Assembly (NCBI RefSeq): GCF_001971705.1 | Contig: NZ_CP019327.1 | Span: 62,001-126,000 of the forward strand | Reading direction: 5' to 3' | Source: Natronorubrum daqingense | GTDB lineage: Archaea; Halobacteriota; Halobacteria; Halobacteriales; Natrialbaceae | DNA: 64,000 nucleotides | Shown here: one piece after another, positions 1 to 64,000 of the stretch | Layout: the number at the start of each line of letters is the position of its first letter | Position numbering within the stretch: the stretch's first letter is position 1 | Notes under the pieces: generated by a model | The model's database searches: none | What the model was told of the DNA's origin: nothing | What the model saw: the letters and a program-made list of their open reading frames with translations, nothing else | Translations under genes and position numbers: made by a program

Positions 1-158
1 GTCGTGTACCCTGCTCCCGAAAATGCCGATGCCGCCTGAAATGTGGCCACGTCCGGTGAGAGACCAGTCATTCGAAGTGCAATCGCTCCGATCCGGATCA
101 CGAGTAGTGCGAGGGCAAAGATGATGAAAACGGACAGGATTTGATTGGTCGCTACCAT
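1..158 (-). CDS. Integral membrane protein, 5' fragment (TrkA-C type)
   Basis: The reverse strand opens with ATG at 158 and runs off the left edge, giving about 52 N-terminal residues. They start with a hydrophobic helix (roughly residues 7-24), then a conserved-looking stretch ALRMTGLSPD followed by FQAASAFSGAGYTT. That FQA-SAF-GxGxTT pattern is typical of the membrane segment of proteins carrying a C-terminal TrkA-C (RCK_C) domain, probably ion-channel-like or potassium-responsive. The domain itself lies outside the window, so the function is inferred from the N-terminus only. Confidence 0.6.
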   Translation of the reverse strand, partial: MVATNQILSVFIIFALALLVIRIGAIALRMTGLSPDVATFQAASAFSGAGYT

Positions 159-300
159 GAGATGGCGTCCTACAGAGCGCTGTAAAAAGACGTAGTCTTC
201 ATTCAACGGGATTGCGATATGAGCAGCCTCTACTGAACGTCTTTTTCACGCTCACTTCGAATAACAAAGCTGTCCTACCAACTGCTATATCGACACCCTA
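159..300. other. Intergenic gap, no gene seen
   Basis: This 142-nt gap separates the truncated membrane gene from the 3' end of riboflavin synthase. It is AT-richer than its surroundings and probably holds the promoter of the truncated minus-strand gene. No RNA gene or repeat is apparent. Confidence 0.5.
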
Positions 301-975
301 TTACAGCAAATCGGATCCGTCCTCGAACCGCGCCTCGAGCAGCCGTTCGACGTACTTCGAGAGCACGTCGACCTCGAGGTGGATCGGGTCGCCGGGCGAT
401 TTCTCGGAGAGCGTCGTGAGGGCGTAGGTGGTCGGGATGATCGCCACGGTAACACGCCCGTTTGCTGCGTCAAGATCAGCGACGGTGAGGCTGATGCCGT
501 CGAGCGTGATTGAGCCCTTGTCGACGACGTAGCGGCCGTAGCCCGCGGGCAAATCGAACTCGAAGAACCAGTCGCCTCCCGGCTCGTCGCCGGTCGGCTG
601 TTCCGAGGCGCGTGGCGCCTCGCTCTCCTCCACCGATTCGACGTTCGAAACCGTCGCGACAGCGTCGACGTGACCCTGAACGACGTGCCCGTCGAATCGC
701 CCGTCGGCCGGCATCGCTCGCTCGAGGTTGACGACGTCGCCTTCAGAAAGCTCACCGAGATAGGTCCGTTCGACGGTTTCCGTGGCGAGAAAGACTTCGA
801 ACCACGCCCCGTCCTCGAATCGCTCGACGGTGAGACAGACGCCGCTGACGCTGATACTCTGGCCGTGCTCGAGTCCCGTTGCGACCTCGTCGGCCGTGAT
901 CCGCAATCGAAGCCCGTCCTCGCTTTGGGCACGCGTGACGATCTCGCCGGTTTCCTCGACGATTCCCGTGAACAT
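301..975 (-). CDS. ribE: Riboflavin synthase, alpha-type
   Basis: Converts two 6,7-dimethyl-8-ribityllumazine molecules to riboflavin plus the pyrimidine donor, the last step of riboflavin synthesis. The 224-residue protein opens with the hallmark MFTGIVEETG and has two lumazine-binding repeats, about residues 1-95 and 96-200. Each carries the expected pattern (SVSGVCLTV in the first, SITLDGISLTV in the second). Length fits, with an acidic insert around residues 118-130 (EEAPRASEQPTGDE), a common haloarchaeal salt adaptation. ATG at 975 starts exactly at the family N-terminus. No other rib gene is adjacent. This is the bacterial-type trimeric enzyme, not archaeal RibC. Confidence 0.95.
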   Translation of the reverse strand: MFTGIVEETGEIVTRAQSEDGLRLRITADEVATGLEHGQSISVSGVCLTVERFEDGAWFEVFLATETVERTYLGELSEGDVVNLERAMPADGRFDGHVVQGHVDAVATVSNVESVEESEAPRASEQPTGDEPGGDWFFEFDLPAGYGRYVVDKGSITLDGISLTVADLDAANGRVTVAIIPTTYALTTLSEKSPGDPIHLEVDVLSKYVERLLEARFEDGSDLL

Positions 976-1139
976 ACTCGAACGTGCCCGCGGACGAATA
1001 AATCCGTTCCGACACCGTGATGCATTCCACGTTCGTCATCGAAAAGTTGTCGAGTTGTATTTTGCACTGGCGTCCGTTGTCCGCAACTCGCAAGCGACAG
1101 TCGCCGTCCTTTTGTCCACACCTGCGGTATCCTCGCCCA

Positions 1140-1427
1140 ATGGCCGGTATCATCGATACGATCAAATTGGCAGGGACGCTCGTTCTCGCGCTCCCCGCCG
1201 CGCTCGCTGGACTCGAGTTCCTTCTCGTCCGTGGAGATCATTTCGTCGGTGCGACGTTGATCGTCCTCGCCGTCACGCTCGTCATCGTCCAGCAGCGAGT
1301 GACGTTGCCCTCCGACGTTCCCGGCCTCCTCGCCAAACGAGCCGCCGGTGCGATCCCAAAAGACGCTGACGACGACCAGAACGACTCGAGCGAAACGACG
1401 GCAGAATCGAGCGACAAGCGTTCCTAA
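1140..1427 (+). CDS. Small haloarchaeal membrane protein (DUF7533-like)
   Basis: A 95-residue protein starting MAGIIDTIKLAGTL with two hydrophobic helices (about residues 8-27 and 36-52), followed by a basic/proline stretch and an acidic Ser/Asp-rich tail. The arrangement resembles the small haloarchaeal family DUF7533, whose function is unknown. ATG at 1140 is preferred over in-frame upstream starts because the preceding residues look non-coding. Its stop codon overlaps the 3' end of the convergent M24-like gene by 4 nt. Confidence 0.7.
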   Translation: MAGIIDTIKLAGTLVLALPAALAGLEFLLVRGDHFVGATLIVLAVTLVIVQQRVTLPSDVPGLLAKRAAGAIPKDADDDQNDSSETTAESSDKRS

Positions 1428-2641
1428 CGCTCCACCATCGCTGCAGGCTCGAGCGACCGGGACGGTCCCTCTAGATACGCCGCCCGTTGCTCGCCGTCCG
1501 GTTTGACGAGCACGTCGGCGATTCGGAGCCACGACCCGTCGTCGACGCGGGCGGCCGACTCGAGTCGCACGACGCTTCCGGATTCGATCCGGTCGCCACC
1601 CTCGAGGGGTGGCTCGACTGGCTCGAGACCCACGCCGGAGACGCGAGTCTGAACGGCATCGGGCTCTTCGAAACCGAACGCGCGCACCTCGGCCTCGAGG
1701 TCGGCTTCGACGGCGGTCACCGACTCCGAATCGGCGGTCAACATAGCCGCTGCGGAGCGAAAGGACTGGGTGACGCCGACGTGAGCCCGGCGTTCTCGCC
1801 CGCCGTCGCCGTCGACGACGAACGTTCGAGTCAGCCCGCCGTGATAGCCCCCGGGCCCGCATGGGGCCGTTTGGACGACGATCGGTTCGTCGGCCCGAAG
1901 CGGATCGGCCGTCGAGGAGGATCCTGCTTGCTCCTCGAGCGTCGACGGGTTGTGCTCGGGGTCCGGATTGACGATCGTGTTTGCCCCGGGAAGGCCACCG
2001 GCCGAGACGATTTCCTCGTCGACCAGCGTTCGGAGTCGCGCCGGCGTCAGTGGCTCTCCTTCGAGAACGAGCGTTCCGTCGTCGATCATCGTACTCGAGA
2101 GGGCTGTCCCGGCACGACGGACGCCGGCGGTCGCGGTCGCCTGCGCACTCGCGATTCGGTCCAATTCTCGCTCCGTCTTCGTCGCTCGAGTCCGACTCAC
2201 GACAGCCGACGAGGCTAACTCGAAGCCGGCCTCCTCGAGGTAGAGCGCGCTGTCGTGTGGAATGTGTCGTGGGGCGAGCACCGTTCCCGTCTCACTCGAG
2301 TCGGCGAGTTTCATTGCGAGCGCGTCGGTTGGGTGACTCGAGGCACTCGTCGAGAATTTCGCGACCCACGCGTCGCCATCGAAGGCGAGTGCGACCGTCT
2401 CGCGGTTCCGTTCGGCGATGTGAGGACCGTGACCTCCGCCGGTGATTCGAGGGCGGTCGGCTGTCCCGTCGACCGTCGCCGATTCTTCGAGCGCGAACTC
2501 ACAGTATCGAATCGTCGGATCGAAACGGGTGCCTACGACCACGAACGCGACCGCCTCGCGCACCTCGAGTTCCTCGTTGAGTGCCGCCTCGAGCGAGTCC
2601 ACAGCGGTTTCACCGGTGGTGGGTGACGGCGCTGACGTCAC
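1424..2641 (-). CDS. M24 (Xaa-Pro peptidase) family protein, metal ligands degenerate
   Basis: 405 residues with an N-terminal creatinase-like half (1-165) and a C-terminal pita-bread half aligning to M24 aminopeptidases. The signature segment is recognisable (YHGGLTRTFVVDG, where active enzymes read GY-SDxTRTF), as are SGVGLEP (usually GHGIGL) and RIADVLVKPDG (usually RiEdtvlVt-dG). The metal-binding positions differ: the two Asp appear as Gln and Gly, the His is absent and the last Glu is Ala. This suggests a non-hydrolytic fold relative. The start is GTG at 2641, overlapping the upstream helicase stop (GTGA), so the two are probably co-transcribed. Confidence 0.8.
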   Translation of the reverse strand: MTSAPSPTTGETAVDSLEAALNEELEVREAVAFVVVGTRFDPTIRYCEFALEESATVDGTADRPRITGGGHGPHIAERNRETVALAFDGDAWVAKFSTSASSHPTDALAMKLADSSETGTVLAPRHIPHDSALYLEEAGFELASSAVVSRTRATKTERELDRIASAQATATAGVRRAGTALSSTMIDDGTLVLEGEPLTPARLRTLVDEEIVSAGGLPGANTIVNPDPEHNPSTLEEQAGSSSTADPLRADEPIVVQTAPCGPGGYHGGLTRTFVVDGDGGRERRAHVGVTQSFRSAAAMLTADSESVTAVEADLEAEVRAFGFEEPDAVQTRVSGVGLEPVEPPLEGGDRIESGSVVRLESAARVDDGSWLRIADVLVKPDGEQRAAYLEGPSRSLEPAAMVER

Positions 2642-4512
2642 GGTGCTTCGGCTTCGAGTTCCTCGCTGTTGGCGTCTGCTTCCTGGGGCTCTTGAGCCGC
2701 TTCGATGATCTCCTCGAGTGGCTCCTCTCGGAGTTCGTTGTGGAGCAAGACGTCGATCGGTAGCGTCGGAGCGCCGTCGACGAGGTTCTCGAGTATGACG
2801 AGGCGTTCTCGAGCCCGGGACATTCCGACGTAGAAGACGCGGCGTTCGTTGTCGGTGAGGACGGGAACGGGCGAGGTCGTTTTGGTAAACTCCTCACAGC
2901 CGGGAATGGCTTCGGGGTCGTCGACGGTCGCGACCATCTGCTCGACGACCTTCTCGGTGAGGTCGGTGCCGATGATGACGTGGTCAGCCTCACGACCCTT
3001 CGCGGAGTGGATGGTGCCGACGCGGACGCGGTCGGTCGCCATGCCGGTGTACTCGCCGATTCCGAAGTAGGATTTGATGCTTTTCTTCTGGAAGTTCGTC
3101 ACTTTCCGGACCATGTCAGACGCCGAGGCTGGGCCGGGCATGAACGGGGCGTACTCCTCGATTACGTCGGCCGGAATCATGAGTTCCTCGAGGTCCTCGA
3201 TGCCGGTCTCTTCCTGGCGCTCGTCGATTTCGTCGAAGAGTCCGTCGCGTTCGTTCGTTCCGAACGCGGACTCCTGAAGCATGTCGGCGAGGCGTCGTGC
3301 CTGCAGGCCGGTAACGTCTTCACCTTCCTCGAGCGCTTCGACGGCGCGGACGTACTGGGTGAGTCGGTCGGTCCACATTCGCTGGTCGGTCAGCGAGGTG
3401 AAGGGGACGCCTTCGGTGATGAACTCGTCGATGAACTGGAACATCTGATAGCGCGCCCGGAACAGGATCATGATGGTGCTATCGTCTTCGACGAGCGTTC
3501 GGCGGACCATTCGGACGACGTCGAGCATGGAGGCGTTGCGCCGGGCTTCGACGGCACCGCCCTCTTTTCGCGGCTTGAGGTCCTTGTCCTGGCGCTTGTC
3601 GATGTGGCGAATTTCCTTGTTGACGGCATTGAGGACGTTCGATGGAAGCCGGTAGGAGTTTGGCAGAATAACGTCGTCGTCGACTTCCTCGTCGAGTAAG
3701 AGTGCCGGATCGGCCCCCTGCCAGGAGTAGACAACCTGATCGTCGTCGCCGGCGATGAGGACCTGCTCCATGTGTGGTTTCCATTCCTCGTAGACGTCGT
3801 ATTGCATCGTCGTGATGTCCTGAAACTCGTCGATCACGAGGTAGTCGACGCTCGGGAGGAGCGAGCGTTGTTTGACGCGCTCGAGCATGTCCGCGAAGCC
3901 GATCTTGCCGTGTTCGCCCTTGTAGGAGCGCCAGCCGCGAATCGCTTCGGGAACGTCGATTCGGTCGTCGTCGGAGGGCCACGTCGGCGTGTACTTGTTG
4001 CCCTCCTGGGCGTTCGAGTCGATCTCGGGCGGGAGTCGAACCTCCTCTTCGTCCCATTGGAAGGGGACATCGTACCAGTCGGCGACGTCGCGGCTGGTCC
4101 GCTGGAGCCACTGGCTCGTCGCGATGATCTTGTTTCCGATCGTCGTCGAGCGAGCGGTTCGGCGACCGGCACCACTGTACTCGTCTTCGTACTCGATGCC
4201 GTACTCCTCACAGAACTCTTCTTTGTCGGACTCGCCGATGACGTCGTTTCGAGAGAGATCGAGCAGTTCGTAGGCCTTCGCGTGCATCGTACAGACGTTT
4301 CCTTGCAGGGCACGCGGACTCTCGTCGAGTCGCTCAGCCAATCGCTCACGAACCTCTTGTGCAGCCGCACGAGTGTACGAGACGACGAGGATATCCCGGA
4401 ACGTCACGTCATCCTGTTCGAGGATTTCTTCGACGTGGTCGAGCAGGGCAGTCGTCTTCCCGCTGCCCGGACCACCGAACAACCGGGTCACCTTCGTCTC
4501 CGTGGTAGCCAT
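2638..4512 (-). CDS. UvrD/Rep-family superfamily 1 DNA helicase
   Basis: A 624-residue SF1A helicase that should translocate 3'-5' on single-stranded DNA using ATP. Visible motifs: Walker A GGPGSGKT at 13-20; motif Ia VVSYTRAAAQEVRERL; motif II DEFQD near residue 229; motif III GDDDQVVYSWQGAD; motif V VGTIHSAKGREADHV; motif VI YVGMSRARERL. It is shorter than bacterial UvrD (about 720), and haloarchaeal members of this class are often annotated simply as UvrD/REP helicase. The C-terminus is acidic and disordered. ATG at 4512. It is the first gene of a two-gene unit with the M24-like gene. Confidence 0.93.
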   Translation of the reverse strand: MATTETKVTRLFGGPGSGKTTALLDHVEEILEQDDVTFRDILVVSYTRAAAQEVRERLAERLDESPRALQGNVCTMHAKAYELLDLSRNDVIGESDKEEFCEEYGIEYEDEYSGAGRRTARSTTIGNKIIATSQWLQRTSRDVADWYDVPFQWDEEEVRLPPEIDSNAQEGNKYTPTWPSDDDRIDVPEAIRGWRSYKGEHGKIGFADMLERVKQRSLLPSVDYLVIDEFQDITTMQYDVYEEWKPHMEQVLIAGDDDQVVYSWQGADPALLLDEEVDDDVILPNSYRLPSNVLNAVNKEIRHIDKRQDKDLKPRKEGGAVEARRNASMLDVVRMVRRTLVEDDSTIMILFRARYQMFQFIDEFITEGVPFTSLTDQRMWTDRLTQYVRAVEALEEGEDVTGLQARRLADMLQESAFGTNERDGLFDEIDERQEETGIEDLEELMIPADVIEEYAPFMPGPASASDMVRKVTNFQKKSIKSYFGIGEYTGMATDRVRVGTIHSAKGREADHVIIGTDLTEKVVEQMVATVDDPEAIPGCEEFTKTTSPVPVLTDNERRVFYVGMSRARERLVILENLVDGAPTLPIDVLLHNELREEPLEEIIEAAQEPQEADANSEELEAEAP

Positions 4513-4615
4513 TGTAGCTGTTCAGGGGCGCGACACCCATAAGTCACGTGGGTTTTCCTCGAGAAAAACGTCGACTCGATTCCGGGGACTGCGGCGGGAC
4601 GCTGTTTTGCGGGCT

Positions 4616-4774
4616 CTACTGATTTCGCGTCGAACGTGCGTTCCGAATTTCGGCACCGTCTCGGATCTTATCCCGGCAGTCGGGACAGACTCGAGGGTTG
4701 TCGACGCCACGCGGTGTGAACACGCGAGCGTATGCATCCGTGACGAACGTCCCACAGTTCTGGCACTCCGGCAT
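4616..4774 (-). CDS. DUF7563-type small zinc-ribbon protein
   Basis: A 52-residue protein beginning MPECQNCGTFVTDAYARVF, with two CxxC knuckles (CQNC at 4-7 and CPDC at 30-33) that should bind one zinc. It ends in a charged KIRDGAEIRNARSTRNQ tail. The pattern matches the haloarchaeal family DUF7563; the biochemical role is unknown. An AT-rich TATA-like element lies about 39 nt upstream of the ATG at 4774. Confidence 0.85.
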   Translation of the reverse strand: MPECQNCGTFVTDAYARVFTPRGVDNPRVCPDCRDKIRDGAEIRNARSTRNQ

Positions 4775-4805
4775 AGTCGTTCTCAGCGAAATGTTGGTGA
4801 TGGAG

Positions 4806-4822
4806 AGAATATAATTGTATCG
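4806..4822 (-). promoter_or_regulatory. TATA-like promoter of DUF7563 gene
   Basis: On the minus strand the sequence reads ATACAATTATATTC, an AT-rich island in GC-rich DNA, centred about 39 nt before the start codon at 4774. Archaeal spacing would place transcription near 4787 and leave a short leader. Assigned by position and composition only. Confidence 0.45.
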
Positions 4823-5102
4823 AACACAGTTGGAAATATTATCGGTTCCCTCCGTCGGATAATCGCGGGTAACAATCGCTTGTCGACGCTGTTTCCTTGG
4901 TCCGAGAGGCTGTCCGTCCGTCCCACGACGTACGAAACGGATCTGTGGGTCGACTCTGGACGACTGCAACGAGGGACGGTTGACTAAAAAATGTGGATAT
5001 CTCCACCCTCGACGACGCAGTTGCTCTCTGTGAATGTCGACGGCTCGAAACGAAACGGCAGGCGAGCAGTTCGGTTCCGGGTGGGAAGACGGGAGCGGGG
5101 GA
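4823..5102. other. Intergenic gap, no gene seen
   Basis: About 280 nt between the two small zinc-protein genes on the minus strand. Short open frames exist but have Arg/Ser-rich, non-acidic translations typical of antisense or non-coding haloarchaeal DNA. No RNA gene or repeat was recognised. Confidence 0.5.
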
Positions 5103-5288
5103 TTACACCGTCGGCTCCCACCCGCAAACGGTACAACTTCGTGCGGACGTATCGTGAAGTCCGCCACAATCGGGGCACTGCTTTTTGTTATAGTCCTGTT
5201 CCCACCCGACTTGTTCTACCGCGTGACCGCGGTCGGCAAGGTATTGATCGATGACGTCGTCACCGGCTCCACTGGGTGAGGTTGCCAT
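5103..5288 (-). CDS. HVO_0416-family zinc finger protein
   Basis: A 61-residue protein starting MATSPSGAGDDVIDQYLADRG, containing GWEQDYNKKQCPDCGGLHD and a second knuckle CTVCGW. The two CxxC pairs form a zinc ribbon. The GWEQ-YNKKQCP motif is characteristic of the small haloarchaeal family named after HVO_0416. An in-frame ATG 21 nt upstream (5309) adds MGVIDTP, but the family start is the MATS methionine. Function unknown. Confidence 0.85.
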   Translation of the reverse strand: MATSPSGAGDDVIDQYLADRGHAVEQVGWEQDYNKKQCPDCGGLHDTSARSCTVCGWEPTV

Positions 5289-5483
5289 AGGTGTGTCAAT
5301 AACTCCCACGCTCTTAAACTGTGTGGTTCACCCACATCTCTGCCTCGAGTGGTCTCTCTCAAACCCCGATCCACGATAGGTCAAACCGTTGGCCATCGGT
5401 TCTGACCCAGTCTCGGTTGCTCGAGACGCTCGACTCGCCACCCGACCAGCGGACTTTTCCCCTTCTCGGCCGAATTGACGGGT

Positions 5484-6371
5484 ATGAGCGACCTTCGCCT
5501 CGATGCGACCCAACTCGATCGGTACTCGAGACACGTCATCATGGACGAGATTGGGCCCGAGGGCCAACAGCGACTGCTCGACGCCTCGGTGCTCGTCGTC
5601 GGCGCTGGGGGCCTCGGTTCGCCCGCGATTCAGTACCTCGCGGCCGCTGGAATCGGTCGACTCGGCATCGTCGACGACGACGTCGTCGAACGCTCGAACC
5701 TCCAGCGCCAGATCGTCCACGGCGACGCCGACGTCGGCCGGCCGAAAGTCGAGAGCGCGGCCGACTACGTCGACGCGCTGAACCCCGACATCGACGTCGA
5801 CGCACACGAGACGCGGATCACGGCCGAGAACGTCGCCGACCTCGTCGCAGCGTACGACGTGGTCCTCGACGCCAGCGACAACTTCGCGACGCGGTACCTG
5901 CTCAACGACCACTGCGTCCTCACCGAGACGCCACTCTCTCACGGCGCGATCTACCGCTTCGAGGGACAGGTGACGACGTTCACGAACGAGCGCGGGGCCG
6001 AGTCAAGCGTCGGGGACGACTCGAGCGACGGGACCGGCGCCGATCAGTCTCCGGACTCTCCACCGTGTTACCGCTGCATCTTCCCCGAAGCGCCCGAACC
6101 GGGAACCGTCCCCGACTGTGCGACCACGGGCGTCCTCGGCGTCCTTCCCGGTACCGTCGGGTGCATTCAGGCCACCGAGGTCGTCAAGTACGTCCTCGGG
6201 AAGGGCGAGGTACTCGAGGGTCGCCTCCTCATGTACGACGCCATGGACATGGGCTTCGAGACGGTCGACGTGCGCTCGAACCCGACCTGTCCAGTGTGTG
6301 GCGACGAACCGGAAATCGAGTCAGTCGAAGACGTCTCCTACGACGGAACCTGCCAGATTTCGGCCGACTAA
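5484..6371 (+). CDS. ubaA: E1-like SAMP-activating enzyme UbaA (ThiF/MoeB family)
   Basis: Adenylates the C-terminal Gly-Gly of ubiquitin-like small archaeal modifier proteins for protein sampylation and for sulfur transfer to tRNA thiolation and molybdopterin. Of 295 residues, the nucleotide-binding GAGGLGS lies at 40-46, the adenylation Asp-Asp (VDDDVVERSNLQRQ) at 63-76, zinc cysteines in CYRC (195-198) and CPVC (269-272), and the candidate catalytic Cys212 in PDCATTG. An acidic disordered insert sits at 172-193. Its likely substrate, a Gly-Gly-ending SAMP, is encoded at 58043-58333. MoeB and ThiF are homologous alternatives, but haloarchaea usually use one UbaA for all roles. ATG at 5484. 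Confidence 0.9.
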   Translation: MSDLRLDATQLDRYSRHVIMDEIGPEGQQRLLDASVLVVGAGGLGSPAIQYLAAAGIGRLGIVDDDVVERSNLQRQIVHGDADVGRPKVESAADYVDALNPDIDVDAHETRITAENVADLVAAYDVVLDASDNFATRYLLNDHCVLTETPLSHGAIYRFEGQVTTFTNERGAESSVGDDSSDGTGADQSPDSPPCYRCIFPEAPEPGTVPDCATTGVLGVLPGTVGCIQATEVVKYVLGKGEVLEGRLLMYDAMDMGFETVDVRSNPTCPVCGDEPEIESVEDVSYDGTCQISAD

Positions 6372-6387
6372 CTGTTCTCCCTCGTTC

Positions 6388-7350
6388 TCAACGTACGTAC
6401 TCGACGGCAGCCTCGCGCACTTCGAGCGCCCCGAGGACGGCGATACAGGAGACGAACGCGATCGTGCCGAGTTTGCCGCCAGCACCCTCGAAGACGGGCG
6501 TCACGGCCAGAAAGACCAGTCCGGAGAGGGCCCCAGCGACGGCGACCTGCCACTCGTCGGCCAGCCGATCGACGCTCGACATGCCGACGAAAGAGGCACA
6601 GAAGGCAACGGCGGCGAGCGTCGAACCGAGGTCCGGAAACGCGAGCGGAAAGGCGATTCCGGCGACCACGCCGACGACGCCGGAGCCGACGACCCCACCC
6701 CACTCGAGACGGACGCTCAGGACGACCGTGGCGACCGCGCCAGCGGCCGCGACGGGGACGATTAGGGAGAGGAACTCCCACTCGGGCGCGCCGGGATCGG
6801 CGTACTCGAGACCGACGAGCGCGCCCGCCGTGAGACAGCCGAACAGCGCGAGCGTGCCGAGTTTGCCCCCGACGCCGCCGAACGATTCCGAAGTCGCGGC
6901 GAACGCGACTCCCGAGACGATGCCGGCGAGGGCGACGTACTCGAGGGAGCCGAAGACGCCGGGCGAGGCCATGCCGACGAACGAGCCGCAGTAAACCGGC
7001 GCGCCGACGTTCGCGACGGCGAGGCCGGCGAACAGCCCGACCAGCGCGGAGGCGAGCACCGGCCCGAGGCCGGCGTAGACGCTCAGCGCGTAGGTTGCGA
7101 GGGCCCCGACGACGACGGCGAACCCATCGATTGCGTCCGAGCGATCGAAGCCCGGCTGGTCCGACTCGAACGCGCCGAGCGAGCGTCGGTGCTCGACGAG
7201 TCCGGCGACGGCGGCCGTCACCACGAGTCCGACCTGCACGCCGGTCGTTCCGGCGGGCATCTCCACGGGCTCGACCAGCGAGCCGACGAGTAAGGCACCA
7301 GCCGTCAGGAGCAACGCGAAGTATCCCGCGAGCTGTGCCGATCGGTACAC
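6388..7350 (-). CDS. Multi-pass membrane protein with internal duplication
   Basis: Not recognised by family. The 320-residue protein is very hydrophobic, with about nine or ten predicted helices. It contains a clear internal duplication: residues ~123-175 (YCGSFVGMAS...GGVGGKLGTLALFGC) and ~254-306 (FCASFVGMSS...GAGGKLGTIAFVSC) share the order [YF]C-SFVGM-S, then A-AG-SG, then GGKLGT. Each repeat spans roughly two helices with a Gly-rich re-entrant-like loop, as in some transporters and channels. It lies convergent to ubaA with only 16 nt between stops. ATG at 7350. Confidence 0.75.
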   Translation of the reverse strand: MYRSAQLAGYFALLLTAGALLVGSLVEPVEMPAGTTGVQVGLVVTAAVAGLVEHRRSLGAFESDQPGFDRSDAIDGFAVVVGALATYALSVYAGLGPVLASALVGLFAGLAVANVGAPVYCGSFVGMASPGVFGSLEYVALAGIVSGVAFAATSESFGGVGGKLGTLALFGCLTAGALVGLEYADPGAPEWEFLSLIVPVAAAGAVATVVLSVRLEWGGVVGSGVVGVVAGIAFPLAFPDLGSTLAAVAFCASFVGMSSVDRLADEWQVAVAGALSGLVFLAVTPVFEGAGGKLGTIAFVSCIAVLGALEVREAAVEYVR

Positions 7351-7395
7351 GAGTACTGCCAGATTGGGGCGATAAGAGAGCGTTACGATTCGAGC

Positions 7396-8181
7396 CTAAC
7401 TTCGCATCAATCCGCCGTCGATCGGCACCTCGACGCCGGTGACGAAACTCGAGCGCGGACTCGAGAGGACGGCGACGATATCGCCTAACTCCCGAGGCTC
7501 GCCCAGTCGGTCCATCGGAATCTCGTCTGCGAGGGCGGCGAGTCCGTCCTCGTAGTCGTCGTAGATGCCGCGTTCGACGTTCGCTTCGACGAGTTCCTCG
7601 ATGCGTGCGGTCTCGATCGTCCCCGGGAGGACGGCGTTCGCGCGGATCTCCGGGGCGAACTCCCGGGAAATCGTCTTGACCAGTCCGCTCACGCTCCGAC
7701 GAACCGAATTCGACAGGAGGAGGCCGTCAGCCACCTCCCGAACCGTTCTCGAGGTGATGCAGGTGATCGTGCCGTAGTCGGAGTCGAGGAGGTGTTCGCG
7801 GGACTCCTCGACGGTCCAGACGACGCTCATCACGAGCAGGTCGTAGGTCTGGTACCAGTCCTGTTCGTCGGTCTCGAGGAAGGTCGTACTCGGCGGGCCG
7901 CCTGCACTCGTGACGAGGTGATCGAGGCCGCCGAAGGCGTCAACCGTCTCGCTCACGAGGTGGGTCACGTCGTCCGGATCGGTGATGTCGGCCGGCGTGG
8001 CCAGCACTTCCCCCGCCGCCGTCTCCGCGAGTTCCGCGCGAGCGTTCTCGAGACGCTCCTCGTCGCGACCACAGAGCATCACGTTCGCACCCGCTGCGGC
8101 CAGTGCCTGGGCGCTCGCGAAGCCGAGGCCGCTCGAGGAGGCCGTCACCAGTGCGCTGTTACCGTCGAGGTCGAGATCCAT
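7396..8181 (-). CDS. SDR-family protein lacking the usual Tyr/Lys catalytic pair
   Basis: A 261-residue Rossmann-fold protein. The cofactor loop is TASSSGLGFA near residues 13-22 (classical TGxxxGIG), and NAG is changed to TSAGGPP. Where classical SDRs carry YxxSK, this protein reads LLLSNSVRRSV, so Tyr and Lys are absent. The same SN-[VI]R replacement is typical of a known SDR subgroup annotated as BKR-like with an imperfect tetrad. It is therefore probably a real, conserved variant rather than a pseudogene. Substrate unknown. The C-terminus FVTGVEVPIDGGLM is canonical. ATG at 8181. Confidence 0.85.
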   Translation of the reverse strand: MDLDLDGNSALVTASSSGLGFASAQALAAAGANVMLCGRDEERLENARAELAETAAGEVLATPADITDPDDVTHLVSETVDAFGGLDHLVTSAGGPPSTTFLETDEQDWYQTYDLLVMSVVWTVEESREHLLDSDYGTITCITSRTVREVADGLLLSNSVRRSVSGLVKTISREFAPEIRANAVLPGTIETARIEELVEANVERGIYDDYEDGLAALADEIPMDRLGEPRELGDIVAVLSSPRSSFVTGVEVPIDGGLMRS

Positions 8182-8295
8182 GTGCGGGTAGACGGCGAGG
8201 AGCTACTAAGTAGCGATGTCGGCGGAAATCGATGCGGACGGTGGTGTGTGAGGCGAATCAGAACCGGACGTCCGAAGGGACGAAACGACTTCGCT

Positions 8296-9765
8296 TCAGT
8301 CAGCACCCAGTTCGTCGAAGTAGAGCGACTGTTGCTCGTCGGCCGCGGGTGACGTCAGCAGCGAGACGCCGACGGTGACGACGAGTCCGATTCCCATACC
8401 GACCAGACCGGCCGTCCACCCGGCGTAGACGCGCGGGACGACGGCGACGAAGAGACTCGAGAGGTAAAACGCCTGACTGAGGACGATTCCGGCGGTGATG
8501 CCGGCCCGAGTCGTCCGTCGCCAGTAGAGGGCGACCATCACGGGGAGGGCGAGCTGGGCGAAACCGCTGAATGCTGCGTCGCCGAGTTCGAACAGCGTGG
8601 CCGGATTCCAGAGGCTGGCGACGAACGCGGCCGTGGCAAAGATCACGACGCCGACTCGAGCGAGGAGATCCTCGCGGCGCTCGGAGAGGTCCGCTTCGAC
8701 GAACGGTCTGTAGAGGTCCCGCGTGAAGTACGACGACCCCGAGAGCAACATCGAGTCCGAAGAGGACATCATCGCAGCCATCGCGCCGGCGATGACCAGC
8801 GCGGCGAACCAGACGGGCGTGTACTCCGCGAGCACGACGGGGAGAACGTTCTCGCCCTCCGGAATCGTCACGTCGAGGCCGCGAGCCCACGCGCCGAGCA
8901 TGAACGAGGGAACGAACAGGAGGACGCAGAGGATCGGCCACAGCGCGAACGATCGTTTGAGTACCGTTCGCGAACCCGCGGCGAAGAATCGCTGGTTCAC
9001 CTGCGGGAACATCGCGACGCCAAAGCCGATCGTGATCGCCGTCGAGAGCATCCACTGAACCGTGTAGAAGTCACTCCCCAGCGCGAGGTGGTGAGCCGCT
9101 TCGGCCTCGAGTGCCGACGTCGCCGCACTCGGACCGCCGACGACGGCGAGCACCCAGAGCAGGGCGATCCACGTCGCGAAGAGCATGAACGCCCCTTGCA
9201 GGGTGTCGGTCCAGGCGATGCCGCGCATGCCGGCGACGACGACGTAGAGGATCATGAACGCCGTAATGAGCCCTGCGCCGACGGCGTAGGGGACGGCCCC
9301 CTCGGTCAGGGCCTCGAGGGCCGTGCCTGCGCCCACCTGCTGGAGCATGACGTACGGAAAGAGCCAAAGCAGGCTGATCCCCGCGACGAGGCCGCGAAGC
9401 CGTCTCGAGGCGAAGCGGTCGCCGAGCATCTCACAGAGGGTGACGTAGTCGTATCGCTGGCCGAGCAGCCACTGTTTGTAGCCGATGACGTACCAGAGGA
9501 TGGCGAAGATGATGCCGTCCATCAGGCCCATGACGAGCACCCATTCGGGGCCTTCCTGATAGGCGACGTTCGGCCCGGCGAAGAACGTGAACGCCGAGAG
9601 GAGCGTCGCAAACGTCGTGAAGAGCAAGACGATGGTTCCAAAGGTTCGACTCGCCAGGTAGAAGTCCTCCGCCGTTCGGTCGGTCAGCCGGTAGGCGACT
9701 AACCCGATGACCAACGCGAGAATCAGGTAGCCGACGATGATACCGAGTTGGATCGCCAGCGTCAC
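8296..9765 (-). CDS. Sodium:solute symporter (SSS family)
   Basis: A 489-residue permease with about 13 membrane helices. The N-terminal region (YRLTDRTAEDFYLASRTFG, then FTTFATLLSAFTFFAGPNVAYQEG) and later GMRGIAWTD and AAMMSSSDSMLLSGSSYFTRDLY are hallmark SSSF segments, the latter forming sodium-site helix 8. The substrate cannot be read from sequence; pairing with a DUF3311 protein occurs in pantothenate/monocarboxylate-type symporters. GTG start at 9765 overlaps the DUF3311 stop (GTGA), indicating translational coupling. Confidence 0.92.
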   Translation of the reverse strand: MTLAIQLGIIVGYLILALVIGLVAYRLTDRTAEDFYLASRTFGTIVLLFTTFATLLSAFTFFAGPNVAYQEGPEWVLVMGLMDGIIFAILWYVIGYKQWLLGQRYDYVTLCEMLGDRFASRRLRGLVAGISLLWLFPYVMLQQVGAGTALEALTEGAVPYAVGAGLITAFMILYVVVAGMRGIAWTDTLQGAFMLFATWIALLWVLAVVGGPSAATSALEAEAAHHLALGSDFYTVQWMLSTAITIGFGVAMFPQVNQRFFAAGSRTVLKRSFALWPILCVLLFVPSFMLGAWARGLDVTIPEGENVLPVVLAEYTPVWFAALVIAGAMAAMMSSSDSMLLSGSSYFTRDLYRPFVEADLSERREDLLARVGVVIFATAAFVASLWNPATLFELGDAAFSGFAQLALPVMVALYWRRTTRAGITAGIVLSQAFYLSSLFVAVVPRVYAGWTAGLVGMGIGLVVTVGVSLLTSPAADEQQSLYFDELGAD

Positions 9766-10037
9766 TGTCGTTCACCTCCCGTCCCCGAGGCTCGACTCGA
9801 GTTTCCCTCGTCGCTCGAGTCCGTCGCCGTCGAGTTCGATTCGATGCCGATCCCCCAGGCTCGTTGGGTAAACACCCAGAAAACGACCGATGCAACCCCC
9901 ATCCAGCCGACGTGCCACCAGAGCCACAGCGGTATTCCCCAGACGACGGTACCGTCACCCCAGAGGAACCACGGAATCGCGAGTCCGCAGAGAACGACCG
10001 CGACGACGATCCACCCCCAGACTTCGAGTCGACGCAT
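9762..10037 (-). CDS. DUF3311 small membrane protein, symporter partner
   Basis: A 91-residue protein with two hydrophobic helices (about residues 8-27 and 37-58). The conserved W-x-P-L-W-L-W and W-G-I segments are typical of DUF3311 (YhdT-like) proteins, which are usually encoded immediately before an SSS-family permease. The acidic Ser/Asp tail is cytoplasmic-looking. ATG at 10037; the stop overlaps the symporter GTG start. It presumably assists the transporter; no enzymatic motif is seen. Confidence 0.85.
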   Translation of the reverse strand: MRRLEVWGWIVVAVVLCGLAIPWFLWGDGTVVWGIPLWLWWHVGWMGVASVVFWVFTQRAWGIGIESNSTATDSSDEGNSSRASGTGGERQ

Positions 10038-10212
10038 ATGCCGTGGTTGGAGTCGACGTTGGTAATCGTTTCCCTTCAACACTATCCATTGAAGAGAATT
10101 TCCTATCGGGTGCTCGAGTGCGTGCCGTCGTGCACTTTCCCCAAGGTGAAATCGCTCTTTCAGGGAGGAGAAAGAGTATAGGGGTCGGCAGGCGAATGTC
10201 ACTTGAACTGAT

Positions 10213-11103
10213 ATGGCCCGGCTGTTTCCGTTCCGTTCTGAGCCCACAGAAACCGAGGGCCAACCGCGCGTCGTCGACCTCGAGGGTGAAGACGCCGACG
10301 CCGTGTTTAGCGCGCTCTCGTCGACGACGGCGCGGCGGATCTACGCACGGTTAGACGACGAACCGGGGACACCGAGTGACGTCGCCGACGCGATCGATTC
10401 CTCGATACAGAACGTCCGCTATCACCTCGAGAACCTCGAGGAGGCGGGATTGGTCGAGGTCGTCGACACCTGGTACTCCTCGCGGGGGAACGAGATGAGC
10501 GTCTACGCGACGACGAATGGGCCGTTGATCGTCACGAGCGACGAATCTGCCGCGAGTCGGCTGCGCGAAGCCCTCTCGAGGTTCGTCGGCGGTCTCACCG
10601 TCCTCGCTGGAGGGAGTCTGTTGGTCCAACTCGGACTGACCAACTGGGCCGAATCAGCCGCTGACGGTTCGGCTGGCGGTGCAGGTGCACCGGCCGGAAC
10701 TGACGACGCTGACGGCACCGACGACACAGACGAGACTGGCGGCGATGGAGCCGATACCGAGAGAGCCGATACCGAGGGAGACGATGTCGACGGAGCCGAC
10801 GCCGATGGAACGGGCGACTCGAGTGCCGACGACGCTGACGACGATTTCGGCGCGCAGGATGCGGACTCCGACGACGAAGCGTCCGGCGAGGACGGCACTG
10901 ATGGCGACGGTGCAGACGGTGACGGCGCAGGTGGGGAATCGATAACCGGTGACGGTTCACTCGAGGGATCAGGGGACGGGACGGCGGAGGTCGCAGAGGT
11001 ACTGTTCACGACGGTGCCCCCGGGTCTACTCTTTTTCCTCGGCGGGTCGGTCGTCTTGCTCGCCGTGACGACGTACTGGTACTGGGTTCGGCCAGCGTAC
11101 TGA
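10213..11103 (+). CDS. ArsR-like winged-helix protein tethered to the membrane
   Basis: A 296-residue regulator. Residues ~28-100 form a winged helix (ALSSTTARRIYARLDDEPGT, then SIQNVRYHLENLEEAGLV). Next come a hydrophobic helix near 125-145, a long low-complexity Asp/Gly/Ala/Thr linker (~150-255) and a C-terminal helix with the WYWVRPAY end. The two helices imply membrane anchoring with an acidic extracellular or cytoplasmic loop. Target genes are unknown; it is divergent from the DUF3311/symporter pair (175-nt shared intergenic), which is a candidate. ATG at 10213. Confidence 0.8.
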   Translation: MARLFPFRSEPTETEGQPRVVDLEGEDADAVFSALSSTTARRIYARLDDEPGTPSDVADAIDSSIQNVRYHLENLEEAGLVEVVDTWYSSRGNEMSVYATTNGPLIVTSDESAASRLREALSRFVGGLTVLAGGSLLVQLGLTNWAESAADGSAGGAGAPAGTDDADGTDDTDETGGDGADTERADTEGDDVDGADADGTGDSSADDADDDFGAQDADSDDEASGEDGTDGDGADGDGAGGESITGDGSLEGSGDGTAEVAEVLFTTVPPGLLFFLGGSVVLLAVTTYWYWVRPAY

Positions 11104-11257
11104 GTGGCCTCGTACTCCTTTCGTGTCGCGTTTCGCTCACGCTCTCGTGACGATAGTGATGATGTACAGGTCAACAGCTATTTCCCCGTCACGGCCCAAA
11201 ATCTAGGTAACCGCTTGCGGTACCGTGTCTGCGGTATCGCATCCGAGGGGAGATACC

Positions 11258-12661
11258 ATGGAAGACACCTCGAAATACCTCATCCACGCCGACGTCACTG
11301 CAGACGGTGTCGTCGAGCGAAGCGACGTCGTCGGGGCCATCTTCGGCCAGACGGAAGGCTTGCTCGGCGACGACCTCGACCTCCGCGACCTCCGGCAATC
11401 GGGGAAAGTTGGGCGCATCGACGTCAAAATATCGAGTACCGCCGGCCAGTCACACGGCCACCTGACCATCGCGACCAGCCTCGACAAGGTCGAAACCGCG
11501 ACGCTCGCGGCCTCGCTCGAGACGACCGATCGCGTCGGCCCGTGTCACGCCGACCTCGAGGTCACGGAGATCGAAGACGTTCGCGCGGCCAAACGCAAGG
11601 AGGTCGTCGATCGAGCGAAGGAACTCCTGCAGACGGGATTCGACGACTCCGTGATGAGCTCCGAGGAGATTCTCTCGGAGGTCCGCCAACACGTTCGCGT
11701 CGAGGACATCACCGAGTACGAGGGCCTTCCCGCCGGGCCGCGAGTGACCGACAGCGACGCGATAATCGTGGTCGAAGGCCGCTCGGACGTGCTCACCCTG
11801 CTCAAGTACGGCGTCAAAAACGCCATCGCGGTCGAGGGGACCAACGTTCCCGACGCCGTGGCCGAACTCTCACACCACCGGACGGTGACGGCGTTTCTCG
11901 ACGGCGACCGCGGCGGTGACCTCATCTTCGAAGAACTCGCGCAGGTCGGCGACGTCGATTACGTGGCGTTCGCGCCGTCGGGAACCTCCGTCGAGGAACT
12001 CGATCACCACCAATTGTTCGCCTCGCTGCGCAACAAAACCCCCTACGACGTCGTCTCGGGGGTAAACGAACCGCGGGAGGCGGTCGCTGCGACGGACGGC
12101 AGTTCGACCCCCGCACCGGCACCGACGGAGACTGAGCGCAACTCGCCTCCGAACGCGACGGAATCGACACCGACGGCGACTCGAGACGTCTCAGACGCGC
12201 CTGCGATTTCCACCCCCACTGACGACGCGACGACGACGCGCTCGTCGACACGTCCGGATGCACTCGAGGACGCGGACGCGGTCGACTCGGCCCCCACATC
12301 ACGCGATGCGACGTCACCGCAGGCACTCGAGGACGATTCCGAGTCGCCCCGGACCGTTTACGAGCACGCGACGGCGATCATCCGGGCGGAGACCGACACC
12401 GTCCGGTTCCTCGACGCCGACGGTGAGCCGATCGACGAAGCGCCCGCCGGGGAGGTCTACGACGAACTCGAGGGACTCGAGTCGGCCCCGGCGACGGTCG
12501 TTCTCGACGATATCCTCGATCAGCGAGTACTCGACCTGGCGGCTGACCGCGGCGTCGAACGGATCGTCGCCCAGTCGCTCGGTCAGTTCACCAAGCGGCC
12601 GACGGGCGTGCAGATACACGCAATCGACGACATCGCCGCGGAGCCACCCGAGACGGAGTAA
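11258..12661 (+). CDS. dnaG: Archaeal DnaG-type primase / exosome subunit
   Basis: A 467-residue DnaG-like protein. Starting at MEDTSKYLIHADV, it has a conserved N-terminal domain and a TOPRIM domain, with the catalytic Glu in IIVVEGRSDV (~169-178) and the DGDRGG metal site (215-220). Residues ~275-365 are a Ser/Thr/Asp-rich disordered insert between TOPRIM and the C-terminal domain. In archaea this protein associates with the RNA exosome and has weak primase activity. ATG at 11258 is preferred over the start at 11225 because family members begin with MEDT. Confidence 0.95.
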   Translation: MEDTSKYLIHADVTADGVVERSDVVGAIFGQTEGLLGDDLDLRDLRQSGKVGRIDVKISSTAGQSHGHLTIATSLDKVETATLAASLETTDRVGPCHADLEVTEIEDVRAAKRKEVVDRAKELLQTGFDDSVMSSEEILSEVRQHVRVEDITEYEGLPAGPRVTDSDAIIVVEGRSDVLTLLKYGVKNAIAVEGTNVPDAVAELSHHRTVTAFLDGDRGGDLIFEELAQVGDVDYVAFAPSGTSVEELDHHQLFASLRNKTPYDVVSGVNEPREAVAATDGSSTPAPAPTETERNSPPNATESTPTATRDVSDAPAISTPTDDATTTRSSTRPDALEDADAVDSAPTSRDATSPQALEDDSESPRTVYEHATAIIRAETDTVRFLDADGEPIDEAPAGEVYDELEGLESAPATVVLDDILDQRVLDLAADRGVERIVAQSLGQFTKRPTGVQIHAIDDIAAEPPETE

Positions 12662-12747
12662 CCCTTCGGCTCTCGGGTTCTTCCGGACTTCTTGAAGATG
12701 CTCGGACCGACGTGTTGATACCCGTGCCGGCGCACGATTCGCTCGAG

Positions 12748-12885
12748 ATGTCCCCGCCACCGACGGCCGCACTCGCCTTGCTCGGACTCTGGATACTCGT
12801 CGTGTTCGCCGCGACGAACGCGGCTGCGTACTCTCAGTGGTGGTCGAGTACGGAGGTCGATCCGACGGCAGACGAGCCGAATTGA
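12748..12885 (+). CDS. Small single-helix membrane protein
   Basis: A 45-residue open frame beginning MSPPPTAALALLGLWILVVF, with one hydrophobic helix followed by an Asn/Ala/Tyr stretch and a short acidic tail. It lies 86 nt after dnaG and 22 nt before the convergent DUF92 stop. An in-frame GTG at 12724 could extend it by 8 residues. Composition (acidic tail, third-position G/C) fits a real haloarchaeal microprotein, but no family is recognised. Confidence 0.45.
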   Translation: MSPPPTAALALLGLWILVVFAATNAAAYSQWWSSTEVDPTADEPN

Positions 12886-12907
12886 CTGAATTTCGCCGGT
12901 GCTCTCC

Positions 12908-14260
12908 TCAGCCGAAGACGGCGAACGAGACGACGAGGAGTGCACAGATTATCGCTCCAGAGAGCGTCGCGAGGAAGTTTACCCCCTGATTTCCGAGCAC
13001 CGTCCCCTCGAGCGTCGCTCCCAGCAGACTGTCGACGGTCATCCCGACGATGCCGGCGGTGACGATGATGACGGCACCGACGACGGTGACCTCGGGAAAG
13101 AGGAGGTAGGAGATGCCGGCGACGACCACTGCGCCGGCGATACCGGCGACTTCACCCTGCCAGGTGACGCCGCCGTCGGTGCCCGGTTCGACGGGCTCGA
13201 GGGTCGTGATCAGTCGGGGCGTCTCGAAGACGCTGCCGATCTCGCTCGAGAGGGTGTCGCTCATGGCCGTCGCCACAGAGCCGGCAAAGGCGAACAGAAA
13301 CAGCGTCGGTTCGGGGTCTCCGGGCACGAGCGAGGCCGAACTGGCAGCGTAGCCGAGGACGGCGATGATCGCGACCGCTGCGTTCCCGAGGACGTTCCCG
13401 CTGCCGCGTGCGCCGTCGTTCGCTTCGGCGACGCCCATCTCCGCTTTCTCTTCGTACCGGAACTTCGAGGAGAGGCCGCCGATCGCGAAAAAGGAGATCA
13501 AGACGACGAACCAGCCGTACCCGCCGAGGACGATCGTCAATAATCCGAGCAACACGCCGGTGAGCATCCCCGCGATGGAAGCCGTCTTGAGGGCGTAAGA
13601 GGCGTAGCCGAGGGCTGCGGTAATTGCGAGTGCGAGGGCGATTTCGCCGACCGTGAGCGAGAGTGCTGGCTCGAGTTCGGCGAGCAGCCAACCCAGGAGG
13701 CCAACCGAGAGCATGACGATCGGGTCGTCGCGTGCGAGGAAGATGTCGCGTAACAGTGAAGCGAGGAGCGCGCCGCTCGCGCCGAGAAAGACCATCGTCG
13801 GGGCGCTCGAGCCGATCGTTTCCTGAACGCCGCTTTCAGCGGTGAGTGCGTACGTAACGGCCTGTCCGGCGACGGAACCACCGGTCGAGACCAGGCAGAA
13901 GACGGCTACGGGGACGATGGTGTGGTCGGTTCGGCGTCGAGTGAGTTGCTCTGCGACGTTGCCGTAGCCGATGAGCAACACGGTGGCGACGAAGATGACG
14001 ACCGACATCGACGTCGTAATCGAAATGAGTCCGAGCGTCACGGCCGCGAGAACGAAGGTGATGAGTCCGTACAGCCGTCCGTCCTCGTAATCACCCGGGT
14101 ACGCGAGGAGGTCGAAGAGCGGCCCGTCGGTGACGGCGAACGCACCCAAAATGACCGTGGCTGCGATCGCAGCGCCAACCCACGGGCCGCCGACCGGGAC
14201 GGCGAGGGCGAGCGTACAAAGGAGTGCAAACGCACCTGCCCGCCGAACGGCTGCTGTCAC
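12908..14260 (-). CDS. DUF92 integral membrane protein (possible prenyl-phosphate kinase)
   Basis: A 450-residue membrane protein with about 12 helices. The C-terminal half carries the DUF92 signature: the GGLSSKFRYEEKAEMGVAEA loop, then RGSGNVLGNAA, then FAFAGSVATAMSDTLSSEIG, then TDGGVTWQGEVAG. DUF92 includes plant/cyanobacterial VTE6, a phytyl-phosphate kinase, so archaeal members may phosphorylate prenyl phosphates. That is inference. The position next to two cis-prenyltransferase-family genes (14467-15072 and 15628-16584) supports a lipid-carrier role. The N-terminal half resembles a separate hydrophobic domain. ATG at 14260. Confidence 0.85.
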   Translation of the reverse strand: MTAAVRRAGAFALLCTLALAVPVGGPWVGAAIAATVILGAFAVTDGPLFDLLAYPGDYEDGRLYGLITFVLAAVTLGLISITTSMSVVIFVATVLLIGYGNVAEQLTRRRTDHTIVPVAVFCLVSTGGSVAGQAVTYALTAESGVQETIGSSAPTMVFLGASGALLASLLRDIFLARDDPIVMLSVGLLGWLLAELEPALSLTVGEIALALAITAALGYASYALKTASIAGMLTGVLLGLLTIVLGGYGWFVVLISFFAIGGLSSKFRYEEKAEMGVAEANDGARGSGNVLGNAAVAIIAVLGYAASSASLVPGDPEPTLFLFAFAGSVATAMSDTLSSEIGSVFETPRLITTLEPVEPGTDGGVTWQGEVAGIAGAVVVAGISYLLFPEVTVVGAVIIVTAGIVGMTVDSLLGATLEGTVLGNQGVNFLATLSGAIICALLVVSFAVFG

Positions 14261-14431
14261 GATATCGAGTCCTTTCTGTGGCGATTACTTGAAGGTTCGT
14301 GAACCGTTCCGAACCCTCTCACACCCGTGTTTTCGCCATCCTCAGTGAGTCACGCACCGGGCACCGTCCTCGAGTGTGCACGATCGAACGGTCCGCTTTG
14401 GGTTTCGCGTTCCCGTGGCGTGAAAACCCGT

Positions 14432-14443
14432 AACCGGTATAGG
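14432..14443 (+). promoter_or_regulatory. TATA-like box before cis-prenyltransferase-like gene
   Basis: The sequence AACCGGTATAGG is centred about 29 nt before the GTG at 14467, the spacing expected for a leaderless haloarchaeal transcript. It supports the GTG start over internal alternatives. Confidence 0.35.
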
Positions 14444-14466
14444 AACGGGCGGGAAACGCTCCCGCT

Positions 14467-15072
14467 GTGGGAGTGTACGAACAGTATCTGTCGCTTCGCA
14501 TTCGCCGCCACGAGGGTGAGCCGCCGGACCACATCGCCCTCGTCCTCACCGAACGGGACTTGCTCGAGCGCGGAGCGTACGAGACGCTGACCGACTGTTT
14601 CGGCTGGGCGTTCGAGTACGCCTCGCAGGTGACGGTGTACGTGAGCGTTCTCGACACGGCTGCCGTTCCGGCGTTGCGACGAGAACTCGAGACGATCGAG
14701 GCACCGCAACCGGTTGCCGTTCGCGGACCGGACGACCGGACGCGCGCCGACGCGCCGATTCGGATCGGGATCGGCCTCGGGGGCAAACACGAGTTCACCA
14801 GCGCCGTCAGGACGCTCGCGACGCGGGTCGAAGATGGCGAACTCGAGCCCGACGAGATCGACGACGAGCAGGTCGAAGAACACCTGATCTTTCCCTCCGA
14901 ACCCGACCTCGTCATCAAAACCGGTGCCGAGCGACTCTCCGATTTCATGATCTGGCAATCGGTGTACTCGGAGTTGTACTTCACCGACGTCAACTGGCGG
15001 GACCTCCGCAAACGAGACTTCTTGCGTGCCGTTCGAGAGTACTGCAATCGCTCTCGACGGTTCGGTCGATAG
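14467..15072 (+). CDS. cis-Prenyltransferase-family protein, NgBR-like (catalytic Asp lost)
   Basis: A 201-residue relative of undecaprenyl diphosphate synthase. The second half aligns well: DLVIKTGAERLSDFMIWQ (147-164), YSELYFTDVNW, and a C-terminal RSRRFG ending at residue 200, the RxG motif needed for activity. The N-terminal diphosphate-binding motif (DGN-RxA) is missing; the matching region reads LVLTERDLLERG (26-37). The protein is also about 50 residues shorter than active enzymes. This combination is characteristic of the non-catalytic subunit (NgBR/Nus1) of heteromeric cis-prenyltransferases. The partner candidate is at 15628-16584. GTG start inferred from promoter spacing. Confidence 0.8.
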   Translation: MGVYEQYLSLRIRRHEGEPPDHIALVLTERDLLERGAYETLTDCFGWAFEYASQVTVYVSVLDTAAVPALRRELETIEAPQPVAVRGPDDRTRADAPIRIGIGLGGKHEFTSAVRTLATRVEDGELEPDEIDDEQVEEHLIFPSEPDLVIKTGAERLSDFMIWQSVYSELYFTDVNWRDLRKRDFLRAVREYCNRSRRFGR

Positions 15073-15082
15073 GAAACGTCGG

Positions 15083-15457
15083 TTACCGATCTACTCCTGT
15101 GCGCGCCGGTGTCTCGACGGTTTCCACTACCACACCGAGTGGATTCTCGAGCCCGACGATCGGCCCGTCGACGGACAACTCCTCGCCCTGTAATTCGTAG
15201 CTGAGAACACCATAATCCTCGAGTTTTGGCAGTATCTCGTGGACGAGTGACACGCGTGCACGCTCCAATGAGACACCGTCGAGACGCGCCATTCCCGACG
15301 CGAGAGACTCGAGTGTGAGCGTCGGCTCGGCCCTCGAGAGGAGATAGATGCTGATCCGCGTCCGACCGGTTGCGAGGATGGAGTACGCCGTCTCGACGGA
15401 CAGATCGGTCACCCGTGCAAACCTGTCGATGTCGATACGAATGTGGGGTGATGACAT
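15083..15457 (-). CDS. DUF7344-like winged-helix protein
   Basis: A 124-residue haloarchaeal protein. Residues ~20-95 read like the DUF7344 fold: a helix SVETAYSILATGRTRISIYLL, then SLERARVSLVHEILPKLEDYGVLSYE ending in a wing. No catalytic residues are seen. It is probably DNA-binding or a signalling adaptor. It lies between the two cis-prenyltransferase-family genes, head-on to the first (10 nt between stops). ATG at 15457. Confidence 0.65.
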   Translation of the reverse strand: MSSPHIRIDIDRFARVTDLSVETAYSILATGRTRISIYLLSRAEPTLTLESLASGMARLDGVSLERARVSLVHEILPKLEDYGVLSYELQGEELSVDGPIVGLENPLGVVVETVETPARTGVDR

Positions 15458-15627
15458 GGTTACTGATGCACGAATGACAACTATAGCTCTTGTGGAACAA
15501 TGCTGTCACGTCGAGAATAATACTACTGCGAAAATGCCGACTGAAGCGGCTCGTACGGGTGCTGTAACGGTTTCCCGATAATCACTCCCCGGAGCAGCGA
15601 CCACCGGTAAAGAACCACGACAGCCGC

Positions 15628-16584
15628 TCAGTCCGCGGCCTGTCCGCTCGAGTCGAGTCCGTCGGCGTGAGTGCTCTCGGTCGTCTCGAGCTCTTCCGGA
15701 TCGGGTTGCTCGCCGGAGGGCAGCGAATCGCGGAATCGTTCGACGACCGATTTCGCTTCGACGAGTTCGGGATCGCTGACGGCTCCGAGGAGGGCGATGG
15801 CGCGTCGCGCACGGGTTCGTCGCCAGGACTCCTCGCGGTGCTCGTAGGTCCGGATTCCGCGAAGGAAGTCCGCCTTGGAGAACTCCGGCCAGTAGGGAGC
15901 ACAGAAGAAGACTGCCGCTTCGTTTCCGTTGGCGTGCCACGGCAGGAAGTTCGAGGTCCGTTCGTCCCCGCCCGTTCGGATGATCAAGTCGACGTCGCGA
16001 ACCGGGCGGTCGTAGAGTCGGTTTTCGATCGTCTCGACGGTGATCTCTCCGGGCTCGAGCCCCGCGCGCTCGACGTCCGTTGCGACGCCCTGAACCGCCT
16101 CGAGCAGTTGTGACCGGCCGCCGTAGGCGAGGGCGATGTTGAGAACGAACTGATCGTAGCTTCGGGTTCGGCGTTCGGCGTACTCGACGGCGTCGCGGAC
16201 GCGTTCGGGGAGGCGTTCGACCTCGCCGAGGGCGCGAATTTGGACGCCGTTATCGTGAACGCGGTCGGCGTCGGCGAACTCGCGGAGTTTCTCACAGAGC
16301 AGGTCGAACAGCGCCTCGTTTTCCGCTTCCGGCCGGTCGAAGTTCTCCGTCGAGAACGTGTACAGCGTGAGCTCCTCGACGCCGATTTCCTGACACCACT
16401 CGAGGACCTGTTCGGTCGTCTGGACGCCTTCGCGGTGGCCGTCGGTCGCGTCGTCGCCCTTCCGACGGGCGTACCGTCTGTTCCCGTCTTGAATAACTGC
16501 AACGTGCGTCGGCGCGCCGGAAACCTCTCTCGAGAGCACCTCCTCGTAGACTGCATCGACGCGTTGCCGGAGCCAGCGCTTCAT
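15628..16584 (-). CDS. uppS: cis-Prenyltransferase catalytic subunit (UppS/DHDDS family)
   Basis: Condenses isopentenyl diphosphate units in cis to build the polyprenyl (dolichyl-type) carrier for glycosylation. The 318-residue protein has the active-site QDGNRRYARR (32-41, catalytic Asp33), YTFSTENF, and the IPP-binding RTGGDERTSNFLPW near 205-218. Typical homodimeric enzymes end with RRFG near here. This one continues YEHREESWRRTRARRAI with no RxG, and then has a ~70-residue acidic tail. The missing RxG is supplied by the neighbour at 14467-15072. ATG at 16584. Confidence 0.93.
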   Translation of the reverse strand: MKRWLRQRVDAVYEEVLSREVSGAPTHVAVIQDGNRRYARRKGDDATDGHREGVQTTEQVLEWCQEIGVEELTLYTFSTENFDRPEAENEALFDLLCEKLREFADADRVHDNGVQIRALGEVERLPERVRDAVEYAERRTRSYDQFVLNIALAYGGRSQLLEAVQGVATDVERAGLEPGEITVETIENRLYDRPVRDVDLIIRTGGDERTSNFLPWHANGNEAAVFFCAPYWPEFSKADFLRGIRTYEHREESWRRTRARRAIALLGAVSDPELVEAKSVVERFRDSLPSGEQPDPEELETTESTHADGLDSSGQAAD

Positions 16585-16652
16585 TGGCGAACAAAAGGTC
16601 AGCGATCCCTATGTGTCTTGTGTGGTATACGACACCATGAGAACGAAAGGGG

Positions 16653-16678
16653 CGTCACGAACGGGGGAAATCGTGACG
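16653..16678. repeat. Small inverted repeat in divergent promoter region
   Basis: Arms CGTCACGA (16653-16660) and TCGTGACG (16671-16678) are perfect complements around a 10-nt loop. They lie between the uppS start and the DUF5778 gene and could be an operator or a stem-loop. Confidence 0.4.
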
Positions 16679-16709
16679 GCTATCAGTTCGGCGTGCGTCG
16701 CGGTGGACA

Positions 16710-17114
16710 ATGGCAGACACCATCGACGACGACCTCTACCGGCGGACCAAGGCGTTGCTCGAGCCGGGCGAAATCGACCTCAACGGTGCGATCGTCCACA
16801 CCGACTACGACGGGCAAGCGGACGTCCAGATGATGCAGGCGACGATCGACGTCGGCGACGTTATCGCCACGCACTCGGGTCACGATCCGACCGACTGTTA
16901 CGTCTACTCGGGCAACGACGATACCGACTTTTCCTCGAACCAACACCAGGGGCTGACGCTCGAGGACGAGGAATTCGTCTGGGAGTGCCAGCAACTCCTG
17001 CGAGAGGGGAGTTTCGACATCGTGATCTACTACCGAGCGAGCGCCGATCACGAGGCGATTCTCGACGACATCCGCGACCTCGGCTTCGACGTCACGGGCG
17101 TTCGCGGCGACTAA
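16710..17114 (+). CDS. DUF5778-family haloarchaeal protein
   Basis: A 134-residue acidic protein beginning MADTIDDDLYRRTKALLEPGE and ending DLGFDVTGVRGD. The alternating strand/helix pattern and motifs such as GAIVHTDYDG and EDEEFVWECQQLLREG resemble the haloarchaeal family DUF5778, whose function is unknown. It is 40 nt upstream of the heme operon on the same strand, but a TATA-like box lies in between, so it may be a separate unit. ATG at 16710. Confidence 0.75.
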   Translation: MADTIDDDLYRRTKALLEPGEIDLNGAIVHTDYDGQADVQMMQATIDVGDVIATHSGHDPTDCYVYSGNDDTDFSSNQHQGLTLEDEEFVWECQQLLREGSFDIVIYYRASADHEAILDDIRDLGFDVTGVRGD

Positions 17115-17120
17115 AGGACG

Positions 17121-17132
17121 GATTGTTTATCA
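17121..17132 (+). promoter_or_regulatory. TATA-like box of heme operon
   Basis: GATTGTTTATCA is centred about 28 nt before the ATG at 17155, the typical haloarchaeal leaderless arrangement. It gives the ahbAB gene its own promoter despite the close upstream gene. Confidence 0.5.
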
Positions 17133-17154
17133 GCGAGCAGTACCGAGCACGCGT

Positions 17155-18264
17155 ATGACTTCGGACGTCGACCTCACCGAACGCGAACGGGCGGTCGTCA
17201 ACGCCTTTCAGGGCGGCTTTCCCGTCGCGAAACGGCCCTTCGAACACGCAGCGGCCGCGATGCGCGATCGAGGGATCGACATCGACGCGACGGCGCTGCT
17301 CGAGACGATTCGTGACCTGGACGAGCGCGGCGTGCTCTCCCGATTCGGCCCGCTCGTCAACGCACAAGAGATCGGCGGTGCGGCGACGCTGGTCGCCATG
17401 CACGCCCCCGACGAGCGTTTCGACGAGGTCGTCGAGACCGTCAACGACCACCGCGAGGTCGCACACAACTACGAACGCGAGCATCCGTACCTGAACGTCT
17501 GGTTCGTCGTGAGCGTTGCCAAAGCCCAACAGGTCGATGCGGTCCTCGAGCAGATCGAGGCCGAAACCGGCCAGGAGACGTACAACCTGCCCAAACAACA
17601 GGAGTTTCGCGTCGAAGCCAAATTCTACGTCGACGGACCACTCGGTCCCTCGGACTCGGACTCGAGCGATTCGACCACACCGGGCGTCGACTGCTCGGCC
17701 CCCGGTCCCGACGTGTCGCCCACCGACGCCTCCACGTTGACTCCGGCCGAACGCGACCTCGTGCTCGAGGTGCAGGGCGGACTGCCCCTCACCGAGACCC
17801 CATACGCAGACGTGGCCGACGCGATCGACCAGGACCGCGAGTGGGTACTCGAGACCACGAAACGCTTCGATCGAGAGGGCAAGATTCGACGCATCGGCGT
17901 CGTCCCGAATCACTATGCCCTCGGCTACACGGAAAACGGGATGACCGTCTGGAACGTCCCCGACGAACTCGTCAGCGAGGTCGGCCCCGAAGTCGCCTCG
18001 CTACCGTTCGTCACGCACTGCTACGAACGGCCGCGTCACGAGGGCGTCTGGCCGTACAACTTCTTCGCGATGACCCACGGCCGCAGCGAGGCCGAAAGTG
18101 ACCGGCGCATCGAGCAGGTTCGCGACACGATGGCCGAGTACTGGGACGTCGATGCGGACGACTGGGACTCGTTGTTTTCGACGCAAATATTGAAGAAAAC
18201 GGGTATCCGGCTCGAGGAGCGAGCGGACGCGAACACAACGGGGGGTGACGAACTGCAAACATGA
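17155..18264 (+). CDS. ahbAB: Siroheme decarboxylase, AhbA-AhbB fusion
   Basis: Decarboxylates siroheme to 12,18-didecarboxysiroheme in the archaeal heme pathway. The 369-residue protein contains two AsnC/Lrp-like halves. Residues 1-160 are AhbA-like (ERAVVNAFQGGFPV; FGPLVNAQEIGG; NYEREHPYLNVWFV). Residues ~196-360 are AhbB-like (ERDLVLEVQGGLPL; IRRIGVVPNHYALGY; HCYERPRHEGVWPYNFF). A Ser/Asp/Pro-rich linker (~160-195) joins them; in many archaea they are separate subunits. Such proteins are often misnamed Lrp regulators, but the following genes (precorrin-2 dehydrogenase, GluTR) fix the role. ATG at 17155. Confidence 0.92.
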   Translation: MTSDVDLTERERAVVNAFQGGFPVAKRPFEHAAAAMRDRGIDIDATALLETIRDLDERGVLSRFGPLVNAQEIGGAATLVAMHAPDERFDEVVETVNDHREVAHNYEREHPYLNVWFVVSVAKAQQVDAVLEQIEAETGQETYNLPKQQEFRVEAKFYVDGPLGPSDSDSSDSTTPGVDCSAPGPDVSPTDASTLTPAERDLVLEVQGGLPLTETPYADVADAIDQDREWVLETTKRFDREGKIRRIGVVPNHYALGYTENGMTVWNVPDELVSEVGPEVASLPFVTHCYERPRHEGVWPYNFFAMTHGRSEAESDRRIEQVRDTMAEYWDVDADDWDSLFSTQILKKTGIRLEERADANTTGGDELQT

Positions 18265-18273
18265 TTTGTCCGC

Positions 18274-18330
18274 GAGCGACGGTCAGCGAGAGCAGCGCTC
18301 TCGCCGGACGGATTTTTTGCGCGAGTGGTC
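18274..18330 (+). repeat. Dispersed hairpin repeat, copy A
   Basis: A ~57-nt segment reads GAGCGACGGTCAGCGAGAGC, then a short loop, GCTCTCGCC, GGACGGATTTTTT and GAGTGGTC. A copy in opposite orientation lies at 26442-26496 with most bases conserved. The arms GCGAGAGC/GCTCTCGC form a stem followed by T6, which could act as a terminator or attenuator between ahbAB and the precorrin-2 dehydrogenase gene. Confidence 0.6.
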
Positions 18331-18367
18331 CGCTCCGCGGACCCGAGTGGAAAAAAGGTGGGCACGG

Positions 18368-19024
18368 ATGATTCCACTGCTGCACGATTTCTCGAGTGCT
18401 CGCATTCTCGTCTTCGGCGGCGGTTCGGTCGGCGCGCGAAAGGCTCGCCGGTTCGCTCGAGAGGCAGATGTCGTCGTCGTGAGCCCCGAGTTCGCGGACG
18501 AATCCTTCGGCGGCGCGTCTCGCATTCGGGGCGCACCCGAGCCGGAGGAGATCGACGACTGGCTCGAGCGCGTCGACCCCGCGCTGGTCGTCGCCGCGAC
18601 GAGCGACGAGGCGATCAACGACGCGATCGAACGAGCGACTCGAGCCCGCAGTATCTTGCTCAACCGCGCGGATCGCTCGGGGGAACGCGACGCGGGAAGC
18701 GTCGTCGTGCCCGCAACCGTTCGGGAAGACCCGGTCGTCGTCTCGATCGCGACCGGCGGGACGGCACCCGCCGTGAGCAAACATCTCCGACGCGAACTCG
18801 AGGAGACGCTCGAGGGAGCGGGCGAGATGGCTCGACTCTGTGGCGAACTCAGGGAGGAACTCAAATCCCGGGACGTGTCGCCCGAACGCCGTCGGGAGAT
18901 CGTCACCGACGTCGTCGAACGTCCTGGCGTTTGGACAGCTTTACGTACGGGTGCTCCTAACTGTGGACAAGTGATTGAGGACGTGCTGAGCGAAGAACTG
19001 CCTACCGAGGGTGATCGATCGTGA
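18368..19024 (+). CDS. Precorrin-2 dehydrogenase (SirC/Met8-like)
   Basis: Oxidises precorrin-2 to sirohydrochlorin with NAD+, feeding siroheme and then Ahb heme synthesis. The 218-residue protein has an N-terminal Rossmann motif ILVFGGGSVGARKARRF (13-29), VVAATSDEAINDAIER and LLNRADRSGERDAGSVVVPATV. SIATGGTAPAVSKHLRREL follows, in the normal Met8/CysG-N order. The family has a helical C-terminal domain, here shortened. ATG at 18368 is chosen because the in-frame upstream region overlaps the dispersed repeat. Its stop overlaps the hemA GTG. Confidence 0.93.
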   Translation: MIPLLHDFSSARILVFGGGSVGARKARRFAREADVVVVSPEFADESFGGASRIRGAPEPEEIDDWLERVDPALVVAATSDEAINDAIERATRARSILLNRADRSGERDAGSVVVPATVREDPVVVSIATGGTAPAVSKHLRRELEETLEGAGEMARLCGELREELKSRDVSPERRREIVTDVVERPGVWTALRTGAPNCGQVIEDVLSEELPTEGDRS

Positions 19025-20388
19025 TCCCATCCGGTGTCGTAACCGGTGCACGCGTCACCCACGAGAGCGGGAGTGTCGACGACCTCGCCGCCGCGAGCCC
19101 CGAGAGTCAACGACACGGTGTGACGGACCTGTGCTCCGTCCCAGCGATCGAAGAGGCGTACGTCCTCTCGACGTGTAACCGAGTCGAAGCGTACGTCGTC
19201 GCCAGCGACGCCGCCGTCGGTCGCGTCGCCGTCTCCCAGTTTTTCGACGGTGTCGACGACGACAGCGTGGTCGTCAGCGACCACGACGAGAGCCTTCGAC
19301 ACCTCCTCTCTGTCGCGGCCGGCCTCGAGTCGGTCGTCCTCGGCGAAGACCAGATTCTCGGCCAGGTACGAACGGCCTACGAGGACGCCCAGAGCGCCGG
19401 CGGTATCGGCGAAATGCTCGAGGCTGCCGTCACGAAGGCCATCCACGTCGGCGAACGGGCGCGAACCGAGACCGAAATCAACGAGGGCATCGTCTCACTC
19501 GGCTCTGCAGCGACCACGCTCGCCGCACAGGAACGATCGCTCGAGGGCGTTCGCGCGCTCGTCGTTGGGGCCGGCGAGATGGGGCGACTCGCGGCTCGAA
19601 ACCTCGCAGACGCGGGCGTTTCGGAGGTCGTGGTCGCCAACCGAACGGTCGACCACGCCGAACACCTCGCGAGCGAACTCGAGGCAACGGCCAGTGCGAC
19701 GTCGCTGTCGGCGCTCGAGTCCCTCGCAAGCGACGTCGCCGTCGTCGTTACGGCTACCGGGAGCGCCGAGCCGGTTCTCGAGGAGACGCACTTCGAATCC
19801 GGCGGCTCCGCCGAGAGCGCGGGCAGCCGTTCGACTGCCGGGGACGATTCGACGCGAGTCGTCGTCGACCTCGGCCAACCTCGAGACGTCGCGCCGGCAG
19901 CCGACGATCTCCCGTCGGTGACCGTCTACGATCTGGACGACCTCGAGTCGATCACCGCCGAGACCCGCGAACAACGCGCCGACGCGGCTCTCGAGGTCGA
20001 GTCGATGGTCGATGCCGAATTCGAGTTGCTCTGTGAGCAGTACAAACGCGCTCGCGCGGACGAGGTCATCGCCGCGATGTACGAATCCGCCGAGCGAATG
20101 AAACAGCGTGAACTCGAGACGGCGCTCTCGCGACTCGAGGGCGAGGAATTTTCGCCCGCTCAGCGAGAAATCGTCGAGTCGATGGCCGACGCATTAGTCA
20201 ATCAACTGCTCGCGCCGCCGACCAAGAGCCTCCGCGAAGCCGCTGCAGAAGACGACTGGAGCACGATCAACACCGCACTCCAGTTGTTCGATCCGGAGTT
20301 CGGCGGCGACGACGGCCCGATCGCGCCACCGTTGCCGACCGAGACAGTCGCGACCGAATCCGGACTCGAGGCGACGGACGACGATTAG
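19021..20388 (+). CDS. hemA: Glutamyl-tRNA reductase
   Basis: Reduces glutamyl-tRNA(Glu) to glutamate-1-semialdehyde with NADPH, the committed step of C5 tetrapyrrole synthesis. Of 455 residues, the catalytic Cys52 lies in VLSTCNRVEAY. A GEDQILGQVRTAYEDA segment precedes the Rossmann motif VVGAGEMGRLAARNL (~181-195), and a helical dimerisation domain follows. The tail (~425-455) is acidic and disordered. GTG start at 19021 overlaps the preceding stop (GTGA), so translation is coupled. Confidence 0.96.
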   Translation: MIPSGVVTGARVTHESGSVDDLAAASPESQRHGVTDLCSVPAIEEAYVLSTCNRVEAYVVASDAAVGRVAVSQFFDGVDDDSVVVSDHDESLRHLLSVAAGLESVVLGEDQILGQVRTAYEDAQSAGGIGEMLEAAVTKAIHVGERARTETEINEGIVSLGSAATTLAAQERSLEGVRALVVGAGEMGRLAARNLADAGVSEVVVANRTVDHAEHLASELEATASATSLSALESLASDVAVVVTATGSAEPVLEETHFESGGSAESAGSRSTAGDDSTRVVVDLGQPRDVAPAADDLPSVTVYDLDDLESITAETREQRADAALEVESMVDAEFELLCEQYKRARADEVIAAMYESAERMKQRELETALSRLEGEEFSPAQREIVESMADALVNQLLAPPTKSLREAAAEDDWSTINTALQLFDPEFGGDDGPIAPPLPTETVATESGLEATDDD

Positions 20389-20459
20389 CGCGGAACGGAC
20401 TCGACACGGTGTGTGAACGATTGCGACGTAGTGAGGGGAATTTCCGAGAGAGTAGCCGT

Positions 20460-20516
20460 TTTTCGAGCGATCAGCCGGCTTTCGAGTGACCAGTCGGTTT
20501 TCGAGCGACCAGCACT
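20460..20516. repeat. Three tandem 19-bp repeats
   Basis: Units at 20460-20478, 20479-20497 and 20498-20516 follow TTTTCGAGYGAYCAGYCGG with few differences. They lie 72 nt after hemA and 7 nt before the convergent small gene. Each unit carries a short T run, so transcription termination is possible. Confidence 0.7.
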
Positions 20517-20522
20517 CGAGCG

Positions 20523-20702
20523 TTAGTGCCAGAGCTTCGTCGCGTCGACGACCTCGAGATCGTCGTCGGCGTCGACTTCCCAGATCCGGAGGACGAGGTG
20601 TGCCTTACAGTAGTATTCGGTGGTCTCGATCCCGGTGCGCTCGTTTCTGAGCACGAGCTGGCAGGTGTCGGTATCTAAACACGTTCCAGACCGGTCACAC
20701 AT
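20523..20702 (-). CDS. Small Cys-containing haloarchaeal protein
   Basis: A 59-residue protein from ATG at 20702, MCDRSGTCLDTDTCQLVLRN, with Cys at 2, 8, 14 and 32 and a YYCKAHLVLRIW segment, which suggests metal binding. The frame stays open to a start at 20786, but that extension would run into the promoter of the divergent pterin dehydratase and is Arg-rich. No family is recognised with certainty. Confidence 0.55.
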   Translation of the reverse strand: MCDRSGTCLDTDTCQLVLRNERTGIETTEYYCKAHLVLRIWEVDADDDLEVVDATKLWH

Positions 20703-20822
20703 ACGAACATCTCTCCATAGCCGTCTCGATGGTAAGTCCCTGTCGGTGAACACGATTCGCGCGAGTCGAGCGCGATCCGTCGACACGCAATCATTATTTG
20801 GATGGATTCCGTTCGAGTGCGT

Positions 20823-21104
20823 ATGGCCGACCTGCTTTCCGACGACGAAATCGAGGCGCAGCTACCCGACGAGTGGACGCGCGATGGCGACGAAATCGTT
20901 CGGACGTACGAGTTCGACGACTACCTCCGCGGCGTCAACTTCGCCCAGATGGTCGGCGAAATCGCCGAAGCGCAGTTTCACCACCCCGAGACCATCATCC
21001 GCTACGAGGAGGTCGAAATCCGACTGACCTCCCACGAGGAAGGGGGCATTACCGACGAGGATATCGACATGGCCGAACTCATCGAATCCGAGCGAAACGC
21101 CTGA
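20823..21104 (+). CDS. Pterin-4a-carbinolamine dehydratase
   Basis: Dehydrates 4a-hydroxytetrahydropterin; members may also act in molybdopterin metabolism. The 93-residue protein has the family core: W..DGDEIVRTYEFDDYLRGVNF, then AEAQFHHPETIIRYEEVEIRLTSHEEGGITDEDIDMA, where HHP near residue 54 forms the active site. Length matches. ATG at 20823; an upstream in-frame ATG at 20802 adds only MDSVRVR. The LWR-salt gene follows 4 nt later, probably co-transcribed. Confidence 0.93.
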   Translation: MADLLSDDEIEAQLPDEWTRDGDEIVRTYEFDDYLRGVNFAQMVGEIAEAQFHHPETIIRYEEVEIRLTSHEEGGITDEDIDMAELIESERNA

Positions 21105-21108
21105 GGCG

Positions 21109-21486
21109 ATGGAGGCCCAGTACGTCTTTCGCGCCCGACTCCACCTCGAGTCCGAGCGCCCCGACGTCCATCTCGAGCCGTCGACCGCCGAACCGACGGT
21201 GACCGTCTTCTTCGACGCCGCCGAGCCGGGCACCGACGGCTGGAAATTCTTCCGAGAGACGCTGTGGCGCGGCGAGGTGAACGACGAGGCGTACGGGTGT
21301 ACCCTCATCGAGGAGTGGCTCGACGAACCCGTCGAATCCGTCTCGTTTCGGGAACTGCAGGTCGACGAGGCGTACTTCGAGGCGCTCAAAGACGAAATTG
21401 CGGCCGATCTCGAGGCGTTCAACGCCGACGACGTCTCCGCCGTTCTCTCGAAGTACCTCGGCTCGAGCATTCGCGTCCTCGAGTAA
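21109..21486 (+). CDS. LWR-salt protein
   Basis: A 125-residue acidic haloarchaeal protein with FFRETLWRGEVNDEAYGCTLIEEWL, matching the family named for the Leu-Trp-Arg motif. The C-terminal helix (EAYFEALKDEIAADLEAFNADDVS) ends SIRVLE. The function is unknown; it is found in halophilic archaea. It begins 4 nt after the pterin dehydratase stop. Confidence 0.85.
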   Translation: MEAQYVFRARLHLESERPDVHLEPSTAEPTVTVFFDAAEPGTDGWKFFRETLWRGEVNDEAYGCTLIEEWLDEPVESVSFRELQVDEAYFEALKDEIAADLEAFNADDVSAVLSKYLGSSIRVLE

Positions 21487-21595
21487 CACGCTGGTCGTGG
21501 ACGCTGGCTACGGCTCGTTTGTCTCCTCGAGTAATCGGTCGGTCGTGGCTCTTGCAGGCAGTATCTGCTTTTTCCCCGACGGTGAACCACCGATC

Positions 21596-21952
21596 ATGTG
21601 TGCATCGTTGGCGGACGAGGACGTCGGCAAACTCGTCGAACGGGCCGACGGCCGGGTGATCGGAACCGTCGACTCGCTCGAGGGTGGGACGATTCGCGTC
21701 GAACCGGAGCCCGACGCGCTCGACACTATCAAGGCCCGATTCGGGTGGGGTGACCTCGGCGAACCGTTCACGCTCGAGGAGAGCGACGTTCGAGAGACCT
21801 CCGACACCCGCGTTCACCTCGAAGAGGGGTTTCGGCCGAGCGACCGCGATCGAACCGGTGAGACGGCGGACGACGCGTCGGACGGTGAGGTGCGAACCAC
21901 TGATCAGTCGACTCCTGGCCCCGAAGAGCCTCGGAATCGCTCGGATCCCTGA
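21596..21952 (+). CDS. PRC-barrel-like small protein, paralogue 1
   Basis: A 118-residue protein beginning MCASLADEDVGKLVERADGRVIGTVDSLEGG, with short beta-strand-rich repeats like a PRC-barrel fold, then GWGDLGEPFTLEESDV and an acidic tail. The next gene is a paralogue with the same DVGK[LP]VE start and a GWD/GWG motif at the same position. Role unknown. Confidence 0.7.
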   Translation: MCASLADEDVGKLVERADGRVIGTVDSLEGGTIRVEPEPDALDTIKARFGWGDLGEPFTLEESDVRETSDTRVHLEEGFRPSDRDRTGETADDASDGEVRTTDQSTPGPEEPRNRSDP

Positions 21953-22022
21953 GGTGTCCACTCGAGTCGACTTGCCGCTTGCAGGCACCACCGGCTTGCC
22001 CGGCGTCCGAGTAGTCTTCGCT

Positions 22023-22331
22023 ATGAGCGCTCGTCTTACGCCGAACGACGTCGGGAAACCCGTCGAAAACGCCGCGGGAGAACGCGTCGCCGTCGTCACC
22101 TCGGTCGACCGCGATATCGCGTACGTCAGGCCGGCTACCGATTCGCTCGAGTCGATCACCTCGTCGATCGGGTGGGACGGCATCGTCGAGCAAAGCATCG
22201 GCCTGCACAGCGACGCCGTCCGCGAGGTTACCACCGAGACCATCCGACTCGAGGGTGAGTTGCCGTCGACCGACGATACCGTTACTCCCGCACTCGACAG
22301 CGGGGGCGGGGGCTCGCCCGACGAAGCGTAA
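22023..22331 (+). CDS. PRC-barrel-like small protein, paralogue 2
   Basis: A 102-residue paralogue of the preceding gene: MSARLTPNDVGKPVENAAGERVAVVTSVD, YVRPATDSLESITSSIGWDG, then an acidic Ser/Gly tail. The pair probably arose by tandem duplication, with 70 nt between them. No enzyme motif is seen. Confidence 0.7.
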   Translation: MSARLTPNDVGKPVENAAGERVAVVTSVDRDIAYVRPATDSLESITSSIGWDGIVEQSIGLHSDAVREVTTETIRLEGELPSTDDTVTPALDSGGGGSPDEA

Positions 22332-22476
22332 CGGCGTAGTGACTGCCACGGTACGGACGACACGGACGAGCGCGCCTCCTTAGTGGGCGACGTACACGGT
22401 CGCCCTCCACCCCTCGGCCGATCCGTGTTGCGTGTTCCGGCCCGGAAACTACACCGTTGGTCGTGATTGGAGGGGT

Positions 22477-23274
22477 ATGTCACGACGAGAGGCCGACAGT
22501 GGACGCAGCGCTATCGACGACGCCGGCTCGGACGAGCACCAGTCGATCGTCTTCGTTCACGGCGCGATGTTCACGCGAAAACTCTGGCTCCCGCAGGTGC
22601 GCGGACTTGCGGACGACTATCACACGGTCGCGTTCGATCTCCCCGGTCACGGCGACCGCGCAAACGAACCGTTTCGAATGAACCCGGCAATCGCCGTTCT
22701 CGAGCACGTGATCGAGACGGAAACGGACGGCAGCGCGGTGTTGGTCGGGCTCTCGCTCGGCGGGTACGTCGTGACGGAGTACGCCTACCGCTACCCCGAC
22801 GACGTCGACGGACTGGTGCTGACCGGTTCGAGCGCGAACCCCGTCGGCGGGATGGAGACGCTCACTCGAGGGGCCGGGGCGCTGGCTCGCCTCGCGACGA
22901 AACCGGACATTGGAGAGCGGACGGTCCGGCGATTGGGCGAGCGGTGGGTTCGAAATCGGGACCTCCCAGCGGACGTCGAGGCGGCGATCATCGAGGCGGG
23001 AATCTATCCGAGACAGTTCGGCAACGCCGGTCCGGAAATCGCCGGCGAGGACTTCCGCGCGAAACTCTCGACGTACCCCGGCCCGACGATGGTGCTAAAC
23101 GGCGAGCACGACAAAATCATGCGACGAGGAGAACGAGCGCACGCCGGCGCGGCCCAGGACGCCCGCCTCGAGGTGCTCGCGGGCGTCGGTCACATCTGCA
23201 ATCTCCACCGCCCGGCGACGTACGCGGATCGCGTTCGACGATTCCTGCGCCAGCGCGTCGTCACGACGCAGTAA
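22477..23274 (+). CDS. Alpha/beta hydrolase
   Basis: A 265-residue hydrolase with a complete catalytic triad: Ser93 in GLSLGGY, Asp212 in NGEHDK and His239 in GVGHIC. The oxyanion region HGAMF lies at 28-32. The fold order (VHGAMF, then FDLPGHGDR) suits esterases and lactonases; the substrate cannot be inferred. ATG at 22477. The following YihY gene is convergent, 63 nt away. Confidence 0.9.
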   Translation: MSRREADSGRSAIDDAGSDEHQSIVFVHGAMFTRKLWLPQVRGLADDYHTVAFDLPGHGDRANEPFRMNPAIAVLEHVIETETDGSAVLVGLSLGGYVVTEYAYRYPDDVDGLVLTGSSANPVGGMETLTRGAGALARLATKPDIGERTVRRLGERWVRNRDLPADVEAAIIEAGIYPRQFGNAGPEIAGEDFRAKLSTYPGPTMVLNGEHDKIMRRGERAHAGAAQDARLEVLAGVGHICNLHRPATYADRVRRFLRQRVVTTQ

Positions 23275-23337
23275 GGGCTCGGTGGGTGTCTCGAGTCGGG
23301 CGAGCGGTGGGTAACAGTCGGGCGGAGTGGGTACGAC

Positions 23338-24654
23338 TCAGGAGCGTCGATCGCCGATCGCATCGCGGAGGCGACCGGGGAGTCCGAGGATGGAGATCCC
23401 GAAGCCGAACAGGACCATCAGCGCGTAGACGCCGAGCGTCGAGGTCCAGACGACGAACATCGCGAGGACGGCCCAGCCGCCGGAGAGGAAGTAAAACGCC
23501 GCGATGGACATCGCCGTGCCGTACAACAAGACGAGGTACGGTCCCCAGTCGTGGGCGTGGCCGCGACGGAGTTTTCGCCGAACGTAGCGCTTGAGATCGC
23601 CCTCGAGCGAGTCCTTTTCGACGGTCCGCCGTTCGACGTTGTCCTCGAACGAGTCGACTCGGTCGCGAAGCCGTTCGATCTCCTCTCGAAGGGCTTCGGG
23701 ATCGTCGGATCGATCTCGAGTCCGAGCGCGCTGTCGGGGGCTCGAGTCGGTTTCTGACGGCTGCGTGGCCGTGGCTGCCTCCTCCTCCGTCGTCCCCTCG
23801 TCGGCACCCGTGGCGTCGTCGGTCATCGCTTCTATGGAAACCTGTCGTCGGCCGGGACTTTGTAGCTGCCGATCCGCTTCACGGTCGGCGAGGACCGCGT
23901 TGAGCACCGCACCGAAGACGAGGATGATCGCCCCGACGTACAGCCAGATGAGCACGAGGAAGACGACGCCGATCGCGCCGTAGAGTGCGTATCCGCCGGT
24001 CAACTCGGTGTACACGGAGAACGTCCGACTCAGGGCGAACCAGCCGACTGCAGCGACGACCGTTCCCGGCAGCGCCTCCCACAGGCTGACGTTCGAGTCC
24101 GGGAAGATGACGTACAGCGGTAAGAACGTGACGACCAGTCCGAGGACGATGAACAGGGGACCGACGACGCTCGTCCCGAAAACGGGGAGCACGCGAAAGA
24201 GGTACTCGAGTCCGCCGACGATCGTCAGTCCGAACGCGATCGCGATGAAGACGATCATCGCGTCCCAGGCGGTGTCGACGAACGACTTCGACGCGGCGGT
24301 GCCGTAAATCTGTGAAAACGCTCGATCGAGGCCACGCAGGACGCGACTGGCTCCCCACAACAGTCCGAGCGCGCCGAGGACGGTAGCACTCTGGCGGTTC
24401 GTTTCGTCGAGCACCGTCTCCGCGAGGAGTTCCTGCGCCGACGGCGTGAGGATGTCGCTCGCCGCGGCCGTCAGCTGGGACGCGAGCGCTTCACCGCCGA
24501 TCGACGCGGCGATTCCCAACCCGAGCAACAACATCGGCACGAGCGAGATGAAGCCGTAGAAGGCGACGGCGGCCGCGAGCAGCGTCAGCTGTTGGTGACG
24601 AGCGACGCTGATTAGTTCGCGTGCGACTTCGAGGAGTTGGTTGCGATCGAGCAC
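23338..24654 (-). CDS. YihY/BrkB-family membrane protein
   Basis: A 438-residue protein starting with a GTG at 24654 (MLDRNQLLEVARELISV). Six helices (AAAVAFYGFISLVPMLLLG; GLLWGASRVLRGLDRAFSQIYG; FVTFLPLYVIFPDSNV and others) are typical of YihY/UPF0761. The N-terminal part of BrkB-like proteins ends near residue 275. A long hydrophilic coiled-coil/disordered stretch (280-360) follows, then two more helices, an extension not present in bacterial YihY. Transport or export function is unproven. Confidence 0.88.
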   Translation of the reverse strand: MLDRNQLLEVARELISVARHQQLTLLAAAVAFYGFISLVPMLLLGLGIAASIGGEALASQLTAAASDILTPSAQELLAETVLDETNRQSATVLGALGLLWGASRVLRGLDRAFSQIYGTAASKSFVDTAWDAMIVFIAIAFGLTIVGGLEYLFRVLPVFGTSVVGPLFIVLGLVVTFLPLYVIFPDSNVSLWEALPGTVVAAVGWFALSRTFSVYTELTGGYALYGAIGVVFLVLIWLYVGAIILVFGAVLNAVLADREADRQLQSPGRRQVSIEAMTDDATGADEGTTEEEAATATQPSETDSSPRQRARTRDRSDDPEALREEIERLRDRVDSFEDNVERRTVEKDSLEGDLKRYVRRKLRRGHAHDWGPYLVLLYGTAMSIAAFYFLSGGWAVLAMFVVWTSTLGVYALMVLFGFGISILGLPGRLRDAIGDRRS

Positions 24655-24758
24655 TACTGACCCCCTACGAGGGCCAGCGACGTATGTCGTTCTGTGGCAT
24701 ACTCTGGGGCGAACCGGCGTCGGCTCGCACGATCGGCCACTGACCACTGTGAACGAAC

Positions 24759-25877
24759 TTACTCGAGCGAGTCGCTCGTCGCGTCGAACATTTCGCCGAC
24801 GCTCGCGTCCGTCTTGAACGTCGTTCCACCGTAGTGTGCCGGTGAGGCTTCGTACCCCGACTCTCGGAGATCCGCGAGGAAGTCGTCCATCGCGTTCGCG
24901 GGCAGCCCCCAGTTCTTGCACAGTTTGTGCTGATCGTAGTGAGTCGGCTCGTCGAGTTCCGTCTCGAGCGTCGTACAGAGTTCACGTCCCTTCTCTGCAG
25001 TGGCGAACGAGTCCGGAATCCGCTCGCGAACGTCGGCGACGAACTCGCGGTCGCGATACGGGCCGAGCCAGATCGGCCCGGCGACGAGGAGCCGTTTGCC
25101 CCCGCAGTTCGGACAGGTTTCGAGCGGGTCCGCGATCAGGCCGTGTTCGGCCTCCCTGTAGAGACAGTCCTCGCAACTCGAGACGTATCCCAGGTGCTCG
25201 AGTGCGGCGTCGGCTGCAGTCGGCTTGCGATCTAGCTCGAGGTAAGTCCGCACGTAGTGACTGGTCGCGTGGGTGAGGATTGGCTCGACGCCGACGTCGA
25301 AGCGGGCGGCGCTGCGAGCGAGCGCGGAGAGGAGGATCCGGACGCCCATCTCGGGGTGGTAGTCCGTGTTCTGGGGGACGGCGCTGTACGAACGCACGCC
25401 GCTGTTGAAGTGTGCGCCACACAGCGGCGCGGTGTCGGTGGCGGTCACGCAGACCAGGTCCCGACACCGAGAAAAGGCGGCGTCGGCGAAGGGCATCGGC
25501 GTCCCGTAGGGATCGAGGTCGATCACGTCGAACATCGACTCGTGCATGAGGGCGGTGACGTTTCGGTGTTCGACGCGGGCGTCCTCGAGTCCGTTTCGCT
25601 CGAGGTTGGCTCGAGCGAGGTCGACGGCGTCGGGTTCGACGTCACAGCAGGTCACGTCCCAGCCGTCGGCGGCCGCGCGAACCCCGCGAATGCCACTCGC
25701 CGCCATCGCGTCGAGGTACGATTCGGCTCGGTCCTCGTGCTCGCGAAAGGCGCGCAACGTCGCGATCGTTAGATCTCGGTTCAACTCCTGTCGGGGGTTG
25801 TAGAACACCGACTCCTCGACGCCTTCGGTCTGTTCGCCGGGGACCTCGAGTTCGACCCCACCCTCGGTGACGCGCAT
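24759..25877 (-). CDS. trm1: tRNA (guanine26-N2)-dimethyltransferase Trm1
   Basis: Uses S-adenosylmethionine to dimethylate G26 in tRNA. The 372-residue protein has the SAM motif [15 protein letters not shown] near 58, the catalytic [12 protein letters not shown] and a zinc-knuckle region (CEDC and CPNCGG) about 240-270. The C-terminal specificity domain ([17 protein letters not shown]) is complete. Archaeal length. ATG at 25877. Confidence 0.96.
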
Positions 25878-25960
25878 ACACTCTCTCGAGGGTAGCGGGC
25901 GAAAAACGGTGTGGTCTCGCTCGACATCGACGTGCCGGCGTCGACGTATCGGCGTCGACG

Positions 25961-26362
25961 ATGGACAACCGAACCGATTTTACAGTTGCGAACACAGTTC
26001 CGGTCGTGCCGGAGGCTAACCCAGTCGAGCAGTGGCAGGCCGCCCTCGAGGAAGCGGGCGAACTCACGCCGGAACTCGTCGAGCAGATCACCGGCGTGCA
26101 CGGAGACCGGGGGGTCCGTGCGATCGAAGCCGTCGGCGAGGGGCGGGTGAAGGCCTACCAGGACTTTACGATCGTCGTCGGCTACGAAGACGAGTACATC
26201 GTCGAAGCCGAGGGCTGTACTTGCAAAGATAGCGAGTACAATTTAGACGACGACGATCCGACCGAACAGTGTTGGCACGTTCTCGCCGTCGCGATCGCTC
26301 GCCGGGTTGGCCACGTCGATTACCACGATATGTGGTACTCGGAGGTTCGAGAACTGTTGTAA
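25961..26362 (+). CDS. SWIM zinc-finger protein
   Basis: A 133-residue protein with a C-terminal SWIM motif: CTCKDSEYN, then [15 protein letters not shown] (CxC..CxH). N-terminal residues 25-60 read like a helical nucleic-acid-associated region. SWIM fingers bind DNA or proteins, for example in Shu/RAD51-accessory complexes and transposases. This small haloarchaeal form is of unknown role. Confidence 0.85.
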
Positions 26363-26404
26363 CGGTGCGTTGCGGTCATTATCGGTGCAGATTTCGCACA
26401 CCCA

Positions 26405-26413
26405 CCTTTTTTC
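26405..26413 (+). terminator. T-rich terminator after SWIM gene
   Basis: CCTTTTTTC lies about 45 nt after the SWIM stop. Archaeal transcription commonly ends at such U-rich stretches; no hairpin is required. Confidence 0.4.
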
Positions 26414-26441
26414 TTCGGATCCTCCTTCGCTTCGCTCAGTC

Positions 26442-26496
26442 GAACCACTCGAAAAAATCTGTCTGGCGAGAGCATCGCTCTCGCTGACCGTCGCTC
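26442..26496 (-). repeat. Dispersed hairpin repeat, copy B
   Basis: On the minus strand it reads GAGCGACGGTCAGCGAGAGC, GATGCTCTCGCC, AGACAGATTTTTT and CGAGTGGTTC, matching the segment at 18274-18330 with only a few changes. The stem arms are 26466-26473 and 26477-26484. It lies in the 193-nt gap between the SWIM gene and hisH, which are convergent. Confidence 0.65.
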
Positions 26497-26555
26497 ACTC
26501 CGTTCGCGAAGAGACCAAAAACACCGCTCACTCCCCGTGGTCGTTCGCGGGACAA

Positions 26556-27218
26556 TTATTCGTCAGCGCAAATTCCGACGAAATTCCGCAGAATCTGGAG
26601 GCCTGTCTCGCCGCTCTTCTCCGGGTGAAACTGGGTGCCAAAGACGGTGCCGTCCTCGTTGGCGACGATCGAGGGGAACTCGCGCTCGTAGTCGGTCGTC
26701 GCGACTGATGCGTGATCGTCGTCAGGTGCCGCGTAGTAGGAGTGGACGAAGTAGGCGTAGTTCCCATCGACTCCCTCGACAAGCGGATGCTCGCGCTCGA
26801 CGGTCAGTTCGTTCCAGCCCATGTGAGGGACCTTCTGGCCCTCGGCAAATCGAACGTTCGTCCCCGGAATCAGATCGAGGCCTCGCACGGCGGATTCACC
26901 GTCGTTCTCGCCTTCCTCGCTGGTCGTCAGAAGCATCTGCATGCCGAGACAGATGCCAAAGAGCGGCGTGTCGCTCTCGGCGACCTCGAGTAAATCCTCT
27001 CGAAGCGGGTCAGCGTTCTCGACGCCCTCGCGGAAGGCCCCGACGCCCGGCAGGACGACACCATCGGCGTCGGCGAACGCGTCCGGATCGTCCGTGATCT
27101 CGACGTCGGCACCCGCGCGCTCGAGACCGCGCGTGACGCTTCGAAGGTTCCCCAGTCCGTAGTCAACGATGACGACCGATGCGAGCGATTGGTCGTGAGA
27201 AGCCGAAACAGCGTTCAT
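26556..27218 (-). CDS. hisH: Imidazole glycerol phosphate synthase subunit HisH
   Basis: The glutaminase subunit that delivers ammonia to HisF in histidine synthesis. The 220-residue protein shows VDYGLGNLRSV (18-28), the oxyanion loop LPGVGAF, nucleophile Cys90 in GICLGMQML, and His/Glu in GTQFHPEKSG. ATG at 27218. No other his genes are adjacent, as is common in haloarchaea, where his genes are scattered. Confidence 0.96.
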   Translation of the reverse strand: MNAVSASHDQSLASVVIVDYGLGNLRSVTRGLERAGADVEITDDPDAFADADGVVLPGVGAFREGVENADPLREDLLEVAESDTPLFGICLGMQMLLTTSEEGENDGESAVRGLDLIPGTNVRFAEGQKVPHMGWNELTVEREHPLVEGVDGNYAYFVHSYYAAPDDDHASVATTDYEREFPSIVANEDGTVFGTQFHPEKSGETGLQILRNFVGICADE

Positions 27219-27336
27219 ACCGACGTTGGGTGGGGCGCGTTCAAGTGTATTGCTGTTCGGGCGATTGTCGACTCGCGTCTCGAGTGCCCGTCTGCCTCGC
27301 GTCTCGAGTGCCGATCCGCCCCTCACAGTCGCGCGC

Positions 27337-27939
27337 TCAGAAACCGTCGAGTCGAGACTGCCCGCCCTCGCTGCCGTCCACGTCCGCGAGATCCGCCGCC
27401 CGCTCGAGTGCATTCGCGAACGTCTCCTCCTGACTTCGGTCGTACAGTGTGGCCGCGGGGTGGACACAGAGTAACACGCGCCGGGGCGTCCCCTCGATTC
27501 GCACCTCCTCGAGCGAGCCCGCTTCCTTCGTCACTGCCACGGAACGGTCGAGAAGGTGCTCGCTCGGCACCTTTCCGAGCGTGACGATCACGTCGGGGTC
27601 GAGGAGGTCGATTTCGTGCTCGAGGTAGCCACGACAGTTCTCGAGTTCGTCCGTCGAGGGGTCGCGATTCTCCGGCGGCCGACAGCGCACGCAGTTCGTG
27701 ATGCGGACGTCTTCGCGCGCGAGGCCGACGTTCCTGAGGCCGTCGTCGAGGACCGTTCCGCTGCGGCCGACGAACGGTTCGCCCTGCTCGTCTTCGTTCG
27801 CGCCGGGCCCCTCGCCGACGAACAGCAAATCGGCGTCTTCGGGACCGGTTCCGTTGACGATCTGCGTGCGAGCGTCCACGAGCGCCGGACAGCGAGTACA
27901 CTCGGTGACGCAGCGTTCGTCGTCGTCCATCGTTCCCAT
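27337..27939 (-). CDS. Type 4 uracil-DNA glycosylase (Fe-S)
   Basis: Excises uracil from DNA in base excision repair. The 200-residue protein has the family-4 order: CTRCPALV (iron-sulfur Cys pair), GEGPGANEDEQGEPFVGRSG (motif 1), CVRCRPPENRDP (another Cys pair), TLGKVPSEHLL and HPAATLYDRSQ (motif 2). Four Cys probably hold a 4Fe-4S cluster. ATG at 27939 or, equally plausible, 27930. Confidence 0.93.
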   Translation of the reverse strand: MGTMDDDERCVTECTRCPALVDARTQIVNGTGPEDADLLFVGEGPGANEDEQGEPFVGRSGTVLDDGLRNVGLAREDVRITNCVRCRPPENRDPSTDELENCRGYLEHEIDLLDPDVIVTLGKVPSEHLLDRSVAVTKEAGSLEEVRIEGTPRRVLLCVHPAATLYDRSQEETFANALERAADLADVDGSEGGQSRLDGF

Positions 27940-28041
27940 ACTGGTGGCTCGAGCGGCCGCCTACTACGTCTTTCCGGTCGCAGGTGCCACGTCGGGAACA
28001 CGAGAGCCGGGTCGCCCGACCGATCGCGCTCCGCCGTTCGC

Positions 28042-29349
28042 CTACAGTCCGTACTGTTCGCGGACGAGGTGTACGATTCCCCGGTCCTCGAGCACGTCCA
28101 TCGGTGCGAGGAGGTCGAGTTGCACGACGCCCGGCAGCCGTCCGATCTGGACGCCGCCGGTGAACGTACACCGCGAGCGGACCTCGCCCTCGCTCATCTC
28201 GAGGAGGTCGGTCGCCCGGTCGAACGCGTTCTGGGTCGCGTCGTTGACCGTCGCGCCAGAGCCGATCACCTGGATTGGGCCCACGTCGTCCTCGAGTTCG
28301 ACGCCGTGTTGCTCGGCGAGGGTTCGGCCGGCCTCGCGCTCGTCGTCGCTGTACGGTTTGCTGATGAACGGGAGGTCCTCTTCGTTAGGGAGGAGGACGG
28401 GGCCGTCGAGCTCGAGACCCTCGATGACTTCGACGTCCATCGTGACGGTACCGCTCACGTCGGTCGTGTGCAAGGAGAGTTCGCCGTCGCCCTGATTCGC
28501 GTGGAGGTCGCCGACGTAGACGCCCGCGCCGTCGACCGCGACGGGACAGATGAGCGTCGCACCCGCACGGACCTGTGGCACGTCCATGTGGCCGTCGGTC
28601 CGATCCTCGAGGTCGGCTGCAGTTTCGATCCCGTAGTCGTGGTCGGCACCGACGAGGAACTGGCCGAAGTCACCCGCGTTGTGCGAGTCGGGAATCGTGA
28701 CCGGCGGCGTCGTTCCGACGTTGCCGATGAACGGTCGAAGCCGACCGAGCGTGCCGGGCATCTCGCCGGGTTCGTACAGCAGGATCGGATGCTGTCGGGA
28801 GTTTTCGGGGATATCCATCACTTCCGCGGCGTCTGTGGCGAGTTCGTGTGCGCCGTCTTCGTCGAGCGTGATGCCGACCGTGTGGTCGTCGTCGAACGCG
28901 ACGGTGTAGCCGTACTCGAAGCCGAATGAAGAGGCGTTCGCGCCACACTCGGCGCACTTGATGGCCTCCTCGCCGGTTCCCTCGACGACCGACTCAGGCC
29001 ACGTCGTTCCACACTCGGGACAGCGGTGGTCGACGAACGGGTCGTCGCCGAAGGCCTCCTCGCGTTCGGCCATCGAGCCCGTGCTGGTCGCCATGCTCGT
29101 CACCTCGACGTCGCGGATATGCAACGCGACGGCGTCGCCGACGCTCGCGCCTTCGACCCGGATCGGCCGTGTCACCTCGTGGCCGCCGCGGAAGTCGGGC
29201 GTGATCATCGGTCCCCAACACCCCGGCGGCGTGTACGTTCTGATCGTTCCGCCGTCCGCGACGGTCCCCGCCCACTCCTGGTCCGGACCGACGAGTCCCA
29301 GCGTGTACTGATCGACCGCGAGTTCCTGTTGCACTTCTTGCTGTGACAT
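28042..29349 (-). CDS. Acetamidase/formamidase with zinc-ribbon insert
   Basis: A 435-residue FmdA/AmdA-family amidase. Recognisable parts: CWGPMITPDFRGGHEVTRPI near 43-62, GPILLYEPG-like and DSHNAGDFGQ segments, and DVPQVRAGATLICPVAVDGAGVYVGDLHANQGDGE. The last is the typical GDxHxxQGxGE metal/catalytic stretch. An insert around 110-140 carries two CxxC knuckles (CPECGTTWP, CAECGANAS), like a zinc ribbon. ATG at 29349, three residues before a QQEVQQEL helix. It hydrolyses short amides in the known family; substrate not proven here. Confidence 0.9.
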   Translation of the reverse strand: MSQQEVQQELAVDQYTLGLVGPDQEWAGTVADGGTIRTYTPPGCWGPMITPDFRGGHEVTRPIRVEGASVGDAVALHIRDVEVTSMATSTGSMAEREEAFGDDPFVDHRCPECGTTWPESVVEGTGEEAIKCAECGANASSFGFEYGYTVAFDDDHTVGITLDEDGAHELATDAAEVMDIPENSRQHPILLYEPGEMPGTLGRLRPFIGNVGTTPPVTIPDSHNAGDFGQFLVGADHDYGIETAADLEDRTDGHMDVPQVRAGATLICPVAVDGAGVYVGDLHANQGDGELSLHTTDVSGTVTMDVEVIEGLELDGPVLLPNEEDLPFISKPYSDDEREAGRTLAEQHGVELEDDVGPIQVIGSGATVNDATQNAFDRATDLLEMSEGEVRSRCTFTGGVQIGRLPGVVQLDLLAPMDVLEDRGIVHLVREQYGL

Positions 29350-29700
29350 ACCATGGCAACCTTCGTCGGTAACGGCGATAAGCCTGCTGCTCAACGTACC
29401 AGCACACTCCGCGCTCGAGACCGTCAGTGAGCCGTACCTCCCCACCGCTGCTTTCGAACCCTCCCGCTCGGGGGTGGGCGAGTACGCCTCGAGCAGGAGG
29501 GTTCGACGCCCCACACTCGAGGCCGTTTCAACCACCGATCTACCTAACTACCCGACTACCCAACGCGCTCCGAGACAAGGGGGCGACAAATCATGTCTCG
29601 AGTAAACCGTCCGAGTGACGCCCGCAGACGCCGTCCTGTCGCCGATGGCCGTATCTGCCGGAACAGATCCGTTAAACTTGGTTTTGTCCCATCACTCGCT
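29350..29700. other. 350-nt gap with one hairpin, no gene seen
   Basis: Between the acetamidase start and the small zinc-protein gene. It contains the inverted repeat at 29454-29506 and a few short open frames (for example 29427-29618) of basic, low-complexity composition that do not look coding. The promoter for the acetamidase must lie at its left end. Confidence 0.5.
29454..29506. repeat. Inverted repeat, 11-bp perfect arms
   Basis: Arms TCGAACCCTCC (29454-29464) and GGAGGGTTCGA (29496-29506) are exact complements around a 31-nt loop that itself contains CCCGCTCGGGGG. It is not a tRNA T-arm, because there is no acceptor or anticodon structure. Confidence 0.6.
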
Positions 29701-29859
29701 ATGGCTGATTCGACGGACGAGGATTCACTCGAGTGTCTGGCGTGTCGCGATCCGATTACATCGGCTGTCGACCAACGGGTCGTCCCCGCGCTCGAGGACG
29801 GTGAGGCGGTGTATCGACACTTTTGTAGCGAGACGTGCCTCGAGGAGTGGATGGCGTAG
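29701..29859 (+). CDS. Small CxxC/CxxxC zinc-binding protein
   Basis: A 52-residue protein MADSTDEDSLECLACRDPIT ... HFCSETCLEEWMA. The knuckles CLAC (12-15) and CSETC (42-46) form a treble-clef/FCS-like zinc site, a type frequent among small haloarchaeal proteins. Function unknown. The upstream TTG/ATG extension (from 29593) looks non-coding. Confidence 0.8.
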   Translation: MADSTDEDSLECLACRDPITSAVDQRVVPALEDGEAVYRHFCSETCLEEWMA

Positions 29860-30252
29860 GTATCAGACCCAGTCGGCCACTCTCACCGTTGTAAATCAGT
29901 GACTGGATACACGCGAGACGGATCCGTTTCGTCCGACGAAATGCATCGACTGCGGCCGTCCGTCGCGGTGTGAGTTGGGTGTGGTATTCGCAGAGAGAAT
30001 GGTTGGAGTAAGACTACCTGCTATCGTGGACACGAGGGAGTTCCACGTCCTCCCCAGCCGATTCGCTCCCTCACTGCGTTCGCTCACTCATCCCTCGCGT
30101 GCTGTCGTCGACTGCCCTCACTGTCGTTCGGCCAGTCGACAGCACGCGCCACCGCGTGTTGGATGACCGAGCGGGTACGATACGGTCTCTGTCTGTACTG
30201 AACGCGAGTTCGACGGCAGCTCAAAATGCAGAAACAGCGCGACGTGCTACTG
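29860..30252. other. ~390-nt gap with a hairpin, possible element remnant
   Basis: No convincing gene. The right part (30055-30150) has a CTCACTGCGTTCGCTCACTC motif and the strong inverted repeat at 30096-30148, of a style seen near ends of haloarchaeal IS200/IS605-like elements. No transposase or TnpB reading frame is present, so at most a remnant. Confidence 0.45.
30096..30148. repeat. Strong inverted repeat (16-19 nt arms)
   Basis: Left arm CGCGTGCTGTCGTCGACTG (30096-30114) and right arm CAGTCGACAGCACGCG (30133-30148) pair over 16 nt with a 3-nt bulge, loop about 18 nt. It is a stable hairpin in either strand. Confidence 0.6.
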
Positions 30253-31203
30253 TTATTGATTGTTCGCGACGGCGCTGCCGATCCCGTCGACCGGTCGATC
30301 CGGCGTGAACTCCTCGAGTTCTTCGGGGAGGCCGAGTTGGTACTCGGTGCCGTTCTCTCTGACAGAGGTTCGACCGCGGTGGACCGAGACGTCGCCATTG
30401 AGGTGGAGTTTGACGGCCTCGAGGAGGGCATCCGCCTCGAGTGGCTGCCCTCGCTTTTTCATCTCTTCCAGATCGGCGTCGTCGGGCACGTCGAACGCGC
30501 GCTGGGAGATGATCGGGCCCTGATCGAGGTCAGTGGTCACGTAGTGGGCGGTGACGCCGGCCACGCGGACACCCTCTTCGACGGCCTGCCGGTAGGCTTC
30601 CGCGCCGGGGAAGGCTGGCAGCAGCGACGGGTGGATGTTGATGATGCGGTCCTCGTAGCGAAAGACGACGTTGGGGCTGAGGATCCGCATGTACCGGGCG
30701 AGGACGATCAGGTCGACGTCGTAGTCGGCGAGTAACTCGAGGAGTTCGTCCTCGTTCTGTTGGCCGCCCTCGTCGCCGATGTCGTGAAACGGCACGTCGT
30801 AGTGTTCGGCGAGTGGTTGGAGGTCGTCGTGGTTGCCGATGACGACGCCGATATCTGCCCCCAGTTCGTCGTTGGCCCACGCCTCGAACATCGCCTCGAG
30901 GCAGTGGCTCTCTTTCGTGACGAGGACGGCGATTCGCTGGTGGTCGCGGTCGGCGGGGAAGCGAACTTGCACGTCGAGTCCGAGGTCGTCGCCGAGGTCG
31001 TGGAGGTCTGCCCGAAGCGTCTCCTTCGTACAGACCATCTCCTCGGTGTCGACGGCCAGATACATTCGAAAGACGCCGTCGCGAACGGCTTGATCGAGGT
31101 CTTCGATGTTGATGCCGCGCTCGAAGAGGAGGCTGGTCACGCGAGCGATGAGCCCGGTGTCGTCGTCTCCAATGACGGTGATTTCAGTGACATCGGTCGT
31201 CAT
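30253..31203 (-). CDS. purU: Formyltetrahydrofolate deformylase
   Basis: Hydrolyses 10-formyl-THF to formate and THF. The 316-residue protein has an ACT regulatory domain (residues 5-75: ITVIGDDDTGLIARVTSLLFERGINIEDL) and a formyltransferase-like catalytic domain with IAVLVTKESHCLEAM, the ARYMRILSP loop, INIHPSLLPAFPGAEAY (catalytic His) and GVTAHYVTTDLDQGPII. ATG at 31203. Divergent from the flavoprotein gene with a 189-nt promoter region. Confidence 0.95.
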   Translation of the reverse strand: MTTDVTEITVIGDDDTGLIARVTSLLFERGINIEDLDQAVRDGVFRMYLAVDTEEMVCTKETLRADLHDLGDDLGLDVQVRFPADRDHQRIAVLVTKESHCLEAMFEAWANDELGADIGVVIGNHDDLQPLAEHYDVPFHDIGDEGGQQNEDELLELLADYDVDLIVLARYMRILSPNVVFRYEDRIINIHPSLLPAFPGAEAYRQAVEEGVRVAGVTAHYVTTDLDQGPIISQRAFDVPDDADLEEMKKRGQPLEADALLEAVKLHLNGDVSVHRGRTSVRENGTEYQLGLPEELEEFTPDRPVDGIGSAVANNQ

Positions 31204-31356
31204 CGCAGCCACCTCCGCTCGAGCGAATATGTAGTCATCACTACGTGATTCAGTCGACGTGTGGTCAAAAGTCCTGCTTTCTGTGGACGAGTCTGAGAAT
31301 AGAACGATACCATGATACCCTCTCCTTCTACGAATTATTAGCAATTACTAGGGTAG

Positions 31357-31368
31357 GTTTATTAATAA
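31357..31368 (+). promoter_or_regulatory. TATA box of CzcO-like flavoprotein gene
   Basis: GGTTTATTAATA is centred about 29 nt before the ATG at 31393. The TTATTAATA core is shared with the FeoB-like promoter at 35277-35284, and an AATTACTA element (31343-31350) lies just upstream, comparable to sites before cobW and the second flavoprotein. Confidence 0.5.
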
Positions 31369-31392
31369 CGCGTCGGCTAGTGCGAGTACCGA

Positions 31393-32778
31393 ATGACGCT
31401 TTCACGCACACTCGACGTCGCGATCGTCGGTGCTGGACCCGCAGGCGTCGGTACGGCAGTCGCACTCGAGCGACTCGACGTCGAATACGTCGTCCTCGAG
31501 CGCGAGTGTATCGGTGCCTCGTTTCGACAGTGGCCCGCGGAAATGGAGTTGTTGACGCCGTCGTTTCCGGCCAACGCGTTCGGCGTTCGCGATCTGAACG
31601 CGATCACGCTCGATACCTCGCCGGCGCTCGCCCTCGACAGCGAGCACCCGACCGGCGACCAGTACGCAGAGTACCTCGAGGCGGTCGCCGAGTTTCACGA
31701 ACTCCCGATCGAGACGGGAGTCGACGTCGACGCCGTCGTTCCCGACGCCGGATCGTCGGAGTCATCGGACGGAGACGACGCGACAGCCGCGGACGGGTTC
31801 ACCCTCGAGACGAGCGAGGGTCGACTCGAGGTTGCGTCCGTCGTCTGGGCAGCGGGACAGTATCAGTATCCCTCGAGTGGGTCGATCCCCGGTGCGTCTA
31901 GCGCGATTCACGTGTCGACGATCGACTCGTGGGCGGCCCACGCCGATCGGTGGTCGGGCGAGGACGGTTCGCCGGACGAAAGCGACCAGACTGTGGCGGC
32001 GTCGACGCCGTCCGCGTCCTCACAGTCCCCAGCATCGCCGCTTGCGGCCGACGGGGCTGGTGTCAGTCCCCCGTCTGCTGACGACGTCGTGATCGTCGGC
32101 GGCGCAGAGAGTGGTATCGACGCTGCACTCGGGTTGGCGGATACCGGCCTCTCCGTCACCGTCGTAGATCCCGACGGCCCGTGGCAGTATCGCAGCCCCG
32201 ACCCCAGTGAGGTTCTCTCCCCGCGAACGACGGACCGACTCGAGGCGGCACTCGACGCCGAGCAGCCGATTACACTCGTCACCGACGCTCGCGTCGAGCG
32301 AATCGAACGCGAGGAAACGGGCACGGATTCCTCGAGTGAAGCGAGGGTCGAAACGCGAACTGACCCGTCTGACGGACCTGAGACGCCCGGCTCGACCGTC
32401 GAGCGCGCTGGCTACGCGGTGGTCACCGACGACGGGAATCGGATTCACTCGCGCACGCCACCGGTTCTCTCGACAGGGTTCGAGGGGAGTATCACGCTCG
32501 TCGACGACCTGTTCGCGGTCGACGAACACGGATTCCCCGAACTCACCGACCAGGATGAATCGACTGCGACGTCCGGCCTGTTCCTCGTCGGCCCGCAGGT
32601 CGCCCACGAGGGCCAGCAGTTTTGTTTCATCTACAAGTTCCGCCAGCGCTTCGCCGTCGTCGCCGAGGCTATCGGCGACAGACTCGAGGCCGAAACGACT
32701 CCACTCGAGGCCTATCGCGAGAAACGGATGTTCCTCGAGAACCTCGAGTGCTGTGAACCGTCGTACTGTGACTGCTAG
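31393..32778 (+). CDS. CzcO-like FAD/NAD(P) flavoprotein with Cys-rich tail
   Basis: A 461-residue pyridine-nucleotide flavoprotein. FAD site GAGPAGVGTAVALE near 13-26; the second nucleotide site is VIVGGAESGIDAALGLADTG near 235. The start and GASFRQWPAEMELLTPSF segment resemble CzcO-type flavoproteins found with cation efflux. Unusual features are two low-complexity Ser/Asp/Pro inserts (~117-135 and ~196-230) and a C-terminal CCEPSYCDC. The tail has four Cys in nine residues, likely a metal-binding site. It lies in a metal/redox neighbourhood. Substrate unknown. Confidence 0.85.
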   Translation: MTLSRTLDVAIVGAGPAGVGTAVALERLDVEYVVLERECIGASFRQWPAEMELLTPSFPANAFGVRDLNAITLDTSPALALDSEHPTGDQYAEYLEAVAEFHELPIETGVDVDAVVPDAGSSESSDGDDATAADGFTLETSEGRLEVASVVWAAGQYQYPSSGSIPGASSAIHVSTIDSWAAHADRWSGEDGSPDESDQTVAASTPSASSQSPASPLAADGAGVSPPSADDVVIVGGAESGIDAALGLADTGLSVTVVDPDGPWQYRSPDPSEVLSPRTTDRLEAALDAEQPITLVTDARVERIEREETGTDSSSEARVETRTDPSDGPETPGSTVERAGYAVVTDDGNRIHSRTPPVLSTGFEGSITLVDDLFAVDEHGFPELTDQDESTATSGLFLVGPQVAHEGQQFCFIYKFRQRFAVVAEAIGDRLEAETTPLEAYREKRMFLENLECCEPSYCDC

Positions 32779-32946
32779 GTGCCTTGAGTCCCGAGCGTGT
32801 CGAAATCGCCACTGACGACTCGGTTTCGCGCTCGCCGAACACGCCGGGATGGCAGCGACGACAGCGACGGCTGCGAAGGCAGCAACGCGACGGAAGCGGC
32901 AAAGTCGGGAGGGGTGTTTCTCGGCCAACCGTCAGTGCCTCAACCG

Positions 32947-33099
32947 TTAGTGCGTCGTGTGAATGTGCTCGCGAAGCTCGTCGGTTTCGGTGAACGAGTC
33001 GTCGCAGACGGCGCAGGTGTTGTGGTGCAGTGCAACGTGCTGGGTCACGCCAGCAGCGGATCGGAACGATTCGTCGCAGTTCGAGCAGTTGTAGGACAT
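32947..33099 (-). CDS. Two-finger C2H2 zinc protein
   Basis: A 50-residue protein: MSYNCSNCDESFRSAAGVTQHVALHH then NTCAVCDDSFTETDELREHIHTTH. Both fingers keep the C-x2-C-x12-H-x3,4-H spacing and are nearly back-to-back, as in eukaryotic-style C2H2 fingers found in haloarchaea. The ATG at 33099 lies 66 nt after the HEAT-like gene and may be in its operon. DNA or protein target unknown. Confidence 0.88.
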   Translation of the reverse strand: MSYNCSNCDESFRSAAGVTQHVALHHNTCAVCDDSFTETDELREHIHTTH

Positions 33100-33165
33100 C
33101 GTGTGTGTCTATGACAGACACTCCTAAAAAGGACGGCCGATACATCGCCGGCGTCTCGAATACGC

Positions 33166-33423
33166 TCAGACGAGGTCCGTCGCTCGACGCTGCAACGACG
33201 GCTCGAGCGTCGTGTCCTCGGCCAGTTCCTCGAGTTCCGCATTCGCGTTACGATCGTTCAGACACTCGAGTGCCTGACGGCGAAACTCCCCGCGAAGGCC
33301 GCCCATCTGGACGAGCAGTGCGAGATGTCTGTGTTCGTCCCGTTCGGCCAGCCTCTCGATGGCCTCACGGCGGGTGGTGTGGTGGACAGCTGATTTGACG
33401 GCGGTCTGGAATGGCGTTGACAT
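33166..33423 (-). CDS. Small HEAT-like helical-repeat protein
   Basis: An 85-residue all-helical protein (MSTPFQTAVKSAVHHTTRREAIERLAERDEHRHLALLVQMGGLRGEFRRQALECL...). Its helix pairs resemble a HEAT-like repeat. Located after DUF7511 and before the C2H2 gene; between it and DUF7511 lie four 21-bp repeats that leave the frame open. Role unknown. Confidence 0.65.
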   Translation of the reverse strand: MSTPFQTAVKSAVHHTTRREAIERLAERDEHRHLALLVQMGGLRGEFRRQALECLNDRNANAELEELAEDTTLEPSLQRRATDLV

Positions 33424-33426
33424 CGT

Positions 33427-33510
33427 GGGTTCGTTGGGTTGGCTGCTGGGTTCGTTGGGTTGGCTGCTGGGTTTGCCGCGTCGACTGCAGGGTTCGTCGC
33501 GTCGGCTGTT
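33427..33510. repeat. Four tandem 21-bp repeats
   Basis: Units at 33427-33447, 33448-33468, 33469-33489 and 33490-33510. The first two are identical (GGGTTCGTTGGGTTGGCTGCT) and the last two share GGGTT-GxCGCGTCG-CTG. The period equals 7 codons. They occupy the whole spacer between the DUF7511 and HEAT-like genes. Confidence 0.8.
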
Positions 33511-33531
33511 CTGTGATCGATACGTCCTCGG

Positions 33532-33816
33532 CTATCGAATTTCGTCTCGAGAGACGAACGCCGAGCCGGTTGCACGGATCCACGTCTCCTCGAGCGTGGC
33601 GGCCGTCACCGACGAGTAGATGGTACAGGTGTCGGGACGGGTTTCGGTTCGCTCGACGTACGCCTGGTAACACGGCGACACGTCGCCGTCCGGCGACGAT
33701 GGCTCGGAAGACGTCCTCGAGTGCATCCTTTCGATACTATTGGTACTATCAGTACTACCGGTACCGTCGGTGCTGGCGTCTGGCTCGGTTTCGCCGTCGG
33801 TGTTTCCGTCGGTCAT
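33532..33816 (-). CDS. DUF7511-domain protein
   Basis: A 94-residue protein with an acidic Ser/Thr/Asp N-terminus (1-45) and a C-terminal domain CYQAYVERTETRPDTCTIYSS, then TWIRATGSAFVSRDEIR. The C-T-I-Y-S and TWI-A-GSFVS pattern matches the haloarchaeal DUF7511, unknown function. It follows cobW by 12 nt, suggesting one operon. Stop TAG at 33532-33534. Confidence 0.75.
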   Translation of the reverse strand: MTDGNTDGETEPDASTDGTGSTDSTNSIERMHSRTSSEPSSPDGDVSPCYQAYVERTETRPDTCTIYSSVTAATLEETWIRATGSAFVSRDEIR

Positions 33817-33828
33817 CGTGGGAGTGAG

Positions 33829-35220
33829 TCAGTCTGCAATGCCGAGTTCCTCCGTGCGGTCGTGTGCGTGCTCACGCTGGTCGTCGTTCTCGTGTCGGTT
33901 CGCCGTCTCGCTGCCATCGGCTGTGTCTGCATCGTCATCTGCGTCGGCCTCGAGTTCGGCTTCGGGCGGCTCGAACGTCGGGAATCGATCCTCGAACGTC
34001 GCGTCGGCCGCCAGTTCGTCGTCGGTGGCCAGACACTCCCGGAGGTCGGCCCGAAGCGAGTCGTGATCCATCTCGGTGCCGATGACGACGAGTCGAGTGT
34101 TGCGATCGCCCCAGCGTTCGTGCCAGTGGGCCTCGAGTTCGGGGTTGTCCTCGAGGTGCTCGCGACGCTCCTCGGCCGGGAGTGAATCGACCCACCGCCC
34201 GCCAGGGCCGACGCGGATCGACTGCCCGGCCACGTTGAACGTAAACGCCTCGTCCTCGCGGCTCACGTTTCGTTCTGCGTTCACGGTTGCATCGCTCTCT
34301 TCACCGGCGTCCTCGCTGCTCGCGATCCAGAAGTGACCTTTCGCTCGAACGACCGCGTCGGGGAATCGATCGAGGAGGTCGGCGAAGCGCTCGGGGTGAA
34401 ACGGCCGGCGCGCCTCGAAGACGAACGAGGTGACGCCGTGTTCTTCCTCGGCCGACGCGTGGGGCTCCTCGAGTTCGCGGATCCAGCCCGCTGACTGGCT
34501 GGCAGCGTCGAAATCGAACCGGCCGGTGTCGACGAGGTGTGCGGGGTCGACGCGGCCGTGTTCGGTGCGAACGATCTCGGCGCGCGGCTGGAGCACCTCG
34601 AGCGTCGCTTCGATTTCGGCGAGCGTGTCGTCGTCGACGAGGTCGCACTTGTTCAGGAGGAGGACGTCACAGAACTCGACTTGTTCGACGACGAGGTCGC
34701 CGAGGTGCTTCTCGGTCCCGTCGTCGTCGAGCAGTTCGTCGGATTCCATCGCCGTCCGGAACTGGTGGGCGTCGACGACCGTCACGGCCGTATCGAGGTG
34801 ACAGCCCTCGAGCGGTTCGATACCGGTCTCTTCGTAGAACTCCGTGGGATCGAGGTCGGCCTGATCGAATCCGAGCGTCAGCGTCTGCGCGACGGGGAGT
34901 GGCTCGGCGACGCCGGTCGACTCGACGACGATGGCGTCGAACTCGCGCGCTCGAGTGAGTTCGCCGACGGCGTCGAGTAAGTCTCCGCGGAGCTCACAAC
35001 AGATACAGCCGTTCGAGAGTTCGACGAGCTCTTCGTCTTCGTCCGCGATATCCGAGGATTCGGCGACGAGTTCGGCGTCCACGTTCACTTCGCCCATGTC
35101 GTTGACGAGAACGGCGAGCTCTCTGTCGTCGCTCTCGCGGAGGACGTGGTTCAGTACGGTCGTTTTCCCCGCTCCGAGTATCCCGGACAGAACCGTGACG
35201 GGAATCGAGTTATCGGGCAT
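33829..35220 (-). CDS. CobW/ZNG-family GTPase metallochaperone
   Basis: A 463-residue COG0523 GTPase that inserts zinc or cobalt into target proteins. P-loop SGILGAGKTT (12-21), metal motif NGCICCELRGDL (Cys72, 74, 75), switch VESTGVAEP, and LLNKCDLV. The C-terminal CobW_C domain (about 300-390) ends in a His/Asp/Glu-rich tail (ENDDQREHAHDRTEE), a possible extra metal store. The ATG at 35220 faces the FeoB-like gene across a 174-nt promoter region. Metal specificity is not readable from sequence. Confidence 0.93.
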   Translation of the reverse strand: MPDNSIPVTVLSGILGAGKTTVLNHVLRESDDRELAVLVNDMGEVNVDAELVAESSDIADEDEELVELSNGCICCELRGDLLDAVGELTRAREFDAIVVESTGVAEPLPVAQTLTLGFDQADLDPTEFYEETGIEPLEGCHLDTAVTVVDAHQFRTAMESDELLDDDGTEKHLGDLVVEQVEFCDVLLLNKCDLVDDDTLAEIEATLEVLQPRAEIVRTEHGRVDPAHLVDTGRFDFDAASQSAGWIRELEEPHASAEEEHGVTSFVFEARRPFHPERFADLLDRFPDAVVRAKGHFWIASSEDAGEESDATVNAERNVSREDEAFTFNVAGQSIRVGPGGRWVDSLPAEERREHLEDNPELEAHWHERWGDRNTRLVVIGTEMDHDSLRADLRECLATDDELAADATFEDRFPTFEPPEAELEADADDDADTADGSETANRHENDDQREHAHDRTEELGIAD

Positions 35221-35240
35221 CTGGTTAACAATAGAATATC

Positions 35241-35284
35241 AAACCTAATAGTAGTTATTATCTATAGCAGGAGAATTATTAATA
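35241..35284. promoter_or_regulatory. Divergent promoter, cobW / FeoB-like
   Basis: An AT-rich core: AAACCTAATAGTAGTTATTATC, then CTATAGCAGGAGAATTATTAATA. The rightward TATA is TTATTAATA at 35277-35284; the leftward one is within CTACTATTAGG read on the minus strand. The TAGTAGTT motif (35249-35256) resembles sites before the two flavoprotein genes. Confidence 0.5.
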
Positions 35285-35308
35285 CCGGCGTTCGAGATGC
35301 AGTCACGA

Positions 35309-35398
35309 ATGATCCGAGAGACAGCCTGCACCGCTCGAGTGGAGCGGTGTTCGCCGGGAACGGCGAGAACCGGACCGACTGGGAGCGACACTGAATGA
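35309..35398 (+). CDS. Possible short upstream frame overlapping FeoB-like gene
   Basis: A 29-codon frame MIRETACTARVERCSPGT..., ending TGA at 35396-35398 and overlapping the FeoB-like ATG (ATGA). The promoter spacing places the transcript start near 35305, so this ATG (or the one at 35297) would be the first start on the mRNA. It could be a leader peptide or just leader RNA. Evidence is positional only; codon composition is not strongly coding. Confidence 0.25.
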   Translation: MIRETACTARVERCSPGTARTGPTGSDTE

Positions 35399-37089
35399 CC
35401 GGGACGAACCGCGAGCGCGTCGTCCTGATCGGCAAGGAGAGCGTCGGAAAGTCGGCGCTCGCGACCGGACTGACGAACGCGCCACCGACTGCGACGGCCG
35501 TCGGGGGCTCGACCGTCTCGTGCGAACGGTATCGATGTGACTCCCTCGAGGTGGTCGACACGCCAGGAATCACCCTCGACGCGGACACGAAAACGACTCG
35601 AGACGCGCTCGCCGCCCTCGAGGGTGCGGCGACGGTCGTTCTCGTCGTTCCAGCGACGGATCTCGACCGAGACCTCGCCGATCTGCTTTCGCTCGTGCAG
35701 GGACGGGTGGGTGCAGTAGTCGTCACTCACTGGGACAAAGTCGAGTCGATCGACGAGGCAAGCGGTGTCGTCGCGTCCCTCGAGGCCGACCTCGGTGTTC
35801 CCGTGATGCCCGTCGATGCGCGACGTCTCGGCCACGTTGCGGCGGACGGTGGGGTCCGAACGGGGGGCGGTGAGGGAGCGGCGAACCGATCGGGGCGGGC
35901 TGCAGACGGTCGCGACGTGATCGCCGCGCTCGAGCACGCGGGTGAGTTCCCCGCCGAGACTGCTGTCCGGGCGAACTGGCAGATCGACCCACGTAAACGG
36001 GTCTTCGACCGTCCGTACCTCGGTCCGGTGGCGGGTGCACTCGTCCTCGCGTTGCCCGCGCTGGTCGCCGTCTGGTTCGCGAACACCGTCGCTGGAGAAC
36101 TCGACCCGCTCGTCGACGCCGCACTCGAGGGACCAGTCGCGTACGCGGCGTCACTGCCGGGACCGCTCGCGGCCGTGCTGGGCGGTGAGTACGGCCTGCT
36201 CGCGATGGGGCCGTTCCTGTTCGTTTGGGCGCTGCCCACCATGCTCATCTTTGCAGTGTTCATGGGCGCGTACTCGGCGAGCGGGCTGACGATGCGCGTC
36301 ACGACGGCGCTTCACCCGGTTATGCGCCGGATCGGACTCACCGGCCGGGACCTCGTTAGAGTCGTCATGGGATTCGGTTGTAACGTTCCCGCGGTGACGA
36401 GTACCCGCGGCTGCTCGGAGTGCACCCGCTGTACGACGATCTCGGCCATCTCGTTCGGGTCGGCGTGTTCCTACCAGTTCCCCGCCACCCTCGCCGTCTT
36501 CGCCGCCGTCGGTATGCCCTGGCTCGTCGGCCCCTACCTCGCGATCCTCGTCGCGACGACGCTCCTCTACGTTCGCCTGATCGCGCCACTCGAGGCCCGA
36601 ACGACCGCTCTCGCCGTCGATCGTCGAACGTTCCTCGAGTGGCCCCGTCCCCGGGCGATCTGGCGCGAGGCGCGTCGGTCGCTCGCGAGTTTCCTCACGA
36701 CGGCACTCCCCGTCTTCGCGGGGATCTGCGTCGTCGCCGCGCTCCTGGAGTACGTCGGTGCGCTCGAGCGATTGGGGGCCGTTCTCGAGCCGGCGATGGC
36801 CGCGTTTGGACTGCCCGCCGAGACCGCGTTGCCGGTCGTCTTCGCGGCGATCCGCAAGGACGGCATCGCGCTGCTTACTGCGGACACGACGGGGATCGCT
36901 TCGCTCTCGGCGCTCGAGGTGCTGGTCGCCGTCTACCTCGCCGGGGTCTTACTTCCCTGTCTCGTCACCGCTATTACGATCGCACGGGAGGTCTCGATCC
37001 GATTCGTCGCGACGATGCTCGCCCGGCAGGCCGCCGCCGCGGTCGGATTCGCACTCGCCATCGCCTGGGGCGGCCGGTTGGTGTTCTAA
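35395..37089 (+). CDS. FeoB-like GTPase/transporter, Cys-rich gate variant
   Basis: A 564-residue protein with an N-terminal GTPase (P-loop GKESVGKSAL, DTPG, THWDK for guanine specificity) and a C-terminal membrane domain of about 8-9 helices. The FeoB gate signature is present as MGFGCNVPAVTSTR near 324-337, and RKDGIALL corresponds to the second core. After the gate it has RGCSECTRCTTI where FeoB normally has an Asn/Arg/Asp-rich stretch, giving a CxxCxxC cluster. Context with CobW suggests Fe2+, Mn2+ or Zn2+ transport; iron is the family default. The start at 35395 overlaps a short upstream frame. Confidence 0.88.
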   Translation: MTGTNRERVVLIGKESVGKSALATGLTNAPPTATAVGGSTVSCERYRCDSLEVVDTPGITLDADTKTTRDALAALEGAATVVLVVPATDLDRDLADLLSLVQGRVGAVVVTHWDKVESIDEASGVVASLEADLGVPVMPVDARRLGHVAADGGVRTGGGEGAANRSGRAADGRDVIAALEHAGEFPAETAVRANWQIDPRKRVFDRPYLGPVAGALVLALPALVAVWFANTVAGELDPLVDAALEGPVAYAASLPGPLAAVLGGEYGLLAMGPFLFVWALPTMLIFAVFMGAYSASGLTMRVTTALHPVMRRIGLTGRDLVRVVMGFGCNVPAVTSTRGCSECTRCTTISAISFGSACSYQFPATLAVFAAVGMPWLVGPYLAILVATTLLYVRLIAPLEARTTALAVDRRTFLEWPRPRAIWREARRSLASFLTTALPVFAGICVVAALLEYVGALERLGAVLEPAMAAFGLPAETALPVVFAAIRKDGIALLTADTTGIASLSALEVLVAVYLAGVLLPCLVTAITIAREVSIRFVATMLARQAAAAVGFALAIAWGGRLVF

Positions 37090-37212
37090 CTCTACCGTCG
37101 ACGGGCCACTCGAGCGGTCCACCGAGTGATCCGTCGGCGTACCAACCGCGAAATCGCTCGAGGGGTCACACCGAACGTAGCGCTGGCCTATGAACTCGAG
37201 CTATACAAATAC

Positions 37213-37242
37213 CAGTAGTTAACAACACAAAGGACTAAAGTA
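37213..37242 (+). promoter_or_regulatory. Promoter region of second flavoprotein
   Basis: A CAGTAGTT element (37213-37220) then ACTAAAGTAAC centred about 28 nt before the ATG at 37266. The motif is similar to TAGTAGTT before cobW and, reversed, AATTACTA before the CzcO-like gene. Confidence 0.4.
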
Positions 37243-37265
37243 ACAACACGGCGTACCGGCCGTCC

Positions 37266-38513
37266 ATGTACGAGTGCGTCATCGTCGGCGGCGGCATCCA
37301 CGGTACCTACTGCTGTCAACGGGTACTCGAGGAGACCGACCTCGAGCGCGAGGATCTCCTGATCGTGGACCCAAACGAACGGCTGCTCGCGTCGTTTCGC
37401 CGAAAGGCGGCTGCCTGTGACATGGACGAACTCCGGTCGACGTTCGTCCACCACGTCGGCACCGAGCCGTTCGGCCTCGAGAGCTTCGCCGAAGGCCACG
37501 ACCGCGAGGACGAACTCCGGCCGACGCCGGGCTATCCGCGCCGCCCGACGCTGTCGTTGTTCCTGGATTACGCAGACTACGTGATCGAACGCGCGAACCT
37601 CGCGTCGCTCCACCGGCAAGCGACCGTGAACTCGATTCGTCGATCGGACCAGCGTAGCGAGCACTTCGTTCTCGAGACGACGGCCGAAAACCGAGCGACG
37701 GACTCGCCGGCCACCGAACGGATCCGAACTCGCACCTGCGTCCTGGCGATCGGCCACGGCGGCCGCTATCGCGAACCCGAGTGGACCGACGGCGTCGACT
37801 CGATCACGCACGTCTGGAGCGATTTCGATCCCGAACGGTCCGTCGATGAGACCGTCGTCGTCGGCGGCGGAATCACCGCCGCCCAACTCGCGACCTGTCT
37901 CGCCGCTCGGGAGTCAGTCACGCTCTGTCCCCGACACGAACTCGAGACCGCAGCGATCGAAGCCGACCCGCGCTGGATCAACTGGAATCACATCGGTCAC
38001 CACCTCCACCGACACCCACCGGGGTCACGTGAGCGACTCGAAACCGTCAGCGAGGCGCGCAACGACGGGACGATTCCACCCACGCTGTTCGAGCGCCTCG
38101 AGACGGTCCGCGAGGACGAGTCGCTCTCGGTCCGACGCGGCGACGTTCGCTCGGCTCGCGCAGTCGGCTGCGACGGCCGCGTCCGGCTCTTGCTCGCAGA
38201 CGGCGGTTGTCTCTCTGCCGACCGAGTCGTGCTGGCGACCGGGTTCGACCCCGTCTTCGAGCACCCATTCGTCGACCGCGCGGCCGACGAACTCGCCCTC
38301 GAGCGAGGGTATCGAGGGATGCCAGTTCTCGACGACGAGACGTTGGCGTGGACTCGAGGGGACGGCCAGCCGTCGTCACTATTCGTCACTGGTGCTCTGG
38401 CAGCGGGTACCGTCGGCCCGCTGGCGGGTAACATTGCAGGCGCACGTCGAGCGGCGGACCGGCTGGCACCCGCGATCGCCGCGGCCAGCAACCAGGCTAT
38501 CCCGGCCGACTAA
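37266..38513 (+). CDS. FAD-NAD(P)-binding monooxygenase-like protein
   Basis: A 415-residue flavoprotein with FAD motif VIVGGGIHGTYCCQRVL near 5-21, a second GxGxxA site VVVGGGITAAQLATCL near 199, and a C-terminal ALAAGTVGPLAGNIAGARRAADRL helix that closes FAD. The overall organisation resembles SidA/IucD-type N-monooxygenases or related FAD/NAD(P) proteins. No siderophore genes are adjacent. It lies after the FeoB-like gene with its own promoter. Confidence 0.85.
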   Translation: MYECVIVGGGIHGTYCCQRVLEETDLEREDLLIVDPNERLLASFRRKAAACDMDELRSTFVHHVGTEPFGLESFAEGHDREDELRPTPGYPRRPTLSLFLDYADYVIERANLASLHRQATVNSIRRSDQRSEHFVLETTAENRATDSPATERIRTRTCVLAIGHGGRYREPEWTDGVDSITHVWSDFDPERSVDETVVVGGGITAAQLATCLAARESVTLCPRHELETAAIEADPRWINWNHIGHHLHRHPPGSRERLETVSEARNDGTIPPTLFERLETVREDESLSVRRGDVRSARAVGCDGRVRLLLADGGCLSADRVVLATGFDPVFEHPFVDRAADELALERGYRGMPVLDDETLAWTRGDGQPSSLFVTGALAAGTVGPLAGNIAGARRAADRLAPAIAAASNQAIPAD

Positions 38514-38609
38514 CTCGGGTCTCGCGCGTCTCCACATCGACTCTCGTTTCCAGCCGGCGAGTTACGCGCTATCCGCACTGTTTTGGCTGTGTGCTCACGA
38601 GTGTGACTC

Positions 38610-38978
38610 ATGAGCAAGATCAGTCCCTCGGAACTCGAGGAGCGACTCTCGAGTGACGACCCGCCGTCCGTCCTCGACATCCGCCCGAGCGACGCCTACG
38701 AGCGCGGGTCTATCGACGGAAGCCACAACGTCCCCGTGTACGACGATTTGCGACGCGGCGACGAGGCCGCCCTTCGCGACTCGCTTTCGGAGATCCCGGA
38801 CGACCGGCCCGTCGTCACGGTCTGTAAAGCCGGCGTCGTCGCGACGAAGGCGACCGACCTCCTCGAGTCGGAAGGCTACGACGCGCTCACGCTCGCTGGT
38901 GGCATCCGCCGATGGACGGGGTACAGAAATCAGTCACTGGGCTACCGCCTCTCGTCGTTCCTTCGGCAGTTAGTTTGA
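38610..38978 (+). CDS. Rhodanese-like sulfurtransferase
   Basis: A 122-residue single-domain rhodanese. VLDIRPSDAYERGSIDGSHNVPV is the substrate-region motif and the active-site loop is CKAGVVA with Cys72. The C-terminal LRQLV is short. It may supply persulfide sulfur for cysteine or metal-thiolate chemistry. Follows the second flavoprotein by 96 nt. Confidence 0.9.
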   Translation: MSKISPSELEERLSSDDPPSVLDIRPSDAYERGSIDGSHNVPVYDDLRRGDEAALRDSLSEIPDDRPVVTVCKAGVVATKATDLLESEGYDALTLAGGIRRWTGYRNQSLGYRLSSFLRQLV

Positions 38979-39084
38979 GGGGGCTCGAGGCAGCCAACGG
39001 TCGCCCACGGCGGCAGTATCCACGTTCGTGTATCACCAAGCAAACCCGAAAGCGTTTTTGAGCACGGTTACGGGGTTTCACGTG

Positions 39085-39336
39085 ATGAGCGCCTACACCG
39101 CGACGGTGACCGTCCGACTCAAACACGGCGTCCTCGACCCCGAGGCCGAGACCACTAAGCAAGCCCTCGAGCGGCTCGATTTCGACCTCGAGGATCTCCG
39201 TTCGGCGGATCGCTTCGAGATCGACCTCGAGGCCGAATCGCCCGAGAACGCGAGCGAACGCGCGAGCGAGATGGCGAAACGCCTGCTCGCGAACCCGACC
39301 ATCCACGACTACGACGTGGAGGTCGACGAGCGGTAG
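39085..39336 (+). CDS. purS: Phosphoribosylformylglycinamidine synthase subunit PurS
   Basis: A small subunit (83 residues) of the FGAM synthase complex in purine synthesis: TATVTVRLKHGVLDPEAETTKQAL, then DYDVEV at the end. The fold and length match. ATG at 39085. The purQ ATG immediately follows its stop, so they form one operon. purL is not in the window. Confidence 0.94.
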   Translation: MSAYTATVTVRLKHGVLDPEAETTKQALERLDFDLEDLRSADRFEIDLEAESPENASERASEMAKRLLANPTIHDYDVEVDER

Positions 39337-40029
39337 ATGACCGTTTCGATCATCCGCTTTGGCGGCTCGAACTGCGACCGCGACGCCGAGCGAGCGCTCT
39401 CTCACCTCGATATCGACGCCGAAATCGTCTGGCACGAAGACGGGCTTCCCGAGGATACGTCGGGCATCGTCCTGCCGGGTGGGTTCTCCTACGGCGATTA
39501 CTTGCGCGCGGGAGCGATGGCAGCGCGTTCGCCCATTATGGACGAGGTGCGCGAAGCGGCGGCCGACGGCACGCCCGTCCTCGGCGTCTGTAACGGCGCG
39601 CAGGTCGGCTGCGAGTCCGGGCTGACCGACGGCGCGTTTACGACGAACGAGCGCGCTCGCTTCCAGTGTGAACACGTCTTCCTCCGCGTCGAGCGCGCGG
39701 ATACGCCGTGGACGGCAGCCTACGAGGAGGGCGACGTCATCGAGATTCCGATCGCTCACGGAGAGGGCCGCTACGAGATCAGCGAGGAGCGACTCGAGGC
39801 GCTCGAGGACGACGGCCGCGTGCTCTTTCGGTACTGCGACGAGAACGGCGAGCCGAGCGCGGACGCGAATCCGAACGGCTCGAAGCACAACGTCGCGGGC
39901 ATTCTCGGCGATCGAGAGACGGTCGCCGTGTTGATGCCCCACCCGGAACGTGCGACGTTGCCCGACGTGGGGCGGACTGACGGACAGGGTGTCCTTCGCG
40001 GATTCGAGGCAGTCGAACCTGGTGCGTAG
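39337..40029 (+). CDS. purQ: Phosphoribosylformylglycinamidine synthase subunit PurQ
   Basis: The glutaminase subunit of FGAM synthase. The 230-residue class I amidotransferase has GGFSYGDYLRAGAMA, nucleophile Cys85 in GVCNGAQVG and the catalytic His/Glu in MPHPERA. FGGSNCDRD at the N-terminus is typical. Starts on the base after purS stops. Confidence 0.95.
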   Translation: MTVSIIRFGGSNCDRDAERALSHLDIDAEIVWHEDGLPEDTSGIVLPGGFSYGDYLRAGAMAARSPIMDEVREAAADGTPVLGVCNGAQVGCESGLTDGAFTTNERARFQCEHVFLRVERADTPWTAAYEEGDVIEIPIAHGEGRYEISEERLEALEDDGRVLFRYCDENGEPSADANPNGSKHNVAGILGDRETVAVLMPHPERATLPDVGRTDGQGVLRGFEAVEPGA

Positions 40030-40334
40030 TAGTACGCTATCGGGAGTGCTTGGCGGATTTGGTGGCGAATCGTGGCGAATCGTGGCGGCTCCCGGGACCA
40101 CTCCGTTTGTGCGCTGGCTCAAACAGTACTGGCGTGGCGGTTCGTCGACGAGGATGAGTCCAACGATGAGGGTAAACGGAATCTGAAACGCGTCTCGTCT
40201 CCGTCGGATCCGACGTGAGCGACGCCGTTGGACGGGGGTCTCCGTGGCGTCGTCGGAACGGTCATGACCGTTGCCGTCGACTGAAAACGTTCGAAGCAAG
40301 CATCGTCGACCGTCACTCGCGGTGGTCGGCTCGT
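40030..40334. other. 305-nt gap, palindromes but no gene
   Basis: A convergent gap between purQ and the ABC operon. Contains tandem GTGGCGAATC at about 40060-40085, the perfect palindromes CGTCGGATCCGACG (40202-40215) and AACGGTCATGACCGTT (40257-40272), and no T-rich stretch. Open frames here are antisense-like. Possible terminator or protein-binding sites. Confidence 0.45.
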
Positions 40335-41666
40335 TCAGTCGGTCGTTCCCGTCGTTTCCGCCGCCAGTTGCTCGCGGGCCGTCGACTCGCCGACGAGGTG
40401 ACAGGCGACTCGGTGACCGTTCTGCTCCGTGCGGAGTTTTGGCTTCGACCGTTGACAGACTGTTGTGAACTCCTCGTCGAGCAACTCGCGTGCCGCCTCG
40501 CCGTCGCCGGCCGCGAGCCGTTCGGCCGTGCGTTCGAAGACTGACTCGGCCTCGGCGTCCTCGATTCGGGCATCGAGTTCGTACTCCGACCGGAGCGCAT
40601 TCTCGACCGCATCGACGGGTAGTTCCTCGGGAACCTCGTTCTCGTCGAGTGGCTCTTCGGGATAGAGTAATTCGTAGAGCCCGTCGATCTCCATCCCGTC
40701 TTCGACCCGTTGTTTGAAGTCGAGCAGGGATCGCCAGGTCGACTGGTCGACGTCGTACTCCTCCGGCGGGATGACCTCGGGACAGCGGGTGTGGAACCGA
40801 CAGCCGCGTGGTGGATTCGCGGGATCGGGGACGGACCCCTTGAGTCGAACCCGTTCTCCCCGCTCCGAGAGGTCAGTCGAGGGAATCGCCGAGATGAGCG
40901 CACGCGTGTAGGGATGCTCCGGGTTCGAGAAGAGATCTTCTGTCGGTCCGACCTCCACGAGTTCCCCGAGGTACATGACCCCGACGCGGTCGCAGATGTG
41001 TCGAACGACGCCGAGGTTGTGGCTGATGAGCAGGATGCTCAGACCGAATTCCGCCTGCAGGTCCTCCATGAGTTTGAGGATCTCCGCCTGAATCGAGACG
41101 TCGAGCGCGCTGACCGGTTCGTCCGCGACGAGCAGCCGCGGGTTCAACACGAGCGCTCGAGCGAGCCCGATTCGCTGTTTCTGCCCGCCGGAGAACTCGT
41201 GTGGGTACCGATCGATGTCGTCTGCCTGCAACCCGACGCGGACGAGGAGTTTCTCGATGATCGACCGGCGAAGCTCTCGATCTTTCATCCCGTGGACGAT
41301 CAGCGGCTCGGCGATCGACTCGCCGATGCTCATCCGCGGATCGAAACTCGAGTCGGGGTCCTGGAAGATCATCTGCGCCTCCCGACGGAAGCGCTTGAGC
41401 TCCGTTCGGTCGTACTCGGTAATGTCGCGGCCGTCGAACCGAACGGCACCGTCCGTCGGATCGTCGAGACGGAGGATAGATCGGGCTGCCGTCGACTTGC
41501 CACAGCCGGATTCGCCGACGATTCCGAACGTCTCGCCCGCCTCGACCTCGAAGGAGATCCCGTCGACGGCCCGTACGCGGCCGATCTCCTCTTTCATGAC
41601 CCCTCGAGTCATCGGGAAGTGTTTCTTGAGGCCGTCGACCTCGAGCAGGGCTCGACCGGGGCTCAT
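40335..41666 (-). CDS. Peptide ABC transporter ATP-binding protein (DppF/OppF-like)
   Basis: 443 residues. Walker [10 protein letters not shown] near 51-59, signature [16 protein letters not shown], Walker [14 protein letters not shown]. The C-terminal oligopeptide-transporter motif has [10 protein letters not shown] further ~130-residue acidic extension after it ([14 protein letters not shown]...) is longer than bacterial DppF but common in haloarchaea. The ATG overlaps the upstream ATPase stop by 4 nt. Last gene of the operon. Confidence 0.93.
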
Positions 41667-42694
41667 AGTTCACCTTCCAAGCTGACGGTCGCATCGTGGA
41701 CCTCCGCCGGATCGGGGAGTTCGTCGATATCGTCGCGCCAGTGGATACAGGACACCTGGTGTTCGTCGCCAATCTCGTACAATGGCGGTTGCTCGCCGAC
41801 ACGACACTCCTCGGTCGCGTACTCACACCGGGCGTGGAACCGACAGCCATCCGGCGGATCGGTCGTGCTCGGGAGGCTCCCGGGAATCGGCTCCAGATTC
41901 GACTGGCCGGGGAGACACTCGAGCAGCGCCTTCGTGTAGGGGTGAGCCGGATTCTCGAAGATGTCCTCGACTGACCCGGTTTCCATCACTTTCCCCGCAT
42001 ACATGACGACGACCGTGTCGGCGATCTCGGCGACGACGCCGAGGTCGTGGGTTACGAACACGATGCCCATGTCGTACTCGTCTTGGAGGTCACGAAAGAG
42101 GTCGAGAATCTGGGCTTCGATCGTCACGTCGAGCGCCGTCGTCGGTTCGTCGGCGATCAGCAGATCCGGTTCGCAGACCAGCGCCATCGCGATCACGACG
42201 CGCTGTTTCATCCCGCCGGAGAACTCGTGGGGGTAGTCGTCGACGCGAGTCGCGGCCTCGGGGATGCCGACGGCCTCGAGGAGGTCGACCGCCCGCTGGC
42301 GGGCCTCCGCCTTCGAGACGTCGTGGTGGGCGTCGATCGCCTCCCGGATCTGGTAACCGACGGTGTAGACGGGGTTGAGCGCTCCCTGTGGGTTCTGGAA
42401 GACGTGACCAATCCGGCCGCCGCGCAGTTCGCGCAACTCGTCGTCGGGCAGCGCAGTTACGTCTACGCCGTCGAAGTACACCTCGCCGCCGGCGATCTCG
42501 CCGGGAGGCATCGGGATCAGTTGCGTCACCGTTTCGCACGTCACGGACTTTCCGGACCCGCTCTCACCGACGACGCAAACGGTCTCGCCGCGGTCGACAT
42601 CGAAGCTGACGCCGTCGACCGCTCTGACGAGACCGTCGTCGGTGTGGAAGTGGGTTTGTACGTCTTGGATGGAGAGTAGTGGTTCGTCGGTCAT
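41663..42694 (-). CDS. Peptide ABC transporter ATP-binding protein (DppD/OppD-like)
   Basis: 343 residues. Walker [11 protein letters not shown], signature [16 protein letters not shown], Walker [15 protein letters not shown], and the C-terminal dipeptide-family motif [18 protein letters not shown] at 42694, 2 nt after the upstream permease ends. Powers uptake of oligopeptides or nickel/sugar-like substrates; substrate unknown. Confidence 0.94.
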
Positions 42695-42696
42695 CG

Positions 42697-43860
42697 TTAT
42701 TGGTGTCGAGGGTCGAGCGCGTCTCGCAACGCGTCGCCGAGGAAGTTGAACGCCAGTACCGTCAGGAACAAGAACACGCCGGGGATCGTCGAGACCCACC
42801 AGGCGTTCTGGAGGTCGCCCCGACCGACGGAGATCGCCCGCCCCCACGACCAGACGTTCGGATCGCCGAAGCCGAGGAACGCCAACACCGCCTCATAAAG
42901 GATCAGCGACGGGATGACGAGCGTCGCTGCGGTGATGATCGTGTTCGAGACGTTCGGCACGAGGTGTCGCGTGATGATCCAACGCTCGCTCGCACCGACG
43001 TTCTTCGCCGCGTCGATGTACGCCTCCTCGTTGCGCTGGAGCGCCTCCGACCGGACGATTCTCGAGGTCGCCGTCCACGTCGTCAGCCCGAGGATCACGA
43101 TGATCGTGAACAGGTCGCCGCCGTAGAGGTAGACGACGAACAGGATGAGGAAAAACGTCGGGAACGTGAGCATGATGTCGACGAATCGCATCAGCACCTC
43201 GTCGACCAGTCCGCCGAAGTAGGCGGCCGTCGTTCCGACGGCGCTCGCGAGCGCGATGATCATCAGACAGCCGATGAGGCCGACCATCATGCTCACGCGA
43301 GCGCCGATGACGACGACCTGCAGGATGTCTTCTCCCGACTGCATGGTTCCGAACGGGTGAGCCCACGTGCCACCCTCCCAGCCCGGGACGTACTGATAGA
43401 ACACCGGCGGCTCGTAGGCGTTCGTGACGTCGATATCAGGGCGTCCGAACACGAACGGGCCGAACACCGCGACCAGGAAGACGAACGCGAGGAAGAACAG
43501 GCTCAAGACGGCGGCTTTGTTCTTCTTGAACTCCGTCCAGTAGTGTCTCGTCATCCGCGGGTTCTGGTACAGGGGGACGATTCCATAGAAGAACAACACC
43601 GCGATGGTGAGCGCGAACAACCACTCGACGTTCCCCGGATTCGGGGCGAATTCGATCGGCCCCAGGTCGTACTCGACGAGGGGCTGTCGGTGGTGGCCGA
43701 ACAGGTAGTCCAGAATCCAGCCGACGACGATGGCGCCCATCGTCACCAGGGCCGCGATTCGGGCCCGAGTCAACGTGACGCCGCCGCCGTACTCGTCCCA
43801 GTCGATGTCCTCGAAGCTGATGTCGTCGCGAACGGCGTCCGTCTGCGTGTCTGAACTCAC
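42697..43860 (-). CDS. Peptide ABC transporter permease (DppC-like)
   Basis: 387 residues with an N-terminal helix and about six C-terminal ones. The inner-membrane loop EAYIDAAKNVGASERWIITRHLVPN is the EAA motif contacting the ATPases. Preceding HPFGTMQSGEDILQVVVIGARVS is typical of DppC. It shares its first base with the last base of the upstream permease gene. Confidence 0.93.
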   Translation of the reverse strand: MSSDTQTDAVRDDISFEDIDWDEYGGGVTLTRARIAALVTMGAIVVGWILDYLFGHHRQPLVEYDLGPIEFAPNPGNVEWLFALTIAVLFFYGIVPLYQNPRMTRHYWTEFKKNKAAVLSLFFLAFVFLVAVFGPFVFGRPDIDVTNAYEPPVFYQYVPGWEGGTWAHPFGTMQSGEDILQVVVIGARVSMMVGLIGCLMIIALASAVGTTAAYFGGLVDEVLMRFVDIMLTFPTFFLILFVVYLYGGDLFTIIVILGLTTWTATSRIVRSEALQRNEEAYIDAAKNVGASERWIITRHLVPNVSNTIITAATLVIPSLILYEAVLAFLGFGDPNVWSWGRAISVGRGDLQNAWWVSTIPGVFLFLTVLAFNFLGDALRDALDPRHQ

Positions 43861-44834
43861 TAGCGATCACCGAATTCGATTCGTGGATCGAGCATGGTGT
43901 AACAGATGTCCTGTACGAGGTTGCCGATGATGGCGATAAACACCGGAATCAACACTGTCGCCAGCACGAGCGGCGTGTCCTGCTGAATAATTGCGTTGTA
44001 GCTGATCAAACCGAGTCCGGGTATCTGGAAGATGTACTCGATGACGTACGCCCCGGCGAACAGCAAGCCGAGGATGTCGCCGACGAGGATCGTGATCAGC
44101 GGCACCATCGCCGGTCGGAAGATGTGTCTGACGGTCACCTCGTTCTCCGAGAGCCCCTTCGCCCGCGCCGTCTTGACGAACTCCGCGTGGACGTACTCGA
44201 GCGACTCCGCCCGGGCGTAGCGCATCTCGCTGGCGATCGCCGACGTCGAGAGGACGATCACCGGCAGTACCAACTGATGGGCGTTCTCCCAGGAGAGAAT
44301 CCCGGGAACGTTCGTCGTGTAGTATATGGGGAACCAGTCGAGGTAGACGCCGCCGACCAGGATCAGCATGATCGCGAACCAGAAGTTCGGTAGGCTGACG
44401 CCCGTGAACGCGAACAGCGTCGCCGCGTAGTCTTCTTTCGTGTACTGGTGGGTGGCCGAGTACAGACCGATCGCGAATCCGAGGACGACCGAGATGATCG
44501 TCGCCGGGAGGACGAACTGGAACGAGTAGATCCACGAGCCCATGATGACGTCGGTCACCGGCTGGTTGTACGTCGTCGACAGCCCCCAGTCGAACGTCAC
44601 CAGTCCGATCATGAAGTTGGTGTATCGCTCCCAGACGGTGTCGCCGTGGCCGAGTTGGTCTTCGTACAGTTCCCTCGCTTCGTCCGCGTCCATCCCTGAC
44701 TGGACCTGCTGGTCGACGAACTCGGCACCGGCGGCCGAGATCGGCGAGAAGTCGATAAGCAGGAACGTGATCGTCAGCGTGACCCAGGTCGCGAAAACGG
44801 TCCACGCGAGGCGCTTTGCGATGTACGCTTTCAT
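43860..44834 (-). CDS. Peptide ABC transporter permease (DppB-like)
   Basis: 324 residues, six helices, with the DppB N-terminal MKAYIAKRLAWTVFATWVTLT and the EAA loop YVHAEFVKTARAKGLSENEVTVRHIFRPAMVP. 89 nt follow the binding protein gene stop, probably an intergenic leader of the same transcript. Confidence 0.93.
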   Translation of the reverse strand: MKAYIAKRLAWTVFATWVTLTITFLLIDFSPISAAGAEFVDQQVQSGMDADEARELYEDQLGHGDTVWERYTNFMIGLVTFDWGLSTTYNQPVTDVIMGSWIYSFQFVLPATIISVVLGFAIGLYSATHQYTKEDYAATLFAFTGVSLPNFWFAIMLILVGGVYLDWFPIYYTTNVPGILSWENAHQLVLPVIVLSTSAIASEMRYARAESLEYVHAEFVKTARAKGLSENEVTVRHIFRPAMVPLITILVGDILGLLFAGAYVIEYIFQIPGLGLISYNAIIQQDTPLVLATVLIPVFIAIIGNLVQDICYTMLDPRIEFGDR

Positions 44835-44923
44835 TTGTCGTGTGAATGCATATCAATGTCTATGTCGGAAATCCCCGTTGTCGGGGAGAGTGGTCGTTCA
44901 AACTGAACGGGACGATCCCCGCG

Positions 44924-46693
44924 TTACTGCTCTTGTTCGATCTCCCACCGGTTGATATCGTACTCCCACGAGATGCTCGAGTCTTCGCTCGGTTCGACGT
45001 GGTCTCGGTAGCCTTCGATATCCTCGGGGAAGTAGAGGAAGTTCCACGGCTGGTCCTCGCTGAGGATGCCAAACACCTCCGCGAGTTGGCTCTGTCGCTC
45101 GTCGGCGTCCGCCATCCTCGCGGCGTCGGAGAGCATATCGGCGACGCCGTGTGGGTCGTCGTAGCCGTAGCCGTTGGCGGACTCGCCGGGCCGCCAGAAG
45201 CCCTCCGTCGCCTCGGGTGCGCGGGGATACGCGTTGCGACCGATGCCTGACATGAAGTCCCACTCTTGGGCTTCGCCGGCTTCCTTGTACAGGTAGTCGT
45301 CCAGCATCGTGTTCCACGGAACTTCGTCGAGTTCGACCTCGAGACCAATTTCGTCCATCTCCTCCTGAATGATTCGAGCGGTGAGTTCGGTGTCATCCGC
45401 GGAGTCGCTGAAGACGAAATTGAGGACGACTTCCTCGCCGTCGCCGTCGACGACGCGGTCGTCGGAGTAGCCGTACGGGCTAGGGAGATTGTCCTCGAGT
45501 TGTTGGCGGGCAGCGTCCGGGTCGTAGTCCCACTCGACGACCTCGGAGTTGTCGTAGAAATCGGAGTACTCCGGCGAAAGCGTGTGAGCAACCGTTGCGT
45601 ACCCGTACTGGACTTCCTCGACGAGTTCCTCCCGGTCGACGGCCATCGTGAGCGCCTGACGCACTTCCGGGACCTGGAGGCCCTCCCAGCCGTCGTCACG
45701 CATGTTGTAGAACATGCTCTGGCAGTAGACTGTCGGGTTCTCGAAGATGTTGACGTCGTCTATGTCGTCATCGAACTCCTCGGCGCGACGTGGCGGAACG
45801 CCGGAGTGGGTGATCTCGCCCGACTGGAGGGCCGATAGTCGGGTCGACTCCTCGCTCATAACCTGGTACGTCCACTCTTCGATGACGGGGGCGTCCTCGA
45901 AGCCGTCGTAGTTTCGCAGGTAGTAGTCGTCGTTGCGAGTGGCATTCATTCGCGCTTCGATCTCGAGCACCTCGACGGTGAACGCACCGAGGTTTCCGGT
46001 GTAGGACAGTTCCTGAATCTCGTCGTCTTCGTTCATCGCGTCGCCGTCTTGGTCCTCGACGAACTCCTCGGCGAGGTCCTTGGGGATGACCTCCTGGAAG
46101 CCCCAGAGAATCGGTTCCTCGAGGAAACCGGGGAACGGCAGCGGCATCTCGACCGTGAACTCGAATTCGCCGGTCTCCTCGACGTTGAACCAGGCTTGCT
46201 CGCCGTCTTCGTCGGCCGCTTCGAACCCGTCCGGGACCTCGTCGACGGACATTCGCCAGTCGTCGGCCATCGAGGCGTTGGCCCAGTTGTCTTCGCCTTG
46301 GAGGATCTCGGTGATCGAGTACACCCAGTCCTCGGCGGTCATCGCTCCGTAGGGATCGGACCACTCACCGTGCTCGGTGAGCGTGAACGTCCACTCGGTG
46401 TAGTCGTCGTTGACCTCGTAATCCCGAATCAATCGAGGCACGAACTCGTCGTTCTCGTCGAACGCGTACGCCGGGTCCATGACGCGAGTGACCCGGTCTC
46501 CGGACGTCGTGTCCGTGATGCGGAACACGTTGTAGTTCGGAGCTTCGCTTCCCTGGGCACCGATCCAGTGCTTCGTGTCTGAGTCCTCTGGAGAGTCCCC
46601 GACACAACCCGCTAGAAACGCAACACCACCAGCCGCTATCGACTTCAGCACTGTTCGCCGCTTGTTACCTGTTAACTTGCTTTCGGATCGCAC
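44924..46693 (-). CDS. Peptide ABC transporter substrate-binding lipoprotein (DppA-like)
   Basis: 589 residues from GTG at 46693. Residues ~10-30 form a Tat-lipoprotein signal: KRRTVLK twin-arginine region, hydrophobic core and lipobox AGC. The mature protein is very acidic with SBP_bac_5 features (DPAYAFDENDEFVPRLIRDYEVNDDYTEWTFTL and ALTMAVDREELVEEVQYG). No ATG is available; a TTG at 46702 would precede the predicted transcript start, so GTG is preferred. Confidence 0.9.
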   Translation of the reverse strand: MRSESKLTGNKRRTVLKSIAAGGVAFLAGCVGDSPEDSDTKHWIGAQGSEAPNYNVFRITDTTSGDRVTRVMDPAYAFDENDEFVPRLIRDYEVNDDYTEWTFTLTEHGEWSDPYGAMTAEDWVYSITEILQGEDNWANASMADDWRMSVDEVPDGFEAADEDGEQAWFNVEETGEFEFTVEMPLPFPGFLEEPILWGFQEVIPKDLAEEFVEDQDGDAMNEDDEIQELSYTGNLGAFTVEVLEIEARMNATRNDDYYLRNYDGFEDAPVIEEWTYQVMSEESTRLSALQSGEITHSGVPPRRAEEFDDDIDDVNIFENPTVYCQSMFYNMRDDGWEGLQVPEVRQALTMAVDREELVEEVQYGYATVAHTLSPEYSDFYDNSEVVEWDYDPDAARQQLEDNLPSPYGYSDDRVVDGDGEEVVLNFVFSDSADDTELTARIIQEEMDEIGLEVELDEVPWNTMLDDYLYKEAGEAQEWDFMSGIGRNAYPRAPEATEGFWRPGESANGYGYDDPHGVADMLSDAARMADADERQSQLAEVFGILSEDQPWNFLYFPEDIEGYRDHVEPSEDSSISWEYDINRWEIEQEQ

Positions 46694-46711
46694 GAGCAAC
46701 AATTGGTGTGG

Positions 46712-46721
46712 TATTATATAA
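46712..46721 (-). promoter_or_regulatory. TATA box of peptide ABC operon
   Basis: On the minus strand GTTATATAAT is centred about 24 nt before the GTG at 46693, which suggests a leaderless transcript. It also argues against the TTG at 46702, only about 14 nt from the box. Confidence 0.5.
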
Positions 46722-46899
46722 CACTTTCCACGAATGTGATTTTACAAGTATAGTCACATTCAGTGCTAAATTATTCATTGGTGAACAATACAGTCCATTC
46801 ACTGTCTGTATCGTACATTCGCAGTACACCCCTCTCAAAATACACACCGTGTCTCTCCGGGACGAGTCGGTCGGCGAAGCCACAGTTCGCCAGCGCGGT

Positions 46900-47274
46900 T
46901 CACCGAAGGGGTGCGTACTGAACGAACAACGACACGCAGAGTAACGTTGTCGCGACGAGTCCCAGTCGGATGCCCGCGTGAAACTGGGCGTTCGGATCCC
47001 GCACTCGCGACCGTCCGCCGTCGGGTTCACGGTCGTCGCCAGTGGACTCATCGTCCGCTTGCGCTCGCTGGATCTTCCGCCGCCGCGAGACGGACGGCCG
47101 GGTCAAGACGACGGTAATCCCGAAACACCCCACCGCGAGGACGAACAACGCGTCGGCGACGAACGTGAGGCCCCTGCCCGTAACCGCGGTCACGACCGCG
47201 ACGACGGCGAGACAGCCGACGGTGGCCGCCACCGACGTCTGTAGGTGAGAGCGGTATCGTTCTGTCGTGGTCAC
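46900..47274 (-). CDS. Small membrane protein (DUF7555-like)
   Basis: 124 residues with three hydrophobic helices (about 12-33, 36-57 and 101-120) and a central Arg/Asp-rich disordered loop (residues 60-95). Resembles haloarchaeal DUF7555; function unknown. ATG at 47274. Confidence 0.6.
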   Translation of the reverse strand: MTTTERYRSHLQTSVAATVGCLAVVAVVTAVTGRGLTFVADALFVLAVGCFGITVVLTRPSVSRRRKIQRAQADDESTGDDREPDGGRSRVRDPNAQFHAGIRLGLVATTLLCVSLFVQYAPLR

Positions 47275-47373
47275 TGTCGAGACCAGACAGTAGTTCGTCG
47301 TAACTGTTTCGCTACTTGCATGTCGAAATAGCCGGCTGTGGTACCGCCTACTCCGTCGACCACCCCCGCTTCG

Positions 47374-48492
47374 TTACCGCGTCAGTGGCTGGTTGAAGCT
47401 CCGTTCGCGTTCCATGACGACCTCCCACGTCGCCTCACACTCACAGGAGACCTGCTCGAACACCGTCGGGTCCTGTCGGAGGCCGAAGTCCTTGATCGCC
47501 TTCTGGACGAGGTCGTCACACTCCTGGCAGTTGTGCGGGCCGCGGTCGGAACCGTGACCGACCGGGTCCGAGACGACGATGGCGTCGATATCGGCCGTTT
47601 CCTCGAGTACGTGGGTGACCGACCAGAGCCACGGCGGACGGTAGCCGTCGTTGAAGTAGAGTTCGTCGACCATCGTGTAGCGCTGGACGTTACACGGGTT
47701 CATCGAGACGGTGTGACAGCCCTCGACGTCGGCGCAGCGTTCGATGGAGGAGATCATGTCTTCGACGGCTTCGGATTCCGTGAGGAACGGCGGCTTCATC
47801 AGGAGGTAGGCTTTGATGCCGGCTGCTGGGCCACTGGCATCAGCTTCGGCGTCACCCGCAGCCTCGTCGGCCGCGACGGCCTCTGCGCAGGCGTCTTCGA
47901 AATCCGCGAAGTCGAAGTACTTGTTCACGCAGTCGTGGCGCACGCGGTCCGTGGCCGTCTCGAGACCGATCGCGATGTCTGTGTCGATACCGTGGCGGGT
48001 GAAGTCGCCGATCTTCTCGCGGTCGACGAAATCCGGCAGGGATTCGAGGACGATCCGCTCGCGGTCGGCGAACGTCTCGCCGATGGCGCGGCGGGTCTCT
48101 GCGCCGACCTCGCGTTCGTCGAGGAACGATCCGGAGGTGTAAATCTTGATCAGGTCCGCCGGCTCGTCGCCGTGTTCTGTCTCGTGTGCGAGGCAGACGT
48201 CGATCTGGTCCATGAGGGCGTCGTGGGAGACGCTGCCGCCGTCGACGCTCTCGGCGACGTAGCCACACATCGTACAGCCGCCGGCGCGGGCCCAGCGACA
48301 GCCACCGGTGTTGAGGATGATCGTTAGACTCTGCTTGACACCGTCGGGGGTGTTGTCCTCGTCGAGCCAGACGCGGGTCGGCTCGTGGGGGTCGTAACTC
48401 GCCTCCTTGCGCGAGCGGATCTCTCGCATCGCTTGATTGTGGGCGTCCATGCCCTTGCCCTGCTCGTAGACCTCGGGCGTGGGTTGACTCAT
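47374..48492 (-). CDS. raSEA: Archaeosine synthesis radical-SAM protein RaSEA
   Basis: With ArcS, converts the lysine adduct of preQ0 at tRNA position 15 to archaeosine. The 372-residue protein has the RaSEA cluster motif GCRWARAGGCTMCGY (Cys65, 73, 76), LIKIYTSGSFLD, the LESLPDF and IAIGLETATDRVRH segments of the TIM barrel, and an Ala/Asp/Gly insert (~208-222). The C-terminus has paired Cys (CQECDDLVQ and CECEATW). ATG at 48492. arcS is not in the window. Confidence 0.94.
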   Translation of the reverse strand: MSQPTPEVYEQGKGMDAHNQAMREIRSRKEASYDPHEPTRVWLDEDNTPDGVKQSLTIILNTGGCRWARAGGCTMCGYVAESVDGGSVSHDALMDQIDVCLAHETEHGDEPADLIKIYTSGSFLDEREVGAETRRAIGETFADRERIVLESLPDFVDREKIGDFTRHGIDTDIAIGLETATDRVRHDCVNKYFDFADFEDACAEAVAADEAAGDAEADASGPAAGIKAYLLMKPPFLTESEAVEDMISSIERCADVEGCHTVSMNPCNVQRYTMVDELYFNDGYRPPWLWSVTHVLEETADIDAIVVSDPVGHGSDRGPHNCQECDDLVQKAIKDFGLRQDPTVFEQVSCECEATWEVVMERERSFNQPLTR

Positions 48493-48609
48493 TGGAGAGA
48501 CAAAACGGCTCGGCGCCTAAAGCGCCTTCGTTGGCGCGTCGGTTACTCGCACGCGGCGGCTCGAGGAGGTGTGTTATACCACCGCTCGAGGCTCGAGTTA
48601 CCGCATCGA

Positions 48610-48694
48610 ACGTCAGACACATTCGACTATAGACATCGTATTTATATATAACTCGTCACAATACCGAAATTATTTGTTGACGTTAGACGCATTC
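48610..48694. repeat. Direct repeat pair in Lrp/raSEA promoter region
   Basis: ACGTCAGACACATTC (48610-48624) and ACGTTAGACGCATTC (48680-48694) match at 13 of 15 bases, exactly 70 bp apart. They flank the AT-rich core (TTTATATATAACTC) between the Lrp gene and raSEA. A regulator binding both is plausible. Confidence 0.5.
48667..48677 (+). promoter_or_regulatory. TATA-like box of Lrp gene
   Basis: AAATTATTTGT is centred about 30 nt before the ATG at 48702, with a very AT-rich tract further upstream (about 48636-48651). Confidence 0.45.
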
Positions 48695-48701
48695 TTATCT
48701 A

Positions 48702-49208
48702 ATGGACGAGACTGACGTTCGCATTCTGAAGGCGATGGCCGATCACGGGACGGTGAGTCCAAACGACATCAAAGAGCAGACGGACATTCCCAAGTCGACG
48801 ATCTACTACCGAATCGACAAGATGAAAGAGGACGGGACGATCAGAAACGAGATTTTCGACCTCGACAACGATCGGGCCGGCCTCGGGATTACGATTATCT
48901 CCGAAGTAATTGCGACATACGACGCGGAGTACCACACGACGGTTGGCGAGAAACTCGCTGATATCGACGGCGTCTCGCACGTGTACTTCATGATGGGTGA
49001 TACCGACTTCATCGTCATCTCCCACCTTCCCGATCAGGACCACGTCGAGGACCTCATCAGTTCGTTCGAAGCGATCGACGAAGTCGAACGGACCAGTTCC
49101 CAGTACACGATCTCGACCACGAAAACGGGTGGAAACGTGTTCTCGAATCACGACCTCGAGACGCTCTTTGCGGCTCACGATATCGACGCGACCACCGACG
49201 AACCCTGA
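48702..49208 (+). CDS. Lrp/AsnC-family regulator
   Basis: 168 residues: helix-turn-helix TVSPNDIKEQTDIPKSTIYYRIDKM (17-41), then a ligand-binding RAM-like half with VEDLISSFEAIDEVERTSSQYTISTTKTGGNVFS. Lrp proteins usually control amino-acid genes; here the M20 amidohydrolase is convergent and raSEA is divergent. Likely autoregulated via the direct repeats upstream. Confidence 0.88.
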   Translation: MDETDVRILKAMADHGTVSPNDIKEQTDIPKSTIYYRIDKMKEDGTIRNEIFDLDNDRAGLGITIISEVIATYDAEYHTTVGEKLADIDGVSHVYFMMGDTDFIVISHLPDQDHVEDLISSFEAIDEVERTSSQYTISTTKTGGNVFSNHDLETLFAAHDIDATTDEP

Positions 49209-49263
49209 CCTTTGGCTGACGTGCCGGGCGTGGGGCACTTTCTCGTCGTCTTCGGTGACTAAC

Positions 49264-50493
49264 TTACTCGCGTGCGAGGTCGAGCGCCGCGTTCGCGAGC
49301 GTGTTCGCGGCCGCATAACAGTCCTCCCAACTCGTGTACTCCGCCGGCGAGTGGCTCTTCCCGTCCTCGCTGACCGCGAACACCATCCCCGTGTCCGTCA
49401 CCGACGCGAGGTGGGTCGCGTCGTGGCCTGCACCCGAACCTAACTGCAGACTGTCGTACTCGAGGTCGTCGGCAGCCGACTGGACGGCCTCGATACACCG
49501 ATCCGCGAAATCGACACTCTCGGCGCGCATCGTCTCCTCGGACTCGAGTTCCACGCCTTCCCGCGAGGCGGCGTCGTTCGCCTCCGCCAGCACCATTTCG
49601 TAGGCGCGTTGAACGACGGCGTCGTCGGGATCCCGGAACCCCCACGTCATCGTCACTTCCCCGGGAATGATGTTCACCGAGTTGGGACTCACGTCGATCG
49701 AACCGACGGTGCCGACGGTCTCCTCGCCGAGGGAGTTCCCGATGCGTCGAACCGCCTGAATCGTGTCCGCGGCCGCGACGAGCGCGTCGCTTCGGTGATC
49801 CATCGGCGTCGGCCCCGAGTGGTCGGGGTCGCCGACGAAGGTCAGTTCTCCCCAGGTGAAGCCGACAATGCCGGTTACGACGCCGACGTCCGAACCCGCC
49901 GCCTCGAGTTTCGGCCCCTGCTCGACGTGTAACTCGAGGTACGCCTCGTACGCTTCCCGGGGCTCCGCCGGGACGTCGCCTCGGTAGCCGATGCGCTCGA
50001 GTTCCTCGCGGAAGGTCGCGCCGTCGGCGTCGGTTTTCTCGTACTCCGTCTCGAGGTCGTGGGCACCGGCCCAGACGCCGCTGCCCTGCATCGCCGGCTG
50101 AAAGCGCGAACCCTCCTCGTTCGTCCAGTTGACGACCTCGATCGGGTGCGTGGTCTCGACGTCTCGGTCGTTCAACGTCAGGACGAACTCGAGTGCCGCG
50201 ACGACGCCGAGCGCGCCGTCGTAGATCCCGCCGTTTGGCTGTGAATCGAGGTGCGAACCGAGCAACACGGGGGAAGCGTCCGGGTCCGTCCCTGCGCGTC
50301 GGCCGAACGTGTTTCCGAACTCGTCGACGCGGACCTCGAGTCCAGCGTCTTCGAGGTGCTCGCGAAACCAGTCTCGAGCGGCTCGGTCGTCCGCTGAGAG
50401 CGCTAATCTGTGCAACCCGCCGTCAGCCGTCTCGCCGATCGCCGACTGCTCGTTCAGCAGGTCGACGAACCTGTCACGATCGAGTTCGATCAT
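49264..50493 (-). CDS. M20-family amidase/hydantoinase-type hydrolase (AllC/HyuC-like)
   Basis: A 409-residue metallohydrolase of the N-carbamoyl-amino-acid / allantoate type. Metal-site segments: LLGSHLDSQPNGGIYDGALGV, NWTNEEGSRFQPAMQGSG, LELHVEQGP, and the C-terminal GAGHDATHLA. An Asp/Glu/His set coordinates two metals. Allantoate or N-carbamoyl substrates fit, but pyrimidine-degradation genes are absent. ATG at 50493. Confidence 0.92.
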   Translation of the reverse strand: MIELDRDRFVDLLNEQSAIGETADGGLHRLALSADDRAARDWFREHLEDAGLEVRVDEFGNTFGRRAGTDPDASPVLLGSHLDSQPNGGIYDGALGVVAALEFVLTLNDRDVETTHPIEVVNWTNEEGSRFQPAMQGSGVWAGAHDLETEYEKTDADGATFREELERIGYRGDVPAEPREAYEAYLELHVEQGPKLEAAGSDVGVVTGIVGFTWGELTFVGDPDHSGPTPMDHRSDALVAAADTIQAVRRIGNSLGEETVGTVGSIDVSPNSVNIIPGEVTMTWGFRDPDDAVVQRAYEMVLAEANDAASREGVELESEETMRAESVDFADRCIEAVQSAADDLEYDSLQLGSGAGHDATHLASVTDTGMVFAVSEDGKSHSPAEYTSWEDCYAAANTLANAALDLARE

Positions 50494-50726
50494 ACCCTCG
50501 AGTGAGAGCGTTCGCCGTAAAATACTGACTCGATTAGTCTTCTGTTGTGAATTTACTGTGAAGTGATGTGTTCCTGTCCGATGATGCGTCTGTTGTGCGT
50601 TCCGCGTGTTCTCGAGGTGCTGGAGGCGAGCCTGTGGCTACCGAACGTTTTCACGAAGTAATCAGCGACGGCGGGTCGATGGCTGGTATACCCGCCCCGT
50701 CCGTTGGTCACCACTCGGTGCTCGCA

Positions 50727-50915
50727 TTACAGTCGCATCTCGCGCGTATCGATCGCATCGCAAGTCGGACAGACGAACTGGTACCGCACGCGACTTCCGG
50801 TGGTCGTCACTCGCCAACTCCCGTCGTCGTCGACGTACCCGCACGCCGAACACTGCGGGTCCGATTCGTCGAACTTTGCTCGAAGTTGCTCGAATGGGGA
50901 GCGGTACGTAGACAT
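50727..50915 (-). CDS. HVO_0649-family zinc finger protein
   Basis: 62 residues: MSTYRSPFEQLRAKFDESDP, CSACGYVDDDGSWRV, CPTCDAIDTR. Two CxxC knuckles 27 residues apart form a zinc ribbon; the FDESDPxCxxCGYVDxDGxW pattern is that of the HVO_0649 family. Function unknown. Confidence 0.88.
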   Translation of the reverse strand: MSTYRSPFEQLRAKFDESDPQCSACGYVDDDGSWRVTTTGSRVRYQFVCPTCDAIDTREMRL

Positions 50916-51072
50916 GTGCTACCATATAGCGTGGCAGGGTATAACAGTTAGGGTCGTCCGGTAACAGTGACTGACACGTTCCCCTGAATGCGCGCCATAC
51001 TGGCCTGTAATCCGAGCGTAGCATCGTGGACGGTCGCCGGCGTTTATCATCCCCGTCGTGGTAGCGACGACT

Positions 51073-51288
51073 ATGCTCGAGATCGCACCGACGATCCCAC
51101 TGCACGTAACCGACGTCGCGCTGCAAGTCGGCGGCGGCGACTTCCTGTACTGGGCGCTGATCTTCTTCGTGCTCGCGGTCGTCGCCGCCGCGGTCGGCGC
51201 TCGTGGCGTCGCCGGCATTTCGATGGAGATCGCCCGGATCTTCGTCCTGGTCTTCATCATCCTCGCGGTCGTCGCATTACTGTTGTAG
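51073..51288 (+). CDS. DUF1328-family small membrane protein
   Basis: 71 residues with two helices. The second contains the FGARGVAGISMEIARIF-like motif (here VGARGVAGISMEIARIF), diagnostic for DUF1328 (YtjA). Role unknown; widespread. ATG at 51073. Confidence 0.88.
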   Translation: MLEIAPTIPLHVTDVALQVGGGDFLYWALIFFVLAVVAAAVGARGVAGISMEIARIFVLVFIILAVVALLL

Positions 51289-51462
51289 CGTGCGTCGAGT
51301 GACGACTCGAGCGATCGTCGCTCGAAATCTTCCGTCGTTCGCGCGCCGTCGAGACCAACATCAGTTACGTATTGGCAGCATTTGCGGTCGTTTGCCATCG
51401 CTTCGAACGACATAGCGTTTTAGAAACGCCGCTCGCCACTCGAACCCGGCAACGGCTATCAG

Positions 51463-51480
51463 GTAACCAACGTTGGTTAC
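51463..51480. promoter_or_regulatory. Perfect 18-bp palindrome upstream of AOR
   Basis: GTAACCAACGTTGGTTAC is an exact palindrome. It lies 57 nt before the ATG of the aldehyde ferredoxin oxidoreductase gene, in a region with TAATGAGTGGGAATACC following. It has the size and symmetry of a dimeric regulator site. The regulator is unknown; HTH genes follow at 53603 and 54213. Confidence 0.7.
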
Positions 51481-51536
51481 TAATGAGTGGGAATACCTAA
51501 CAGGATAGGCGACGAAGTGAACGGTGAGACGTTACC

Positions 51537-53504
51537 ATGACTGAACTCGGCGGATTCCAAGACAGGGTCGCCCGCGTCGACCTCTCGGATGGCTCGGTCG
51601 CCTACGAATCGATCGACGAGGACGACGCGAAACAGTATATCGGGGCGCGAGGGCTGGGGGTCAAGTACGTCTTCGAACAGGGCGTCGACGTCGACCCGCT
51701 CGGGCCGGACAACCTGCTCGCGTTCATGAACGGCCCGTTGTCGGGCACGCAGGTGACCATGAGCGGTCGAATCGCCGTCTGTACGAAGTCGCCACTGACC
51801 GGTACCGTCACCGACAGCCACCACGGCGGCTGGTCCGGCGCGCGACTCAAGTGGGCCGGCTTCGACGGCTTACTCTTCGAAGGCGAAGCCGACGAGCCCG
51901 TGTACGCCGTCGTCGAGGACGGCGAGGTCGAACTCCGGGACGCCTCGGACGTGTGGGGAAGTGGGTTCCACGAGACTCGCGACGCACTCGAGGCGGAAGT
52001 CAAGGGCTCCTACGGCAAGAACCTGAGTATCATGGGGATCGGCCCCGGCGGCGAGAACGAGGTGAAGTACGCCTGCATCATGAACGAGGACGATCGGGCC
52101 TCCGGTCGGGGCGGAACGGGCTGTGTCATGGGCTCGAAGAACCTCAAAGCCGTCGTCGTCAAGTCCACCACGAAGATGCCCCAGCCTGCGGACCCGGAGA
52201 CGTTCAAGGAAGGCCACCAGCAGGCCATGCAGGCGATCACGGAGTCCGAAGTCACGGCACCCAACGAGGGCGGACTCTCGATGTACGGCACGAACGTCCT
52301 GATGAACGTCGGCGAGGAAATGGACGGCCTCCCGACGAAAAACGCCCAATACACCTCGACCGAAGCTATGCGCGACGCCGAAGGTGTCGATATCGACGCC
52401 GAACGCGTCTCCGGCGAGAACGTCCGCGAGAACATCCTCGTCGACGAACCGACCTGTCACTCCTGTCCCGTCGCCTGCAAGAAGGAAGTCGAAGTCACCG
52501 CGATGCACAAAGGCGAGGAGATGAACGTCCGCACGGAGTCCTACGAGTACGAATCCGCCTACGCGCTCGGGCCGAACTCCGGACACACGGACCGCGACGC
52601 CGTCGCCCTCATGATCGACCGCTGTAACGACATGGGCCTGGATACCATCGAGGCGGGCAACATGATGGCCATGGCGATGGAGATGACTGAACAGGACAAA
52701 CTCGAGGACATCGGTACCGACGGGCAGAGCCCGTCCGCTCGTGAGACTGAGTCCCACGCTGGCCTCGAGTGGGGCGATTACGAGACGATGATCGACATGA
52801 TCGAACAAATTGCCCGCCGCGAGGGTGACCTCGCGGACCTCCTCGCAGAAGGGCCACGCCGGGTCGCCGAGGCGAAAGACGCCCACGACAACTCGCTGGC
52901 GGTCAAGGGCCAGACCATCGCGGCGTACGACCCGCGAGCCCTGAAGGGGATGGGTATCGGCTACGCCACCTCGAACCGCGGAGCCTGTCACCTGCGCGGG
53001 TACACCCCCGCAGCCGAGATTCTCGGCATCCCGGAGAAGGTCGACCCCTACGAGTACGAGGGGAAGGGCGAACTCACGGCGGCCTTCCAGGACCTTCACG
53101 CCATCTCAGACAGCTTCGACATCTGCAAGTTCAACGCTTTCGCCGAAGGCATCGAGGAGTACGTCCTCCAGTACAACGGCATGACCGGCCTGGACGTGAG
53201 CGAGGACGACCTTCTCGAGGCCGGCGAACGGATCTACAACCTCGAACGGTACTACAACAACCTCGCCGGTTTCGACGGCAGCGACGACTCGTTGCCCGAG
53301 CGCTTCCTCGAGGACGGCATCCGGGGCCAGGGCGCGAGCGAGGGCGAGTACTGCGAACTCGAGGAGATGAAAGAAGAGTACTACGACCACCGCGGCTGGG
53401 TCGACGGCGTCGTCCCGGACGAGAAACTCGAGGAACTCGGCATCGACCTCGGGCCCGGAACTGGTGTTTCGGCGGGCGATTCTGCGGCACCGGCCGACGA
53501 CTGA
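51537..53504 (+). CDS. aor: Tungsten aldehyde ferredoxin oxidoreductase
   Basis: 655 residues. Oxidises aldehydes to acids with tungstopterin and reduces ferredoxin. N-terminal AFOR_N domain (1-210) with LAFMNGPLSGTQVTMSGRIAV and SHHGGWSGARLKWAGFDGLLF pterin-binding parts. The 4Fe-4S cysteines are CHSCPVACKK near 306-315 and DSFDICKFNAF near 523. Also NRGACHLRGYTPAAEI. It resembles haloarchaeal AOR-family enzymes; an exact aldehyde is not readable. A T5 run follows 26 nt after the stop. Confidence 0.94.
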   Translation: MTELGGFQDRVARVDLSDGSVAYESIDEDDAKQYIGARGLGVKYVFEQGVDVDPLGPDNLLAFMNGPLSGTQVTMSGRIAVCTKSPLTGTVTDSHHGGWSGARLKWAGFDGLLFEGEADEPVYAVVEDGEVELRDASDVWGSGFHETRDALEAEVKGSYGKNLSIMGIGPGGENEVKYACIMNEDDRASGRGGTGCVMGSKNLKAVVVKSTTKMPQPADPETFKEGHQQAMQAITESEVTAPNEGGLSMYGTNVLMNVGEEMDGLPTKNAQYTSTEAMRDAEGVDIDAERVSGENVRENILVDEPTCHSCPVACKKEVEVTAMHKGEEMNVRTESYEYESAYALGPNSGHTDRDAVALMIDRCNDMGLDTIEAGNMMAMAMEMTEQDKLEDIGTDGQSPSARETESHAGLEWGDYETMIDMIEQIARREGDLADLLAEGPRRVAEAKDAHDNSLAVKGQTIAAYDPRALKGMGIGYATSNRGACHLRGYTPAAEILGIPEKVDPYEYEGKGELTAAFQDLHAISDSFDICKFNAFAEGIEEYVLQYNGMTGLDVSEDDLLEAGERIYNLERYYNNLAGFDGSDDSLPERFLEDGIRGQGASEGEYCELEEMKEEYYDHRGWVDGVVPDEKLEELGIDLGPGTGVSAGDSAAPADD

Positions 53505-53529
53505 AGCCGCTCGCTTCCGACCGTCTCCG

Positions 53530-53535
53530 TTTTTG
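53530..53535 (+). terminator. T-run after AOR
   Basis: CGTTTTTGATTC about 26 nt after the aor stop, a plausible U-rich archaeal terminator. Confidence 0.35.
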
Positions 53536-53602
53536 ATTCTTCGAACTGGTCGATATGAACCTAGTCCGCCACCTGATAATATTCTCGAGTAGCGACCGCG
53601 TC

Positions 53603-53992
53603 TCAGTCGTCGGCGACGGTGAACGACGGTTCGGAATCAGCGTTCGCCGTCGGTTCAGTCACTTCGAGGTCGATGGTGCCGCCGCCGACCGACACCTGCA
53701 CGTCGTCGAAACAGGTTCGGTACTCCGTCGCGTGCTTCCCCGAGGTGTTAATCCGAACGTACGACTCGAGGAGCCCCGCCTCGGCCAGTTGCTCGACTTT
53801 ACGGTACGCCGTCGAGGCCGGAATTTCACACCGCTCGGAAAGTTCCGTTGCGGTGAGCGACTTCGCGCTCGTCGCCTCGAGAATCGCCCGGCACGCGTCG
53901 TCGCTGAGCACCTCGAGTACCGTTTCGGCGTCGATTTCGTCCTCAAGTGCACTCCCGTCTCGCTCCGTCGTGGTGATCGTCGGGGTCGTCAT
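53603..53992 (-). CDS. Winged-helix regulator (ArsR-like)
   Basis: 129 residues from ATG at 53992. Core: DIDAETVLEVLSDDACRAILEATSAKSLTATELSERCEIPASTAYRKVEQLAEAGLL, a helix-turn-helix with wing, then a beta-rich C-terminus (EYRTCFDDVQVSVGGGTIDLEV). An in-frame ATG at 54034 adds 14 residues and is less likely. It is convergent with aor, so it is a candidate regulator of aor. Confidence 0.85.
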   Translation of the reverse strand: MTTPTITTTERDGSALEDEIDAETVLEVLSDDACRAILEATSAKSLTATELSERCEIPASTAYRKVEQLAEAGLLESYVRINTSGKHATEYRTCFDDVQVSVGGGTIDLEVTEPTANADSEPSFTVADD

Positions 53993-54212
53993 TATCTCAT
54001 CGTACGAAGTGGGCCACCACGAGTCGTCTCCCACTAAATACAGGGTGTTTTATATGGGGTCGCCTATCTGGTCTCGAATCGGGGACTACTGACGCTGAGG
54101 GGCCGTCGACGTCTGTAGCGACCGCCCGATCCGCCTCGCGATACGAGCGAGCGCCATCGATCTCCGGCGCCGGGCACAGCGTTTAGGAGGGTCGCCTTCC
54201 CACCACTACTCG

Positions 54213-54875
54213 ATGGCGTCGGGAATCCGTGCCGAAGTGAAGATCGACGATCCGGACGGCTGTGTCGTCACGACGGTCGCCGGTTCCACCGACGGGTCCG
54301 TCACCTCCGTCTCGAAGAGTGCGAACCCCGACGCGCCCGAGCGCGTCACCGAGGAGTTCATGCTCGAGAGCGAAACTGACGTCGACTCGGTCGACACCGA
54401 CGTCGATCTCTCGTCGATTTTCTCCTACGGCTCGAGCGACGTCTACCGATTCACGCGTGCGCTCGATCGGGAGTGCCCCTGCGGGTGGATCGAACGACAC
54501 GACTCGCCCGTCGTCGACGTCCGCGCACGGGGGAGTGCGCTGTACCTCACGTTTCACGCCGCAGATATGAGCGCACTGCAGGCGATCATCGGCGACCTCA
54601 AAACTCACTGCTCGAACCTCGACGTGCAACGACTCCTCCAAACCCAGCAAGGTCGGACCGAACAGCACCTCGTCTACGTCGACCGAAACACGTTGACGAC
54701 GCGCCAACTCGAGGTCCTCGAGACGGCCCACCGAATGGGCTACTTCGAGCACCCGAAACGGGCGAACGCCGGCGAGGTCGCCGCGGCGCTCGACATCACC
54801 AGCACCACGTTCACCGAACACCTCGCAGCAGCCCAGACGAAACTCCTCGATGCAATTCTCGCCTACGACGAGTGA
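54213..54875 (+). CDS. Bat-type helix-turn-helix regulator (HTH_10)
   Basis: 220 residues. N-terminal sensor region (1-155) and a C-terminal HTH_10 domain: LTTRQLEVLETAHRMGYFEHP, ANAGEVAAALDITSTTFTEHLAAAQTKLLDA. This is the DNA-binding domain of bacterio-opsin activator-like proteins, common in haloarchaea. Target unknown. A short upstream stretch has GTTTAGGAGGG. Confidence 0.88.
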   Translation: MASGIRAEVKIDDPDGCVVTTVAGSTDGSVTSVSKSANPDAPERVTEEFMLESETDVDSVDTDVDLSSIFSYGSSDVYRFTRALDRECPCGWIERHDSPVVDVRARGSALYLTFHAADMSALQAIIGDLKTHCSNLDVQRLLQTQQGRTEQHLVYVDRNTLTTRQLEVLETAHRMGYFEHPKRANAGEVAAALDITSTTFTEHLAAAQTKLLDAILAYDE

Positions 54876-55012
54876 CTCTCGCTCACGAATCAGGGATCAA
54901 GAACGCTTCGGGAGCTACTGGCATTCGGTGGTGAACCGCAGCCCTATATATACCGACCGCACAGTTGTGAACAGAGACACGCGTCACGATAACTCGGACA
55001 CCCGCCTCGCTC

Positions 55013-55174
55013 ATGAGTAGATTCGAATTCACCTGTCCCGACTGCACGCAAGTAATCGAGGTCAACGACTCGATGCGAGAAGCCACGCTGACGCACGGCT
55101 GTCCAGTTTGCGGCGCTGACGTGACGCAGGAAGCCTTCGACGCCACGCGGTCACAGTCCCCTTCTCGCGATTAA
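55013..55174 (+). CDS. DUF7560-type small zinc-ribbon protein
   Basis: 53 residues: MSRFEFTCPDCTQVIEVND, then CPVCGADVTQEAF. Two CxxC pairs (CPDC at 8-11, CPVC at 30-33) bind zinc, as in DUF7560. Its stop overlaps the 3' end of the convergent pyridoxamine oxidase-like gene by 4 nt. ATG at 55013. Confidence 0.8.
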   Translation: MSRFEFTCPDCTQVIEVNDSMREATLTHGCPVCGADVTQEAFDATRSQSPSRD

Positions 55175-55620
55175 TCTCGCTCGACGTCCGTCCGTCGGCC
55201 GTTCAGCGAGTCCGGCTCGAGTCGGTACAGTTCGATGTCGAGGTCGGCCTTCGACTGCGCCCAAATTTCGAACAGCGGGCGCTTCGCCTCTCCGTACTGG
55301 GCGATCTGTTCGGGCGTCAACGCCGACGGCGGAACGTTCTCGAGTGACCCCGTGGCGATGATGCTTCGATAGGTCGAGCCGTGCTCGTCGTAGACGACGA
55401 GTCGCGCACTCGGGGAGGACTCGAGGTACTCCCGTTTCTCGCTGTTCGGCGTCGACACCAACCGCAGATAGAAGGCACGATCCTCCTCGTCGTAGCCGTA
55501 GGAGATGGGGATCGCGTACGGATCGTCGGTCCGCGCGAGTGAGAGGACACCCGTTTCGTGGCGGCCAAGGAAGTCGTCAACCGCCGCGTCGGACATCTCG
55601 GTTTCCTGGTCGATAGCCAT
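55171..55620 (-). CDS. Pyridoxamine 5'-phosphate oxidase-family protein
   Basis: 149 residues, FMN-binding split barrel. GVLSLARTDDPYAIPISYGYDEEDRAFYLRLVSTPNSEKREYLESSPSARLVVYD follows the family order. Such haloarchaeal proteins are F420- or FMN-dependent reductases of unknown substrate. ATG at 55620. Confidence 0.85.
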   Translation of the reverse strand: MAIDQETEMSDAAVDDFLGRHETGVLSLARTDDPYAIPISYGYDEEDRAFYLRLVSTPNSEKREYLESSPSARLVVYDEHGSTYRSIIATGSLENVPPSALTPEQIAQYGEAKRPLFEIWAQSKADLDIELYRLEPDSLNGRRTDVERD

Positions 55621-55700
55621 CGTCTCAGTGTGGGACGATGGAAGAACACGCTCTTTATAGTTGCCATCGGCGTCCGGTTGCGTTCGACCCCCGTGAGACG

Positions 55701-56108
55701 CTACGCTGTCGAATCTGAGGACGACGACGACTCCGACGGCTCCGACGGGTCACCAGTCGCGATACAGACCGGCGCACGAATCTCGAGTGTGGTCTCGAAC
55801 TCCGCCTCGCGGTCGCTCCGACGGCCAATTCGTCCGAATTGCTCCTCGTGTGCGCGTCGTACCGCCGAGAGCTCTCGATCGCCGAACTCGAGTTCTGCAC
55901 CGATGTCCGTCCAGTGGTCTGAGTCGACCAAAAACACCTCGCGTTCATCGCTCGCGTAACAGCGTTCGTACGACCGACGGTATCGCTCGAGTGCCGGTCC
56001 CAGCGTGGCTTGAACCTGATCGACGAGCGTCGGCAGTCGCTCCGGGGGGATGCTCGCCTTGGCAGCCGCGAGCAAGAGTACCTGCCCCTCGATCGGTTCT
56101 CCAGGCAT
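55701..56108 (-). CDS. Haloarchaeal conserved protein, second of a two-gene unit
   Basis: A 135-residue acidic protein of unrecognised family: MPGEPIEGQVLLLAAAKASIPPERLP, with helical segments (YRRSYERCYASDEREVF), a Trp-containing VDSDHWTDIGAELEF stretch and a Ser/Asp tail. It starts one base after the upstream gene stops, so the pair is probably an operon. No known domain. Confidence 0.7.
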   Translation of the reverse strand: MPGEPIEGQVLLLAAAKASIPPERLPTLVDQVQATLGPALERYRRSYERCYASDEREVFLVDSDHWTDIGAELEFGDRELSAVRRAHEEQFGRIGRRSDREAEFETTLEIRAPVCIATGDPSEPSESSSSSDSTA

Positions 56109-56381
56109 TCACCCACCCGCTCGCATCGCTTTCTGCGCAAATCGGTCGACGAGCGACTCGAGGTCGTCAGCGTCTCCCTCGCTCGTCGCTTCGAAGACAA
56201 CTGTCACTTCGGTCAGCGTCAGCGAGGGCCCGATACCGACCGTCTCCGAGGAAACCGTGGCCGTCCACTCCGGTCCCTCGACGGTATCGTCGGCGACTTG
56301 TTCGCCACCGAGATTTCCCAGATACCGGATCGCGAGTCGCTCGGAGATGCCCCGAAACGATCGCTCGACGCGCGTTGTCAT
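56109..56381 (-). CDS. Haloarchaeal conserved protein, first of a two-gene unit
   Basis: 90 residues from ATG at 56381: MTTRVERSFRGISERLAIRYLGNLGGEQVADDTVEG, beta-rich middle (SSETVGIGPSLTLTEVTVVFE), C-terminal helix ending QKAMRAGG. The ferredoxin-like strand/helix pattern and Gly-Gly end are notable but unassigned. Abuts the next gene exactly. Confidence 0.7.
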   Translation of the reverse strand: MTTRVERSFRGISERLAIRYLGNLGGEQVADDTVEGPEWTATVSSETVGIGPSLTLTEVTVVFEATSEGDADDLESLVDRFAQKAMRAGG

Positions 56382-56466
56382 ACACCTGCGTTCGGCGGCT
56401 ATCCCGATAAATCCGCCCGCTGCCTCGCGATGTCTCCGTTTCACGCTGTCCCACCACCGTCGTCGA

Positions 56467-56886
56467 TCAGAGGACGGCTCTGAACGCGACGACGCCGAGG
56501 ACGCCCGCACACAGCGCCAGCAGGATACTCTCGGTTTTCCACATCACCACCAGGACGACCCCCGCCGCGCCCCACTCTGCTGGCCCGCCGGCCGCGAGTT
56601 CCGGCCCGAGCACGGCGATCACGACCGCACCGGGCAAGACGGTGAGTCCGGCCTCGAGGCGCTCGCTCACCTCGATTTTGCGGATGAACCAGATGCCCCC
56701 GACCTTCGCGATCACCGTGACGATCGTCATCGCCAGAATCACGCCGACGACGAGCGGATCGAGCGAGAGTGCGCTCGGGACGACGGACTCGAGCGGTGTG
56801 GCTCCCGCTGTGCTCACCGTCTGCGCCGGGCCCGCTGCTTCCGGTATCGTTCCCGTCCGGACGAACGAACTGGTCTCAGCGATCAT
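56467..56886 (-). CDS. azlD: Branched-chain amino acid exporter subunit AzlD
   Basis: 139 residues with four helices (LSLDPLVVGVILAMTIVTVIAKVGGIWF and later ones), typical of AzlD, the small partner of AzlC, with an N-terminal hydrophilic extension of ~40 residues. Overlaps azlC by 11 nt, so a coupled pair. Confidence 0.9.
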   Translation of the reverse strand: MIAETSSFVRTGTIPEAAGPAQTVSTAGATPLESVVPSALSLDPLVVGVILAMTIVTVIAKVGGIWFIRKIEVSERLEAGLTVLPGAVVIAVLGPELAAGGPAEWGAAGVVLVVMWKTESILLALCAGVLGVVAFRAVL

Positions 56887-57664
56887 GGCGGATCACCTCG
56901 AGGGCGGCGGCAGCTAATCCGCCGATGAGGATGTACCACCGGCCCGGTAACACGTTCGCGGCGATGATGCTCGTTGCGAGCGCGACGAGCCACGGAACGA
57001 GCGAGGATTTCCCCTCCCAGAGCTCTGCTGCGAGCGCGACGAAGACCGCCGCGAGGACGAAATCGAAGCCGTAGCGTTCGGGTTCGCCGACCGACTCGCC
57101 GGCGAAGACCCCGAGGACGGTCGAGCCAACCCAGAACAGCCAGAGGACGATGCCACTCCCGAGCAAGAACGCGCCGCGGCCGCTTCCGGACTTGAGTTCA
57201 CGCATCGTCAGCGCCCAGTTCTCGTCGGCCATCACGAGCAGACTGCCGTAGATTTGCGTCGGCGAGAGGTGGCGAAACCAGGGCTGTAACGCCGCCCCCA
57301 TCAACGAGTAGCGCAGGTTGACCGCGAACGTCGTCGCGACGATTGCCGCGATCGGAATCGGGTCCGCCCAGAGTTCGACGGCGATAATCTGGGATGCGCC
57401 GGCTAACACCGTCGCACTCATCAACGCGGCTTCCGCGACGCTCAAGCCGGCCTGATTCGCGAGGACGCCGAACGCGATTCCGTAGCCGCCGACGCCGATC
57501 GCGATCGGCGTGCCGGTGAGGATTCCCGCGCGGATTCCGTCCCACCGGAATGTCACGTCGTCGTCCGATGGCGTTTTCACCGGATCCGTCGGCTCGCCGT
57601 CGACCGCGTGGTCACTCGAGACGCTCGAGAGAGAGTCACCCGGGTCGTTGTCGTTCGCACTCAC
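56876..57664 (-). CDS. azlC: Branched-chain amino acid exporter subunit AzlC
   Basis: 262 residues from GTG at 57664. Disordered acidic N-terminus (1-40), then the AzlC core: GIRAGILTGTPIAIGVGGYGIAFGVLANQAGLS, LMSATVLAGASQIIAVELWADP, VNLRYSLMGAALQPWF. Exports branched-chain amino acids or analogues with AzlD. Confidence 0.9.
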   Translation of the reverse strand: MSANDNDPGDSLSSVSSDHAVDGEPTDPVKTPSDDDVTFRWDGIRAGILTGTPIAIGVGGYGIAFGVLANQAGLSVAEAALMSATVLAGASQIIAVELWADPIPIAAIVATTFAVNLRYSLMGAALQPWFRHLSPTQIYGSLLVMADENWALTMRELKSGSGRGAFLLGSGIVLWLFWVGSTVLGVFAGESVGEPERYGFDFVLAAVFVALAAELWEGKSSLVPWLVALATSIIAANVLPGRWYILIGGLAAAALEVIRHDR

Positions 57665-57759
57665 TAGCGGAGATGACGTGCGCGCAACTAAATCGTTCTC
57701 GGAACCAGCCCGCCGTCGGATCGCGGGAGGGCGATTCGTCCGTTCTCGTCGCTCGAGAG

Positions 57760-57957
57760 CTACCGCCCGTACACCAAGAGAACCGCGGCGACGAGCGCGA
57801 GGAGTGGCCCGTACCACCGTTGACTGACGAGAAATACGACGATACCGGCCAGCACGCCCGTGAGCCCGAGAAAGACACACGCCTGTTCGAATCGCGTCCG
57901 GTGTTCGGGTCGATCGTGAACGTTCGAGACGACGTCGACGAGTAGGTCGAGGACCAT
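57760..57957 (-). CDS. Small two-helix membrane protein
   Basis: 65 residues: MVLDLLVDVVSNVHDRPEHRTRFEQA, then two hydrophobic helices (VFLGLTGVLAGIVVFLV and WYGPLLALVAAVLLVY). No known family; located between azlC and the SAMP gene. Confidence 0.5.
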   Translation of the reverse strand: MVLDLLVDVVSNVHDRPEHRTRFEQACVFLGLTGVLAGIVVFLVSQRWYGPLLALVAAVLLVYGR

Positions 57958-58042
57958 TTACTCGATCGACTATTCGCTATTCGATCATAATTTTTCCGCT
58001 ACAACTGGTGGATAATACGACAACTCAACTCCTCTCGCAGCG

Positions 58043-58333
58043 TTACCCACCCGCCACCGGCGGGAACACCGACAGTCGGTCGCCGTCCTCGAGTGGCGTC
58101 TCCGGCCCGTCCATGTGCGTCACGTCGCGGCCGTTCTTCAAGACGCTCAGTTGTGGCCGGATCGAGCGTCGCTCACCGTCCTCGTCGAGTAACTGCCCGT
58201 CGAGTCCTTCGTACTCGCCCTCGAGAGTCGAGAGCACGTCCCCGACGGCCATACCGTCGTCGAACGTCTCCTGTTTCTCTTTTTGCCCAACAGCCTCGCG
58301 GAAGGTCGCGAAAAAGCGCAACTCGAGTTCCAT
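58043..58333 (-). CDS. Ubiquitin-like SAMP / MoaD-like protein, Gly-Gly end
   Basis: 96 residues of beta-grasp fold: MELELRFFATFREAVGQKEK, DVLSTLEGEYEGLDGQLL, SVLKNGRDVTHMDGPETPLEDGDRLSVFPPVAGG. The protein ends in Gly-Gly after VA, as required for adenylation by UbaA (5484-6371) and for conjugation or sulfur carrying in molybdopterin or tRNA thiolation. It resembles SAMP1/MoaD. ATG at 58333 is favoured over an upstream start at 58387. Confidence 0.92.
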   Translation of the reverse strand: MELELRFFATFREAVGQKEKQETFDDGMAVGDVLSTLEGEYEGLDGQLLDEDGERRSIRPQLSVLKNGRDVTHMDGPETPLEDGDRLSVFPPVAGG

Positions 58334-58427
58334 ACCACACGGTTGTTGCTCGAGAGCATAAGTTCGGGTGGCCGCCGACCAGCACACACTCGACGACGAC
58401 GGCTGCGATGGCCACCCACGGAACTAC

Positions 58428-58769
58428 TCAGGTCGAGGACACCGTCGGTTCGGCCGTGTACGTCACCCCGTCGACCCCCGCTCGCTCGAGCACGTCGTGG
58501 ATCGTGTCGACACCGATCTCGGCGGCCTCCTCGCGGTCGCCGACGTCGAGTTCGACGGTCACCGAGACGGCGAACGCGATCGTGTAGGGCTCGAAGGGCG
58601 CTGTCGGGTGTTCGTCCACCTCGGCGTTCTCGACCTTCCAGTCGACGACGTGCTCGTCTTCCTCGAGGCCCGCCGCGAGTTCCTCGCGTGCGTCTTCTCG
58701 CGCCGTGGTCTCGCTGCCGCTGTGGAGCGTCCACCGACACCGTCCGGTTCGGGACACTGTAACCTCCAT
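58428..58769 (-). CDS. Haloarchaeal conserved protein, unassigned
   Basis: 113 residues, acidic, alternating strands and helices: MEVTVSRTGRCRWTLHSG, AREDAREELAAGLEEDEHVVDWKVENAEVDEHP, AEIGVDTIHDVLERAGVDGV. No domain recognised; ferredoxin-like topology is possible. Separated from the SAMP gene by 94 nt. Confidence 0.65.
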   Translation of the reverse strand: MEVTVSRTGRCRWTLHSGSETTAREDAREELAAGLEEDEHVVDWKVENAEVDEHPTAPFEPYTIAFAVSVTVELDVGDREEAAEIGVDTIHDVLERAGVDGVTYTAEPTVSST

Positions 58770-58881
58770 ACGTCCCGTACGCGCTCCGCGCTCGTGAACG
58801 CTGGCTTCGTTCTCAGATTCTCTCGATCGCTTCCCACGAAATCGCCGCTCTTCTGCGGGCAGACTGACTCGACCACGGCCG

Positions 58882-59268
58882 CTAGAGATCCTGCAGTCGA
58901 ATACCGTCCTCGACCAACCGCGCGTTTCGCTCGCGCTCGAGGTGTTCGCCCAGATCGTCGTGTGCGTGCAACTGCGCGATCACGTCCGCGTAGAGCGTTC
59001 GCCACGAAATCGCGTAAATCGGCGACTGGCCCCACGCCCGTAACTCCGGAACGAGGTCGTCGTATCGTTCGTATCGCTCCTCGAATCGATCGATCGCCTC
59101 GAGAACCCGACTCGCCGCCTCGCGGTCGTCTTCGGCGTCCGCAATCGCCCGGTTCAACCGTTGCTCCCAGTCTGCAACGGCCGTCTGCATATCCGACGCG
59201 ACGTGATCGTCGTCGGCCGGTAGTCGCTCGAGTACCGGCTTTGGCACGCCGAGTGAGAGTTCGTCCAT
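58882..59268 (-). CDS. Haloarchaeal conserved helical protein, unassigned
   Basis: 128 residues, mostly helical: MDELSLGVPKPVLERLPADDDH, VADWEQRLNRAIADAEDDREAASRVLEAIDRFEERYERYDDL, AWGQSPIYAISWRTLYADVIAQLHAH. No family recognised. Confidence 0.65.
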   Translation of the reverse strand: MDELSLGVPKPVLERLPADDDHVASDMQTAVADWEQRLNRAIADAEDDREAASRVLEAIDRFEERYERYDDLVPELRAWGQSPIYAISWRTLYADVIAQLHAHDDLGEHLERERNARLVEDGIRLQDL

Positions 59269-60648
59269 ATCGGCTGTAGGACGCCGTCTGGCAAGAAACT
59301 ACGGACGACGAGCCGGATGCTCCGTTCGACGCGTTCCGTCGTTCCTCTTCCCATTTGATAGCGCGACATGTGGTTTATCTTCCGTCGGTACCGCTCTCAA
59401 TAGCCTCGTTCTCCGCCAGTTCCCTCGGACCACTATCGGTAGCGTCCGCTCTTTCCACAAATTCTCGGGCTGGCCGTCCGTCACGACCGCTCGAGTAAGC
59501 GCGAACGCCATCTACTGGTCAATCGGGTCGTTCCGAGTGGTGGTTCACCCCTTCCGGATGGTGGTTTCGAGTCGGGTCGAACCTCGATCGATTCGGTGGC
59601 TCGTTCGCACTCACCGCTGCCACCTCAACACGAAATGGCTCCGCACGGTCGACCGGCGAACGAGCGGAGCTTTTCTACGGCAGTGCACCTCGACCGATCA
59701 CCGTCTCTCCGACTTCGCTGTCCCTCGTTCGATTGTCGCCTCGGAGCTATCGCTCTCGAAGCACACCCACACAATTCTGCCAGCTCCGTCGCCTACGGGC
59801 CCGCGTCATCGAATCGATACCATCGACGACGTCCCCTCTGAACGGGTAACACTCTGCAGCGGTGTTCTCCTTTCTGCGTGGCGAATTTTGGCTGCCAATC
59901 GTTTCCGAGAACGCGACCGTCGGCGGAGGGGTGGCGTATCGACGCTCGACTCCTGGGTTCGAGCCTTCAGTTCGGTATTCGCTGACTCTCGTGGGAACCC
60001 TCAGTTGCGGTCCAGCACGTCTTCACCAGCAATTCGAGTGGCCTCTCACGCACGTCCGTTGAGACCATCTCCAGACTCATTCTATTCGTGTTCTGTCATT
60101 TCGATTGAGGAGTGCAAACTGGGACGCTCTATCGACGTTCGAGTGGGTCGACCCGTCATTTCGACCAACTCGAATCGGGACGTTCCGGTCGTCGGTCGGC
60201 TGATCGTCTCTCGTTCGCGCTGAAAAGGCGCTCGACGGAGCAATCTCTCAGCGACACTGGCTTCGGAGACTCGAGGTGATCCCGACGCCATCGAGTCGTC
60301 CACTCGAAGCGCGGCGAGTTCGGATTTTGATCAGTTCGTTCGCGACCGATCCGCCATCACGCTCCACCCTCGAGTCGCGGTCGCCTCCGGTCGCCGCTTT
60401 CGATCGCGTTTCAAATTGCCCCTCGAGCGCCTCGAACACGATACAACAGGCGAATAAACCACATAGGGCGATATCGAATAGAGGTCGTTACGCCACTCGA
60501 GTCCTGTCGCGCCGACGAGCGAATTGCTCAACAGCCAAGTTACTGCGGTGACGACACCATCTTCGACAGACGTGCACTCGACGGCCGACACCGCTGAAAA
60601 TAGTATTCGTCGTACCGGCCAGTAGTGTAACCCGCTTGCGTCCGCTGC
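59269..60648. other. About 1.4 kb with no gene; inverted 11-mers
   Basis: The longest gene-free stretch in the window, next to the orc1/cdc6 side. Open frames (such as 59537-60223 plus) give Arg/Ser/His-rich, non-acidic products unlike other genes here. ATGTGGTTTAT at 59368-59378 and its exact complement ATAAACCACAT at 60454-60464 form a 1.1-kb-spaced inverted pair. It could be a decayed element, a regulatory region or an origin-proximal region; no ORB motif was recognised by eye. Confidence 0.5.
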
Positions 60649-60984
60649 TTACGCTTCCACAGCCTGTGGGATGGTCGCTGCGATCGCGTCCATCATCGAT
60701 TCGACGGCCGAATTCCCCCAGTACCGAACGGTTCGGCTGCGTGAATCGTACTCGAGGACCCCCAGTTCGTCGAGTCGTGGGAGTGCCGAGTGGTGCAACT
60801 GAACGACTAACTGCGATTCGTCTTCGCTCGTGTAATCACTGAGTGCGCGAACGAGGTCGTCAACCGAGGCGACTGTCGTCGACGATTCACGGAAGTACCA
60901 CAGGATTCTGCGACAGCGGTGATTGGCCAGCACTGTCAGCAGTTCGTCTACGGTCGTGGACTGCAGTGGTTGGGCATCGTCCAT
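60649..60984 (-). CDS. DUF7344-family protein (HTH-like)
   Basis: 111 residues from ATG at 60984: MDDAQPLQSTTVDELLTVLANHRCRRILWYFRE, LVRALSDYTSEDESQLVVQLHHSALPRLDELGVLEYDSRSRTVRYWGNSAVESM. This is the DUF7344 winged-helix pattern typical of haloarchaea, which matches ArsR-like fold logic. Divergent from the Orc1/Cdc6 gene. Confidence 0.8.
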   Translation of the reverse strand: MDDAQPLQSTTVDELLTVLANHRCRRILWYFRESSTTVASVDDLVRALSDYTSEDESQLVVQLHHSALPRLDELGVLEYDSRSRTVRYWGNSAVESMMDAIAATIPQAVEA

Positions 60985-61024
60985 TGTGTGATCCCTGTGA
61001 ACGATACACAAACAAATGGTCGAC

Positions 61025-61039
61025 TAATATATAAGTATA
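61025..61039 (+). promoter_or_regulatory. TATA box of Orc1/Cdc6 gene
   Basis: TAATATATAAGTATA (61025-61039) is centred about 31 nt before the GTG at 61063, supporting a leaderless transcript and that GTG as the start. Confidence 0.6.
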
Positions 61040-61062
61040 CCTGCCAGGACCGGCGTCCATCG

Positions 61063-62166
61063 GTGTACGGGCGAGTCGGTGATCGCGGTTTCGGAAGAAT
61101 CGGAACCGAGACGCTATCGCTTACAAAGGTCGACGACAAATCAGATACCGTGATCGTCGACGACCGCGTCCTGCGCGAGGATTTCGTCCCCAGCGAGGTG
61201 GTTCATCGCCACGACGAGGTGAACCTCCTTTCGGAGTCCCTCGAGCCGATACTGGACGGACACCGAGCAGATCCCGCGTTTTGCTTCGGTCCGACGGGCG
61301 TCGGAAAGACCTGCATCGCTCGATACACCCTCGCACAGCTGTGCGAACAGGAACCTGCGGTCTCGGTCGCCTACGTCAACTGCTGGCAAGAGTACACCCG
61401 ATTTCGAGTGCTCTACGGCATCCTCGAGTCGGTCGGTCGAACGGTCGACATCCACCGATCGACGCCGAAAGACGAACTGTTCGGGCGGCTCCGAGAGACG
61501 AACGACAGTCCGATCGTCGTCATCTTAGACGAAGTCGACCAACTCGAGGAGACGGCCGCCCTCTACGACCTCCACCGGTTGGGACACGTCTCGCTCGTCC
61601 TGATCGCCAACCGCGAGGAGGAGTTGTTCGCGAGTTTCGACGATCGGGTGCGCTCGCGACTGCGGGCGGGAACGCGGGTCAGATTCGATCGCTACGGAAC
61701 CGACGAACTCGCCGCGATCCTCGCCGAGCGGGCCGACAACGCCCTCGAGCCGGGTGTCATCACGGATGCCCAGCGACGGACCATCGCCGACGCTGCGTCC
61801 GGAGACGCCCGCGTGGGGATCGGCATCCTTCGCTCGGCCGCCAGACGAGCATCTCAGCAGGGTCACGAGCGCGTGACCGACTCCGTTCTCGAGGCAGCGA
61901 TTCCGGACGCGCGGACGGCGATCCGACGGAAGACCGTCGAGGGGTTGATCGAACACCAGCGAGTGCTCTACGATATCGTCGCCGAAGCGGACGAGATCGA
62001 ACCCGGCGACCTGTACGACGAGTACGAACGTCGAGTCGACGATCCAAAGACGAACCGGACGCTACGAAACTATCTGACGAAGATGGTCCACTACGACCTG
62101 ATCGAAGCCGTCGGGGAGCGCCGCGGGCGGACGTACCGGGCCGTCGACGACGGCGCGGTCGACTGA
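61063..62166 (+). CDS. Orc1/Cdc6-family initiator
   Basis: 367 residues from GTG at 61063. AAA+ ATPase with Walker A GPTGVGKT (76-83), Walker B VVILDEVDQL (~151-160), sensor-like LIANREEELFASFDDRVRSRL, and a C-terminal winged helix (HQRVLYDIVAEADEIEPGDLYDEYE, TLRNYLTKMVHYDLIEAV). Haloarchaea encode many Orc paralogues; those not near an origin may regulate or be accessory. An upstream in-frame start exists but precedes the promoter. Confidence 0.93.
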   Translation: MYGRVGDRGFGRIGTETLSLTKVDDKSDTVIVDDRVLREDFVPSEVVHRHDEVNLLSESLEPILDGHRADPAFCFGPTGVGKTCIARYTLAQLCEQEPAVSVAYVNCWQEYTRFRVLYGILESVGRTVDIHRSTPKDELFGRLRETNDSPIVVILDEVDQLEETAALYDLHRLGHVSLVLIANREEELFASFDDRVRSRLRAGTRVRFDRYGTDELAAILAERADNALEPGVITDAQRRTIADAASGDARVGIGILRSAARRASQQGHERVTDSVLEAAIPDARTAIRRKTVEGLIEHQRVLYDIVAEADEIEPGDLYDEYERRVDDPKTNRTLRNYLTKMVHYDLIEAVGERRGRTYRAVDDGAVD

Positions 62167-62371
62167 GAGTAGCGGCGGGTTCGCTGGATTTTCCGATTCG
62201 AAGGAGGTCGTACGTGTCCGTAGCGCGTTCGCACGCGTCTCGAGTCGCGGCTCTTGTAAGGAGGTCCGGGTCGCGCGTCTGTCCCCGACACTCGAGTTTC
62301 GGAACGCGATTCGGCAGGTTCGAATTCGACGCGTTCGACGCTCTACAGGCCAATTTCTCTCATTCGGGTGG

Positions 62372-62387
62372 TTTCGGAATTTCGGAA
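62372..62387 (+). promoter_or_regulatory. Tandem TTTCGGAA pair before RecA-like/PolB cassette
   Basis: TTTCGGAATTTCGGAA (two exact 8-mers) followed by ACGGTGTTCCG, then a CTTATG (62402-62407) about 28 nt before the ATG at 62432. The position suits an operator or activator site immediately upstream of the core promoter. Confidence 0.5.
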
Positions 62388-62431
62388 ACGGTGTTCCGAC
62401 GCTTATGCGGAACTGGCGCGAGAATTCTGCT

Positions 62432-63169
62432 ATGCGAACACACGCATTCGAGTTCGGCACTGGAGTAACGCTCCTCGAGGTGCCGTCGCCGCGGTCGACG
62501 ATCGGGCACCGACTCGCCTGTGCGAGGCTGGCCGAAATGGCCGGATCTGGCACCGGTGGGAAGAGGGGGAACGCGACGGCGTACTGGATCGACGCGCGAA
62601 ATGCGGCCGCACCGCAACTCCTCTCGGAGTGCGCCGCGAGTCCGCACCACCTCGAGCCCCTGCAGATCGCGCGGGCGTTCACCGCCTACCAGCACCACTC
62701 GCTAGTTCGAGAGGTCACCCGTCACGTCGACGCGAGTACGGAACTGCTCGTCGCGCCGAACGTCGCCAGCCTCTATCACGACGCGGACCTGTCCGAGTGG
62801 GAGCGCGAGGATCTCCTCGCCGCGTCCCTCGAAACGCTCGCCGAACTGGGGCGAGTCCTCGAGTGCCCCGTGCTGGTGACGAGCGCGGTCGACGAACACG
62901 CCGACACGATTGCGGCGTACGCGGCGACGAGAATCGAGTGCGTGCGCACCCGCGATGGAATCCGACTCGAGGCCGCGCACTCGGATGGGAAAAGCGACGC
63001 GACCGGCGGTGCGGGCGAGGGTCTCACCATCGACGAGACGGCGGGTTACTGGCACGAGGAGTACTGGCAGACGACGATTCCCTACTGGGTCGAGTGCTAC
63101 GGCGCTGTCGGCGAGGTTCGCTCCGTCGTCGACGCCCACGACCGCGGCCTCCTCGAGGTGACGCCCTGA
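62432..63169 (+). CDS. RecA/RadA-fold pseudo-ATPase, PolB cassette gene 1
   Basis: 245 residues resembling Rad51/RadB in topology: GTGVTLLEVPSPRSTIGHRLACARLAE replaces the P-loop region, YWIDARN occupies the strand before loop, IARAFTAYQHHSLVREVT, then LLVAPNVASLYHDADLSEWEREDLLAASLETLAELGRVLECPVLVTSAV. The last stretch is like the L-A-LL-VVVTNQV region of RadA. Both Walker A (no GKT) and Walker B (no Asp) are lost. ATG at 62432 is chosen from promoter spacing. Its TGATG overlaps the next gene start. Confidence 0.75.
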   Translation: MRTHAFEFGTGVTLLEVPSPRSTIGHRLACARLAEMAGSGTGGKRGNATAYWIDARNAAAPQLLSECAASPHHLEPLQIARAFTAYQHHSLVREVTRHVDASTELLVAPNVASLYHDADLSEWEREDLLAASLETLAELGRVLECPVLVTSAVDEHADTIAAYAATRIECVRTRDGIRLEAAHSDGKSDATGGAGEGLTIDETAGYWHEEYWQTTIPYWVECYGAVGEVRSVVDAHDRGLLEVTP

Positions 63170-63552
63170 TGGGGCGAACGAACCCGACCTACCGCGACTC
63201 GCTGCGGGCGCTCGAGTCCGAGTGGTCGCCGATGCGACGGGCACTGCGCCGGGAGTACCAGGCGGATTTCGACCGGTTGTTCGATCGGGGTCGCACGTTC
63301 GCCGACGCGGCGGGTTACGCGAATCCGATGGATCCAGAACGCGCGTTCGTGCTCTCGCTGTTGCTCGCCCACGAGGTCGAGATTCGCCGGCTGCGAGGCG
63401 AACTCGAGGAGGTGGAGGGTCGGGTTTCCGATTCGGAGTCGGAGGGACAGGTGCCCGATTCAAAGTCAGTGGATCGGATTTCCGATTCGAACGACGAACC
63501 GGACGCGACGCCCGAGGACAAATCGGACGCGACGCGCGAGGGCCCCGGATGA
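63169..63552 (+). CDS. Small helical/disordered protein, PolB cassette gene 2
   Basis: 127 residues. Residues 1-60 are helical (SLRALESEWSPMRRALRREYQADFDRLFDRG), residues 60-83 form a short coiled coil (LLLAHEVEIRRLRGELEEVEG), and the rest is an acidic disordered tail with imperfect repeats (VSDSES, VPDSKS, ISDSND). Starts in overlap with the preceding gene and ends in an ATGA overlap with the polymerase gene. Possibly an adapter between the two. Family not named with certainty. Confidence 0.75.
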   Translation: MGRTNPTYRDSLRALESEWSPMRRALRREYQADFDRLFDRGRTFADAAGYANPMDPERAFVLSLLLAHEVEIRRLRGELEEVEGRVSDSESEGQVPDSKSVDRISDSNDEPDATPEDKSDATREGPG

Positions 63553-64000
63553 GTCCCTACACGTTCGAGTTCGCGGACGATTCGGTTCGCGAGTGGACGC
63601 TCACCGAGACGGGGGCGGAGCCGACGCTCGTCGAGGAGTACGCGCCGTCGGTGTTCGTCTCGGGACCCGACGACGCGCTCGCGGACCTCCGTTCGCGCCT
63701 CGAGTCGGACCCGAAGGTGGACGATCTGAGCGTCGAACGCTGGGCGAGGGACCTCCACGAGGTCCACGTCGGCGAGCGAAGCCGGCTGTTGCGCGTCGAC
63801 CTCGAGCGCGTCAGTGACGTTCGCCAACTCGCCCGCGAGATCCGGGGCGTCCACGAGCGCGAGACGCACGCGCCGGGCACGTTTCGGCTGTACGACGTGG
63901 ACCTCGAGCCGGGCTTTCGGTACTGTCTCGACCGCGGGATCGATCCGACGCCGAGCCGGGACCTGCGCGTCCTGCGCATCGAAATCGACGACGCCGCGCT
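63549..64000 (+). CDS. B-family DNA polymerase, N-terminal fragment
   Basis: The first ~150 residues are visible; the gene continues past the window. MSPYTFEFADDSVREWTLTETG, then VEEYAPSVFVSGPDDALADLRSRLESDPKVDDLSVERWARDLHE, RLLRVDLERVSDVRQLAREIR and YDVDLEPGFRYCLDRGIDPTP match the N-terminal domain of a haloarchaeal B-type DNA polymerase distinct from the main PolB1. Exonuclease and palm motifs are outside. Its catalytic status cannot be judged here. Confidence 0.85.
   Translation, partial: MSPYTFEFADDSVREWTLTETGAEPTLVEEYAPSVFVSGPDDALADLRSRLESDPKVDDLSVERWARDLHEVHVGERSRLLRVDLERVSDVRQLAREIRGVHERETHAPGTFRLYDVDLEPGFRYCLDRGIDPTPSRDLRVLRIEIDDAA

Follow-up and report, generated by a model that had tools for sequence, protein, structure and literature searches.

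We identified two neighbouring genes in the Natronorubrum daqingense window (the whole stretch of 64,000 nucleotides analysed here) that very probably encode the two subunits of one heteromeric cis-prenyltransferase (cPT); its product would be the polyprenyl diphosphate from which the dolichyl phosphate glycan carrier is derived. An extension of the heteromeric cPT from Methanosarcina to haloarchaea, and to the phylum as a whole, is well supported. Haloarchaea are a standard system for archaeal N-glycosylation; in a literature search that mostly covered papers outside subscription, we found no paper on the two-gene nature of the haloarchaeal dolichyl-chain synthase. If the assignment holds, the cPT of a whole archaeal phylum would be a two-subunit enzyme, each of the two genes would be testable in Haloferax volcanii, where HVO_2318 is uppS, and the pair could serve as a model, soluble and split by nature, of the human DHDDS/NgBR complex, in which mutation of the RxG motif causes a congenital glycosylation disorder.

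Two cPT genes with complementary motifs

The two reading frames, named at these positions by a sequence-only reading of the same DNA, are both open there, and their start positions match those of aligned orthologues (orthologue starts MGLYDRYL and MxxWLR). The catalytic (DHDDS-like) subunit (15628-16584, reverse strand) is a protein of 318 aa with a full-domain match to PF01255 (Pfam; profile positions 1-216, 229.6 bits); the non-catalytic (NgBR-like) subunit, or partner (14467-15072, forward strand), has 201 aa and a GTG start, and matches only the C-terminal half of the same profile (positions 115-219, 90.6 bits). By general family models, both genes come out as uppS-type enzymes, and the whole genome has no other PF01255 genes. 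The genes are convergent, with 555 bp between them; this interval holds a small DUF7344 gene (PF24035; 15083-15457, reverse strand), which is not part of the enzyme and occurs in just 6 of 60 other haloarchaeal loci.

The catalytic protein carries, as had been read from the sequence, both DGNRR and RTGGDERTSNFLPW. The former, the catalytic and allylic-phosphate motif (residues 33-37; 16474-16488, reverse strand), is invariant in 40/40 haloarchaeal sequences, and DGNxR is matched by 175 of the 176 catalytic relatives in all fetched loci; the latter (RTGG..SNFLPW, residues 203-216, on the IPP side; 15937-15978, reverse strand) is nearly invariant in the haloarchaeal alignment. The C-terminal tail reads YEHREESWRRTRARRA and contains no RxG, again as described before; in the predicted structure, the place of the RxG tail is taken by a C-terminal helical extension (residues 251-300; 15685-15834, reverse strand). 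None of the 62 catalytic proteins in a sampled 127-sequence alignment has an RxG in register. RxG-like triplets do occur in some catalytic tails (for example, L094, L100, L258, and L260), and these were rejected because they do not align with the position of the genuine RxG.

The partner shows the reverse pattern. At the position of DGN it reads LTERDLLERG, it retains KTGAERLSDF, and it ends in RSRRFGR, all of which agrees with the sequence-only reading. Its C-terminal RxG is Arg-Phe-Gly (residues 198-200; 15058-15066, forward strand) and is kept across relatives; the segment KTGAERLSDFMIW (14917-14955, forward strand), the counterpart of the catalytic RTGG..SNFLPW, does not vary at most of its positions across 40 sequences from haloarchaea. 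Among the partners of all fetched loci, 171/174 have RxG and 3/174 have KxG at the C-terminus, the three (L144, L145, and L150) ending in KFG; DGN is found in 0/58 partners of the sampled alignment. Mean identity among partners, phylum-wide, is 77% over residues 146-201 vs 37% over residues 22-95. Conservation thus falls on the portion that, in cPTs, holds the subunit contact together with the tail, and the allylic-substrate half is the one that has been lost. The split extends to a highly diverged lineage (f20; L250 and L251), in which the partner has 164-168 aa and the RRFG ending is still there. With 174 partners and 176 catalytic sequences compared, the complementary split of motifs between the two cPT-family proteins is far beyond chance.

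The AlphaFold2 (AF2) model of the partner (pLDDT 85) has the cPT fold over its whole length, and no NUS1 chain is among its top 50 fold matches (Foldseek). For the catalytic model (pLDDT 69), human DHDDS chains take the first six places among the fold matches, with ~300 aligned columns; the alignment spans the C-terminal helical extension, a region that is modelled with low confidence (pLDDT about 55), with a helix-turn-helix predicted at residues 237-268/274-285.

Distribution, arrangement, and ancestry

Strict co-occurrence of the two genes, which the sequence-only reading had put forward as a check, holds: the partner is present in 292 of the 292 haloarchaeal genomes sampled (76 genera; search threshold E <= 1e-15, with borderline cases then resolved), rather than being absent from most of them. 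At least two PF01255 genes, and usually exactly two, are found in 291 of these genomes; exactly two are found in 60/61 relatives of the same order, where, among the matches listed, one gene is of the full-profile type and the other of the C-terminal type. A phylum-wide sample of 296 genomes contains 293 with at least two PF01255 genes, one (fragmented) with a single gene, and two with none. One of the two genes is missing in G072 and G415, both fragmented assemblies, and the fragmented genome G183 has a frame-broken copy of the partner. Absence of the partner from some haloarchaea was considered and rejected, as the weakest cases reflect a contig break (G235), in-frame insertions (G072 and G132), or the frame-broken copy of G183. 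The complementary motif split holds throughout Halobacteriota, the phylum to which the genome searches were restricted; of the 80 loci retained from a scan of the genome collection, every one came from Halobacteriota.

Some haloarchaea have additional cPT genes. A third, divergent full-length gene (103 bits) is present in one genome (G002:C1:478925-479599), four matches each are found in G194 and G225, and G068 has two catalytic copies.

In archaea, co-transcription is the rule for genes whose products belong to a common enzyme. Here, 76 of the 77 loci with both genes, from methanogens to haloarchaea, have them in convergent orientation and one has them in tandem; since convergent genes do not share one transcript, an operon of the two subunits is ruled out. 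In 17 of the 60 fetched haloarchaeal loci, a stretch of about 5 kb does not include the partner. The convergent subunit pair is conserved phylum-wide (L034-L093 and L124-L233), and the 3′-ends of the two genes overlap at times.

A maximum-likelihood tree was built from 127 C-terminal domain sequences over 101 columns; its archaeal members come from Halobacteriota. The 58 partners form one clade (bootstrap 84) and the 62 catalytic proteins another (bootstrap 84), and the two clades group as sisters (97), with bacterial UppS and the MM_0014-type enzymes outside them. Two sister clades fit one duplication before the radiation of the phylum, and the tree thus suggests a single duplication followed by complementary loss before Halobacteriota radiated. 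A wider scenario, in which the split arose once before Halobacteriota radiated, the eukaryotic DHDDS/NgBR pair was inherited from this archaeal heteromer and did not arise independently, and the DHDDS-type C-terminal extension was already archaeal, is possible but doubtful.

Both subunits are absent from two genomes of one genus (G298 and G306, family f18; assemblies 91% complete), which also lack STT3/AglB and retain trans-prenyltransferases; STT3/AglB is present in 6/6 comparison genomes. From the gene content of G298 and G306, this genus appears to have lost its N-glycan carrier pathway altogether.

Comparison with known cPTs and proposed mechanism

Within the same phylum, MM_0618/MM_1083 of Methanosarcina mazei show the same motif split as the haloarchaeal pair, and they constitute a heteromeric cPT producing C45-50 chains, according to the account of Emi et al. 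(2019) given in PMC8131916. We compared the pair with the cPT genes of a Methanosarcina-type genome (G401), which has three: one DGN-type, one RxG-type, and one of the MM_0014/MA1831 type, the last with a TLGG ending and E-values of 1e-135 to 1e-132 to the solved MM_0014/MA1831 structures. Since the third gene is thereby accounted for, the haloarchaeal pair would, by elimination, correspond to MM_0618/MM_1083. The arrangement differs, as the pair is far apart in the Methanosarcina-type genome but adjacent in N. daqingense. The MM_0014/MA1831-type enzymes are also cPT-family proteins without RxG, but they form a separate clade, have the TLGG ending that the catalytic proteins of the haloarchaeal pair lack, act as homodimers with short products, and are absent from the N. 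daqingense genome.

Human DHDDS and NgBR (NUS1) resemble the pair in that the catalytic subunit has DGN but no RxG and the partner has RxG but no DGN. NgBR has a long N-terminal region carrying a membrane anchor, whereas the haloarchaeal partner (201 aa) starts at the cPT domain and has no such region; the eukaryotic enzyme also makes longer products. In the human complex, the RxG tail of NgBR passes over the subunit interface and enters the active site of DHDDS, a change of the RxG arginine to histidine, R290H, lowers activity, and DHDDS alone is weakly active (PMC7573591). Bacterial UppS (for example, that of E. coli) shares the family, the fold, and the RRFG ending with the partner, whose C-terminal half aligns closely with it; the bacterial homodimer, however, has DGN and RxG on one chain, whereas haloarchaea split them over two proteins. 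The partner has a full-length profile match to NUS1 (1.6e-4), but it matches bacterial UppS more strongly (2e-29). The earlier description of the partner as NgBR-like stands as far as its probable mode of action is concerned, but it leaves orthology to NgBR unproven, as sequence and fold are nearer to bacterial UppS.

In the proposed mechanism, the S1 site for the allylic substrate, including DGNRR and the tunnel for the chain, would come from the 318-aa protein, as would the main residues for IPP. What remains of the 201-aa protein after loss of its S1 half, namely the interface-forming segment of the family and the C-terminal RxG tail, would be its contribution, the tail extending over to the catalytic subunit and completing the IPP/Mg (S2) site there. 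A catalytic homodimer would thus lack the tail and a partner homodimer the S1 site, while a heterodimer would have one complete site, in keeping with the logic of the human complex. The two haloarchaeal proteins would accordingly act as a single enzyme, and synthesis of the dolichyl carrier would depend on both genes, as the sequence-only reading proposed; the heteromer is supported by the phylum-wide motif split and by the heteromeric state reported in PMC8131916 for the M. mazei counterparts. The dolichyl end product is likewise the expected one, dolichol phosphate being the glycan carrier in Haloferax (PMC3871713).

Alternative explanations and the neighbouring DUF92 gene

The absence of RxG alone is no proof of inactivity, since MM_0014 is an active homodimer and DHDDS alone retains weak activity. 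The DGN protein could accordingly be a self-sufficient homodimeric cPT like MM_0014, which has no RxG either (PMC8131916), with the RxG paralogue having a role of its own, perhaps in regulation or in lipid binding; that the two genes are not co-transcribed would fit this reading too. We nonetheless consider it quite unlikely: all 174 partners retain RxG or KxG though the rest of their active site is lost, which is best explained if the tail serves the site of another subunit, and no haloarchaeal genome of the 292 is without the partner. In addition, the MM_0014 types stand apart from the catalytic proteins both in the tree and in their TLGG ending, and the M. mazei counterparts form a heteromer by the account in PMC8131916. 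Another reading takes the small gene for a functionless paralogue in decay, resembling a pseudogene, for which one could cite its shortened length and the poor conservation of its N-terminal half across the phylum; yet the gene is intact in essentially all genomes and its C-terminal residues are near-invariant across the phylum, and such universal and constrained retention contradicts a pseudogene, an explanation that we find scarcely credible.

The question of product is separate from that of subunits. The products of cPTs differ, as the MM_0014-type enzymes illustrate (PMC8131916), so that the complex might form but mainly make a cis-prenyl product other than the dolichyl carrier. Against this, the pair is the sole source of cPT here and in nearly all haloarchaeal genomes, the known glycan carrier of Haloferax is dolichol phosphate (PMC3871713), the heteromer of M. 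mazei agrees with the C50 carrier present in this species, and cPT and AglB are jointly missing in the one genus represented by G298 and G306; we regard a different main product as highly improbable. The reading of the pair as a heteromeric cPT of the dolichyl carrier pathway is the one that we retain.

The neighbourhood of the partner gene agrees with a carrier-lipid role of the cPT pair. A gene for a DUF92 membrane protein (12908-14260, reverse strand), which may be a kinase in this lipid pathway, lies next to the partner gene; PF01940 is matched at residues 213-436, and the N-terminal half of the protein has no Pfam match. The DUF92 family has been predicted to carry out a kinase step linked to uppS (PMC5898192), and the DUF92 protein encoded here may act on the product of this cPT. 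The DUF92 gene adjoins the partner gene in most of those haloarchaeal loci among L034-L093 that hold the partner.
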